A stretch of 64,000 nt of DNA from Flavobacteriaceae bacterium. Lineage in GTDB: Bacteria; Bacteroidota; Bacteroidia; Flavobacteriales; Flavobacteriaceae. Positions 1 through 64,000 of this stretch are shown here, piece by piece. Below the pieces are notes generated by a model. It was not told the DNA's origin and made no database searches. It saw only the letters and a list, made by a program, of their open reading frames with translations. How positions within the stretch are numbered: the first letter of the stretch is position 1; the number at the start of each line of letters is the position of its first letter. Location of the stretch: the NCBI GenBank assembly GCA_024762795.1, contig JANTGS010000001.1, positions 30,711 through 94,710 on the forward strand, written 5' to 3'. The position numbers and the translations under genes are program-made.

Positions 1-89
1 CTGACTATATGAAATTCCTTTGATGTTTAATCGAACTAAACTCACTTTTTAGATAGGATTTGGTTGGATAAATTACAATAAAAAAACTC

Positions 90-143
90 CAAAAGGCTGA
101 TAAATCTGGACATTTCAGGCCCGTAAATTTAATCAGCCTTTTG
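90..143 (-). terminator. Intrinsic terminator downstream of etfA
   Basis: 12-bp inverted repeat CAAAAGGCTGAT / ATCAGCCTTTTG, followed on the minus strand by a T-run (GGAGTTTTTTT). Confidence 0.7.
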
Positions 144-174
144 AAGGCACAATTTACTAAAAAATATGATTTAC

Positions 175-1140
175 TTATTGATTTTGCTTAAATTCTTTTA
201 ATTTATCAATGAGTTTAGGTACAACTTCAAAAGCATCTCCCACAATACCGTAATCGGCCGCTTTAAAGAATGGGGCTTCAGGATCAGTGTTGATCACTAC
301 CTTACATTTTGCTGCATTTACGCCTGCGAGATGCTGAATAGCACCCGAGATACCAACGGCGATGTAAAGGTTTGAAGTTACAGGTTTACCTGTTTGTCCC
401 ACGTGTTCACTATGAGGTCTCCAACCCATATCGGCAACGGGTTTTGAACAGGCTGTTGCTGCTCCGAGAACTTCGCCAAGATCTTCAATAAGATGCCAGT
501 TTTCCGGTCCTTTTAAACCACGGCCTCCCGATACGATTATGTCTGCATCAGCAATGGTAACTTTACCTGTAGCTTTGTCGATACTTTTTGAAGTGATTCT
601 GAAATCAGCGTCCTCCAGTGAGGGTTCAAAATTTTCTTCAGCTCCGGCTCCGGCACTTTCAACAAGGCCAAAAGAATTTTTGGCTAATCCGAGTATCTTG
701 ATGTTGGTGGTCAGCTCTGAATGGTTGTTGGCTTTAGAAGAAAAAGCTTTTCTTTTTACCACAAAGGGAGAAACACTTTCAGGTACATCCAGTACATTAG
801 AGGCGTATCCGGCGTTTAAACTTCCGGCTACAAGCGGAGCGAGATACAGGCCGTTAGAACTTGAATCGATAACTACGATATCAGCTCCTTCTTTTTCTAC
901 AGCCTGTTTGATCACATCGGCGTAGGCCTTAGCATTAAAAGTATTTAATCGATCATTATTTACAGTGAGGATCTTTTCCGCACCGTAATTTTTTAATTCT
1001 GATGCATCATCAGCATTGATGGTTAAAACCACCATATTGGTCTGAGCGATCTCAGCAACTTTTTTTCCGTAAGAGGTTGCTTCAAAGGCGATCTTTTTAA
1101 ATTTTCCGTCCGAACTTTCGGCATATACTAAAACTGACAT
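175..1140 (-). CDS. etfA: Electron transfer flavoprotein subunit alpha
   Basis: 321-aa ORF; FAD-binding C-terminal region (SGGRGLKGPENW, GQTGKPVTSNLYIAVGISGAIQHLAG); adjacent to etfB. Confidence 0.95.
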   Translation of the reverse strand: MSVLVYAESSDGKFKKIAFEATSYGKKVAEIAQTNMVVLTINADDASELKNYGAEKILTVNNDRLNTFNAKAYADVIKQAVEKEGADIVVIDSSSNGLYLAPLVAGSLNAGYASNVLDVPESVSPFVVKRKAFSSKANNHSELTTNIKILGLAKNSFGLVESAGAGAEENFEPSLEDADFRITSKSIDKATGKVTIADADIIVSGGRGLKGPENWHLIEDLGEVLGAATACSKPVADMGWRPHSEHVGQTGKPVTSNLYIAVGISGAIQHLAGVNAAKCKVVINTDPEAPFFKAADYGIVGDAFEVVPKLIDKLKEFKQNQ

Positions 1141-1182
1141 ATTTTTTCTTTTAGATGATTAAAATAATTTGATAAACAATAA

Positions 1183-1929
1183 TTAAATAACTTTTGCCTC
1201 ATTGTGCAGCAGATCAACAAGTTCTCCAACATTTTCAGGATCAATTAATTTGCAGGTTGTGTTAACAACAGGCTTGTCAAATCGGATACTTTTACTGGTA
1301 TTTTCAAAAGCTACAGGTTCAATCACATTTAATGGTTTCTTTCTTGCCATCATAATTCCTCTCATATTAGGTATGCGAAGGTCTTTATCTTCTACGAGCC
1401 CTTTTTGTCCGCCAAACACCATGGGTAATTCGGTTTCCAATACTTCTTTACCACCATCGATCTCACGGGTTACGGTTGCCTTGTTACCTTCTACTTCAAT
1501 ACCGATACAGGCATTTACAAAATTGTAATCCAAAATAGAAGCGGTGAGTCCGGGTACCATACCACCATTGTAATCGATAGATTCCTTGCCGGCCATGATC
1601 AGATCGTAATTACCATTTTTAGCTACTTCAGCCAGTTGTTTGGCTACAAAGAAACCGTCTTCAGGTTCAGCATTAACTCTTATGGCATCATCGGCACCAA
1701 TCGCAAGGGCCTTTCTTAAAGTAGGTTCGGTACTTACATTTCCTACATTGACAACAGTAACTGTTGCCCCTTGTTTTTCTTTAAACCACATGGCTCTGGT
1801 CAGCACGAATTCATCGTGTGGATTTATCACAAACTGAACACCATTCGAATCGAATTTGGTGTCGTTATCTTTAAAATTAATCTTTGAAGTCGTATCAGGT
1901 ACGTGACTTATACATACTAATATTTTCAT
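1183..1929 (-). CDS. etfB: Electron transfer flavoprotein subunit beta
   Basis: 248-aa ORF starting MKILVCISHVPDTTSKI; EtfB signature region VTREIDGGKEVLETELP. Confidence 0.95.
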   Translation of the reverse strand: MKILVCISHVPDTTSKINFKDNDTKFDSNGVQFVINPHDEFVLTRAMWFKEKQGATVTVVNVGNVSTEPTLRKALAIGADDAIRVNAEPEDGFFVAKQLAEVAKNGNYDLIMAGKESIDYNGGMVPGLTASILDYNFVNACIGIEVEGNKATVTREIDGGKEVLETELPMVFGGQKGLVEDKDLRIPNMRGIMMARKKPLNVIEPVAFENTSKSIRFDKPVVNTTCKLIDPENVGELVDLLHNEAKVI

Positions 1930-1984
1930 CTTTAATACTTTTTAATAAATTAGTCTGCTGCTAAGTTACAAATTCTTTTTAAAA

Positions 1985-2002
1985 TACTATGCATGCATAG
2001 TA
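1985..2002. promoter_or_regulatory. Perfect 18-bp palindrome TACTATGCATGCATAGTA, candidate operator at the etfB promoter
   Basis: Sequence equals its reverse complement; lies just upstream of a -7-like AGAATTTG (minus strand, 1976..1969). Confidence 0.6.
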
Positions 2003-2099
2003 AAAAATATACAAATTGAATTTTAAGAGCTAAAAAGTATGATATTTATCAGTTTTTGTATAAAATTGATTATTTTTGCGCCTCGATTAAAAACAGAAT

Positions 2100-3080
2100 A
2101 TGAGAACAGTACAATTTAGAGAAGCTATTGCTGAGGCGATGAGTGAAGAGATGCGCAGAGATGAATCAGTATTTTTATTGGGAGAAGAAGTAGCGCAATA
2201 TAACGGGGCCTATAAGGCTTCCAAAGGAATGTTGGATGAATTTGGCCCGGAAAGGGTAATTGATACTCCCATTGCCGAGCTGGGATTTACCGGTATTGCA
2301 GTAGGTTCGGCAATGAATGGAACGCGTCCGATCGTTGAATTCATGACCTTTAATTTTTCGCTGGTGGGTATAGATCAGATTGTTAATAACGCAGCAAAGA
2401 TGCGTCAGATGTCAGGAGGACAATTTAATATTCCTATTGTGTTCCGGGGTCCAACAGGATCCGCAGGTCAGCTGGCCGCAACACACTCTCAGTCGTTTGA
2501 GAACTGGTATGCAAACACACCGGGTTTAAAAGTAATAGTTCCTTCCAATCCCTATGATGCCAAAGGCTTGCTTAAGGCTGCCATCAGAGATGATGATCCT
2601 GTGATTTTTATGGAATCGGAACAAATGTATGGTGATAAAGGCGAGGTGCCTGATGGAGAATATATCATTCCTATTGGTGTTGCTGATATTAAAAGAAAAG
2701 GGGAAGATGTTACTATTGTTTCTTTTGGAAAGATCATTAAAGAGGCTTATAAAGCTGCGGATGAACTGGAAAAAGAAGGAATTTCAGCTGAAGTGATCGA
2801 TTTAAGAACTATCAGACCTCTTGATTTTGAAATGATATTTGAATCGATAAAAAAAACGAATCGTTTGGTGATTTTAGAAGAAGCCTGGCCTTTTGCCAGT
2901 GTTTCCAGTGAAATTACATATCAGGTTCAGGAAAATGTATTTGATCATCTTGATGCACCGATCCAGAGAATTACAACCGCTGATACTCCAGCACCCTTTT
3001 CACCTGTATTGCTTGAAGAATGGATGCCTAACGCCCATGATGTGATTAAAGCTGTTAAAAAGGTAATGTACGTTAAATAG
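2100..3080 (+). CDS. pdhB: Pyruvate dehydrogenase E1 component beta subunit
   Basis: 326-aa ORF MRTVQFREAIAEAMSEEMRRDESVFLLGEEVAQYNGAYK, typical alpha-keto acid dehydrogenase E1-beta; TATTTTTG -7-like box at 2071. Confidence 0.93.
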   Translation: MRTVQFREAIAEAMSEEMRRDESVFLLGEEVAQYNGAYKASKGMLDEFGPERVIDTPIAELGFTGIAVGSAMNGTRPIVEFMTFNFSLVGIDQIVNNAAKMRQMSGGQFNIPIVFRGPTGSAGQLAATHSQSFENWYANTPGLKVIVPSNPYDAKGLLKAAIRDDDPVIFMESEQMYGDKGEVPDGEYIIPIGVADIKRKGEDVTIVSFGKIIKEAYKAADELEKEGISAEVIDLRTIRPLDFEMIFESIKKTNRLVILEEAWPFASVSSEITYQVQENVFDHLDAPIQRITTADTPAPFSPVLLEEWMPNAHDVIKAVKKVMYVK

Positions 3081-3385
3081 TACTTGATTAGAATGTGCGG
3101 TATTTCTGTAATTGTTTAAAATTCAATCCTCAAATGCACAAGTATTTTATAATACGGATTTGTAGTATGCCCGATCTCTAACATTTTAATCTATGAACAA
3201 GACCAAATGTAGATTCCAAAACATTTGATCTTAAAAAATGTTGGAGACCATGGTTTTTTTGGAAGTTTTGGAGATGATATTTTCAATATTAACGCAGTAA
3301 ATAATATCTGCATTAATTTTAAATAGTTAGCTCTTTTTTATGTTAAAGAGTTTCAGTCTTACCTTTTATATATAAATCGAAGAAG

Positions 3386-4282
3386 GTGATTAAAAATGGC
3401 GATAAAAATATATTAGAATTACTTGAAATTGAGTCAGGGTTCAGTATTCTGAAGATTAATAATGATCAGGATTCCGTTTATGAATATATAAGAGATTGTA
3501 AACGGGACATTATACAATTTCATTTTTCTTTAAAAGATCAGGCTTTACTTCTTTTTAATCATGGTTCCTATTCAGTTCCGGTTAATAAGGATACTTCTTT
3601 GATGTTGTACAACCCCCAAAAAGTTCTGCCCTTTCATCTCCATCTTGAACCTCATTCTAAATATTTAGCCTTACTGATATCAATAGAAAAATTTCATTCA
3701 TTTTTCACATTGGAGTCCGGACTTATCCAGTTTCTGAATGAGGAAAATAGAAGCAAACATTTTTATAAAGAAAAAGATCTTGAATCCAATGAAATAGTTG
3801 TTTTAAATCAGATCTTTAATAACAACTTACACAATTCACTGGAAAAATTGTATTCAAAAGGAAAGGTCTTTGAGCTGCTTAGTCTGTATTTTAACCCGTC
3901 TTCTAAAGAAGAAGCCCAACAATGCCCTTTTTTAGAAGATGATGAGAATGTAGAAAAGATCAGAAAGGCCAAGAATATACTTATTGAAAATATGTCAAAT
4001 CCGCCGGGGCTAAGTAATTTATCCTATCAGGTAAACCTTCCGCTGCAACTTTTAAAGGACGGATTTAAACAGGTTTATGGTAATACCGCCTATTCTTATT
4101 TGTTAAATTACAAACTGGAACATGCACGAAAACTTTTATTAAGCGGAAAATATAATGTTGCAGAAACAAGTTTTGAGGTGGGTTACAGTACACCAAGTCA
4201 TTTTATTGCAGCCTTTAAAAAGAAATACGGAGTAACTCCTAAAAGATATTTTAAGAGCATCAAAAAAGCCGTCCGGAATTAA
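3386..4282 (+). CDS. AraC-family transcriptional regulator
   Basis: C-terminal AraC HTH (ARKLLLSGKYNVAETSFEVGYSTPSHFIAAFKKKYGVTPKRYF). Confidence 0.85.
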   Translation: MIKNGDKNILELLEIESGFSILKINNDQDSVYEYIRDCKRDIIQFHFSLKDQALLLFNHGSYSVPVNKDTSLMLYNPQKVLPFHLHLEPHSKYLALLISIEKFHSFFTLESGLIQFLNEENRSKHFYKEKDLESNEIVVLNQIFNNNLHNSLEKLYSKGKVFELLSLYFNPSSKEEAQQCPFLEDDENVEKIRKAKNILIENMSNPPGLSNLSYQVNLPLQLLKDGFKQVYGNTAYSYLLNYKLEHARKLLLSGKYNVAETSFEVGYSTPSHFIAAFKKKYGVTPKRYFKSIKKAVRN

Positions 4283-4298
4283 TCCCGGACGGCTTTTT
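4268..4298. terminator. Bidirectional intrinsic terminator between convergent genes
   Basis: GCCGTCCG...CGGACGGC stem followed by TTTTT; the AraC-gene stop codon lies in the loop. Confidence 0.8.
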
Positions 4299-4314
4299 AT
4301 CATACAGATCTTTT

Positions 4315-5010
4315 TTAATCATGATCTTTTTCCAGGCACATGGCAGAATTAAAATTTTGGCTGATCACCTTTGCAAGTTCTGTATTACTTGAAAGATTGA
4401 TTCTAACTACATTGTCAAAATCAAATTTAAGATTGGTGATATCAATACCTTCAAATAAGGCTTTGATATCTAAAAGTAAAAGAAACTGTGAAATATCTCC
4501 TTCACTGACTTGTAATCCATATTTGTTCTCAATTTCAAATTCCTGAGTAATATCGGTTGTAAATTCAAAATCGAATGAAATATTATTGTATTGATAGGTT
4601 CCGTAAATAAGAATAGAATTACCTTCGGGTAGTACGTTGTCTATCTTGAATTTAAGTTTGCTGTACTTACCGGGCTCAATTTCTACCGGTGCTACGGGCG
4701 GATTGCTTGTTCCTGATAAAATATCAAAAACATAGGGTCCGCTGAAAGAAATTTCTTGTGTTGATCCTTTTTCCGAAATATCACTCTTTTGTTTGATACT
4801 GATCTCAGTCACCCCTAAAAGTACCTTTGAAAAATTGATGTTTCCGTTTAACGGATTGACAACGGTTTTGTTTTTCCCGTCAGATTTGTTTAAGGATGTT
4901 TGTTGTTGTACACTAAAACCAACTTTAGTAGTCGCTAACGGACTATCTTCTTCGTTACAGCTGGTAAGAACGAATAGTAAAAATGCGGCGAAATAAATTA
5001 ACTTTTTCAT
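4315..5010 (-). CDS. Hypothetical lipoprotein (DUF4382-like)
   Basis: Lipoprotein signal MKKLIYFAAFLLFVLTSC; beta-rich sequence with IEPGKYSKLKFKIDNV. Confidence 0.65.
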   Translation of the reverse strand: MKKLIYFAAFLLFVLTSCNEEDSPLATTKVGFSVQQQTSLNKSDGKNKTVVNPLNGNINFSKVLLGVTEISIKQKSDISEKGSTQEISFSGPYVFDILSGTSNPPVAPVEIEPGKYSKLKFKIDNVLPEGNSILIYGTYQYNNISFDFEFTTDITQEFEIENKYGLQVSEGDISQFLLLLDIKALFEGIDITNLKFDFDNVVRINLSSNTELAKVISQNFNSAMCLEKDHD

Positions 5011-5547
5011 AGAATTAAATTTTTGGTTTTTATTAATTATTTCGAGGAGAATAGACAGATATATAAAGTTTTTTACTTTATACTCCTGTTATTAAACGTT
5101 GAAAATCTAAGAATATTATCTTTTATTTCTGTTTATGACAATGAGCAGAAGGTTTTAAGAAAACCCTAATATTTTTTTAATTTGATTAGAACAAATGAAA
5201 CGAGATCTGTAAGAATGATCAAAATAATATCATTTTTAATAAATTTTTATGGCTTTGATATACATAAAGCTTTATTTTTACTGTGCCAATGATTCTAGAT
5301 CATAGAATATATGCAAAGTATTGGTAGTGTTTTTATGTATCGGTTTGAGTATTATGAAGGAAGACGCTTCTTCTCATCATGCCTCTGATTTTTATATTAA
5401 CGAAAGCAGACTGATACCGGGAGTTAAAGCCATGCTTACCCCTATACGGGATTATTTAACAACAATTAACATTTTAAATGTAACTCATGTTACAATATTA
5501 AAATTACTTTAAACGAAATTTGCAATCTGAAACTTAATAGAAAGAAT

Positions 5548-5859
5548 ATGGGATTTTTTAATGTATTTGGAAGCGGAAACGGAAATAAAGAAATTGAGGC
5601 TTATCTTGCAAAAGGTGCGGTTGTGATCGATGTAAGGACTGAACCCGAATTTTATGAGGGACATGTAGATGGTTCAGAGAATATACCTCTCAATACCATT
5701 CCGTTTAATATTGAGGAGATAAAGAATCTTGGCAAACCGGTAATTACTTGTTGCAGAAGTGGAGCCAGGAGCGGGTCTGCAGCTTCTATTTTAAAACAAA
5801 ATGGTGTGGATGCTATTAATGGTGGACCCTGGCAAAATGTTGCAGCCTGTATAAAATAG
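5548..5859 (+). CDS. Rhodanese-like domain protein
   Basis: 103 aa; VIDVRTEPEFYEGHVDGSENIPL ... CCRSGARSGSAA with active-site Cys loop. Confidence 0.9.
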   Translation: MGFFNVFGSGNGNKEIEAYLAKGAVVIDVRTEPEFYEGHVDGSENIPLNTIPFNIEEIKNLGKPVITCCRSGARSGSAASILKQNGVDAINGGPWQNVAACIK

Positions 5860-5956
5860 ACTCAAACAAAATTTTATATTTTTTAAAGTATAATTTGGGA
5901 TTTCCTGTTAAAGGAGATTTCGGTTTTTTTTAAGAAAGTTCAGTTCTGTTTGAGAG

Positions 5957-6114
5957 ATCACCACATCCCTGCAACACCCCATCACCAAATAACTACATCA
6001 CTGCATCACCGTACCCCTTCATCACCGTATCACCGTATCACCGTACCCCTTCATCAACGCATCACCACATCACCACATCACTGCATCACCGTATCACCGT
6101 ATCACCGCATCACC
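5957..6114. repeat. Degenerate 9-bp minisatellite (CATCACCGT/CATCACCRC-type units)
   Basis: Repeated atcaccgtatcaccgtatcaccgt / catcaccacatcaccacatcactg units with 9-bp periodicity between convergent genes. Confidence 0.85.
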
Positions 6115-6116
6115 AA

Positions 6117-7088
6117 TTACTTCTGATCAAAATGAAGAAAACCGTGTTTTTCTTCCAGTTTTCTGATTTTTTCATGCAAATGGATGTTAAATTCCTGATG
6201 TTTCGGGCTATCCGGGTTAAAGGGTTTGTGTTCTAAAGCTTTTTTAATTTTATAGATCTCTTTCATCAGGTTGTGGTCTTTTTTATCGATCCAGGTCTCC
6301 TTAAAAAGTTTCCAGATATAGTTAACAGCTGTTTCATTGGGATGAACCATATCTTCTTTATAGAACCGGTAGTCCCTCAAATCATCCATCATGATCTCGT
6401 AAGCGGGGAAATAGGAAATATTTTTAGTATTTAAAACCCTGTTTATGGCAGTAGTAAGCACAGCTTTACTCAAACTATTCTCGGTGAATCCGTCTTTTAA
6501 ATGTCTTACCGGACTAAGAGTAAAAAGGATCTGTGCCTTAGGATTAAAAGAGTTGATCTTATTAATGATGTTTTGTAGAATTTTAAAAACTTCCTCTGTA
6601 TTGAGTAATTCTTTGGTGTATTCTTTTTGAGGAATTTTATGACAATTGGCTACAAATTTATTGTTTTTATGATAACGGTACACCCAGGCCGTTCCAAGTG
6701 TGATGATGATATGTGTAGTTTTCTTTAAAAGAAAATGATTCTTAATGATCTCTTTATTGATATGATCAATTACGGTATCAGCTTTTGGAGAAGAAAATTT
6801 GCTATGATGGTTCATGCTGATCCACAGATCGTTAAAAAAAAGAAGGTCGGTCTTCTTGTATTCTCTTTTTACTATGCAATCCACTATTGCTTTTTCAATA
6901 GCTTTTGGGTTGAAGAGAATTCCGTGAGAATTGCTGCTGTTTTGAAACTGGAACCAGCTTAATTTTTGTTGTATATTCTCGGTAAAACAAGAGCCAAAAA
7001 GAACAATTTCAGATTGATAACCGATCTTATTTTTACTCTCCGGAATTCTTATTTCTGTACGAAATTTCATTGTTTTTGGTTTGATCAT
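6117..7088 (-). CDS. GSCFA-domain protein
   Basis: 323 aa; motif FGSCFTENI followed by SNSHGILFNP; start overlaps the stop of cysM by 4 bp. Confidence 0.8.
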   Translation of the reverse strand: MIKPKTMKFRTEIRIPESKNKIGYQSEIVLFGSCFTENIQQKLSWFQFQNSSNSHGILFNPKAIEKAIVDCIVKREYKKTDLLFFNDLWISMNHHSKFSSPKADTVIDHINKEIIKNHFLLKKTTHIIITLGTAWVYRYHKNNKFVANCHKIPQKEYTKELLNTEEVFKILQNIINKINSFNPKAQILFTLSPVRHLKDGFTENSLSKAVLTTAINRVLNTKNISYFPAYEIMMDDLRDYRFYKEDMVHPNETAVNYIWKLFKETWIDKKDHNLMKEIYKIKKALEHKPFNPDSPKHQEFNIHLHEKIRKLEEKHGFLHFDQK

Positions 7089-7972
7089 TTAAAAAGGTCT
7101 GAAGAGAGATACCGGTCTCCACGATCGCAGATAATCACTACAATAATTCCTTTTTTAAGATTTTTAGTTAGTTTTTCGGCTATGGCCACGGCTCCGCCAC
7201 TACTCATTCCGGCAAAGATCCCTTCTTCTCTCGCAAGACGTCTGGTCATGATTCTGGCTTCTTCTTCTGTTACATCAACCAGCTGATCTACCTTTTCGGG
7301 TTGATAGATTTCAGGCAGATATTCCTTAGGCCATTTTCTTATCCCCGGGATACTTGAATCTCCGGCAGGCTGTGCTCCGATGATCTGAATTTCCGGATTC
7401 TTTTCTTTTAAAAAAGAGGAAACGCCCATAATGGTTCCTGTGGTTCCCATAGCTGAAACAAAATGAGTTATTTCTCCATTGGTATCTTTCCAGATTTCCG
7501 GTCCAGTAGAAAGATAATGTGCTTTCCAGTTGTCATCATTTCCAAATTGATTCAGCATAAAATATGCTTTTTCCTTTACCATTTTTTCTGCATAATTCCG
7601 CGAAGCTTCTATACCTTCAGCAGCAGGGGTAAGGGTAACTTTAGCACCATATGCCCTCATGGTCAGAACACGTTCTTCCGTTGCATTATCGGGCATGACC
7701 AGTTCCATATTCAATCCCATAACTCTTGCGATCATGGCCAAAGCGATTCCTGTATTACCGCTGGTAGCTTCTATGAGTTTATCATTTTTTGAGATCTCTT
7801 TACGCTCCAGGGCTCCTTTGATCATTTGGTAAGCTGCCCTGTCTTTGATACTGCCTCCCGGATTGTTTCCTTCGAGTTTAAAAAACACAGAAACCTCCTT
7901 GTTTTTAATGATATTTTGTGATTTTACCAAGGGGGTATTACCGATAAGGTCGAGAATTCTTAGTTCTTTCAT
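7085..7972 (-). CDS. cysM: Cysteine synthase B (O-acetylserine sulfhydrylase)
   Basis: 295 aa; IGNTPLVKSQ, NPGGSIKDRAAYQMI, EATSGNTGIALAM PLP-fold motifs. Confidence 0.92.
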   Translation of the reverse strand: MKELRILDLIGNTPLVKSQNIIKNKEVSVFFKLEGNNPGGSIKDRAAYQMIKGALERKEISKNDKLIEATSGNTGIALAMIARVMGLNMELVMPDNATEERVLTMRAYGAKVTLTPAAEGIEASRNYAEKMVKEKAYFMLNQFGNDDNWKAHYLSTGPEIWKDTNGEITHFVSAMGTTGTIMGVSSFLKEKNPEIQIIGAQPAGDSSIPGIRKWPKEYLPEIYQPEKVDQLVDVTEEEARIMTRRLAREEGIFAGMSSGGAVAIAEKLTKNLKKGIIVVIICDRGDRYLSSDLFK

Positions 7973-8760
7973 TTGTTCTTTTTTTGTTTTAAACGGGTTT
8001 CTGTTTTGTTATATACAGTAGAGTTGGGTTTAACGGATTCGGTAAGCCATACATTTCCGCCAATGGTACTGTTTTTACCTATAACTGTCTCCCCACCAAG
8101 GATGGTCGCCCCTGCGTAAATGGTGACATGATCTTCTACAGTGGGATGCCTTTTTTGATATTTCATTTCTTTACTTACCTGTAAAGCTCCTAAGGTTACC
8201 CCCTGATAGATTTTTACATGATTTTTGATGTGGGTTGTCTCTCCGATAACAATTCCTGTTCCGTGATCAATAAAAAATGGAGAGCCGATACTGGCACCCG
8301 GATGGATGTCGATTCCGGTCAGTCTGTGTGCATATTCACTCATCATTCTGGGTATCAGAGGCATTCCCTGTTTAAAAAATATATTGCTCAATCGGTAAAC
8401 AGCTATGGCATAAAATCCCGGGTAGGCCAGAATTACTTCTTCAATACTATTGGATGCAGGATCATGCTGATACATGCAGTTTGCATCTTTGTTTAGTTGC
8501 TTTAAGATCTCCGGAAGGCAAATGAGAAATTTCTTCCAGGCCTGATGATAATCAAAATGATCATTTTTGCAAGAGACGTTGGTAATTTCCTTAAAAGAAG
8601 CTGCCAATGAATCTATATTTTCAGCCAATGTAGTATTGGTATCGAATAAAATATAAAAAAGATCATTAGTAAAAACCTCTGTTTTTTGCTTTAAACTAAA
8701 ATCCAGATGGTAGACCTGTTTGTTAGATCTAATACTTTCGCTTATTCTTTGTATGGACAT
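7969..8760 (-). CDS. cysE: Serine O-acetyltransferase
   Basis: 263 aa; left-handed beta-helix hexapeptides (DIHPGASIGSPFFIDHGTGIVIGETTHI); overlaps cysM by 4 bp. Confidence 0.9.
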   Translation of the reverse strand: MSIQRISESIRSNKQVYHLDFSLKQKTEVFTNDLFYILFDTNTTLAENIDSLAASFKEITNVSCKNDHFDYHQAWKKFLICLPEILKQLNKDANCMYQHDPASNSIEEVILAYPGFYAIAVYRLSNIFFKQGMPLIPRMMSEYAHRLTGIDIHPGASIGSPFFIDHGTGIVIGETTHIKNHVKIYQGVTLGALQVSKEMKYQKRHPTVEDHVTIYAGATILGGETVIGKNSTIGGNVWLTESVKPNSTVYNKTETRLKQKKNK

Positions 8761-8813
8761 TTTATTTGTTTAGACGATGATTAAATTGATTGTTTACAGG
8801 ATTGCTTTTTAAA

Positions 8814-9527
8814 TCACATTTTAAAATAAACTTCATCGAACGGAATCCTGAACCGATCTCCGTAAACTCCTTCCGGTAAGCGGATCCCACAGGAAATAAC
8901 CATATTAATCTCGGCCTTTCGGGGTAATTTCAATGCTTTTTTGATGAGTACCGAATCGAAGCCTTCCATCGGACAAGTATCATATTTTAATTCTGCCATA
9001 CTCAGCATAAAGGTCTGGGCGGACAGGCCAACACTTTTATGAGCAACAATTCTCATATCACTTTTTCTTACCTGCCGGTAAATAGGCCTAAACCAGCCGG
9101 CCATGTAAAAAGCAAAATATTTTAGATATCCCCAGATGCCGAGAAATTCTGAATAAATTAGCGGAATCAATTTTTTATAGTAATCCAAACCGATTTTTTC
9201 CCGTTTCGGATCGGCATATTTAATATTTGCATTTTGTAAATAATTTAGGTTGGCATGGGCTCTTTTCTTCCATAAATCTTTTCGAACAACAAAAACAACC
9301 ATTTGTTTGGCAGTTCTTGCAGCGAGTTGGTCAAAACAAGCATTGGAGACCTTTTGTAATACCTCTTTAGAGGTAATATGATAAAATTCCCACAGTTGCA
9401 TATTACTGCTGTTGGGTGCCAGTGTGGCCTGTTGAATACATTGTTTGACCTTTTCCGGATCGATTTCTTTTTCCGGATCATATACTCTGACGGAGCGTCT
9501 GTAATTTAGGGTTTCTCTTAAATTCAT
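8814..9527 (-). CDS. Nitroreductase family protein
   Basis: 237 aa; MNLRETLNYRRSVRVYDPEKEIDPEKV...QATLAPNSSNMQLWEFY. Confidence 0.85.
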   Translation of the reverse strand: MNLRETLNYRRSVRVYDPEKEIDPEKVKQCIQQATLAPNSSNMQLWEFYHITSKEVLQKVSNACFDQLAARTAKQMVVFVVRKDLWKKRAHANLNYLQNANIKYADPKREKIGLDYYKKLIPLIYSEFLGIWGYLKYFAFYMAGWFRPIYRQVRKSDMRIVAHKSVGLSAQTFMLSMAELKYDTCPMEGFDSVLIKKALKLPRKAEINMVISCGIRLPEGVYGDRFRIPFDEVYFKM

Positions 9528-9686
9528 TTTTCTTTAAAGTTACAAAAACAAGTGACGAGACTGATAATTAGAATTAAAAAAACAGATTACAAACAAGTCA
9601 TCCTGGATAAATTGATATGTAAGATATGTAATCAGAAAATAAGCTGTTTAAAAAATCAGCCTATTAAAACGCTGCTTATCATCACA

Positions 9687-10802
9687 TTAAATAATAGTCG
9701 ATTGCCCCAGATCAATGTTTTCGGCATTGTAGAGCGAACTTTTCTTATCGATGATATAATCGCTGATGAATTCGCCAACATCGTTGGTGTGGTGAATCTC
9801 ATTTGAATTGATATCCGGTGTGGTGATTTGAAGTTCGATTGATTTTTCAACGGCTTGTCTCAGGGCTTCAGCTTCTTCATGAAGATCAAAATGTTCCAAA
9901 AGCATGGCAGCAGAAAGGATAGTGGCCAAGGGGTTGGCAACATTTTTACCTTTTGCCTTAGGAAAAGACCCGTGAACAGGTTCAAACATAGCGTAATGAT
10001 CGCCAATGGATGCTGATGAGGCCAGACCGATAGAACCTGAAATCACGCTGGCTTCATCGGAAAGGATATCTCCAAACATATTATCGGTAAGGATCACATC
10101 AAACTGACGTGGATTTAGGATCAACTGCATAGAAGCGGTATCTGCAAAAAGAAATTCCAGAGTAACTTCAGGGTACTCTTTTGCGATCTCCTTGGCTCTT
10201 CGTCTCCATAATCGTGAGGTTTCCAGGATATTAGCTTTGTCGACAAGGGTAAGTTTTCTTTTTCTTGATTTTGCTTTTTTAAAAGCAAGGTGTGTAATCC
10301 GATCAACTTCTGCAGCGGTGTAAGCACAATCGTCCTGAGCAGACCTCCTGTCAGCAGAAGTGCTTTTATCACCAAAATAAATACCTCCGGTAAGCTCTCT
10401 GAATATAAGAAAATCAGTTCCTTTGATTACTTTTTCTTTAATTGGAGATTTATGGATAAGAGGTTCGTAAGCAGCAGTGGGTCGAATATTTGCATATAAT
10501 CCCAGATCTTTACGGAGTTTAAGCAACCCTTGTTCGGGTCTGATTTTAGCATCCGGATCATTGTCGTATTTAAAATCACCAATGGCACCAAAAAGTATGG
10601 CATCTGATTCTTTACAGATATTCAGGGTTTCTTCGGGCAGTGGATTACCTGTTTTTTCAATAGCAGCACCGCCTACCTCTGCATAGTTGAAATTAAACTG
10701 ATGATTAAATTTTTGCGCTATGGCTTCTAAGACTTTTACAGCCTGTTCGGTGATCTCGGGACCTATACCATCACCCGGTAAGATCGCAATGTTTAAATTC
10801 AT
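9687..10802 (-). CDS. leuB: 3-isopropylmalate dehydrogenase
   Basis: 371 aa; MNLNIAILPGDGIGPEI ... LTDNMFGDILSDEASVISGSIGLASSASIG. Confidence 0.95.
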   Translation of the reverse strand: MNLNIAILPGDGIGPEITEQAVKVLEAIAQKFNHQFNFNYAEVGGAAIEKTGNPLPEETLNICKESDAILFGAIGDFKYDNDPDAKIRPEQGLLKLRKDLGLYANIRPTAAYEPLIHKSPIKEKVIKGTDFLIFRELTGGIYFGDKSTSADRRSAQDDCAYTAAEVDRITHLAFKKAKSRKRKLTLVDKANILETSRLWRRRAKEIAKEYPEVTLEFLFADTASMQLILNPRQFDVILTDNMFGDILSDEASVISGSIGLASSASIGDHYAMFEPVHGSFPKAKGKNVANPLATILSAAMLLEHFDLHEEAEALRQAVEKSIELQITTPDINSNEIHHTNDVGEFISDYIIDKKSSLYNAENIDLGQSTII

Positions 10803-10813
10803 TATAATATTTT

Positions 10814-11989
10814 TTACACTTCCACTTTCGTGATAAAGATATTACAATTTTCTATAATTTGATGGATATCATCATCAATAACTTCTTTTTTAATGTCGGC
10901 AAAGTTTAAAAACTCAGGATAAACTACATCCAGCTGATCTTTAGTTAAATGATAACCTAAGTTTTTGGCTCTGAATGCTAAAGCTGCCCTTCCGCTTCTG
11001 GCAGTTAAAACGATAGAAGATTCGGTTAAACCAACATCTTCCGGATTCATGATCTCATAAGTATCACGATTCTTGATCACTCCGTCCTGGTGGATCCCTG
11101 AACTGTGTGCAAAAGCATTTTCTCCTACCACGGCTTTATTAGGTTGTACGGTAATGCCCATACTTTCCTGAACCAGTTGACTGGTACTGTGTAATAAGCG
11201 GGTATTTACATTGGTATCCAGGTTAAGATAAGGGTGCTGTTTTAAGATCATTACCACTTCTTCCAAAGCTGTATTACCGGCTCTTTCACCAATTCCGTTG
11301 ATGGTACACTCAATTTGTCTTGCACCATTTAATGCTCCGGAAATTGAATTTGCAGTGGCCATACCCAGGTCATTATGGCAATGACAGGAAATAATTACAT
11401 CATCAATTCCTTTTACGTTTTCTTTTAAATATTTAATTTTTGCTCCGTATTCTTCAGGTAAACAATAACCTGTAGTATCGGGAATATTTAATACCGTTGC
11501 ACCTGATTTAATAACTTCTTCACAAATTTTTGCAAGAAATTCATTATCGGTTCTTCCGGCATCTTCCGCAAAGAATTCTACGTCATTAACAAAAGTTTTG
11601 GCATAGCTTACTGCTTCTTTTGCTCTTTCGAGGATCTTTTCACGTGTAGAATTAAATTTATATCTGATATGAGAATCGGAAGTTCCGATACCTGTATGAA
11701 TTCTTGGTTTTACAGCATACTGAAGTGCCTGGGCAGCAGCTTCAATATCTTTTTGATTGGCTCTGGTAAGACCACAAACGGTCGCATTTTTGACTAATTT
11801 AGAAATTTCAGCTACCGATTCAAAATCACCCGGACTAGAGATTGGGAATCCAGCTTCGATTACATCTACCCCCAGCAGATCCAAACGCTCGGCAATTACT
11901 AATTTTTGTTTGGTATTTAATTTACATCCCGGGACCTGTTCACCGTCTCTAAGGGTTGTGTCAAATATTTGAACCTTATCTGTACTCAT
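10814..11989 (-). CDS. leuA: 2-isopropylmalate synthase
   Basis: [29 protein letters not shown]. The ORF runs to 12022, but the likely start is MSTDKVQ at 11989. Confidence 0.92.
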
Positions 11990-12138
11990 TTTTTTAACTA
12001 TTTTATCACAATTAATATTCAAAAATAAACAGGTTAATACTACCTTTGTTTTTGCTTTTTCGGTTCTTTACTATATTCAAGGTCAAATCAATATATATAA
12101 AAACCTGAAAAACAAATATATAACTGTATTATATTACG

Positions 12139-13674
12139 ATGTCTATGATTAAAAAAGATGCACTTTTTTTATTGATTAAATCATTATCCAAATCGGAAAA
12201 AAGACAATTTAAACTCTATGCAGGCAGATTAGGGGTAAATGCAGAAAAGAATTTTATGGCCTTATTTATGGTGCTGGATCGTCTTGATGAATTTGATGAA
12301 AGCATAATTCTGAAACGCACTAATATTAAAAAACAACAATTATCCAATGCCAAAGCGCATTTGTACAAACAGATCCTGATCAGTTTAAGACTGAACCCTG
12401 CACATCAAAGCACAAAAGTACAGATTAGGGAACAACTCGATTTTGCTTCGATCTTATATTATAAAGGATTGCATAAGCAAAGTCTAAAAGTTCTTGAAAA
12501 GGCAAAACATCTGGCCATGAACAATTTTGAGAATAATCTGGCCTTTGAGATTGTTGAGCTTGAAAAAGTTATTGAATCACAGTATATTACCCGAAGTTTG
12601 CAGTCGAGAGCTGATGATCTGACACGACAATCGGAAGATTTGAGTAACAAAACCCTTATCTTAAGTGAGTTGTCAAATCTATCCCTGCAGTTGTACGGAC
12701 TTCTGTTGAAAAAGGGTTATGTTAGAAATGATGAGGATTATCAGAATATTAAAGAGTTCTTTCACTCAAAAATACCAGATTATCAATTAGATCAACTTGG
12801 ATTTAAAGAAAAGCTATACTTGAATAAGGCATATCTGTGGTATAATTTTATCATTCAGGAGTTTGTTTCCTGTTATAAGTATTCGCAAAGGTGGGTAGAT
12901 CTGTTTACTGCCAATCCTCAAATGAAAAAGACCAATCCTGTTTTTTATCTAAAGGGAATCAATTATCTGCTTGAATCACTTTTTCTGATCAAACATTCGG
13001 TAAAATTTGAAGAGGTTTTAAATAACTTTAAGGTAGAGTACAAAGATAAAAAATCATTTACCAACGAAAATACAAAATCGTTGGCCACACTAACCTATTA
13101 CCAAAACAAACTGAATTTATATTTTCTTAAAGGAGAATTTACTGAAGGTACTAAATTTGTACCCAAGGTTTTACAAAAACTTAAATACATAGAACAAACT
13201 TTCGATGAGCATCATATCATGGTTTTTTATTATAAGATTGCCAGTATGTATTTTGGTGCTCAGGATAATGATTTGTGTATTTTTTATCTGGGTAAGATTA
13301 TTAACAACAGAGATTTGAAAATGCGTGAGGACTTATTGTGTTTTAGCAGAATACTGAATCTGGTAGCACACTATGAAGCCGGTTATGATCAAAATCTTGA
13401 CGCTCTGATCAAATCAACCTATAAATTCCTGATCAAGATGGATGACATGCATATCGTTCAGAAAAAGATTATGACTTTTTTAAGAAAACTGGGTTCTATT
13501 TATCCGCATGAGATCAAGGCAGCTTTTAAGGAATTGTATGATGAATTAAAGGTATTTGAAAATCATCCTTACGAAAAAAGATCATTTATGTATCTCGATA
13601 TTTTATCCTGGTTAGAGAGTAAAATTCAGGGAATTCCGGTTGAATCTATTATTAAGAATAAATTAAATAAGTAA
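12139..13674 (+). CDS. Conserved hypothetical protein (helical, repeat-rich)
   Basis: 511-aa ORF with consistent coding character; no recognisable domain. Confidence 0.75.
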   Translation: MSMIKKDALFLLIKSLSKSEKRQFKLYAGRLGVNAEKNFMALFMVLDRLDEFDESIILKRTNIKKQQLSNAKAHLYKQILISLRLNPAHQSTKVQIREQLDFASILYYKGLHKQSLKVLEKAKHLAMNNFENNLAFEIVELEKVIESQYITRSLQSRADDLTRQSEDLSNKTLILSELSNLSLQLYGLLLKKGYVRNDEDYQNIKEFFHSKIPDYQLDQLGFKEKLYLNKAYLWYNFIIQEFVSCYKYSQRWVDLFTANPQMKKTNPVFYLKGINYLLESLFLIKHSVKFEEVLNNFKVEYKDKKSFTNENTKSLATLTYYQNKLNLYFLKGEFTEGTKFVPKVLQKLKYIEQTFDEHHIMVFYYKIASMYFGAQDNDLCIFYLGKIINNRDLKMREDLLCFSRILNLVAHYEAGYDQNLDALIKSTYKFLIKMDDMHIVQKKIMTFLRKLGSIYPHEIKAAFKELYDELKVFENHPYEKRSFMYLDILSWLESKIQGIPVESIIKNKLNK

Positions 13675-13680
13675 AAAGGA

Positions 13681-14517
13681 ATGTATAAGTCTGTTTTACA
13701 AACACTCTTGCTTATTTTTTATTACAGTTTTTCTATAGCTCAGATCTTAAATATTCCACCAAGAAATCAAGCAGATAAGAATGGAAGTCAGATAATCAGT
13801 GATATTAGGAATATGCCATTGGATGAGCGAGAAGACTTTATTTTTAAAGAAGTATCAAAGGGCAATATACCTGTTTTTTACAGAAAGATGTCTGCTGTTG
13901 CTGATAGTGCACTCATTGATGGAGAATACAAACATATTGTTTACTATGTAATCCCTGATTATTTAGCTTTAGGCAGCAATCATAATTATTTTCTGTGTCC
14001 GATGAGCCCAATTTTAGGACAAAAAATTGCAAATAAACTTAATTGCACTTTACCTACCCGGAAAATGGTAAATCAAATATGGAATGCTGCGACAGTTAAA
14101 ATAAGACCGGAACCCATTCCTCCGGGTCCTGAAATGACAACAATTCCTGTTTTTGCCATTCACAATTCGATGGTTTGGGATGCACGCCGAAACTTTCTTT
14201 CTGAGAATCCTTTAGGTTCTTTGGTAAGTGGAAATAAAAAAGATGTGGTTATCAGTAATTTAATCTATAGTTCATCACCTCCCGGAAGAGTCGTTATCTA
14301 TGGCTGGCATGATGTCTCAGGCAAAAACATCCAGCCACTATATGCCGGACACTCTGATAATTATGCCGATTATAGTCATGGAATCAGATTAATACAAAAC
14401 GAAGTGTATGTAGATGGAGATACATTGCAGGTAAAAGATGTGTTAATGTCACCAAAATTAAACTTGTTATTAAGTGATGAAGGTGTTATTTCTGCTCCTT
14501 ATTATCCCATCAAGTAA
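13681..14517 (+). CDS. Hypothetical secreted protein
   Basis: 278 aa, N-terminal signal peptide; motif YGWHDVSGKNIQPLYAGHSDNYADYSHGIRLI. Confidence 0.7.
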   Translation: MYKSVLQTLLLIFYYSFSIAQILNIPPRNQADKNGSQIISDIRNMPLDEREDFIFKEVSKGNIPVFYRKMSAVADSALIDGEYKHIVYYVIPDYLALGSNHNYFLCPMSPILGQKIANKLNCTLPTRKMVNQIWNAATVKIRPEPIPPGPEMTTIPVFAIHNSMVWDARRNFLSENPLGSLVSGNKKDVVISNLIYSSSPPGRVVIYGWHDVSGKNIQPLYAGHSDNYADYSHGIRLIQNEVYVDGDTLQVKDVLMSPKLNLLLSDEGVISAPYYPIK

Positions 14518-14590
14518 TTCTTTTTAGGATTTTCTCAGATTTCCGAAAGAATCTTTGTCTTAGGAACTAAAAAAGAATAAATTAAAATAC

Positions 14591-14598
14591 TATATTTG
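14591..14598 (+). promoter_or_regulatory. Candidate -7 box of the ilv operon promoter (TATATTTG)
   Basis: Exact match to the Bacteroidota TAnnTTTG -7 consensus, 28 nt before the leader ORF; no convincing -33 element seen. Confidence 0.5.
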
Positions 14599-14626
14599 CT
14601 CAGTTAAATATTTACTCAAATAAAAA

Positions 14627-14698
14627 ATGAATATTTTAGGTTTAAATATCAACACTATTATTTCCATTATTATTCTTTCGAATAAGCATAGGAGGTAG
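14627..14698 (+). CDS. ilv leader peptide MNILGLNINTIISIIILSNKHRR
   Basis: 23 codons: 7 Ile and 3 Leu, including I-I-S-I-I-I-L; followed by an intrinsic terminator and then ilvB. Confidence 0.85.
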   Translation: MNILGLNINTIISIIILSNKHRR

Positions 14699-14724
14699 TT
14701 TGATATTTAATACATCAGCGAAGG

Positions 14725-14752
14725 CTTCCTAATTTTTAGGAAGTTTTTTTTT
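14725..14752 (+). terminator. Attenuator terminator of the ilv operon
   Basis: Perfect 8-bp stem CTTCCTAA-TTT-TTAGGAAG followed by 9 T. Confidence 0.88.
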
Positions 14753-14815
14753 GTTTTAAACTTTGTAAATATAAAAAGTTAACACATTGAAACATAGTAA
14801 AATAAGGTGAGTTGA

Positions 14816-14986
14816 TATGTATTGGATGTTGTAAAAAAACAGATAAGTAAAAATAAGGGTGGAGATGGCTTTTTATTTTTGGAGTTAATTCTACAAGAAT
14901 TGAACAGTTGGCCTAATGTTTATACAGGTACACTAAAAGGGACTGAAGTAATTAAGATTAGCAACGAGAAATATCTCAAGGAATAA
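14816..14986 (+). other. Small open frame without ATG (possible gene remnant)
   Basis: YVLDVVKKQISKNKGGDGFLFLELILQELNSWPNVYTGTLKGTEVIKISNEKYLKE* between the attenuator and ilvB; the frame opens after a TGA. Confidence 0.35.
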
Positions 14987-14997
14987 ATATTATAGGT

Positions 14998-16752
14998 ATG
15001 GAAACAATAACCAAAACAAAATTACCTGAGAAGGAGGTAAAACAAGAGTTTAAAAAGGAAACTACTGTCAAAATTCAAGGCTCTGAAGCTGTTGTCAGAA
15101 GTTTGATCGAAGAAGGCGCTGATTTGATTTTCGGGTATCCGGGTGGAGCTATCATGCCTGTTTATGATGAATTTTATAAAGTTCAGGATAAGATTCATCA
15201 CGTGCTTACCCGTCATGAACAGGGTGCAATTCACGCTGCTCAGGGTTTTGCCAGATCTTCAGGAAAAGTAGGGGTTGTTATTGCAACATCAGGTCCCGGG
15301 GCTACCAACTTGATAACCGGTATAGCTGATGCTCAGATCGATTCAACTCCGCTGGTATGTATTACCGGGCAGGTAGGATCAAATTTACTGGGAAGTGATG
15401 CTTTTCAGGAAACTGATGTTGTAAGTATTTCCACACCGGTTACCAAATGGAATTATCAGGTTACAAAAGCCTCTGAGATCCCTGCAGTGATTGCCAAGGC
15501 ATTTTATATTGCCAAATCCGGTCGTCCGGGTCCGGTATTGATCGATATTACAAAAGATGCTCAGTTTGAAGAATTCGATTTCAGTTATAAAAAATGTGAA
15601 AAAATAAGAAGTTATCATCCCGTGCCAAAAATGGATCCTGAAAAGGTGAAGGAAGCTGCTGATATGATCAATAAAGCTAAAAAACCCTTTGTGGTCTTTG
15701 GACAGGGAGTTGTTTTGGCTCAGGCAGAAAAGGAATTTAAGGATTTTATAGAAAAAGCTGATATTCCTGCTGCTTCCACATTATTAGGCCTTTCGGCATT
15801 ACCCACTGATCACAATCTAAATATGGGAATGGTAGGAATGCACGGTCATTATGCTCCTAATGTGCTTACCAACGAATGCGATGTACTTATTGCTATTGGT
15901 ATGCGTTTTGACGATCGGGTAACCGGCAGCCTGGATACTTATGCCAAACAGGCAAAGATTATTCATTTTGATATTGATCCAGCCGAAATAGATAAGAATG
16001 TAAAAACCGATATCGCTGTTTTGGGTACTGTAAAGGAAACTCTGGCAGAACTTATTCCGATGATTGATAAGAATAAAAATCAGAAATGGCATCAGGAATT
16101 CCATGATCTTAGAAAAATTGAATACGATCGAATCATTCATCCGCAAACTAAACCTACTCAGGAAAAATTAACCATGGGAGAGGTAATAGCGGCCGTTAAT
16201 GAACAAACTAACGGGGATGCTATTCTCGTTTCGGATGTTGGACAAAATCAAATGATGACCAGCCGTTACGGTAAATTCAACACTACAAAAAGCAAGATCA
16301 CATCGGGTGGGCTTGGAACCATGGGATTTGGATTACCTGCTGCCATGGGGGCAAAATTAGGGCGTCCGGACAGAGAAGTGGTTGCTTTTATCGGTGATGG
16401 AGGTTTTCAAATGACCATTCAGGAACTGGGAACCATTATGCAAACAAAAATTCCGGTGAAGATCGTTGTGCTAAACAATGAATTCTTAGGAATGGTAAGA
16501 CAATGGCAGGAACTTTTCTTTGATCGTCGATATGCATCAACTGTAATGACCAATCCGGATTTTGTTAAGATTGTTGAAGGTTATGGAATCAAAGCTCAAA
16601 GGGTTTCAAAAAGGGAAAACCTGAAAGATGCCATCGCCGATATGATCGCATCAGAAGATGCATATTTTGTTGAGGTTATTGTAGAAAAAGAAGAAAATGT
16701 ATTCCCAATGATACCTTCAGGAGCTTCTGTTTCTGATGTAAGATTAAAATAA
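14998..16752 (+). CDS. ilvB: Acetolactate synthase large subunit
   Basis: 584 aa; ThDP enzyme: LIFGYPGGAIMPVYDEF, VAFIGDGGFQMTIQEL. Confidence 0.95.
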   Translation: METITKTKLPEKEVKQEFKKETTVKIQGSEAVVRSLIEEGADLIFGYPGGAIMPVYDEFYKVQDKIHHVLTRHEQGAIHAAQGFARSSGKVGVVIATSGPGATNLITGIADAQIDSTPLVCITGQVGSNLLGSDAFQETDVVSISTPVTKWNYQVTKASEIPAVIAKAFYIAKSGRPGPVLIDITKDAQFEEFDFSYKKCEKIRSYHPVPKMDPEKVKEAADMINKAKKPFVVFGQGVVLAQAEKEFKDFIEKADIPAASTLLGLSALPTDHNLNMGMVGMHGHYAPNVLTNECDVLIAIGMRFDDRVTGSLDTYAKQAKIIHFDIDPAEIDKNVKTDIAVLGTVKETLAELIPMIDKNKNQKWHQEFHDLRKIEYDRIIHPQTKPTQEKLTMGEVIAAVNEQTNGDAILVSDVGQNQMMTSRYGKFNTTKSKITSGGLGTMGFGLPAAMGAKLGRPDREVVAFIGDGGFQMTIQELGTIMQTKIPVKIVVLNNEFLGMVRQWQELFFDRRYASTVMTNPDFVKIVEGYGIKAQRVSKRENLKDAIADMIASEDAYFVEVIVEKEENVFPMIPSGASVSDVRLK

Positions 16753-16759
16753 AAAGAAA

Positions 16760-17284
16760 ATGGAAAAACAATTATATACCATATCGGTTTACACCGAAAA
16801 TAATTTAGGTTTGTTGAACAGAATTGCAACAATCTTCCTGAAAAGACATGTCAATATCGAGAGTTTAACCGTTTCGAGTACAGAGATAGAGCATGTATCC
16901 CGTTTTATAATCGTTGCCTATATAACAGAGGATGAGGTCAAAAAAATAATAAAACAGATCGAGAAGCAAATTGAGGTGATCAAGGCCTTTTATCATACTA
17001 ATGATGAAGCTATTTACCTGCAATCGGCATTGTTTAAAGTGAAGTCAGAACTTTTGTTCGAAAAAAGGCAAATTCAGAATATCATTAAAAAGAGCAATGC
17101 CCGTATAGTTACGGTAAATCCCGAGTTCTTTGTCCTTGAGAAATCAGGAAGAAAAGAAGAAATTGAGGAACTTTATGATGGATTGGCTGAATATGGAATT
17201 ATGCAGTTTGTAAGATCCGGAAGAATCTCTGTAACCAAGGAAGAGATGAAAATAACCGAACTATTGGAAAAAGAATTAGTTTAA
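16760..17284 (+). CDS. ilvN: Acetolactate synthase small subunit (ACT domain)
   Basis: 174 aa; YTISVYTENNLGLLNRIATIFLKRHVNIESLTVS. Confidence 0.93.
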   Translation: MEKQLYTISVYTENNLGLLNRIATIFLKRHVNIESLTVSSTEIEHVSRFIIVAYITEDEVKKIIKQIEKQIEVIKAFYHTNDEAIYLQSALFKVKSELLFEKRQIQNIIKKSNARIVTVNPEFFVLEKSGRKEEIEELYDGLAEYGIMQFVRSGRISVTKEEMKITELLEKELV

Positions 17285-17302
17285 TAAAATATTAATAACA
17301 GA

Positions 17303-18778
17303 ATGACAAATTATTTTAATACACTGCCGCTAAGAGAACAACTGGAACAGTTGGGAAAATGCAGATTTATGGATGCTTCTGAATTCTCAGATGGAGTTTC
17401 CGCACTAAAAGGAAAAAAAATAGTAATTGTAGGTTGTGGTGCACAGGGACTCAATCAGGGCTTGAATATGCGTGATTCAGGACTTGATATAAGTTACGCC
17501 CTTAGGGAAGGAGCCATTGCAGAAAAAAGACAATCGTACAAAAATGCTATAGAAAATGATTTTAAGGTGGGAACCTATAAGGAAATGATCCCATCTGCTG
17601 ATCTGGTTTGTAATCTTACACCGGATAAACAACATACTTCAGTTATCAGTGCCATTATGCCATTGATGAAAAAAGGAGCCGCATTGTCTTACTCCCATGG
17701 TTTTAATATTGTGGAAGAAGGAATGCAGGTAAGAAAAGATCTTACAGTGATCATGGTGGCCCCCAAGTCGCCTGGATCAGAAGTTAGGGAAGAATACAAA
17801 CGTGGTTTTGGCGTTCCTACCCTGATTGCTGTTCACCCTGAAAATGATCCGGAAGGTAAAGGTCTGGATTATGCAAAAGCTTATGCCGTTGCCACAGGAG
17901 GTGATAAGGCAGGTGTACTGGAATCTTCTTTTGTTGCAGAGGTAAAATCCGATCTGATGGGAGAACAAACCATTCTTTGTGGCGTATTACAAACCGGATC
18001 TATTTTGAGTTTTGATAAAATGATCGAAAAAGGAATTGAGCCGGGATATGCGGCCAAACTGGTACAATACGGATGGGAAACCATTACTGAGGCGCTGAAA
18101 CATGGGGGAATTACCAACATGATGGATCGTCTTTCAAATCCTGCTAAGATCAAAGCCTTTGAGCTGGCTGAAGAACTGAAAGAGATCATGAAACCATTGT
18201 TTAACAAGCATATGGATGATATCATGTCGGGAGAATTCTCAAAAACCATGATGGAAGACTGGGGAAATGATGATAAAGATCTGCTAAAATGGAGAGCTGC
18301 TACAGGAGAAACTGCTTTTGAAAAAACTGAGGCAATCGATAAAGAGATCCCCGAACAGGAATATTTTGATCATGGTGTATTACTGGTGGCTTTTGTAAAA
18401 GCAGGTGTTGAGCTGGCTTTTGAAACCATGACAGATTCAGGAATTATAGAAGAATCAGCTTATTATGAATCTTTACATGAAACCCCTCTTATTGCCAATA
18501 CCATTGCACGTAAGAAATTGTATGAAATGAACAGAACTATCTCTGATACAGCAGAGTACGGATGTTATCTGTTCGATCATGCCTGTCAGCCACTTTTAGG
18601 CGATTTTATGAAAAAGATCGATACGGATGTGATTGGTAAAAAATATGCTGCTGATAAAGATAACGGAGTAGATAATCAGCAATTGATCGCCGTAAATGAA
18701 ATCATTCGTTACCATCCGGTTGAGGTTGTAGGTTATGAATTGAGAGAAGCGATGACTGCCATGACTAAGGTTGTTTAG
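17303..18778 (+). CDS. ilvC: Ketol-acid reductoisomerase (long, class II form)
   Basis: 491 aa; [32 protein letters not shown]. Confidence 0.95.
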
Positions 18779-18802
18779 TCTGAATAATTATTTATTTGAG
18801 TT

Positions 18803-18841
18803 AAACCACCGTATTCTTTCCTAGAATTTGGTGGTTTTTTG
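18803..18841 (+). terminator. Intrinsic terminator between ilvC and ilvA
   Basis: AAACCACC...GGTGGTTT outer stem with inner ATTCT/AGAAT, followed by TTTT. Confidence 0.7.
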
Positions 18842-18857
18842 TTATATTTAGAAATCT

Positions 18858-20117
18858 ATGATCACTACAAAGAACATAATATCCTTAGATGAGATCAGAA
18901 AGGCTCAGAAAAATATCAAAGACCTGGTAAGGCACACCCCTTTGATCAAAATGCAGCTTTTCTCAGAAAGATACCAATCAGATATTTTCTTTAAAAGAGA
19001 AGACTTACAACGGGTACGATCTTATAAAATCCGTGGAGCTTTTAACAAGATCAAATCTTTGGTTGATGCTGAAAAAATTGAGTCTGTGGTTTGTGCCAGT
19101 GCAGGAAATCATGCCCAGGGTGTCGCCCAGGCTTGTCATTTTTTAAATATTTCAGGGGTTATTTTTATGCCTTCCACAACGCCTATGCAAAAGATCAGAC
19201 AGGTGGAAATGTTTGGCAGGGATAATGTCGAGATCAGATTGTCCGGAGATACTTTTGATGCATCATACGCTATTGCGAAAGCGTATTCTGAAAAGGAAAA
19301 CATAGCTTTTGTGCATCCTTTTGATGATGAGCTGATCATTGCCGGACAAGGAACCCTTGCTATGGAAATACTCGAAGATTCAAATCAAGCCATTGATTAT
19401 ATTTTTGTTCCTGTAGGAGGGGGCGGACTCGCATCGGGAATTATAAGTGTTTTTAAGGAATTGAGTCCTGAAACTAAGATCATCGGCGTAGAGCCTGAAG
19501 GAGCGCCATCGTTAAAAACTTCTTTGGAAAAAGGAGAAAATACAGAATTGTCCTCGATCAATAAATTTGTGGATGGAGCTGCAGTTAAAAAAATGGGAGA
19601 TAAGACCTTTGCCATTTGCAGGGAGTTTATTGATGATGTTATTACCATTCCGGAGGGAAAAGTATGCAGCACGTTATTAAAACTTTACAATGAAAAGGCT
19701 ATTGTGGTTGAACCGGCCGGGGCATTATCGGTAGCGGCACTGGATGTTTACCAGGAAAAGATCAAAGGAAAAACAGCAGTGAGTGTGATCAGTGGAGGTA
19801 ACAATGATATTACCCGTATGGAAGAGATCAAGGAAAGGGCATTGCTTTTTGAAGGGCTAAAACATTATTTTATAGTTCCCTTTCCGCAAAGGGCGGGAGC
19901 TTTAAAAGAATTTGTGGTAGATGTGTTGGGAGAGAATGATGATATTACCTTTTTTGAATATACAAAGAAAAGCAGCAGAACAACAGGTTCGGCGGTTGTA
20001 GGTATAGAATTAAAATCTAAAGAAGATTTTGATCCTTTGGTCAAAAGGATGGAAGAAAAAGGGTTTTTAGGAGAATATCTGAATGATAACCCGCAATTGT
20101 TCCAGTTTTTAATATAG
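18858..20117 (+). CDS. ilvA: Threonine ammonia-lyase (dehydratase)
   Basis: 419 aa; KREDLQRVRSYKIRGAFNKI, PVGGGGLASGI; C-terminal ACT-like region. Confidence 0.93.
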   Translation: MITTKNIISLDEIRKAQKNIKDLVRHTPLIKMQLFSERYQSDIFFKREDLQRVRSYKIRGAFNKIKSLVDAEKIESVVCASAGNHAQGVAQACHFLNISGVIFMPSTTPMQKIRQVEMFGRDNVEIRLSGDTFDASYAIAKAYSEKENIAFVHPFDDELIIAGQGTLAMEILEDSNQAIDYIFVPVGGGGLASGIISVFKELSPETKIIGVEPEGAPSLKTSLEKGENTELSSINKFVDGAAVKKMGDKTFAICREFIDDVITIPEGKVCSTLLKLYNEKAIVVEPAGALSVAALDVYQEKIKGKTAVSVISGGNNDITRMEEIKERALLFEGLKHYFIVPFPQRAGALKEFVVDVLGENDDITFFEYTKKSSRTTGSAVVGIELKSKEDFDPLVKRMEEKGFLGEYLNDNPQLFQFLI

Positions 20118-20257
20118 TCCGGTAAGGTACTGTTTTTGAGTTTGGATTTATTTAAAAAATACTTCCTGTAAATGGAGGCCCTTCTTTTTTTTCATTTCTA
20201 TTTTATAGGTAATTTTTAATTTTAGTTGTATTTTTGGTAGAATCCAAACCTTTTACC

Positions 20258-21700
20258 ATGTACTATCAACTTAAATTATTCAGAACTTATATTGTTCCGA
20301 TCTTGTTTGCAATTCTCAGTCTGTCATCTCTAAGATCACAAATATCTTATCAAAATGTAACCAATAAGAAAGTATCTTTAGGTTCTTACGGAAGGATAGG
20401 TGTAGACTGGTCATTCGAGAATGGAGGCTCCATAGGCCGGCGATTGAATCTGAATAATATGGGAAGTATAGGAGGCCGGTTGGAAGAGCAGGATTATTTG
20501 GAGATTGCACCGGCATTTCATTTTAAGCCTAAAAAAGGAGACAGTACTGATATTTTCGCACAAGCGAGATTCTCTGTTTATTCAACAAGTTTGTCGAGTA
20601 TTGGAAATAGCACTTCTTCAAGTCTGGGAGGCTTAAATTTTGCCGTTCCGGAATTATTTGTTGAAGCACGGAATATTAAAGGAAAAGATTTGAGTATATG
20701 GGTTGGCGCCCGGTTATACAGGGGCCCTGATGTTCATATAGCCGATCATTTTTATTACAATGATCATTCGGGACAGGGTTTTGGAATTGAATATAAGAAA
20801 ACAAGATTTGCTACTATTTTTGTAGCATCTACTGATACAACGGCGACGGTTCCGCCTTTCTTTTATCTGAATATCAAAACAGGTACTCCAAGTGCAGCCC
20901 TCAGGCAGCGAACAGTTATGTTGGCTGAGCACGATATAGAACTTGATAAACAAAATACTATTTCTTTGCTGGGGGAATATCACCGTATGGCCGATGCAGA
21001 TTCAAGTACGGAAATAGACAGTGTTGAAACGATTTTAAATTTTCCCGCCGATAACGGGTTTGTTTTAGGAATCCGGCATCATATAGATTTTAAAAATAAA
21101 AAACCGGGTTCATTTAATGATTTTACGATGAGGTATGGAACAGGAATTGCCAACGGAGGTGACGGAGGAATGTCAAAAACATGGCTTACATACGGTGCTC
21201 CCGACACACTTTCTTTAAGTTTTAAAGGAGCACATTCACTTGCAATTGTTGATCATTTTTTGATGAATTTTTCTGATAGATATACATTAAATGGATATGT
21301 TATCTTCACAAAAAGCAAAGGCGCTGCTGATTCTGATCATATGTCTAAAACTTATTTTGGTAAGGAAGTCTTTAATCGAAAAACCGATTTTACAATAGGA
21401 TTCCGTAATGAATACTATATCAATGATTATTTTCATTTATTAGGGGAAGTACATTATTCTCAAAGAAAAGATGGTGAAAATCCGGTAGCAAATATGCTAA
21501 AGTTTAGTCTTGCTCCAATCTATGTGCCCACCGGGAATCGGGATACCTGGGCCAGACCACATATCAGATTTGTAGCTTCTGTGGCAAGATACAATGATTT
21601 TGCCATGGAATCTTTATATTCTCCGTATCTTCAGTTTACAGGTAGCAGGCGTTGGGGTTATTATTTTGGTATTAAAGGAGAGTGGTGGGTTTGGAATTGA
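20258..21700 (+). CDS. LamB/maltoporin-like carbohydrate porin
   Basis: Signal peptide then GSYGRIGVDWSFENGGSIGRRLNLNNMGSIGGRLEEQDYLEI; LYRGPDVHIADHFYYNDHSGQGFGIE; terminal aromatic beta-strand. Confidence 0.75.
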   Translation: MYYQLKLFRTYIVPILFAILSLSSLRSQISYQNVTNKKVSLGSYGRIGVDWSFENGGSIGRRLNLNNMGSIGGRLEEQDYLEIAPAFHFKPKKGDSTDIFAQARFSVYSTSLSSIGNSTSSSLGGLNFAVPELFVEARNIKGKDLSIWVGARLYRGPDVHIADHFYYNDHSGQGFGIEYKKTRFATIFVASTDTTATVPPFFYLNIKTGTPSAALRQRTVMLAEHDIELDKQNTISLLGEYHRMADADSSTEIDSVETILNFPADNGFVLGIRHHIDFKNKKPGSFNDFTMRYGTGIANGGDGGMSKTWLTYGAPDTLSLSFKGAHSLAIVDHFLMNFSDRYTLNGYVIFTKSKGAADSDHMSKTYFGKEVFNRKTDFTIGFRNEYYINDYFHLLGEVHYSQRKDGENPVANMLKFSLAPIYVPTGNRDTWARPHIRFVASVARYNDFAMESLYSPYLQFTGSRRWGYYFGIKGEWWVWN

Positions 21701-21705
21701 AAAAC

Positions 21706-22392
21706 TTAAATAAACAACCTCCAAACAACCTTTTCAGGAACGGGAGCCGTAACGGAAATCTCTTCTCTTTTAACCGGGTGTATAAAACTGATCTTTCGGG
21801 CATGGAGATGAATGCCACCGTCCTTATTACTTCTGTTAAAACCGTATTTCAGGTCGCCTTTTATTGGAGAGCCGATTTTTGAAAGCTGACATCTGATCTG
21901 ATGATGTCTGCCGGTTTCCAGATCGATCTCAAGCAAGGTATAATTCTCTGTCTTTTTAAGTGTCTTATAATGGAGTACAGCTCTTTTAGCTCCCTCAGTT
22001 TTTTGGGTAAAAGCCGTTGACTTGTTATTTTTGGGATTCTTTTTAAGATAATGAATTAAGGTATCCTTTTCTTTTCCAGGAGTATTCTTTACCACTGCCC
22101 AGTATGTTTTTTTAATGGTTTTTTCACGTAGCATTTTATTAAGTCTTTCGAGCGCTTTTGAAGTTTTGGCAAAGATCACAATTCCGCTGGTAGGACGGTC
22201 CAGCCGGTGGACTACACCCAAAAAAACCTTACCCGGTTTATGGTATTTTTTAGAAATATAGGCTTTAACTACTTCACTCAAAGGCTTGTCACCTGTCTTA
22301 TCTCCCTGAACAATATCTCCTGTTCTTTTGTTGATAATGATCAGGTGGTTGTCTTCATAAAGTATTTTCAGGTTCTCTGCCGTACTGTGCAT
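21706..22392 (-). CDS. RluA-family pseudouridine synthase
   Basis: 228 aa; VHRLDRPTSGIVIFAKTSKALERL catalytic motif. Confidence 0.92.
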   Translation of the reverse strand: MHSTAENLKILYEDNHLIIINKRTGDIVQGDKTGDKPLSEVVKAYISKKYHKPGKVFLGVVHRLDRPTSGIVIFAKTSKALERLNKMLREKTIKKTYWAVVKNTPGKEKDTLIHYLKKNPKNNKSTAFTQKTEGAKRAVLHYKTLKKTENYTLLEIDLETGRHHQIRCQLSKIGSPIKGDLKYGFNRSNKDGGIHLHARKISFIHPVKREEISVTAPVPEKVVWRLFI

Positions 22393-22512
22393 TTTTTTAA
22401 TTATTTTTTGAATAAGATCTTATGTTACCAAAGTAACTAAAACAGATTCAAAATCGATTAAACTAAGATGAATTTCAAGGGTCTTAAAGATAGATCAAAA
22501 ATTTCTATAACC

Positions 22513-23115
22513 ATGAAAAACGTATTATTTATTCTGTTTGTATTTTTATTCATTTCATGTGATAAGGCTGCTGATGATCAGGAATTGATTTCTGAAGCGC
22601 TTACGCTCCAGGAAAAAGAGGATTTACAATTCTTAAAAGAAGAAGAAAAACTGGCGCGTGATGTGTATTTGTACGCTTATGACCTGTGTGCTCATGAGGT
22701 GTTCAAGAATATTTCAAAAAGTGAACAGATGCATATGGATAAAGTTACAGAGATTATGAATATTTATCAGGTGGAGGATCTTTCCCTTCCCGAAAGGGGA
22801 AAGTTTACCAATGCTGAACTACAAAAGCTCTATGATGACCTGATCGAAATGTGTGACAGGTCACTGGAAGATGCTCTTAAAGCCGGAGCAACAATTGAGG
22901 ATGTGGATATCAATGATATTGAAGATTTTGTGGAAGATACCGATTTACAAGATGTGATGAATATGTATCTTTCATTATCCTGCGGATCGCGAAATCATAT
23001 GAGGGCTTTTACAAATAATTTAACTACTTTAGGGATTGAATATAAACCTCAGTTTATAACGGAAGAGGAATATATTGAGATTATTAATAATTCAAATGAA
23101 AAGTGTAATTTTTAA
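22513..23115 (+). CDS. DUF2202-domain lipoprotein
   Basis: Lipoprotein signal MKNVLFILFVFLFISC; KEDLQFLKEEEKLARDVYLYAYDLCAHEVFKNISKSEQMHMDKV. Confidence 0.82.
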   Translation: MKNVLFILFVFLFISCDKAADDQELISEALTLQEKEDLQFLKEEEKLARDVYLYAYDLCAHEVFKNISKSEQMHMDKVTEIMNIYQVEDLSLPERGKFTNAELQKLYDDLIEMCDRSLEDALKAGATIEDVDINDIEDFVEDTDLQDVMNMYLSLSCGSRNHMRAFTNNLTTLGIEYKPQFITEEEYIEIINNSNEKCNF

Positions 23116-23121
23116 AATATA

Positions 23122-23634
23122 ATGATGAAGAAAACTATTGTATTGTTGTTGGGATTAACGGCCTTTATTTCCTGTAACCAGGGAAAAAAAGAAACTGCCG
23201 AGGTTGTAAATGATTCTGATAAAACAGTAATGAAAACAGATTCAGAAGGGTATGATTTGTTTAAAATGAGGTGTTATGCCTGTCATAATCCAAATGCGAA
23301 ATCACATCAAGAACTAATTGCTCCCCCAATGGCTGCGGTTAAAAGAAGGTATTCAATGAGTTATAAAAACAAGGATGATTTTGTAAATGCTGTAACAAAG
23401 TGGGCTATGGATCCTGAGGAAGGAAGAGCCTTGATGAGAGGTGCTGTAATGGAGTTTAAAGTAATGCCAAAGCAGGTCTTTAAGGAGGAGGAATTGCGTA
23501 AGATTGCCGGATATATTTATGATCATAAAATTGAACAACCCGAATGGTTTGCTGCGCATGAAGAAGAAATGCATGGTAAGATGGGCAGAGGAATGGGCAA
23601 AGGAATGGGCAGGGGAATGATGAAAAATAATTAA
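23122..23634 (+). CDS. c-type cytochrome lipoprotein with Met/Gly-rich tail
   Basis: Lipoprotein signal; CYACH haem motif; C-terminus HGKMGRGMGKGMGRGMMKNN. Confidence 0.8.
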   Translation: MMKKTIVLLLGLTAFISCNQGKKETAEVVNDSDKTVMKTDSEGYDLFKMRCYACHNPNAKSHQELIAPPMAAVKRRYSMSYKNKDDFVNAVTKWAMDPEEGRALMRGAVMEFKVMPKQVFKEEELRKIAGYIYDHKIEQPEWFAAHEEEMHGKMGRGMGKGMGRGMMKNN

Positions 23635-23699
23635 ACGGAGGTCTATCAGTATTTAGAAAAAAACATAATTCATTGATATTATAGGCATTAATGATCTTT

Positions 23700-23761
23700 G
23701 TCGGTTCGAGTGCAGTTGAGAACTGTATACTACTTTAAATACTCGATTGCATTTGATTGGG
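23700..23761. repeat. Degenerate REP-like inverted pair
   Basis: GGTTCGAGTGCAGTTGAGAAC followed by an inverted, diverged copy ACTCGATTGCATTTGATTGG. Confidence 0.45.
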
Positions 23762-23808
23762 TAGTTTTAATAACCTAAAAGTATGAAACTAATTTCTAAA
23801 CTCTAAGA

Positions 23809-24405
23809 TTATAAACTTTTGTTGATTCTGTCAATATAATCAAGAAGCTCGTCTTTCCCTGTTTTGTCAACTGATGAAGTAATAAAATAGGGAGGAAGTT
23901 CTTCCCAGAACTTTAAAAGTGTTTTTTTGTATTTTGAGATCTTATTTTGAATCACGGTTGAACCGAGTTTATCGGTTTTTGTAAAGATAAGAGCAAAAGG
24001 AATTCCGTTTTCTCCCAAAAAATTCATAAATTCAAGATCGATCTTTTGAGGTTCATGTCGAGAATCTACCAGTACAAAGGTGTTTACCAATTGTTGGCGT
24101 TTCAGGAAATAATCTTTGATAAACTCCTGAAAGGTTTTACGCTGGCCTTTTGATATTTGAGCGTATCCATAACCAGGCAGGTCTACTAAAAACCAATCTT
24201 TATTGATTAAAAAATGGTTGATCAGTTGTGTCTTTCCCGGCCGGCCTGAAATCTTTGCCAGATTTTTATTTCCGGTAAGCATATTGATCAGCGATGATTT
24301 TCCTACATTTGACCTTCCGATAAAGGCATATTCGGGTAATTGATCTTTCGGACATTTAGTAACATCCGTGTTGCTGATCACAAATTCGGCAGTTTTTATT
24401 TTCAC
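23809..24405 (-). CDS. engB: Ribosome biogenesis GTP-binding protein YihA/YsxC (EngB)
   Basis: 198 aa; [28 protein letters not shown]. Confidence 0.94.
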
Positions 24406-24443
24406 AGGTAAAATTTATATAAGGGAGTTTAGGAAACCTTAAA

Positions 24444-25208
24444 CTAATCAAAATTCTTTTTAAGCCATTTTTCCATGATCCGGTTGAATTCATCCGGATG
24501 CTCCATCATAGGGGCGTGCCCGCATTTATCGATCCAGTTGAGCTCTGAATTGGGTAATAATTCATTAAATTCTTCTGCAACTTCAGGTGGTGTAACTGAA
24601 TCGTTCTTACCCCAGATCAGGCAAACGGGCATAGTCATATTAGGCAGGTCGGGAGCCATATTATGACGGATAGCACTTTTGGCTATGGCTAGAGTTCTTA
24701 TCAGTTTATTTCTGTTGTTAACCGATTCGTAAACCTCATCTACAATTTCTTTAGTGGCAACTTTCGGATCGTAAAAAACTTCCTGAGCCTTCTTTTCAAT
24801 ATAGTCGTAATTTTCTCTTTTCGGATAGCTTCCTCCCATAGAATTCTCATAGAGCCCGGAACTTCCGGTTAAAACAATTCCCAATACTTTTTCAGGATTG
24901 AGTTTGGCATGGTAAAGAGCTACATGTCCACCGAGCGAATTGCCTACCAAAATGTATTTATCAAGTTCTTTGAATTTTGCAAAACGTTCAACAAACAAGG
25001 AGATATTTTTTACATTGGTTTTTAGAATTGGCATCTTGTAGATGGGTAATTCAGGCATCAAAATCCTGTATCCATGGTTGGAAAAGTAATTTAGTATAGC
25101 GTCAAAATTACTTAAATTACCCATCAAACCATGTAAAAAGATTATGGGTAATCCCTTACCTGAATCGACATAAGAAAACTTTTCCTCTTTTTTTAAGCTA
25201 AATCTCAT
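24444..25208 (-). CDS. Alpha/beta hydrolase
   Basis: 254 aa; FLHGLMGNLSNF, LVGNSLGGHVAL nucleophile elbow. Confidence 0.9.
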   Translation of the reverse strand: MRFSLKKEEKFSYVDSGKGLPIIFLHGLMGNLSNFDAILNYFSNHGYRILMPELPIYKMPILKTNVKNISLFVERFAKFKELDKYILVGNSLGGHVALYHAKLNPEKVLGIVLTGSSGLYENSMGGSYPKRENYDYIEKKAQEVFYDPKVATKEIVDEVYESVNNRNKLIRTLAIAKSAIRHNMAPDLPNMTMPVCLIWGKNDSVTPPEVAEEFNELLPNSELNWIDKCGHAPMMEHPDEFNRIMEKWLKKNFD

Positions 25209-25372
25209 TAAAAATGAATTTAATCTATAGTGCAGTACAAATTTAAATAAATTGTGTTAAAGTCCTAAATTTCGAGTCATTACTTCACCCTTTTTTTTAA
25301 AAATATCACACATTTTTTTAATCACCTGTTTTTCAATACAATAAAAATTTTAAAATAAAGTTATTAACAATG

Positions 25373-25397
25373 TGGTAAAAAATGGTAAAAAGTGGTA
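25373..25397 (+). promoter_or_regulatory. Candidate MraZ operator: TGGTA x3 at 10-bp spacing
   Basis: TGGTA at 25373, 25383 and 25393 (TGTGGTAAAAAATGGTAAAAAGTGGTAAAA) immediately upstream of the mraZ -7 box. Confidence 0.75.
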
Positions 25398-25405
25398 AAA
25401 TTCTG

Positions 25406-25413
25406 TATATTTG
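25406..25413 (+). promoter_or_regulatory. Candidate mraZ -7 box (TATATTTG)
   Basis: Exact TAnnTTTG match 29 nt before the GTG start. Confidence 0.55.
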
Positions 25414-25442
25414 TCATAATAATTCTTCAAAAAACTGTCTAA

Positions 25443-25916
25443 GTGGTAAATCTGATAGGGACATACGAGTGTAAAGCTGATGTGAAAGGCAGGTTGATGT
25501 TGCCTTCTCCCGTTAAAAAACAGCTGTCCAGCATTTTGCAGGACGGGTTTGTTTTAAAGCGGTCGGTTTTTCAACCTTGTCTCGAGCTGTATCCTATGAG
25601 CGAATGGAATACACTGATGGCGAAAGTAAACAAACTAAACAGGTTTGTGAAGAAGAATAATGATTTTATCAGAAGATTTACAGCCGGAGTAAAGGTAATT
25701 GAACTGGATAGTTCGGGCCGTTTACTGATTCCGAAAGATCTGCATCAGTTTGCAGAAATTAAAAAGGAGGTAGTGTTGTCGTCTTCGGTGAATATCATTG
25801 AGATTTGGGATAAGGCGAAATATGAAATTGCTATTGATGAAGCTACACTTGATTTTGCCGATCTGGCTGAAGAAGTGATGGGGAATTTAAATGATGATGA
25901 AGATGTCTTATCATGA
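25443..25916 (+). CDS. mraZ: Transcriptional regulator MraZ
   Basis: 157 aa; GTYECKADVKGRLMLPSPVKKQL...LDSSGRLLIPKDL; GTG start preceded directly by an in-frame TAA. Confidence 0.95.
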   Translation: MVNLIGTYECKADVKGRLMLPSPVKKQLSSILQDGFVLKRSVFQPCLELYPMSEWNTLMAKVNKLNRFVKKNNDFIRRFTAGVKVIELDSSGRLLIPKDLHQFAEIKKEVVLSSSVNIIEIWDKAKYEIAIDEATLDFADLAEEVMGNLNDDEDVLS

Positions 25917-26799
25917 TCCGGTTTTGCTCTTTGAAAGTGTTGATGGATTAGCTGTAAAGCAAGAGGGGGTTTATGTGGATGTAACTTTTGGTGGCGGTGG
26001 TCATTCAAAAGAAATTCTGAACAGACTGGGAGAAAAAGGAAAGCTTTTTGCTTTTGATCAGGATCCCGATGCTCTGAATAATGTGATCGATGATGAAAGG
26101 TTTGTATTGATTCCTGAAAATTTCCGCTTTATCAAGCAGTTTTTAAGGTTTAAAGGGGTTAAACAGGTTGACGGTATACTGGCCGATCTGGGTGTTTCTT
26201 CTCATCAGTTTGATATTCCCGAAAGGGGGTTTTCAACCCGTTTTGATGCGGAGCTGGATATGAGAATGGATACACAAAGTGATCTTACTGCTTATCATGT
26301 GATCAATGATTATGAAGAGGAGGAGTTGAGTAATGTGCTGTTTCAATACGGTGAACTGAGAAATGCCAGAAAGATGACCTCTGAAATTGTAAAGGCAAGA
26401 AGTGAAAAACCTATAGAAACAAGTTTTGATCTGAAAAAGATCTTACAGGGGTTTATTCCAAAAAGTAAGGAACACAAGATCCTTGCACAGATCTTTCAGG
26501 CAGTCCGGATTGAAGTGAATCAGGAGGTAGAGGTTTTAAAAGAATTTCTTTTACAAACGCCCGAATTGTTAAAAAAGGGAGGTAGGCTGAGTGTGATCTC
26601 TTACCATTCACTGGAAGATAGGCTGGTAAAAAGATTCATTCAGAACGGAAAATTTGAAGGAGAAGCAGAAAAGGATTTTTACGGAAATGTAAGTGTTCCC
26701 TTTAAGAAAACAGGAAAGTTGATCGTGCCAACACAGGAAGAGATTAAAAAGAATAACAGGGCAAGAAGTGCTAAATTAAGAATAGCAGAGAAAATATAA
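25903..26799 (+). CDS. rsmH: 16S rRNA (cytosine1402-N4)-methyltransferase
   Basis: MSYHDPVLLFESVDGL, VDVTFGGGGHS; overlaps mraZ. The ORF opens at 25891. Confidence 0.95.
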   Translation: MSYHDPVLLFESVDGLAVKQEGVYVDVTFGGGGHSKEILNRLGEKGKLFAFDQDPDALNNVIDDERFVLIPENFRFIKQFLRFKGVKQVDGILADLGVSSHQFDIPERGFSTRFDAELDMRMDTQSDLTAYHVINDYEEEELSNVLFQYGELRNARKMTSEIVKARSEKPIETSFDLKKILQGFIPKSKEHKILAQIFQAVRIEVNQEVEVLKEFLLQTPELLKKGGRLSVISYHSLEDRLVKRFIQNGKFEGEAEKDFYGNVSVPFKKTGKLIVPTQEEIKKNNRARSAKLRIAEKI

Positions 26800-26820
26800 A
26801 AAAAGATAAAACTCCAAAAA

Positions 26821-27147
26821 ATGTCAACAACAAAACATACTCTGTACGGTATCCTGAAAGGCAGATTTCTTGTTGATAAAGATGCTCAGAAAAACTGGGG
26901 GTTTATCATTTTTTTAACCGTATTGGCCTTGCTGATGATTGCCAGCTCTCATAATGTGGAAAAGAAAGTTAAATATATCTCTCAGTTAAACAAAAAGAAC
27001 AGGGAGCTGAGATCTCAATTTGTAGCAACACGATCTGATCTGATGAAGCTGAAAATGGAATCAAGTATTGACAAAGAGCTTAAAAACAAGGGGTTTTATG
27101 GTTATTCGGATCCTCCTCAAAAAATTAAAGTAATAATTAAAGAATAA
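26821..27147 (+). CDS. ftsL: FtsL-like cell division protein
   Basis: 108 aa single-TM coiled-coil protein in ftsL position. Confidence 0.82.
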   Translation: MSTTKHTLYGILKGRFLVDKDAQKNWGFIIFLTVLALLMIASSHNVEKKVKYISQLNKKNRELRSQFVATRSDLMKLKMESSIDKELKNKGFYGYSDPPQKIKVIIKE

Positions 27148-27148
27148 A

Positions 27149-29125
27149 ATGGCAATAGAGAAAAAGCAAATCTTAAACAGGGCATATATCCTTTCAGGAT
27201 TGATCTTTTTGTTTTCTATAGCTATAGTTTATAAACTGATAGTGATCCAGTTTGTGGAGGGAGATGCCTACAGGGGTTTGGCAGAACAGACTACGGTAAA
27301 AAAATTCGAGATCAAGGCCAACAGGGGAAATATATACAGTTCTGACGGTAGTCTGCTGGCAACTTCAGTTTCCCGTTTTGATGTTCGGATGGATCCGGTT
27401 TGTATTTCCGATAAAGATTTTGAAAACGGGATTAAAGGTTTGAGTACATCCTTATCAAAAATGCTGGGTAAAAGTCCGGGTTTCTACGAAAATTATATCC
27501 GCAAAGCACGAAAAAATAAAAATCGTTACCTTTTTATTACAAGGGGTCTGGATTATAATGATTATCAGGAACTGAAAAAGTATCCGATCTTTAAACTGGG
27601 TACTTATCGCGGAGGCCTGATTATAGAACAGCACACAAAACGTGAGCATCCTATAGGAAAAATGGCTGAAAGGCTGGTGGGTTTTGACGATTATCGGGGA
27701 AAAGTGGGAGTAGAAGGTTATTTCTATGAATACCTGAGAGGTAAAAAAGGACAACGACTCAAACAAAAAATAGCTAAAGGTCAGTGGAAACCGATCAGCG
27801 ACAACAATGAGATCGAACCGGTAGATGGTAAAGATATTGTTACTACCATAGATCTGAAGATGCAGGATATAGCTCATAATGCACTGCTTGATCAACTGGT
27901 AAAATTTGAAGCCGATCACGGAACTGTAGTGGTTATGGAAACCAAAACAGGAGAAATCAAGGCCATTTCCAATTTGGGTAAACTTAAAGATGGTACTTAC
28001 GCCGAACAGAGAAATTATGCGGTATGGGAAACCCATGAGCCGGGTTCAACCTTTAAACTGATGGGGATGGTTGCAGCACTGGAGGATAAAGTAATCGATA
28101 CTTCTGATGTGATTGACACAGAGAACGGAGTATTAACCTTTTACAGAAGAAAAGTAAGGGATTCTCATCACGGAGGTTATGGAAAGATCTCAGCAGCACG
28201 TGTTTTCGAAGTATCTTCAAACGTAGGTATGGTAAAAATTATAAATGGAAATTATAAAGATGATCCTAAAAAGTTTGTTGAAGCGCTTAACAGAATGAGT
28301 GTTGGTAAAAAACTTGGATTAAACATTAAAGGGGAAGGAATTCCAAAGATACCGAATCCGGAGGATAAAGACTGGAATGGCTTGTCACTTCCCTGGATGG
28401 CATATGGTTACGGAGTTTCATTTACTCCTCTTCAGATGCTTACCTTTTATAATGCTATTGCCAATAACGGAGAAATGGTAAAACCAAAATTTATCAAAGA
28501 GATCAGAACACAAAATAAAACAGTAGCCACTTATGAAAAGGAGGTGATCAATCCAAAGATATGCTCACAGGAAACCATCAATAAGGTTAAAGAAATGATG
28601 AAAAATGTGGTAAAAAGAGGTACGGCAGCCAATATTTACGATAAAAATTTTTCGATGGCCGGGAAAACCGGAACCTGTCAAACAGAATACTGGAAGGAAG
28701 GCGGACGGAGTTATATAGCCTCTTTTGCCGGATTTTTCCCTGCTGATAATCCGGAATATTCCTGTATTGTGGTTATTCATAAACCCAATAAAAAGAAGGG
28801 TTATTACGGAAATGTTGTGGCAGCTCCGGTATTTAAGAAAATTGCGAATAAGATCTATTCGGAAACTCCGGTACAGGATGAGCTGATTCTGAGAAATGAA
28901 TTGACACAGATCGATTCAAACTATAAGAGTTTTTATAAAAAGGTAAATAAAGAATATAAAAAAGTGCCAAATCTGAAAAATATGTCGGGAATGGATGCTA
29001 TTCCTTTACTTGAGAATATGGGGTTAAAAGTAAATGCTGTAGGAGTTGGTAAAGTAAGATCACAATCGATAAAACCGGGAGTAAAAGTTGAAAAAGGAAG
29101 TGTTATCAGTATAAGTATGTCATAA
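27149..29125 (+). CDS. ftsI: Peptidoglycan transpeptidase FtsI/PBP with C-terminal PASTA domain
   Basis: 658 aa; EPGSTFKLM, KTGTCQ; C-terminal KVPNLKNMSGMDAIPLLENMGLKV. Confidence 0.94.
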   Translation: MAIEKKQILNRAYILSGLIFLFSIAIVYKLIVIQFVEGDAYRGLAEQTTVKKFEIKANRGNIYSSDGSLLATSVSRFDVRMDPVCISDKDFENGIKGLSTSLSKMLGKSPGFYENYIRKARKNKNRYLFITRGLDYNDYQELKKYPIFKLGTYRGGLIIEQHTKREHPIGKMAERLVGFDDYRGKVGVEGYFYEYLRGKKGQRLKQKIAKGQWKPISDNNEIEPVDGKDIVTTIDLKMQDIAHNALLDQLVKFEADHGTVVVMETKTGEIKAISNLGKLKDGTYAEQRNYAVWETHEPGSTFKLMGMVAALEDKVIDTSDVIDTENGVLTFYRRKVRDSHHGGYGKISAARVFEVSSNVGMVKIINGNYKDDPKKFVEALNRMSVGKKLGLNIKGEGIPKIPNPEDKDWNGLSLPWMAYGYGVSFTPLQMLTFYNAIANNGEMVKPKFIKEIRTQNKTVATYEKEVINPKICSQETINKVKEMMKNVVKRGTAANIYDKNFSMAGKTGTCQTEYWKEGGRSYIASFAGFFPADNPEYSCIVVIHKPNKKKGYYGNVVAAPVFKKIANKIYSETPVQDELILRNELTQIDSNYKSFYKKVNKEYKKVPNLKNMSGMDAIPLLENMGLKVNAVGVGKVRSQSIKPGVKVEKGSVISISMS

Positions 29126-29127
29126 GG

Positions 29128-38872: not shown

Positions 38873-41800
38873 TTATTCTAAGATCAGGCGTTTAGCAGCT
38901 TGTTGATTTCCTTGAATTATTTTAATGAAATAGATTCCTTTTGAGAGGTGATCTAAATTGATCTCATAAAAATTTTGTAAGATTCTGTTCTTTCTAAAAA
39001 CCATTTTTCCGGTAAGATCGTAAACAGAAATCTGCATTTCATCATTGCTTTCCCGTTGAATAAAGAATGTTCCTCTTGACGGATTGGGGTACAGTGTAAA
39101 GCTCTTCTTTTCAAAGCCATTTACCGCCAATACTGCTGTGGCGTCAATGGTAAAGTCATCAATTAAAGCTCCTTCACCATTTGTAGCCTGATCTGTTGCA
39201 AAAACAAATCTGAAAATTATATTTTTTTCAGCGTTCAATGCAGATAGATTATAGCTGTATTCTTTTAGTGAGGCCTGAGTACCTGTCCATTGTTTCCCAA
39301 CAGTTATAGGCCTCTCGGCATTGATGTAATTACTGTTATACCAGTTCGGATCTGATTTGCTGCCCAGAATATTCCAGGTTAAACCCTGATCGGTAGTGTA
39401 TTCCATATAAAGTACATCCCAGTTTTCTTCTATATCAAAAGCCATTTTGAATTTTAGAACAGGATTCTCCATTTTTGACAGATCGTAGCAGGGAGAGATC
39501 AGATAACTGGTAGTTTCATCGGTATAATTACCTGTTGGATTTGTGATGTATGCATTTTGTGTAAGGTCTTTAAATTTGGTAGTTGTTGAAATACCTTTTT
39601 GCCAAAGCTGTGTATTATTACCTGTAGTCTCCACCATCCATTCATCAGGATTTACATCGCCAAAAGTGTTGATATATTTCCCTGAAGAGGAATTGTTGAT
39701 GTTAAAATCGGCGGATAAAGAATTATTATCAGAGAAAGCATCTCCGTTTATAGTGGTCTCCACCTGAATTCGGTGATTGCCAAAAGCCAGATCATTATTT
39801 TCGGGAAGCAGAATCTCCTGAGTCTGATTGGATTTTATATTTCCTTTGAACTGATGAGCATAATCGGTACCGTCTATTTGGTAGTTGATGTCAACCGTAT
39901 TGATATCGTTGAGTCCATTATTTTTAACAAGAATCTTTGGTGTAATACCACTGCAGCTCACGGAATTTTTATTTACCATCTGTAAGAGGCTGATATCCTT
40001 TCCGGCCTTTTTAACTATTATCGGAGTTTGCCATACTCCTCTGCCATAGGTGCCTGCAGTCAGGGTTTCGTCGTCTACATTTATTTCCAGGTCTTTTACG
40101 GGCACATTAGGTAGGTTATTTGAGAAAACTTCCCATTGAAGCATTTTATCATTGATATGGTAAACCCCTAAACTGGTACCAACATAAAGATCATTGTCCG
40201 GACTATGTCTTTGATGTTTGATAATGAATTTGGGTTCACCGGGTAAATTGATATTGATATCAGTCCATTTTGTACCACCATCTATCGATTTCATTACGCC
40301 GTTAGAATTAAAACCTCCAATGGTCACATAAACTATAGAATTGTCATTATGGTTAATTTCGATTGAAGTGATCGAACTTGGAAATGAATAATCAATCTTA
40401 GTGAAACTTGTTCCTCCATCAGTACTTTTGTACAATTCATTACTTCTGGAAACATAAACAAGATTAGGATCAGTTTTTGAGATTCGGATATTGTTCAGGT
40501 CTCCACCAAAAACTCCATCCGATACAGCCTCCCAGGTTTTATTATTATTTAATTTATAAAGTTTTTTGTATCCTGCAAAAATTTCGCCATCTCTGTTGAT
40601 TACCAGAGGGGTTATCCAGTTTCCGCCACTATCGTTATTATCCTCATCAACTTCATCATCAGGAGCCTGCGTGATCTGTCCACCACTTGAAACCCCGGCA
40701 TTGTAAGAAACATTCAAACTACTGCCGTGTTGCGTAAAACCGTAATAAATATTCTGGTCATTTGGGTCAACGGCACAATCCATTCCATCTCCTCCATGAT
40801 ATTTGTACCAGGCATTGTTGTTATACCCGAAACCTCCGTTATCCTGAAGCCCTCCTACGATATATTCTTTTGAATTTTTGGCAGTAGAGATTCTGTAATA
40901 TTGACTGATCACAAGATTCTCTGTAAGATCTTTAAAACTTGCACCATTATCCGCTGATTCATAGATTCCACCGTCAGTTCCGGCGTAAAGTTTAGAGTTG
41001 TAATATCTTAAGAAGTGAATATCTGCATGGGTGTAATTTGGTTCAGAAGTATTCCACCAGTGATTCAACTGGGTAAAATCATCACCTCCACTTGTAGATT
41101 TCCATATATCGAGTACTCCTACGAACAGGGTATTCGCATCGGTTGGAGAAACCGTGAGTGCCATATCATACCAGGCCTGTTTACTTCCACTAAAAATATC
41201 ATCTTCTTCGTCTGTTTTGGTAAATGTTGTTCCACTGTCAGTGGATCTGTAAATCCCGTTAAAGGAGTTGTCTTTAGTGGCACTTAATACGTAAACTATA
41301 TTTATATTTGCTGGAGAAACACCAATAGTCATCCTTGAGGAAGAAGCAGGTAAGTTGCTGGAAATTTTTGAAAAGCTTATACCACCGTTGACAGATTTAT
41401 AAAACTCAGAAGAGGTTACTGCATAAAGAGTATTTGGATCGTTTGGCCTCATCTTAATATCCCGGATATTACCACTTAATTTTCTTCTCCAGTTAACTCC
41501 AGCATCATCAGTTCGGTAAAAGCCCTGATTGGTGGCTACCCAAAGAATTTTGGAATCATCGGGATTGATAATAATTTCATTGGCTACACTGTTAGGACTG
41601 TTAAATTCGAGTCCTGTTTTGTTCCAGGTTTTCCCTCCGTCAATAGATTTCATAACTCCAACACTGTAGGTATCACGTGCATCGTCATCTCCGGTAACAA
41701 TATAGATAATTTCTGAATTTTTAGGGTCAATAGCTATTCCTGAAACACCTATTTGTGGCAGATTATCGGTTAAGGGGCTCCAGTTTTTTCCTTTATCGGT

Positions 41801-42256
41801 GGATTTCCAGAGTCCTCCGGAGGGAGCTCCAACATAAAAGGTGCTTGAATTATTCGGATCAATGATAAAGGTATTGACGCGTCCCTGTCCCGATTTCACA
41901 TTGGTTGTATAGGGTCCTAAGGTAGTCCAGTTACTGGTATTATCGTATTTTTTCGCAATGGTTTCCTTTTGTTTCCATGCACTCCAGAGTTCTGAAGGAG
42001 CCGCTACACTTCCATTGTATAAGTAATTCCTCCAGTGGTCTTCCCATCGTTTAAAAGGTTTATAACCACTACCTTTAGCTTTCCAGTCTCTGTTTTTAAA
42101 ATAATCGTTAAATCTTTGATTGATTTCTTTGAAGGTTAGTTTGGAAACTGTATTCTTATTTTTTTGATCCTGCTGCAACCATGGAGCATTTTCATTGTAT
42201 TGCCCAAAGGAATGTATAGTAAAAAAAATAATATATAGAATAAGATACCTTCTCAT
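38873..42256 (-). CDS. Sortilin/VPS10-like beta-propeller exoprotein with T9SS C-terminal sorting domain
   Basis: 1127 aa; repeated STDGGxxW/S units (KSTDKGKNWSPL, KSIDGGKTWNK); C-terminal SFTLYPNPSRGTFFIQ...GIYFIKI. Confidence 0.88.
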   Translation of the reverse strand: MRRYLILYIIFFTIHSFGQYNENAPWLQQDQKNKNTVSKLTFKEINQRFNDYFKNRDWKAKGSGYKPFKRWEDHWRNYLYNGSVAAPSELWSAWKQKETIAKKYDNTSNWTTLGPYTTNVKSGQGRVNTFIIDPNNSSTFYVGAPSGGLWKSTDKGKNWSPLTDNLPQIGVSGIAIDPKNSEIIYIVTGDDDARDTYSVGVMKSIDGGKTWNKTGLEFNSPNSVANEIIINPDDSKILWVATNQGFYRTDDAGVNWRRKLSGNIRDIKMRPNDPNTLYAVTSSEFYKSVNGGISFSKISSNLPASSSRMTIGVSPANINIVYVLSATKDNSFNGIYRSTDSGTTFTKTDEEDDIFSGSKQAWYDMALTVSPTDANTLFVGVLDIWKSTSGGDDFTQLNHWWNTSEPNYTHADIHFLRYYNSKLYAGTDGGIYESADNGASFKDLTENLVISQYYRISTAKNSKEYIVGGLQDNGGFGYNNNAWYKYHGGDGMDCAVDPNDQNIYYGFTQHGSSLNVSYNAGVSSGGQITQAPDDEVDEDNNDSGGNWITPLVINRDGEIFAGYKKLYKLNNNKTWEAVSDGVFGGDLNNIRISKTDPNLVYVSRSNELYKSTDGGTSFTKIDYSFPSSITSIEINHNDNSIVYVTIGGFNSNGVMKSIDGGTKWTDININLPGEPKFIIKHQRHSPDNDLYVGTSLGVYHINDKMLQWEVFSNNLPNVPVKDLEINVDDETLTAGTYGRGVWQTPIIVKKAGKDISLLQMVNKNSVSCSGITPKILVKNNGLNDINTVDINYQIDGTDYAHQFKGNIKSNQTQEILLPENNDLAFGNHRIQVETTINGDAFSDNNSLSADFNINNSSSGKYINTFGDVNPDEWMVETTGNNTQLWQKGISTTTKFKDLTQNAYITNPTGNYTDETTSYLISPCYDLSKMENPVLKFKMAFDIEENWDVLYMEYTTDQGLTWNILGSKSDPNWYNSNYINAERPITVGKQWTGTQASLKEYSYNLSALNAEKNIIFRFVFATDQATNGEGALIDDFTIDATAVLAVNGFEKKSFTLYPNPSRGTFFIQRESNDEMQISVYDLTGKMVFRKNRILQNFYEINLDHLSKGIYFIKIIQGNQQAAKRLILE

Positions 42257-42301
42257 AGTTGCGGGGGTTATGTTTTCATTTCCTAATATATAAAAAATGT
42301 A

Positions 42302-42814
42302 TTATTTGTTGCTCAGATTCTTTGTTATTATTGAATCATTAATTTTTTTAACTTCTATTATTTTTTTCATATCATCATTGGGTACGGTTACAGAAAGTAC
42401 ATATTGTGCGATTTTCCATTTGCCGTTTTTTACTTTTTTCATTACTCCCGATCCTCTGCAAACACCCATCCAGGTATCCAAAATTTCATCAAACCAGGCT
42501 ATTTTTTGATTCTCTGAAAAATAAACATTTCTTTTTAAAGGTTTAAAATCCCAGGTCTGTTTTTTATCAAAATACGGTTTTGAAAAAGATTTGAATTCGT
42601 CAACATTCCATATTTCATTTGCATCTGTTCCTATAAAAACACCATCTTTGGTAAAAGCATTGAAATAGTTGTCGAAATTGGCATCGGCAACATCTTTATG
42701 CCATTGATCAAGGGTCTGATTTACAAGTTTTTCATCTTTATTTTGAGCTGCAGATGAAATACTGATCAATAACAGAAATAAAAATGATATGGGTATGAAA
42801 CGTTTTGAAACCAT
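42302..42814 (-). CDS. SnoaL/NTF2-like secreted protein
   Basis: 170 aa, signal peptide; LDQWHKDVADANFDNYFNAFTKDGVFIGTDANE. Confidence 0.75.
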   Translation of the reverse strand: MVSKRFIPISFLFLLLISISSAAQNKDEKLVNQTLDQWHKDVADANFDNYFNAFTKDGVFIGTDANEIWNVDEFKSFSKPYFDKKQTWDFKPLKRNVYFSENQKIAWFDEILDTWMGVCRGSGVMKKVKNGKWKIAQYVLSVTVPNDDMKKIIEVKKINDSIITKNLSNK

Positions 42815-42820
42815 GATTTA

Positions 42821-43396
42821 TTATTTAAATTCTTCATATTTAACAGTATCCATCACTACACTGTCGGTAGCTACTGTTTCGATAAAATCTTTAAGTTCTT
42901 TATTGATCTTTTCTTTGCTTACTTTGTTGTTTAGTTTTGAGTTGAGGGCATTAAAAGCTTCAAACACTTTTTGATATTCGGTTAAGACCTCATTTGAGGA
43001 CAAATTAGGTATGGTTGACATATCTTTAAGTCGTAAAGCCTCATTATTAATTACATTCAAACGGATCTTATAATCGGGAGTTTTAAAGGTCTCAATACGG
43101 ATAGAATCTTTGAGTTCCTGAGTTAACCGGGCCAGTTCTTCTGCATTGAAAAGAGTTTCTTCAGCGTTGGTATTTTGATTGTTACGCAAAAATTCATCTA
43201 TTTTTTGATATTCTTCCCAATTTTTTACTTGTTCCTTAGCCTTAGGTTTCAGGTTTTCGGTAATTTTTAGAGTGTAATTCTTAAGTGTAGTATCTCTTAG
43301 TTTTTCAGTTTGAAAAACGTTCTCCTGTGTTTTATTCTTTTTACATGAAAAGGACAGGAGGATGATAAAAAAGATAAAAAATTTTAAACTGTTCAT
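42821..43396 (-). CDS. Hypothetical lipoprotein
   Basis: 191 aa; MNSLKFFIFFIILLSFSCKK lipobox; coiled-coil rich. Confidence 0.7.
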   Translation of the reverse strand: MNSLKFFIFFIILLSFSCKKNKTQENVFQTEKLRDTTLKNYTLKITENLKPKAKEQVKNWEEYQKIDEFLRNNQNTNAEETLFNAEELARLTQELKDSIRIETFKTPDYKIRLNVINNEALRLKDMSTIPNLSSNEVLTEYQKVFEAFNALNSKLNNKVSKEKINKELKDFIETVATDSVVMDTVKYEEFK

Positions 43397-43478
43397 TTTC
43401 TTCTAAATAGGATTCCAAAAATACATAAAAATTATGCAACAGAAAATAAAAGTAGCTCCCTATTACATTTAATAATTT

Positions 43479-43486
43479 TATATTTG
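43479..43486 (+). promoter_or_regulatory. Candidate -7 box (TATATTTG) for the epimerase gene
   Basis: Exact TAnnTTTG match upstream of 43506. Confidence 0.5.
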
Positions 43487-43505
43487 CAGGCATAAATAAC
43501 TTGTC

Positions 43506-44447
43506 ATGGAAACTAAAATATTGATCATAGGTGCCAGCGGTCAGATCGGTACAGAGCTCACACTTAAACTAAGGAAAATATACGGTAAAAAGAATGTTGT
43601 GGCAGCAGATATTCGTAACGGGAATTATGAAGTTATGGAATCAGGTCCTTTCGAAATTCTTGATGCTTTAAAGAAAAAAGAAATTATAAGGGTAGTTAAA
43701 AAACATAAGATCAACCATATTTATTTGATGGCGGCCATGTTATCTGCAATAGCAGAAAAGAAACCTAAAAAAGCATGGAGTCTCAATATGAATTCCCTTT
43801 TCAATGTATTGGAAATTGGTAAGGCCAAATTAGTTGATAAGATCTTCTGGCCCAGTTCTATTGCTGTATTTGGTCCGGATTCTCCAAAAAAGAATGCGCC
43901 ACAGGATACCATCATGAATCCAACAACGGTTTACGGAATAAGTAAAGTAGCCGGTGAGAACTGGTGCAATTATTATAATGTAAAATATGGCGTTGATGTT
44001 CGTACGGTACGTTACCCAGGAATTATAAGTTATAAAACAAATCCCGGCGGAGGAACTACCGATTATGCTGTTGAGATCTTTCATGCTGCCAAAAAATATA
44101 AGGCTTATAAGAGCTTTTTAAAAGAAGATGCGGTACTGCCTATGATGTATATGGAAGATGCCATTGATGCTACCATCAATGTGATGCAACATGATAAATT
44201 TGAAAAATATACTCCTTATAATATTGCAGCGATCAGTTTTGATCCTGCAGAGATTGCCAAAGAAATTAAAGGTTTTATTCCCGAATTTGAAATATCTTAT
44301 AAACCTGATAACCGACAAAAAATTGCCGAGAGCTGGCCGCAGACCATTGATGATTCACAGGCGCGAAAAGACTGGAATTGGAAGCATAATTATGAGTTGA
44401 AGGATCTGGTAAAGACTATGTTGGAAGGATTGCATTTTACTTATTAG
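43506..44447 (+). CDS. NAD-dependent epimerase/dehydratase (UDP-galactose-4-epimerase / L-threonine 3-dehydrogenase-like)
   Basis: 313 aa; ILIIGASGQIGTEL; PTTVYGISKVAGE YxxxK motif. Confidence 0.88.
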   Translation: METKILIIGASGQIGTELTLKLRKIYGKKNVVAADIRNGNYEVMESGPFEILDALKKKEIIRVVKKHKINHIYLMAAMLSAIAEKKPKKAWSLNMNSLFNVLEIGKAKLVDKIFWPSSIAVFGPDSPKKNAPQDTIMNPTTVYGISKVAGENWCNYYNVKYGVDVRTVRYPGIISYKTNPGGGTTDYAVEIFHAAKKYKAYKSFLKEDAVLPMMYMEDAIDATINVMQHDKFEKYTPYNIAAISFDPAEIAKEIKGFIPEFEISYKPDNRQKIAESWPQTIDDSQARKDWNWKHNYELKDLVKTMLEGLHFTY

Positions 44448-44496
44448 TAAGAAAAAGTTAATGAATTCGTCTGTAATAAGGTGAAATAAAATAATT

Positions 44497-45099
44497 ATGC
44501 AAAAACTGATCGAGAAAAGCCTGATAGAAGGTAAAAGCTTTATTGAATATAAACAACTTGTATCCGATCTTTTAAAAGAAGGAAAATCAACGTGAGTTAC
44601 ACAGAATGACAGGTTTCTTGAATATTCTAAGCTGAATGACAAGAGGTTGAAACGTCTAAGCAAAAAGTTGAAGATCTCCGATAAAGCAAAGGAAAAAGCT
44701 GAGAAAGTGAAAAGGGAGTATCTTTGGTTGGTTCTTACCGAAAGCTGGTGTGGGGATGCAGCACATTCTTTACCGGTTTTACACAGATTTACCGAGGTTA
44801 ATCAAAATATTGATCTGCAGATCATTTCCAGAGATGAAAATCTTGAATTGATGGATCATTTTTTAACCAAAGGCTCACGGTCAATTCCTAAACTTGTTCT
44901 GGTTGAAAAAGATTCGATGAAGGTTTTGGGGAGCTGGGGCCCGTATCCGAAACCGGTTGTTGAACAGATCAAAGCTTATAAAGAAAAATGGGGTGAAGTG
45001 GATACCGATCTGAAAAAGGACCTTCAGGTATGGTATAATAATGATAAGGGTCAAAGTATTGAGAAAGAGATACTCGAACTGATGAATAAAATGATATAA
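44497..45099 (+). pseudogene. Thioredoxin-family gene interrupted by an in-frame TGA at codon 33
   Basis: ATG at 44497: MQKLIEKSLIEGKSFIEYKQLVSDLLKEGKST-TGA(44593)-VTQNDRFLEYSKLNDKRLKRLSKK... continuing in the same frame through LTESWCGDAAHSLPVL. Confidence 0.82.
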
Positions 45100-45101
45100 T
45101 T

Positions 45102-45572
45102 ATGATTGTAGATTTCCAAGAAATTACCGGTTTTTCAAAAATCCTGATCTTCCCTTCCGATAGAAAATTTTACAAAAATGAAAAGCCTGAGATTGTTAAA
45201 AAAATCAATATTTTTTTAGAAAGCTTTACAGACGTCAAATTTCATTTTAAGTTTGAATACGATCGATTTCTGATCTTTTTTGTTGCAGAAGACACCCCTC
45301 TTGATCTAGAACAAAATGAAAAGATTATCGAATTTATTCAACAGCTGGAAAAAGATTATAAGCTTTCATTGATCGATAAGATCAAAGTTTTCTTTAAGCA
45401 GGGAGTATATGTTCAGGTAAAGGAAGTCCCCGATTTTAAAAAAATGATCAAAAACAAAAGTATTACCAAAAAAACGATTGTTTTTAATAATTTTATCAAT
45501 ACCAAAGCCGAATTTGATTGTTGCTGGGAGGTACCCGCCGACGAAAGCTGGATCTCACATTTTTTTAAGTAG
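45102..45572 (+). CDS. Conserved hypothetical protein
   Basis: 156-aa ORF 2 bp after the preceding gene. Confidence 0.7.
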   Translation: MIVDFQEITGFSKILIFPSDRKFYKNEKPEIVKKINIFLESFTDVKFHFKFEYDRFLIFFVAEDTPLDLEQNEKIIEFIQQLEKDYKLSLIDKIKVFFKQGVYVQVKEVPDFKKMIKNKSITKKTIVFNNFINTKAEFDCCWEVPADESWISHFFK

Positions 45573-45591
45573 GATTGGGTATTTAATAAGA

Positions 45592-46296
45592 CTAAGACCT
45601 TTCCTCATCTTTAAAAATTGACTCCACAAAAGCATTGGGAGAAACCCCGTCTTTTACATTAAAATCACCGCTTTTTGTCCGCCTTAAGGCAGAAAGATGT
45701 GCACCTGAATTTAAACTTTTTCCAAAGTCGTAGGCCAGAGAACGTATGTAAGTTCCTTTGCTGCAAACCACTCTGAAATCTATGTTGGGTAATTCGATCC
45801 GGGTAATTTTAAACTCGTAGATATGTGTTTTTCGAGATTTTATTTCAACCGATTCTCCTTTTCTTGCCAGATCGTATAAGCGTACGCCGTCTTTTTGTAT
45901 TGCGGAAAAAATGGGTGGAAATTGTTCGATCTCGCCTATAAATTTCCGGGTGGTTTTTAAGATCAGTTCTTCGGTAAGATGCTCTGTTGGGAAGACCTGA
46001 TCGATTTCGGTTTCCAGATCATAAGAAGGGGTGGTGGCTCCTATGGTAAAAGTTCCGGTGTACTCTTTTGTCTCAGCCTGAAACTGATTGATTCTTTTTG
46101 TGAATTTTCCGGTACAAATAATCAAGAGTCCGGTTGCAAGCGGGTCAAGTGTGCCGGCGTGCCCCACCTTGATCTTTTTGATCTTAAAACGTTTTTTTAA
46201 GGCACCTCTTAGTTTGTTGACCACCTGAAAGGAAGTCCATTTCAAAGGCTTATCGATTAGAATTACCTGTCCGTTTAAAAAATCTTCTACCTCCAT
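45592..46296 (-). CDS. truB: tRNA pseudouridine(55) synthase
   Basis: 234 aa; DKPLKWTSFQVVNKLR; KVGHAGTLDPLATGLL. Confidence 0.95.
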   Translation of the reverse strand: MEVEDFLNGQVILIDKPLKWTSFQVVNKLRGALKKRFKIKKIKVGHAGTLDPLATGLLIICTGKFTKRINQFQAETKEYTGTFTIGATTPSYDLETEIDQVFPTEHLTEELILKTTRKFIGEIEQFPPIFSAIQKDGVRLYDLARKGESVEIKSRKTHIYEFKITRIELPNIDFRVVCSKGTYIRSLAYDFGKSLNSGAHLSALRRTKSGDFNVKDGVSPNAFVESIFKDEERS

Positions 46297-47093
46297 TATT
46301 TATTCATTAATGCATAAATAATGCTTATAAAACCTACCACAAGACAGTAGATAGCAAAATAAGATAACTTACTTTTTTTAACCAGTGAGATCATCCAGGT
46401 ACAGGCAAAAAGGCCTGAAATAAAAGCGGCCAGAAACCCGGCACTCAATACACCAAGTTGATTACTTTCTAAACTAATACTATCGCTCATCATATCTTTA
46501 GCAACCTTTCCAAGGATTAAAGGAATAACCATTAAAAATGAAAAACGTGCTGATTTAGTACGGTCGATTCCAAGTAATACTGATGTAGAGATTGTAGCTC
46601 CTGAACGGGAAATACCCGGTAACATGGCAATGGCTTGTGAGATGCCAATGATTAAAGCACTTTTATAGGATACACTTTTATTGGTGTTTTTGGCTTTATC
46701 AGCCAGGTAGAGTAGAACTGCTGTAACCAGAAGCATAAACCCGACAAACATGATTCTGCCCCCAAAGAAAGATTCGAGCTTTTCTTCATAGAACAAACCG
46801 ATGATTACTGCAGGAATCATTGAGATAATGATCTTTAAAGAAAATTTGGTTTCTTCATTCCATTTGAACTGAAAGAGTCCCTTAAAAATATCGGCGATCT
46901 CTTTTCTAAAGATTACGATAGTACTTAATGCAGTGGCAAAATGTAGGATAACGGTAAAAGTAAGACTATCATGGGCAACAAGGTGGTCTCCAAAAATAGC
47001 TTTTCCCAGTTCGAGATGTCCGCTTGATGAAACAGGCAGGAACTCTGTTAAACCCTGGATGATTCCCAGGATGATGGCTTCTAATAAACTCAT
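46296..47093 (-). CDS. uppP: Undecaprenyl-diphosphatase
   Basis: 265 aa; GIIQGLTEFLPVSSSGHLEL; MLPGISRSGATIS. Confidence 0.95.
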   Translation of the reverse strand: MSLLEAIILGIIQGLTEFLPVSSSGHLELGKAIFGDHLVAHDSLTFTVILHFATALSTIVIFRKEIADIFKGLFQFKWNEETKFSLKIIISMIPAVIIGLFYEEKLESFFGGRIMFVGFMLLVTAVLLYLADKAKNTNKSVSYKSALIIGISQAIAMLPGISRSGATISTSVLLGIDRTKSARFSFLMVIPLILGKVAKDMMSDSISLESNQLGVLSAGFLAAFISGLFACTWMISLVKKSKLSYFAIYCLVVGFISIIYALMNK

Positions 47094-47138
47094 AATATAA
47101 TTTTATAGATGTAGTAAGAGAAAATAGACTGACTAGAC

Positions 47139-47399
47139 TTACTTTTTGTAAGAATTTTTTTTCGGATTTGCAAAAATGGCATAGATCTCAATCGCAAAAC
47201 CTATCAATACCACTGTAGGGGCAAGTCTGATCCTTCTGAAATTATAGATCTCTTCGTTAAAAATATTAGGGTCGTCACTGCCTCCTCCTGCCATCAAGGC
47301 AAAACCAACCATGATAATAATAATTCCAATGATCATGATCTTATAGTTTTTTCTACCGAATAAAAATTCTCCTTCCTGTTTTTGATTTTTCTTTGCCAT
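47139..47399 (-). CDS. DUF3098 membrane protein
   Basis: 86 aa; two TM segments; GFALMAGGGSDDPNIFNEEIYNFRRIRLAPTVVLIGF. Confidence 0.82.
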   Translation of the reverse strand: MAKKNQKQEGEFLFGRKNYKIMIIGIIIIMVGFALMAGGGSDDPNIFNEEIYNFRRIRLAPTVVLIGFAIEIYAIFANPKKNSYKK

Positions 47400-47424
47400 T
47401 TGTTTTTTGTTTAGGTATACCTGA

Positions 47425-48303
47425 TCAATAATACAATTCGTCAGTGCGCAAATTTAAGAATCTTTGGGTTGCAAAAAAGGTGCTGAGCCAGGTAATTAAG
47501 ATTCCAATAAGAAAAACTCCTCCAAATAATCCTGCCAATTGAATTTTATCATTGATCATATTGAATTCCGGGAAATTTTTATGAATATAGAAAACAAATC
47601 CGGCCAGGGCTGACAAGGCTATGAGTCCGCCAATGATACCTAATCTGATACTTCCCCAAATAAAGGGTCTTCTGATAAATCTTTTTGTAGCCCCCACCAT
47701 TTGCATGGTCTTGATGGTAAAGCGTTTGGAATAGATCGATAAGCGTATGGAGCTGTTGATCAAAACTACCACAACAAGAGTTGATAATGCGCTGAATATC
47801 AAAATAAAAAGGCTAATTCGTTTTACATTCTTGGTCAGCAGGTCTATAAGAGGTTTATCATAAGAAAGATCCTCAATAAACTGATTCTTTCTATATTTTT
47901 TAGCGATCTCATCCATTTTTTCCGGGGTAACAAAATCAGCTTTAACAAAAATATCTATCGAATTTTGCAGGGGATTGTATCCGAGAAAATTCATAAAATC
48001 TTCACCATTCTCTTTTTTATAGATCTCAGCGGCGGTTTCTTTTGAAGTAAACTTTGTTTCTTTGGTAAAGGCTTCCTTGTCGATGGAACTTTGTAATTTT
48101 TTGATCTGTTCTTTGCTTATTTCATCTTTCAGATAAAGCGTAATGGCTGCCTGTTCTTTAAAATAATCAGATACTTTTTTAGTGTTCAGTATCAATAAAC
48201 CTAAAATTCCAAGCATAAATAAAACCAGTGCAATACTAACAATAACAGAAAGATAAGAAGAACGCAAGCGACGTTTCTGGTATTTTTCAAAGGATTTGCT
48301 CAT
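47425..48303 (-). CDS. ftsX: Cell division protein FtsX
   Basis: 292 aa permease; FTIKTMQMVGATKRFIRRPFIWGS. Confidence 0.92.
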   Translation of the reverse strand: MSKSFEKYQKRRLRSSYLSVIVSIALVLFMLGILGLLILNTKKVSDYFKEQAAITLYLKDEISKEQIKKLQSSIDKEAFTKETKFTSKETAAEIYKKENGEDFMNFLGYNPLQNSIDIFVKADFVTPEKMDEIAKKYRKNQFIEDLSYDKPLIDLLTKNVKRISLFILIFSALSTLVVVVLINSSIRLSIYSKRFTIKTMQMVGATKRFIRRPFIWGSIRLGIIGGLIALSALAGFVFYIHKNFPEFNMINDKIQLAGLFGGVFLIGILITWLSTFFATQRFLNLRTDELYY

Positions 48304-48440
48304 GAAAACTGTTTCGAATTATCGAATTGCAAGGTACTTATTTCAAATCATTTTGCAAACTTAAAAATAAAACATTCCCTAATAAATTTTCAGCCAGAAA
48401 ACAGGGTGATATTGGGTGTGTAAAACGGAATTCTATCAGA

Positions 48441-48851
48441 TTATTTTGTGGGTTTAATATCCTGACAAAGTTCTATCAAAACCCCGTTGGTTGATTTTGG
48501 ATGTAAAAATACAACCATTTTGTTATCGGCTCCTTTTTTGGGTATTTCATTCAGTATTTTAAAGCCTTTTATTTTCAATTCGGCAACTTTTTTTTCAATA
48601 TCATCAACAGCAAATGCAATATGGTGAATGCCTTCCCCTTTTTTTTCAATAAATTTAGCAATAGGGCTGTTGGCCCTTGTCGCTTCCAGTAATTCTATTT
48701 TGTTCGGGCCTGTTTTAAAAAAAGATGTCCGTACACCTTCACTTTCAACTTCTTCAGTTTTATAAGGGGATTCTCCGAAAAGGGAAGTAAATATTGAATT
48801 GGAATTTTCTATATCTTTAACAGCAATTCCAATATGTTCGATCTTTTGCAT
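48441..48851 (-). CDS. mce: Methylmalonyl-CoA epimerase
   Basis: MQKIEHIGIAVKDIENSNSIFTSLFG...GEGIHHIAFAVDDI; the longer ORF start at 48950 overlaps rbfA and is unlikely. Confidence 0.9.
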   Translation of the reverse strand: MQKIEHIGIAVKDIENSNSIFTSLFGESPYKTEEVESEGVRTSFFKTGPNKIELLEATRANSPIAKFIEKKGEGIHHIAFAVDDIEKKVAELKIKGFKILNEIPKKGADNKMVVFLHPKSTNGVLIELCQDIKPTK

Positions 48852-48918
48852 CTTGAATGACTTTTGAATTTTTTCAAAAATAAATAATTTTAAACATTTA
48901 AAGCTTATTTTTGCAATT

Positions 48919-49308
48919 ATGGAAACAAACAGACAAAAAAAAGTAGCCAAGCTTATTCAAAAAGATCTTGCCGATGTTTTACGGGAAGATGCACAAAGGG
49001 GTTTGTTAAGTGTGATCATTTCGGTTACCAAAGTAAAGGTTACTCCTGATCTGAATGAAGCTAAAGCCTATTTAAGTATCTTTCCCAATGAAAAAAAGGA
49101 GGAGATCTTTGAAGGTATTAAGCTGAATGCACATCAGATCAAACATAATCTTTCACAAAAGACAAAACATCAGATACGAAAAATGCCCGGACTCACTTTT
49201 TATATTGATGATTCTCTGGATTATATCGAGGAAATTGATGAGGCATTAAAAGGAGATGAGAATCCTATTGAGCATCCGGAGATTTTATCCAAAAAGAGAA
49301 AGAAATAA
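48919..49308 (+). CDS. rbfA: 30S ribosome-binding factor A
   Basis: 129 aa; METNRQKKVAKLIQKDLADVLREDAQRG; TATTTTTG -7-like box at 48906. Confidence 0.93.
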   Translation: METNRQKKVAKLIQKDLADVLREDAQRGLLSVIISVTKVKVTPDLNEAKAYLSIFPNEKKEEIFEGIKLNAHQIKHNLSQKTKHQIRKMPGLTFYIDDSLDYIEEIDEALKGDENPIEHPEILSKKRKK

Positions 49309-49309
49309 T

Positions 49310-50509
49310 TTGAATTTTCCGCTTTACATAGCAAAAAGGTATCTGGTATCTAAAAGCAGTAACAATGCGATCAATATCATTACCCTTATTGCCACACTGG
49401 GCGTTATTGTGAGTACCATAGCCTTATTTGTGGTACTTTCTGTTTTTTCCGGACTGAAAAATTTTAGTCTGAGTTTTATTCGTATTGCCGATCCGGATCT
49501 TAAGATCACTGCCGTACAAGGGAAATCTTTCCATTTTAACGATTCGCTTAAAAAAGCCCTGATGCGTAAAAAAATTGCAGCCTACACCAAAGTGATTGAA
49601 GAAAGGGCTTTTTTTAATTACCATGATAAATCGCATATTGCAGTGATCAAAGGGGTAGATTCTAATTATTTGCATGTAAACCGTATGGATACAGCCGTGT
49701 ATTTTGGCAACTGGGTTAATTATGATGCAAAACATACCGTGGTGATCGGTAGTGGAATTTCAAGGATTCTTTCGGTGGGGGCTTATGATTTTCTTGAATC
49801 TTTAAAAGTCTTTGTGCCTAAACCTGGAAAGGGCTATATCACCAATCCGAAAACAGCTTTTAAAAGTGTGGAAACACAGCCCATAGGCATTTATAAACTT
49901 ACAGATGATCTGGATAAAAAATATGTTTATGCCAATTTAGAATTAACACAATACCTTCTTAATTTTAAACCGGATCAGGTTACAGGTATAGAACTGAAAC
50001 TTACTGATCCGGGACAAATATCAGAATTGCAACAAGAACTGCAAAAGGAATTGGGAAACAAGTATAAGATCCAGACAAGGGAACAGTTAAACTCGGTATT
50101 TTATAAGATGCTCAACACAGAAAACCTCGCTTCTTACCTGGTTTTTACGCTGGTGCTCATCATTGCCCTGTTTAATGTGATCGGAGCCATTGTAATGATG
50201 ATCATCGATAAAAGATACAATCTTAAAACCCTGTATCATCTTGGTGCCGAGATAAAAAGTATACGGAAAGTATTTATTTTTCAGGGGTTTTTACTTACTA
50301 TTTTTGGACTTATCATTGGCTTGTTAATCGCTATTCCCTTTGTGTTGTTGCAAAAAAAATTCGGTTTGATCATGATCACACAATCCCTGGCCTATCCGGT
50401 TGAATTCTATTTTTCCAATGTGCTTATCGTGATCTTTACCATTGCTGTTTTGGGTTATCTGGCTGCTTTGATCGCCAGTGCCAGGATTGGGAAAAAACTG
50501 GTTGAATAG
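49310..50509 (+). CDS. ABC transporter permease (LolC/LolE/FtsX-like)
   Basis: LNFPLYIAKRYLVSKSSNNAINIITLIATLGVIVSTIALFVVLSVFSGL; likely TTG start at 49310 (the ORF opens at 49256 inside rbfA). Confidence 0.88.
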   Translation: MNFPLYIAKRYLVSKSSNNAINIITLIATLGVIVSTIALFVVLSVFSGLKNFSLSFIRIADPDLKITAVQGKSFHFNDSLKKALMRKKIAAYTKVIEERAFFNYHDKSHIAVIKGVDSNYLHVNRMDTAVYFGNWVNYDAKHTVVIGSGISRILSVGAYDFLESLKVFVPKPGKGYITNPKTAFKSVETQPIGIYKLTDDLDKKYVYANLELTQYLLNFKPDQVTGIELKLTDPGQISELQQELQKELGNKYKIQTREQLNSVFYKMLNTENLASYLVFTLVLIIALFNVIGAIVMMIIDKRYNLKTLYHLGAEIKSIRKVFIFQGFLLTIFGLIIGLLIAIPFVLLQKKFGLIMITQSLAYPVEFYFSNVLIVIFTIAVLGYLAALIASARIGKKLVE

Positions 50510-50640
50510 TCATAGTTTAAGATTGGTTTTAAAATAAGTGCCTGGGCTGAAAAACGATATAGTGCGTAATATTTTCTTAAAGATTATTAAAATATTGATA
50601 TTTATATTACTTTTATAGAGACTAACCGAAACTTTTCTTT

Positions 50641-52122
50641 ATGAATTTCCTTATGTTAGATATAAATCCCCTCTATCTGGATTTTATAGGTGTTCTCTAT
50701 ATTTTACTTGTCATTTTTACCGTTTTTAAGATTCTACTGGAAACACAATCAACACCTAAAACACTGGCTTATCTTATGCTGGTTATTTTTGTGCCCGTTT
50801 TCGGAGTAATTTTCTTTTTAGCTTTTGGAGGTGATTTCAGGCATGTTGACCTTACACATCAAAGATATAGAGAAGCCAAATCTCTAACAGAAAAGATCAA
50901 CAAACAAAACGATGATAACACCCCGGAACTTCTTAAGGCCTATTCTAAAGATCTGAAACAATATGCAGCTCTTATAAAATTCATCAACAGTCACAGTCAT
51001 GAAAATCTGAATTACAACGATTTTTATTTATTACAAAATGGAGAAGAAAAGTTTCCTGATGTATTAAAAGAACTCGATAAGGCAAAGAAATATATCCATA
51101 TGGAATATTATGCCTGGGAAAACGATATCCGCGGCAATCAGATAAAAGAGGTGTTGCTTAAAAAAGCAAAGGAAGGTGTAGTTGTAAGAGTAATATACGA
51201 TGCCTATGCCAGTAAAGGGATTAAAAAAAATATTGCTAAGGAATTAAAAGAAGGGGGCGTAATGGTCTATCCTATTTTAAAGGTAATCTTAAGAAAATTT
51301 GCTACTCTGGCAAATCACCGGGATCACAGAAAAATTATTATTATTGATGGGTTAGTAGGCTATGTTGGTGGTATCAATATTTCCGATCGCTATGATAACT
51401 CTATTGATACCGGCCTATACTGGAGAGATACGCATTTAAAGATCAAAGGAGAATCTGTTTTAAATCTGCAGAGACACTTTTTAATCAACTGGAACCTGAT
51501 TAAAGCTACGGAAAACTTAGAATTCACAGAGGATCTGTTTACCGATTTTCCGGATACTAATAAAGATCATAAAAAAGAACTGGCTCAGGTCGTGGCCGGG
51601 GGGCCGCTTGATAATATTTCAAATATCATGCTTACCTATTTTAAGATCTTTACTCTGGCCAGTGAAAAACTTTATATTTCAAATCCCTATTTTGTTCCCA
51701 ATGAGAGTGTACTCGATGCTTTAAAACAGGCAGCGATAAGTGGCGTAGATGTTCGTATCATTGTGCCCGAAGAATCGGATTCTGCTGTGGTTGGTGCTAC
51801 CACTAAATTTTATTTTAAAGAGCTTCTCGAAGTGGGGGTGAAGATCTATCTCTATCAAAAAGGCTTTTTGCATGCTAAAACCCTGGTTGCGGATTCCTAT
51901 TTAAGTGTTGTGGGAACTGCGAATATGGATATTCGTAGCTTCGATCTTAATTTTGAGATCATGGCATTGATCTATGGTAGTGATTTTGGGGCACAGATGG
52001 AAAAAGATTTTTTAAAAGACCTAAAAGACAGTCGCGAACTGAATTATCAGGAATGGGTAGAGCAAGGAAAATTCAAACTTCTTATATATTCAGTAGCGCG
52101 TTTGATCTCCTCATTCTTGTAG
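50641..52122 (+). CDS. cls: Cardiolipin synthase (phospholipase D superfamily)
   Basis: 493 aa; two HxK motifs: NHRDHRKIIIIDG and HAKTLVADSYLSVVGTANMD. Confidence 0.93.
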   Translation: MNFLMLDINPLYLDFIGVLYILLVIFTVFKILLETQSTPKTLAYLMLVIFVPVFGVIFFLAFGGDFRHVDLTHQRYREAKSLTEKINKQNDDNTPELLKAYSKDLKQYAALIKFINSHSHENLNYNDFYLLQNGEEKFPDVLKELDKAKKYIHMEYYAWENDIRGNQIKEVLLKKAKEGVVVRVIYDAYASKGIKKNIAKELKEGGVMVYPILKVILRKFATLANHRDHRKIIIIDGLVGYVGGINISDRYDNSIDTGLYWRDTHLKIKGESVLNLQRHFLINWNLIKATENLEFTEDLFTDFPDTNKDHKKELAQVVAGGPLDNISNIMLTYFKIFTLASEKLYISNPYFVPNESVLDALKQAAISGVDVRIIVPEESDSAVVGATTKFYFKELLEVGVKIYLYQKGFLHAKTLVADSYLSVVGTANMDIRSFDLNFEIMALIYGSDFGAQMEKDFLKDLKDSRELNYQEWVEQGKFKLLIYSVARLISSFL

Positions 52123-52179
52123 TATTTAAAAAATTCTCAGTAATATTGAATGTATTTCTTCTTTTTTATTACTTTTAAT

Positions 52180-53337
52180 ATGAAATTAAAACAGCTTAAA
52201 TCTATGACAATCAAAAGATCCTCGGTTTTTATAATTTCTTTGTTATTGCTGTTCTTTCTTCAGAGCTGTTCTCTGCTTAAATTAGAATTAGAAACTGAAG
52301 CTGTTCCGCTGAATAAGAAAGAATTAAAAGCGAGGAGATTACTAAATGATTATGCAAGGGAGTTCTTTCATGATGTCCGTTCGGCAGCTGATACGATTTT
52401 TGATGAAACCGACAGCAGAGATATTCAGATCAACGCACTGGTCTGGAAAATTGCGGCGACCTCAGAAGTTAAGAATAAAGCCTTTCAGGAAGATCCTGTT
52501 GTGGCACTGATAGATGTTTGGATGCTTGCCGGAAATTTGAGCGATTATTTTAAAAGCGCAGAAGGTAAGGAACTCTTTAGAGAATATCAGAGTGTTGCTG
52601 TAACAACAAGTGATTTATTACTTTATAAAATAGATACAATTGCGAGGTCCGTGTTTATGGAGGGGTATCCCAATGCAAAGATCCTTGTAGACAAATACAG
52701 AGCTGAAAAACCATTTAAGGATTTTGATTTTTACATGGAATCTTCCTTTGATAAATGGTATAAAGATCAGCAGATATCTGATAGTATTGCAAATGTAGAT
52801 AAAGGAACTATGCCACAGGTGATGAAAAACTTTTCAAATAAAATTTTATTGGGTAGTGAGCAGACCCTTTATGAAGCACAATGGGGAACAGAATTAATAT
52901 TTAAAAAATCAAAACTGGATTCATTAAATATTCAGAAAATCTCAGATGAATTCAATCAAAATCTTGACCAAATGATCGATGTGATCAGGGAAAGCGGAAA
53001 AACTATGCAAAGTGATGCTGAAATTTTTCATCGTGATTTTAAATTACTAGTAAAAAATATGAATCAGAATCTCGATTCGGTCTCCTTGATTTTCCGTGAA
53101 GAACTTGGCCTTTTCCGGGAAGATCTGTCAACCGAACGGGAGGCCGTTATGCTTAGTATTGACCAAACTTCAGAGAAAGTAGCCAAAACCGTCATGGAAG
53201 AATTTCACGATATGGTAAAAGATTTGATGATCTACATTGTAATATTATTGATCATTATTTTAGTTGTTCCATTTACAATTGGTTTCTTTACAGGAAAGAT
53301 CTATTACCGGAAAAGAGATCAGGATAACAGGGATTAG
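52180..53337 (+). CDS. Hypothetical lipoprotein with C-terminal TM segment
   Basis: In-frame MKLKQLKSMTIKRSSVFIISLLLLFFLQSC lipobox (ORF opens at 52150); C-terminal TM IYIVILLIIILVVPFTIGFF. Confidence 0.7.
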   Translation: MKLKQLKSMTIKRSSVFIISLLLLFFLQSCSLLKLELETEAVPLNKKELKARRLLNDYAREFFHDVRSAADTIFDETDSRDIQINALVWKIAATSEVKNKAFQEDPVVALIDVWMLAGNLSDYFKSAEGKELFREYQSVAVTTSDLLLYKIDTIARSVFMEGYPNAKILVDKYRAEKPFKDFDFYMESSFDKWYKDQQISDSIANVDKGTMPQVMKNFSNKILLGSEQTLYEAQWGTELIFKKSKLDSLNIQKISDEFNQNLDQMIDVIRESGKTMQSDAEIFHRDFKLLVKNMNQNLDSVSLIFREELGLFREDLSTEREAVMLSIDQTSEKVAKTVMEEFHDMVKDLMIYIVILLIIILVVPFTIGFFTGKIYYRKRDQDNRD

Positions 53338-53362
53338 TTTTGTTGATTTTTTAACAATAGAT

Positions 53363-53944
53363 CTATTTTTTCATAGGGGGATCTTCATCAATTAAGGTAT
53401 GAATATTACAATCGATTATTTTTTGTACTTTTATCGTCGTATCGTTTTCCTTACTGATCAGGTCATAGCGAATGGCCCCACATAATCTGGCCAGTTCAGT
53501 AGAAATAGCATCCAATTCCAGAGCATTGATCTTAGAGTCTAAAGTAATTTCTTCAAAAACATTTGTAAAAACAGAATAGGCTTTCAGAACATCCAGATTT
53601 GCAACAACAGAGATCTTATGGGTTAAGAATTCCAGAGTGATAAGATCCTTTTCAGTGATCTCACTCTTTTCTAAGATACTTTCTATAAATTCTATAAGAT
53701 CAAAATAGAGATTTGATTTCAGATCAAAAATTTTAACCCGCTGTTCCTTTTCTATTTCAACCTCACTTTGTTTGTTTAAAAGAGCTGCCGTAATAGCAAT
53801 GGTCACAATTGTTCCTAAAACTACCAGTATGATTTCCTGTGCAAACGGAATATCCTGCGTACTTGCATAAGCAAACCTAAGATAAATATATCCAACAATA
53901 AAAGTTGCCAGGGATATAAGTAAATATTATGTACTGTTCTTCAT
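53363..53944 (-). pseudogene. Membrane-protein gene interrupted by an in-frame TAA at codon 6
   Basis: Minus strand ATG AAG AAC AGT ACA TAA TAT TTA CTT ATA TCC CTG...; the frame continues with a TM segment (YLLISLATFIVGYIYLRFAYASTQDIPFAQEIILVVLGTIVTIAITAALLNKQ) into the 147-aa ORF. Confidence 0.65.
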
Positions 53945-54106
53945 TTTTGAATGGATTTTAAAGTTTAAAGATACTTATTTTTATTTTTAAAAGTATCCAG
54001 ATCTTTCTGTTAGAATTAAACAATGGCTAAAAAAATAATAAAAGGAGTTTTTTTAAAAAATGTTTACAGAAATATGTAATTTTATAGGGATTTAAAAATT
54101 AAAAAG

Positions 54107-55102
54107 ATGAATTTAGACTATATTCCTGCACAAAACCGGTATGATAAAATGATCTATAGAAGATCGGGTAACAGTGGTGTTTTATTACCTGCAATTTCTT
54201 TAGGCTTATGGCATAATTTTGGTTTTGTTGATGTTTTTAATCATTTCAGAAAGACTATCAGAACTGCTTTTGATCACGGAATCATACATTTTGACCTGGC
54301 TAATAATTACGGTCCGCCCTATGGTTCTGCTGAAGAGAATTTTGGAAAGATCCTCAAGCTCGATCTGATGAGATTTCGCGATGAGCTTTTTATCAGTTCA
54401 AAGGCCGGTTATGATATGTGGCCGGGCCCTTATGGAAATTTTGGTTCAAGAAAATACCTGATCGCCAGTTGTGACCAGAGTTTAAAAAGAATGGGACTGG
54501 ATTATGTAGATGTTTTTTATTCTCACAGACCGGATCCGGATACCCCTGTGGAAGAGACCATGCAAGCCCTGGATCATATTGTAAGATCAGGTAGGGCTTT
54601 GTATGCTGGAATCTCAAATTATAACCCTGAACAAACAGAAAAAGCTATAAAAATACTAAGATCACTTGGAACTCCTTGTCTGATCCATCAACCAAAATAT
54701 TCAATGTTTCACAGAGAACCTGAAGAGGGTTTACTCGATGTTCTGGGGCATGAAAAAGTAGGAGCCATTGTATTTTCTCCTCTTGCTCAGGGATTACTCA
54801 CCGATAAGTATTTAAAAGGAATACCCAAGAATTCTAGAGCAGGGCGCCCTAATATTTTTCTTACAAAAGAACATATGACACCTCAGATCATGGAAAAGAT
54901 CACAAAGCTCAATACTCTGGCAAAGAACAGAGATCAGAGTTTAGCGCAAATGGCCATCAGCTGGTTGCTTAAAGATGAAAGGATCACATCGGTATTGGTG
55001 GGTGCCAGCAGCAGTAAACAGTTACTGAATAGTCTTGGCGCTCTGGATCATCTGGAGTTTAGCGCAAAAGAACTAGAAGCAATTGAAAATATTTTAAATT
55101 AG
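54107..55102 (+). CDS. Aldo/keto reductase (YghZ-like)
   Basis: 331 aa; MIYRRSGNSGVLLPAISLGLW; HFDLANNYGPPYGSAEENFG. Confidence 0.92.
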   Translation: MNLDYIPAQNRYDKMIYRRSGNSGVLLPAISLGLWHNFGFVDVFNHFRKTIRTAFDHGIIHFDLANNYGPPYGSAEENFGKILKLDLMRFRDELFISSKAGYDMWPGPYGNFGSRKYLIASCDQSLKRMGLDYVDVFYSHRPDPDTPVEETMQALDHIVRSGRALYAGISNYNPEQTEKAIKILRSLGTPCLIHQPKYSMFHREPEEGLLDVLGHEKVGAIVFSPLAQGLLTDKYLKGIPKNSRAGRPNIFLTKEHMTPQIMEKITKLNTLAKNRDQSLAQMAISWLLKDERITSVLVGASSSKQLLNSLGALDHLEFSAKELEAIENILN

Positions 55103-55131
55103 TCTGAATATCGATTAAGGGAGTTGAGGTT

Positions 55132-56109
55132 TTAGCTGAATTGCTCAATAATCTCATCAAATACTTTAAAGATTGCTTCTTTATCTTCAGCTGTAACCAG
55201 TTTTAAACGGTATTCTTTAAAATGAGGAATTCCCTTAAAATAGTTGGTATAATGGCGTCGGGTTTCAAAAAAACCGGCTCTTTCTCCATTCCATTCCATA
55301 GCCATTTCAAGATGCCTTTTAGCTGTTTCTACCCTTTCTGCTATGCCTGGTTGTGGTAGATGTTCCCCAGTTTTAAAAAAATGCTTAACCTGGGCAAAAA
55401 ACCAAGGATTACCTATACTGGCCCTGCCGATCATAGCCCCGTCGAGTCCGTATTTATCGCGCATGAGTGCTGCTTTTTCGGGAGTGTCCACATCGCCATT
55501 TCCAAAGACCGGAATATGAATTCGAGGATTGTTCTTTACATCGGCGATAGGTTCCCATTGGGCACCTCCTTTATACATCTGGGCGCGGGTACGTCCGTGA
55601 ATAGCAATGGCCTGACAACCGGCATCCTGTAATCTTTCGGCAACTTCCATGATACGAATAGAATCATGGTCCCAACCCAACCGGGTTTTTACTGTGATCG
55701 GAAGATGGGTGTGTTTTACCATGGCTTCCGTAAGCTTAACCATCAGAGGGATATCTTTTAAGATGCCTGCTCCGGCTCCCCTGCTCACTACTTTTTTTAC
55801 CGGACAACCATAGTTGATGTCGATAAAATCAGGCTGAGCCTGTTCAACGATCTCAACTGTTCTGAGCATGGATTCCAGATTGGCACCAAAGATCTGTATG
55901 CCAACAGGGCGTTCCTTATCGTAAATATCAAGCTTTTGAATACTTTTTTCGGCATCACGGATCAGTCCTTCAGAAGAAATAAACTCGGTGTAAACCACAT
56001 CAGCTCCCTGCTCTTTACACAAGGTTCTGAATGGTGGATCACTCACATCCTCCATAGGTGCTAATAAAAGTGGGAAATCTCCCAGATCAATATTTCCTAT
56101 TTTTGCCAT
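55132..56109 (-). CDS. dusB: tRNA-dihydrouridine synthase
   Basis: 325 aa; LLLAPMEDVSDPPFRTLCKEQGAD; INYGCPVKKV. Confidence 0.94.
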   Translation of the reverse strand: MAKIGNIDLGDFPLLLAPMEDVSDPPFRTLCKEQGADVVYTEFISSEGLIRDAEKSIQKLDIYDKERPVGIQIFGANLESMLRTVEIVEQAQPDFIDINYGCPVKKVVSRGAGAGILKDIPLMVKLTEAMVKHTHLPITVKTRLGWDHDSIRIMEVAERLQDAGCQAIAIHGRTRAQMYKGGAQWEPIADVKNNPRIHIPVFGNGDVDTPEKAALMRDKYGLDGAMIGRASIGNPWFFAQVKHFFKTGEHLPQPGIAERVETAKRHLEMAMEWNGERAGFFETRRHYTNYFKGIPHFKEYRLKLVTAEDKEAIFKVFDEIIEQFS

Positions 56110-56350
56110 CTTTTAATTTTTATCAGTTTATTCCGCCAGGCCGTTTAGTTTTTTGCAAAAATAGGACTTAAAAGTATATTTAAAAGTGATATTAACAGAT
56201 TCTTATTTTTTATCGTTATAAATTCTGCTTTAAACGATAGTGCAGATTATTCTAAAAAAATTACATTTGTGCTTTTAAAATTAAGAGTTATAGCGTTAAT
56301 CCTGTAATTTTCTTTTCAGGAAACAGATTTCAAAAAATAAATTTATGATT

Positions 56351-57484
56351 ATGAAAATAAAAATCTTCATTACTTTTTTTCTTATTGCTGCACTATTAAC
56401 TTCTTGTAAAAATTCCAGAAAGGAGCAGGTTGAGAAGGCTAAAAAGGAAGATGCAGCTTCGGGAGCCACTAAGATAGTTGATGTAATTCATTATCCGGAA
56501 GAAAAACATCTGGCAAATATAAAGCAGCTGACTTTTGGAGGCGATAATGCTGAGGCTTATTGGAGTTTTGATGGTAAGAGGCTGGTTTTTCAGGCTACAA
56601 ATCCGAAATGGGGATTGCAGTGTGATCAGATCTTTACCATGGGGCTTGATGAAGACCTGAGCGGAGATAAAATGCCACAAATGATTAGTAACGGAAAAGG
56701 AAGAACCACTTGCAGTTATTTTATGCCGGGAGATTCTACCATCATCTATTCTTCAACTTATCTGGGCGGAGATGCTTGTCCGGTTGTACCCAAAAAAGAG
56801 GACCACGGAGGAAGATATGTATGGCCTGTTTATAAAAGCTTTGATATTTTTATTGCTGATACCAAAGGTAATCAGATGAAGCAACTTACAAATACTCCCG
56901 GGTATGATGCGGAACCTACAGTATCCCCCAAAGGAGATAAGATTGTATTTACTTCTACACGTTCAGGAGATCTTGAGCTTTACACTATGGATATTGACGG
57001 GAGCAATGTAAAACAAGTAACGCATGAGCTGGGGTATGACGGAGGTGCGTTCTTTTCACCGGATGGGACCAAGCTGATCTTCAGATCATCAAGGCCAAAA
57101 ACGCCTGAAGAGATCAAAGAATATAAAGATTTACTGGCACAAGGACTTGTTTTGCCAACACATATGGAATTGTATGTTTGTAATGTGGATGGATCCGATC
57201 TAAAAAAGATTACCGATCTGGGAAGTGCCAACTGGGCACCTTTCTTTCATCCGAATGGTAAAAAAGTTATTTTTTCTTCTAATCACCACCGTAAGAAACA
57301 TGACGGGTTTAATCTTTTTATGATCAATCTTGACGGAAGTGGACTGGAGCAGATCACTTATGATGGTGTTTTTGATGCTTTCCCAATGTTTTCGCCGGAC
57401 GGAAAGAAACTGGTTTTTTCTTCTAACAGGAACAATCATGGTACCCATGAAACAAATCTTTTTGTAGCCGACTGGGTGGAGTAG
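56351..57484 (+). CDS. TolB-like/PD40 beta-propeller lipoprotein
   Basis: MKIKIFITFFLIAALLTSC; repeated FSPDGKKLVFSSNR-type units. Confidence 0.88.
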   Translation: MKIKIFITFFLIAALLTSCKNSRKEQVEKAKKEDAASGATKIVDVIHYPEEKHLANIKQLTFGGDNAEAYWSFDGKRLVFQATNPKWGLQCDQIFTMGLDEDLSGDKMPQMISNGKGRTTCSYFMPGDSTIIYSSTYLGGDACPVVPKKEDHGGRYVWPVYKSFDIFIADTKGNQMKQLTNTPGYDAEPTVSPKGDKIVFTSTRSGDLELYTMDIDGSNVKQVTHELGYDGGAFFSPDGTKLIFRSSRPKTPEEIKEYKDLLAQGLVLPTHMELYVCNVDGSDLKKITDLGSANWAPFFHPNGKKVIFSSNHHRKKHDGFNLFMINLDGSGLEQITYDGVFDAFPMFSPDGKKLVFSSNRNNHGTHETNLFVADWVE

Positions 57485-57487
57485 ACT

Positions 57488-57529
57488 TGAGTTTTGAGCC
57501 CGCCGGCGAGGCAGGTGATGAGTTTTGAG
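57488..57529. repeat. GC-rich hairpin flanked by 11-bp direct repeats TGAGTTTTGAG
   Basis: TGAGTTTTGAG (57488-57498), CCCGCCGGCGAGGCAGG hairpin (57499-57515), TGAGTTTTGAG (57519-57529). Confidence 0.7.
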
Positions 57530-57804
57530 TGAAGAATTTATATTGGTTTGTGACGATTTATGGTTAAGAGATTCTCATAGAGGAACTTCATCAGGTAAAT
57601 CGTACAGGAATGACATTATAAAAGCATGCTATAAAAGAATGTCACCTCCGTAAAAACAGGAATCTTAAAGTTTGTTCCTCGTTCATTCCTAAAATCTCTT
57701 TCGGTCACTTTCTGTATTTATCTATACTTCTTAAAAATCTTTTGAGTATTTTTGCAAAAAGTCGAAAAAGAAGTTTTAAGAACAGTGACTTTTTATTATT
57801 GAAT

Positions 57805-59601
57805 ATGAAGAACATAAGAAATTTTTGCATCATTGCCCATATTGATCACGGAAAGAGTACACTCGCTGATCGTTTATTAGAATTTACTCACACCATATCC
57901 GAGCGTGAAAAGCAGGATCAATTGCTTGATAATATGGATCTTGAACGGGAAAGAGGAATAACGATTAAGAGCCATGCCATCCAGATGGATTATAAATATA
58001 AAGGAGAGAATTTTGTATTGAATTTGATTGATACTCCCGGCCATGTAGATTTTTCTTATGAGGTTTCCAGATCCATAGCTGCTTGTGAAGGAGCCTTACT
58101 CATAGTAGATGCGGCGCAAAGTATTCAGGCCCAGACCATTTCAAATCTGTATCTGGCACTGGATAATGATCTTGAAATCATTCCTGTGCTCAATAAGGTG
58201 GATCTGCCCAGCGCCAATCCTGAAGAGGTAACGGATGATATTGTTGATCTTTTAGGCTGTGACCCCGGGGAAGTAATTCACGCAAGTGGTAAAACCGGTT
58301 TCGGGGTTGAAGATATTTTAGAGGCTATTATAGAAAGAATTCCGGCTCCGGAAGGGGATGTCAATGCGCCTTTACAGGCATTGATCTTTGATTCTGTTTA
58401 TAATTCTTACAGGGGTGTGGAAACTTATTTTAGGGTATTCAATGGACAGATCACCAAAGGGGAAAAGATTAAATTTGTAAATACAGGAAATGAATATTTT
58501 GCAGATGAGGTGGGCACACTAAAACTGAAACAGGTTCCTAAAAAAAGTATCAATGCCGGCGATGTTGGGTATTTGATTACCGGAATCAAAACGGCAAGTG
58601 AAGTAAAAGTTGGGGATACCATAACGGATGCGGATAATCCAACGCAAGAGATCATAGAAGGTTTTGAAGATGTGAAACCGATGGTATTTGCTGGTATTTA
58701 TCCTGTTGATACAGAAGATTATGAAGAACTGAGAAATTCTATGGAAAAGCTTCAGTTGAATGATGCTTCTCTGGTATTTCAGCCGGAAAGTTCTGCAGCT
58801 CTGGGCTTTGGATTCCGATGCGGATTTTTAGGTATGCTTCATCTGGAGATCATTCAGGAGAGACTTGAAAGAGAGTTTGATATGACCGTGATTACCACAG
58901 TTCCAAACGTTTCTTATCATGCCTATACCAATAAAAAACCTGATGAAGTGATTTTGGTAAATAACCCATCGGATCTGCCCGATCCTTCTAAACTGAACCG
59001 GGTGGAAGAGCCTTACATCAAAGCGAGTATCATTACAAAATCGGAGTTTATCGGTCCGGTAATGAGTCTTTGTATAGAAAAGAGAGGGGAGATTACCAAT
59101 CAGAATTACCTTACTACAGATCGTGTGGAGTTACACTTTGACATGCCTCTATCGGAAATAGTTTTCGATTTCTACGATCGGCTTAAGACAGTTTCAAAGG
59201 GCTATGCTTCCTTTGATTATCACCCGATAGGATTCAGAACATCAAAGCTCGTCCGGTTGGATATACTGCTTAACGGACAAGGGGTAGATGCACTTTCTGC
59301 ATTGATTCATACAGATAATGCCTATCATATCGGAAAAAAGATGTGTGAGAAGCTCCGTCAGCTGATTCCACGCCAGCAATTTGATATTCCTATTCAGGCT
59401 GCTATCGGGGCCAAGATCATTGCACGGGAAACCATCAAAGCACTGAGAAAAGATGTTACTGCTAAGTGTTATGGAGGTGATATTACCCGTAAACGTAAAT
59501 TGCTTGAAAAGCAGAAAAAAGGTAAAAAACGTATGCGTCAGGTGGGGAATGTTGAAATACCGCAACAGGCATTTATGGCTGTGTTAAAGCTGAATGATTA
59601 A
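57805..59601 (+). CDS. lepA: Elongation factor 4
   Basis: [26 protein letters not shown]; the 57742 ORF start overlaps a -7-like TATTTTTG (57747), so 57805 is favoured. Confidence 0.95.
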
Positions 59602-59653
59602 AATGTGACTGTTAAAATAACAAGGAAAAGTCATTTCAACGACCTTGAAATAT

Positions 59654-59680
59654 AAAGAGGAGTTATTTAAGCTCCTCTTT
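59654..59680. terminator. Bidirectional terminator between lepA and the HMA/CopZ-like gene
   Basis: AAAGAGGAG / CTCCTCTTT stem; the stop codon of the minus-strand gene lies in the loop. Confidence 0.75.

Positions 59681-64000: not shown

Follow-up and report, generated by a model that had tools for sequence, protein, structure and literature searches.

A putative ribosome-mediated attenuator of the ilvBNC-ilvA operon and related leader-terminator modules in Flavobacteriaceae

The region upstream of ilvB in the window (the entire 64,000-nt stretch of DNA from a Flavobacteriaceae bacterium analyzed here) very likely encodes a transcription attenuator, operated by the ribosome, that controls the ilvBNC-ilvA operon, judging from the sequence and its comparison with relatives. 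The original prediction, that the ilv genes are controlled by attenuation via a translated leader, is supported by conservation, by controls and by co-varying pairings: the alternative RNA pairings that such a mechanism requires were overlooked at that stage, but they exist and co-vary.

Leader, terminator and alternative pairings upstream of ilvB

All features described below are on the forward strand. The element denoted P1 (TATATTTG, 14591-14598) matches the Bacteroidota-type -7 promoter motif TAnnTTTG and lies 28 nt 5' of the leader start codon; it has no clear -33 element, and a sigma-70 scan, which is not suited to Bacteroidota, found no promoter. The leader ORF (14627-14698; ATG at 14627, TAG at 14696-14698) consists of 23 codons and encodes the peptide MNILGLNINTIISIIILSNKHRR, with seven Ile codons (six ATT and one ATC), three Leu codons (TTA, TTA and CTT) and no Val codons. 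The putative regulatory codons, ATT ATT TCC ATT ATT ATT CTT, occupy positions 14657-14677, and their RNA doubles as segment 1 (14657-14667) of the pairings described below. Downstream is an intrinsic terminator hairpin (segments 3:4, 14720-14748) with a perfect 8-bp core (14725-14743) formed by CTTCCTAA and TTAGGAAG (14725-14732 and 14736-14743) around a TTT loop; the stem reaches 14720-14748 once the weaker A-U and G-U pairs are counted. A tract of nine T (14744-14752) directly follows the hairpin core. Thus, the -7-like element, the Ile-rich ORF and its codon run, all proposed in the original prediction, were confirmed base by base, as were the perfect 8-bp hairpin with nine T and the location of ilvBNC downstream, to which ilvA is to be added.

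The genes that follow are ilvB, the regulated gene, encoding the acetolactate synthase large subunit (14998-16752), and, as read from the sequence, ilvN (acetolactate synthase small subunit, 16760-17284), ilvC (ketol-acid reductoisomerase, 17303-18778) and ilvA (threonine deaminase, the first Ile-specific step, 18858-20117). The ilvD gene of this genome is located elsewhere, on another contig (L051); a candidate leader upstream of it was rejected, being only a weak TTG-started ORF with a mixed run. The divergently oriented leuA (11989) has neither a Leu leader nor a terminator in the 117-149 nt upstream. In the window, a 278-aa ORF (13681-14517) is located between a 511-aa ORF (12139-13674) and the leader; the 278-aa ORF is missing at this position in the same-genus relatives, and in one of them, L002, the leader directly follows the 511-aa ORF.

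The combination of leader ORF and terminator is far beyond chance expectation. The folding energy of the leader RNA (14603-14755) is -36.8 kcal/mol, compared with -18.5 ± 3.0 in shuffled sequences (z = -6.0; 0/200 shuffles), and when both strands of the 64 kb were scanned for mini-ORFs followed by terminators, this leader was the sole match with a single-residue run. Apart from it, the scan gave just one match rich in Ile, Leu and Val (ILV), at 4155, which overlaps a long ORF.

In the minimum-energy fold, the Ile codons (14657-14667) pair with the AGGAGG region (14688-14699), forming a 1:2 hairpin that is extended by pairing of 14642-14652 with 14700-14710. Segment 2, the 5' arm of the antiterminator (UAGGAGGU, 14689-14696), spans the last two codons of the leader and the first base of the stop codon, and pairs with GCUUCCUA (14724-14731) in the 5' arm of the terminator. 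This 1:2, 2:3 and 3:4 arrangement is the textbook layout of a ribosome attenuator. The energies of the competing structures in the window are close, -10.6 for the antiterminator versus about -13 for the terminator. Taken alone, the antiterminator duplex of the window is only marginally above shuffled sequences (p = 0.05), and the case for it therefore rests on the relatives.

The observed parts are conserved and their alternative pairings co-vary; from this, we infer a start site, translation of the leader, termination and an amino acid response as follows. Transcription would start just 3' of TATATTTG, with immediate translation of the leader ORF. With an ample supply of Ile-tRNA, and probably of Leu-tRNA, the ribosome would reach the stop codon and mask AGGAGG, so that the terminator forms and transcription ends in the U-tract near 14752. 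Under a shortage of charged Ile-tRNA, the ribosome would stall in the Ile run, opening the 1:2 hairpin and leaving AGGAGG free 11-14 nt ahead; AGGAGG would then pair with CUUCCU of the terminator 5' arm, and this duplex would block the terminator, allowing RNA polymerase to continue into ilvB. If the leader is not translated, AGGAGG would be sequestered in the 1:2 hairpin, and the terminator would form.

Conservation in the genus and across Flavobacteriaceae

The leader ORF, the Ile run and the terminator are retained ahead of ilvB in four of the five other genomes of the same genus, with the leader peptides MNILGLNISTIISIIILSNKNRK, MNKFNIYSILIISIIISIKGG, MNNYKIYSILIISIIMSLWG and MNNYKIYSILISLWGG. 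All four relatives carry a GGAGG-like segment at the end of the leader and a CTTCC...GGAAG hairpin followed by 7-9 T. The nearest relative has TGA in place of the TAG stop codon and AGGAAG in place of AGGAGG, but the pairing with CUUCCU is retained. At the position of P1, three relatives (L002, L004 and L005) have TACATTTG or TATTTTTG, and L003 has the weaker TACATTTA. Because the upstream gene differs among the members of the genus, the leader-terminator unit belongs to ilvB. In the fifth genome (L006), the leader ORF is gone and a mismatched terminator remnant follows an unrelated gene, possibly a natural loss.

In most Flavobacteriaceae, ilvD heads the operon, and the module is located 5' of ilvD. 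We defined the module, under strict criteria and with ATG starts, as an ILV-rich mini-ORF that ends 19-37 nt 5' of a terminator. Such modules were detected in 44 of the 114 ilvD upstream regions drawn, whereas the reverse strand yielded none and shuffled sequences 0.15; under these criteria, more than half of the 114 regions lack a module. Control residue classes other than branched-chain ones yielded 0-6 matches (28 for the overlapping class I, L, F), and the same scan recovers ilvL of E. coli, which served as the positive control. Thus, the expectation that related Flavobacteriia share an ILV-rich short ORF with a terminator held with strand and shuffle controls. The genera with modules include Lutibacter, Tenacibaculum, Flavobacterium, Mangrovimonas, Algibacter, Polaribacter, Maribacter, Zobellia and Aquimarina, and clear modules are also present at three loci (L308-L310) that belong to other families within the class. 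A TAnnTTTG motif is present 5' of the first leader in 22 of the 88 loci, compared with 8.9 ± 2.65 in shuffles.

The modules fall into two sequence types, A, with a CCTTCC terminator, and B, with a CCTGTATCA terminator. At 12 loci (L033, L040, L079, L181, L207, L089, L096, L101, L107, L110, L116 and L118), two complete Ile/Val leader-terminator units are arranged in series upstream of ilvD, as a rule, type A followed by type B, whereas the window has a single unit. The second ATG lies 5-46 nt past the first terminator; a promoter would hardly fit, if at all, between the units, so that the second unit is probably reached by read-through. One of these loci, L118, also has a SAM-II riboswitch (Rfam, 64.1 bits) on the other strand upstream of the ilv locus (positions 1653-1712, minus strand).

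The relatives provide the evidence for the antiterminator. Across 103 distinct modules, the pairing of each module's own arms (-8.70 kcal/mol) is stronger than that of permuted arms (-6.77 kcal/mol; 0/2000 permutations). The difference holds for type A modules alone (-7.81 versus -7.11; 0/2000), and the co-variation of the arms is non-significant for type B modules alone (170/2000 permutations). In an anchored comparison of 64 type A plus other modules, 89% of the cells in the first six antiterminator pairs are paired, compared with 69% after permutation; here the arms were placed by the best duplex, which favors pairing, and the 103-module permutation, which re-optimises every duplex, is the fairer test. 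These six pairs include G-C, A-U, U-A and C-G, with several types per position. Striking cases are GCCATCT with AGATG in Christiangramia (L142) and CCTTCT with AGAAG in Polaribacter porphyrae (L134). The 1:2 pairing exceeds that in shuffled sequences at p<0.05 in 51% of the modules, with a shuffle control that does not preserve codons. By median, the antiterminator arm starts 16 nt past the final codon of the ILV run and 3 nt short of the stop codon end. Given a ribosome footprint of generally known size, this geometry suits both masking of segment 2 while a ribosome occupies the stop codon and its release upon stalling.

Analogous leaders precede other amino acid biosynthesis operons. Leaders with His runs, followed by terminators, were found before hisG at 27 of the 29 usable loci (among L228-L257), and leaders with the TWWW motif, also with terminators, before trpE at 26 of the 30 loci (L337-L366), including trpE of the window genome (L363), with the leader MRKQNLNTWWWTYRNKIS. 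No Thr/Ile leader was found before thrA (PF00742) at 20 loci, one of which is cut by a contig end. For ilv, his and trp, the enriched residue matches the product of the operon, which is not readily accounted for unless ribosomes stall at specific codons; leader-peptide attenuation looks general in Flavobacteriaceae.

The original prediction held that Ile and Leu are sensed, the leader having no Val codons. The sensed residue is read here from codon content: the leaders of the window genus contain, in total, 31 Ile, 11 Leu and no Val codons. In the leaders of other genera, Ile and Val dominate and Leu is rare. Ile is thus the common denominator and would be the safe statement of the sensed amino acid; the inclusion of ilvA in the operon and the location of ilvD elsewhere would fit an Ile-centered signal.

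Taken together, these leaders make it plausible, on balance, that the window represents one of a large, uncatalogued set of branched-chain amino acid attenuators in Flavobacteriaceae, of two types and, in some genera, arranged in series before ilvD, where they could provide a two-step, sharper or two-signal response. Under the same moderately confident reading, the his and trp leaders included, attenuation would be a main mode of amino acid gene control in a lineage that barely uses Shine-Dalgarno sequences.

The region downstream of the terminator and alternative explanations

The region between the terminator and ilvB contains a block, TATTGGATGTTGTAAA (14820-14835), that is kept in the genus and is a possible operator. 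A related block, TTGAAYATSATA, is located upstream of ilvD in other genera, the window form being weaker; the full block (TTGAAYATSATA...TTAAA...TGATAATCA...TTGAATTTA) is present in many genera at a near-fixed distance of about 230 nt before ilvD (L032-L227), with or without an attenuator. The possibility that this block is a conserved RNA structure was rejected, given that the consensus fold is empty. Further downstream, 3' of the attenuator, is a second TAnnTTTG motif, TATTTTTG (14874-14881), a candidate promoter denoted P2. The region with the block resembles a promoter or operator; should it act as a promoter, some of the transcription of the operon would bypass the attenuator.

Accordingly, the attenuator could be real but minor, with P2 or a DNA-binding regulator acting near 14820 dominating the control of the operon. 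Such dominance, which is compatible with the presence of the attenuator, seems unlikely but deserves consideration: a TAnnTTTG motif is present at the P2 position in all six members of the genus, including L006, which manages without a leader, and between the terminator and the first gene at 43 of the 80 loci, compared with 15.1 ± 3.2 in shuffles, and the conserved block upstream of ilvD is unstructured. However, no -33 element is evident at P2, and the selection acting on the leader and its pairings would be left unexplained.

Under a second, quite improbable alternative, the terminator switch is run by a protein or small molecule rather than by codon-specific stalling, and the ORF only couples translation. 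The terminator sequences of the two types, GCCTTCC and GCCTGTATCA, are indeed conserved between genera beyond what a bare hairpin needs, but this conservation is explained by the tie of the terminator arm to segment 2 and, thereby, to the coding segment 1; in addition, the leader residues follow the operon product in three pathways, and no riboswitch or leader of Rfam matches at threshold. Specifically, none of the Rfam amino acid leader families (His_leader RF00514, Phe_leader RF01859 and others) reached the gathering score in the window, where the best leader match was His_leader at 21.5 bits versus the cut-off of 49, and a relaxed threshold gave sub-threshold matches only; L033, L118, L041 and three his loci were also below the leader thresholds. 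No T-box or metabolite riboswitch was matched in the window by the same tool that detects SAM-II in L118.

The least probable explanation, that the hairpin merely terminates transcription of the preceding gene (13681-14517) and that the Ile-rich ORF arose by chance, can draw on the AT-richness of the region and on the hairpin remnant that directly follows an unrelated gene, without a leader, in L006, but is contradicted by the association of the unit with ilvB while the upstream gene varies in the genus, by the absence of ILV modules on the reverse strand and their near absence in shuffles, by the fit of residue to operon in the ilv, his and trp pathways, and by the co-variation of the antiterminator arms.

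Comparison with known systems

Classical attenuation is known mostly from Proteobacteria and Actinobacteria. For Flavobacterium psychrophilum, a member of the same family as the window genome, "strong clues" of leader-peptide attenuation before amino acid operons were reported in 2021 (PMC9723704); its main text names no operon, codon or structure, and ilv may or may not be one of those operons. In Bacteroides, leader-peptide-like sORFs have been mentioned (PMC7366714). A search of the literature on attenuation and leader peptides in Bacteroidetes found no paper on ilv leaders, and an earlier prediction may be contained in a 2010 comparative study (Lopatovskaya et al., as cited in PMC4833913). 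The mechanism itself is classical, and its operation at amino acid operons of flavobacteria was suggested before (PMC9723704); what seems to be new, within the searchable literature, is the explicit ilv structure, the family-wide co-variation and the tandem arrangement. The Flavobacteriaceae set of ilv, his and trp leaders, with its defined pairings and its natural single, tandem and lost variants, allows a direct test of whether transcription-translation coupling in Bacteroidota is tight enough for attenuation, and adds unannotated leader genes and candidate RNA families.

Initiation of translation in Bacteroidota rarely uses Shine-Dalgarno pairing. The window shares with the ilvL leader of the E. 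coli ilvGMEDA operon a leader rich in branched-chain residues, a terminator about 20 nt past the stop codon and alternative hairpins. However, the 32 codons of ilvL include those for Leu, Val and Ile, whereas the window leader has 23 codons with Ile, some Leu and no Val, lacks a Shine-Dalgarno sequence, the upstream region being A-rich, and has its antiterminator arm over the leader stop codon.

The ilvBNC attenuator of C. glutamicum (PMC11857589), compared here by its description, controls the same genes under a three-hairpin leader model, in a different phylum. In the mgtCBR leader of Salmonella (PMC3641672), two leader ORFs follow one another, as they do at the twelve tandem ilv loci but not in the window, whose leader is single. 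The mgtCBR leaders sense ATP and proline, whereas both leaders of the tandem ilv loci are rich in Ile and Val, and each is followed by its own intrinsic terminator.
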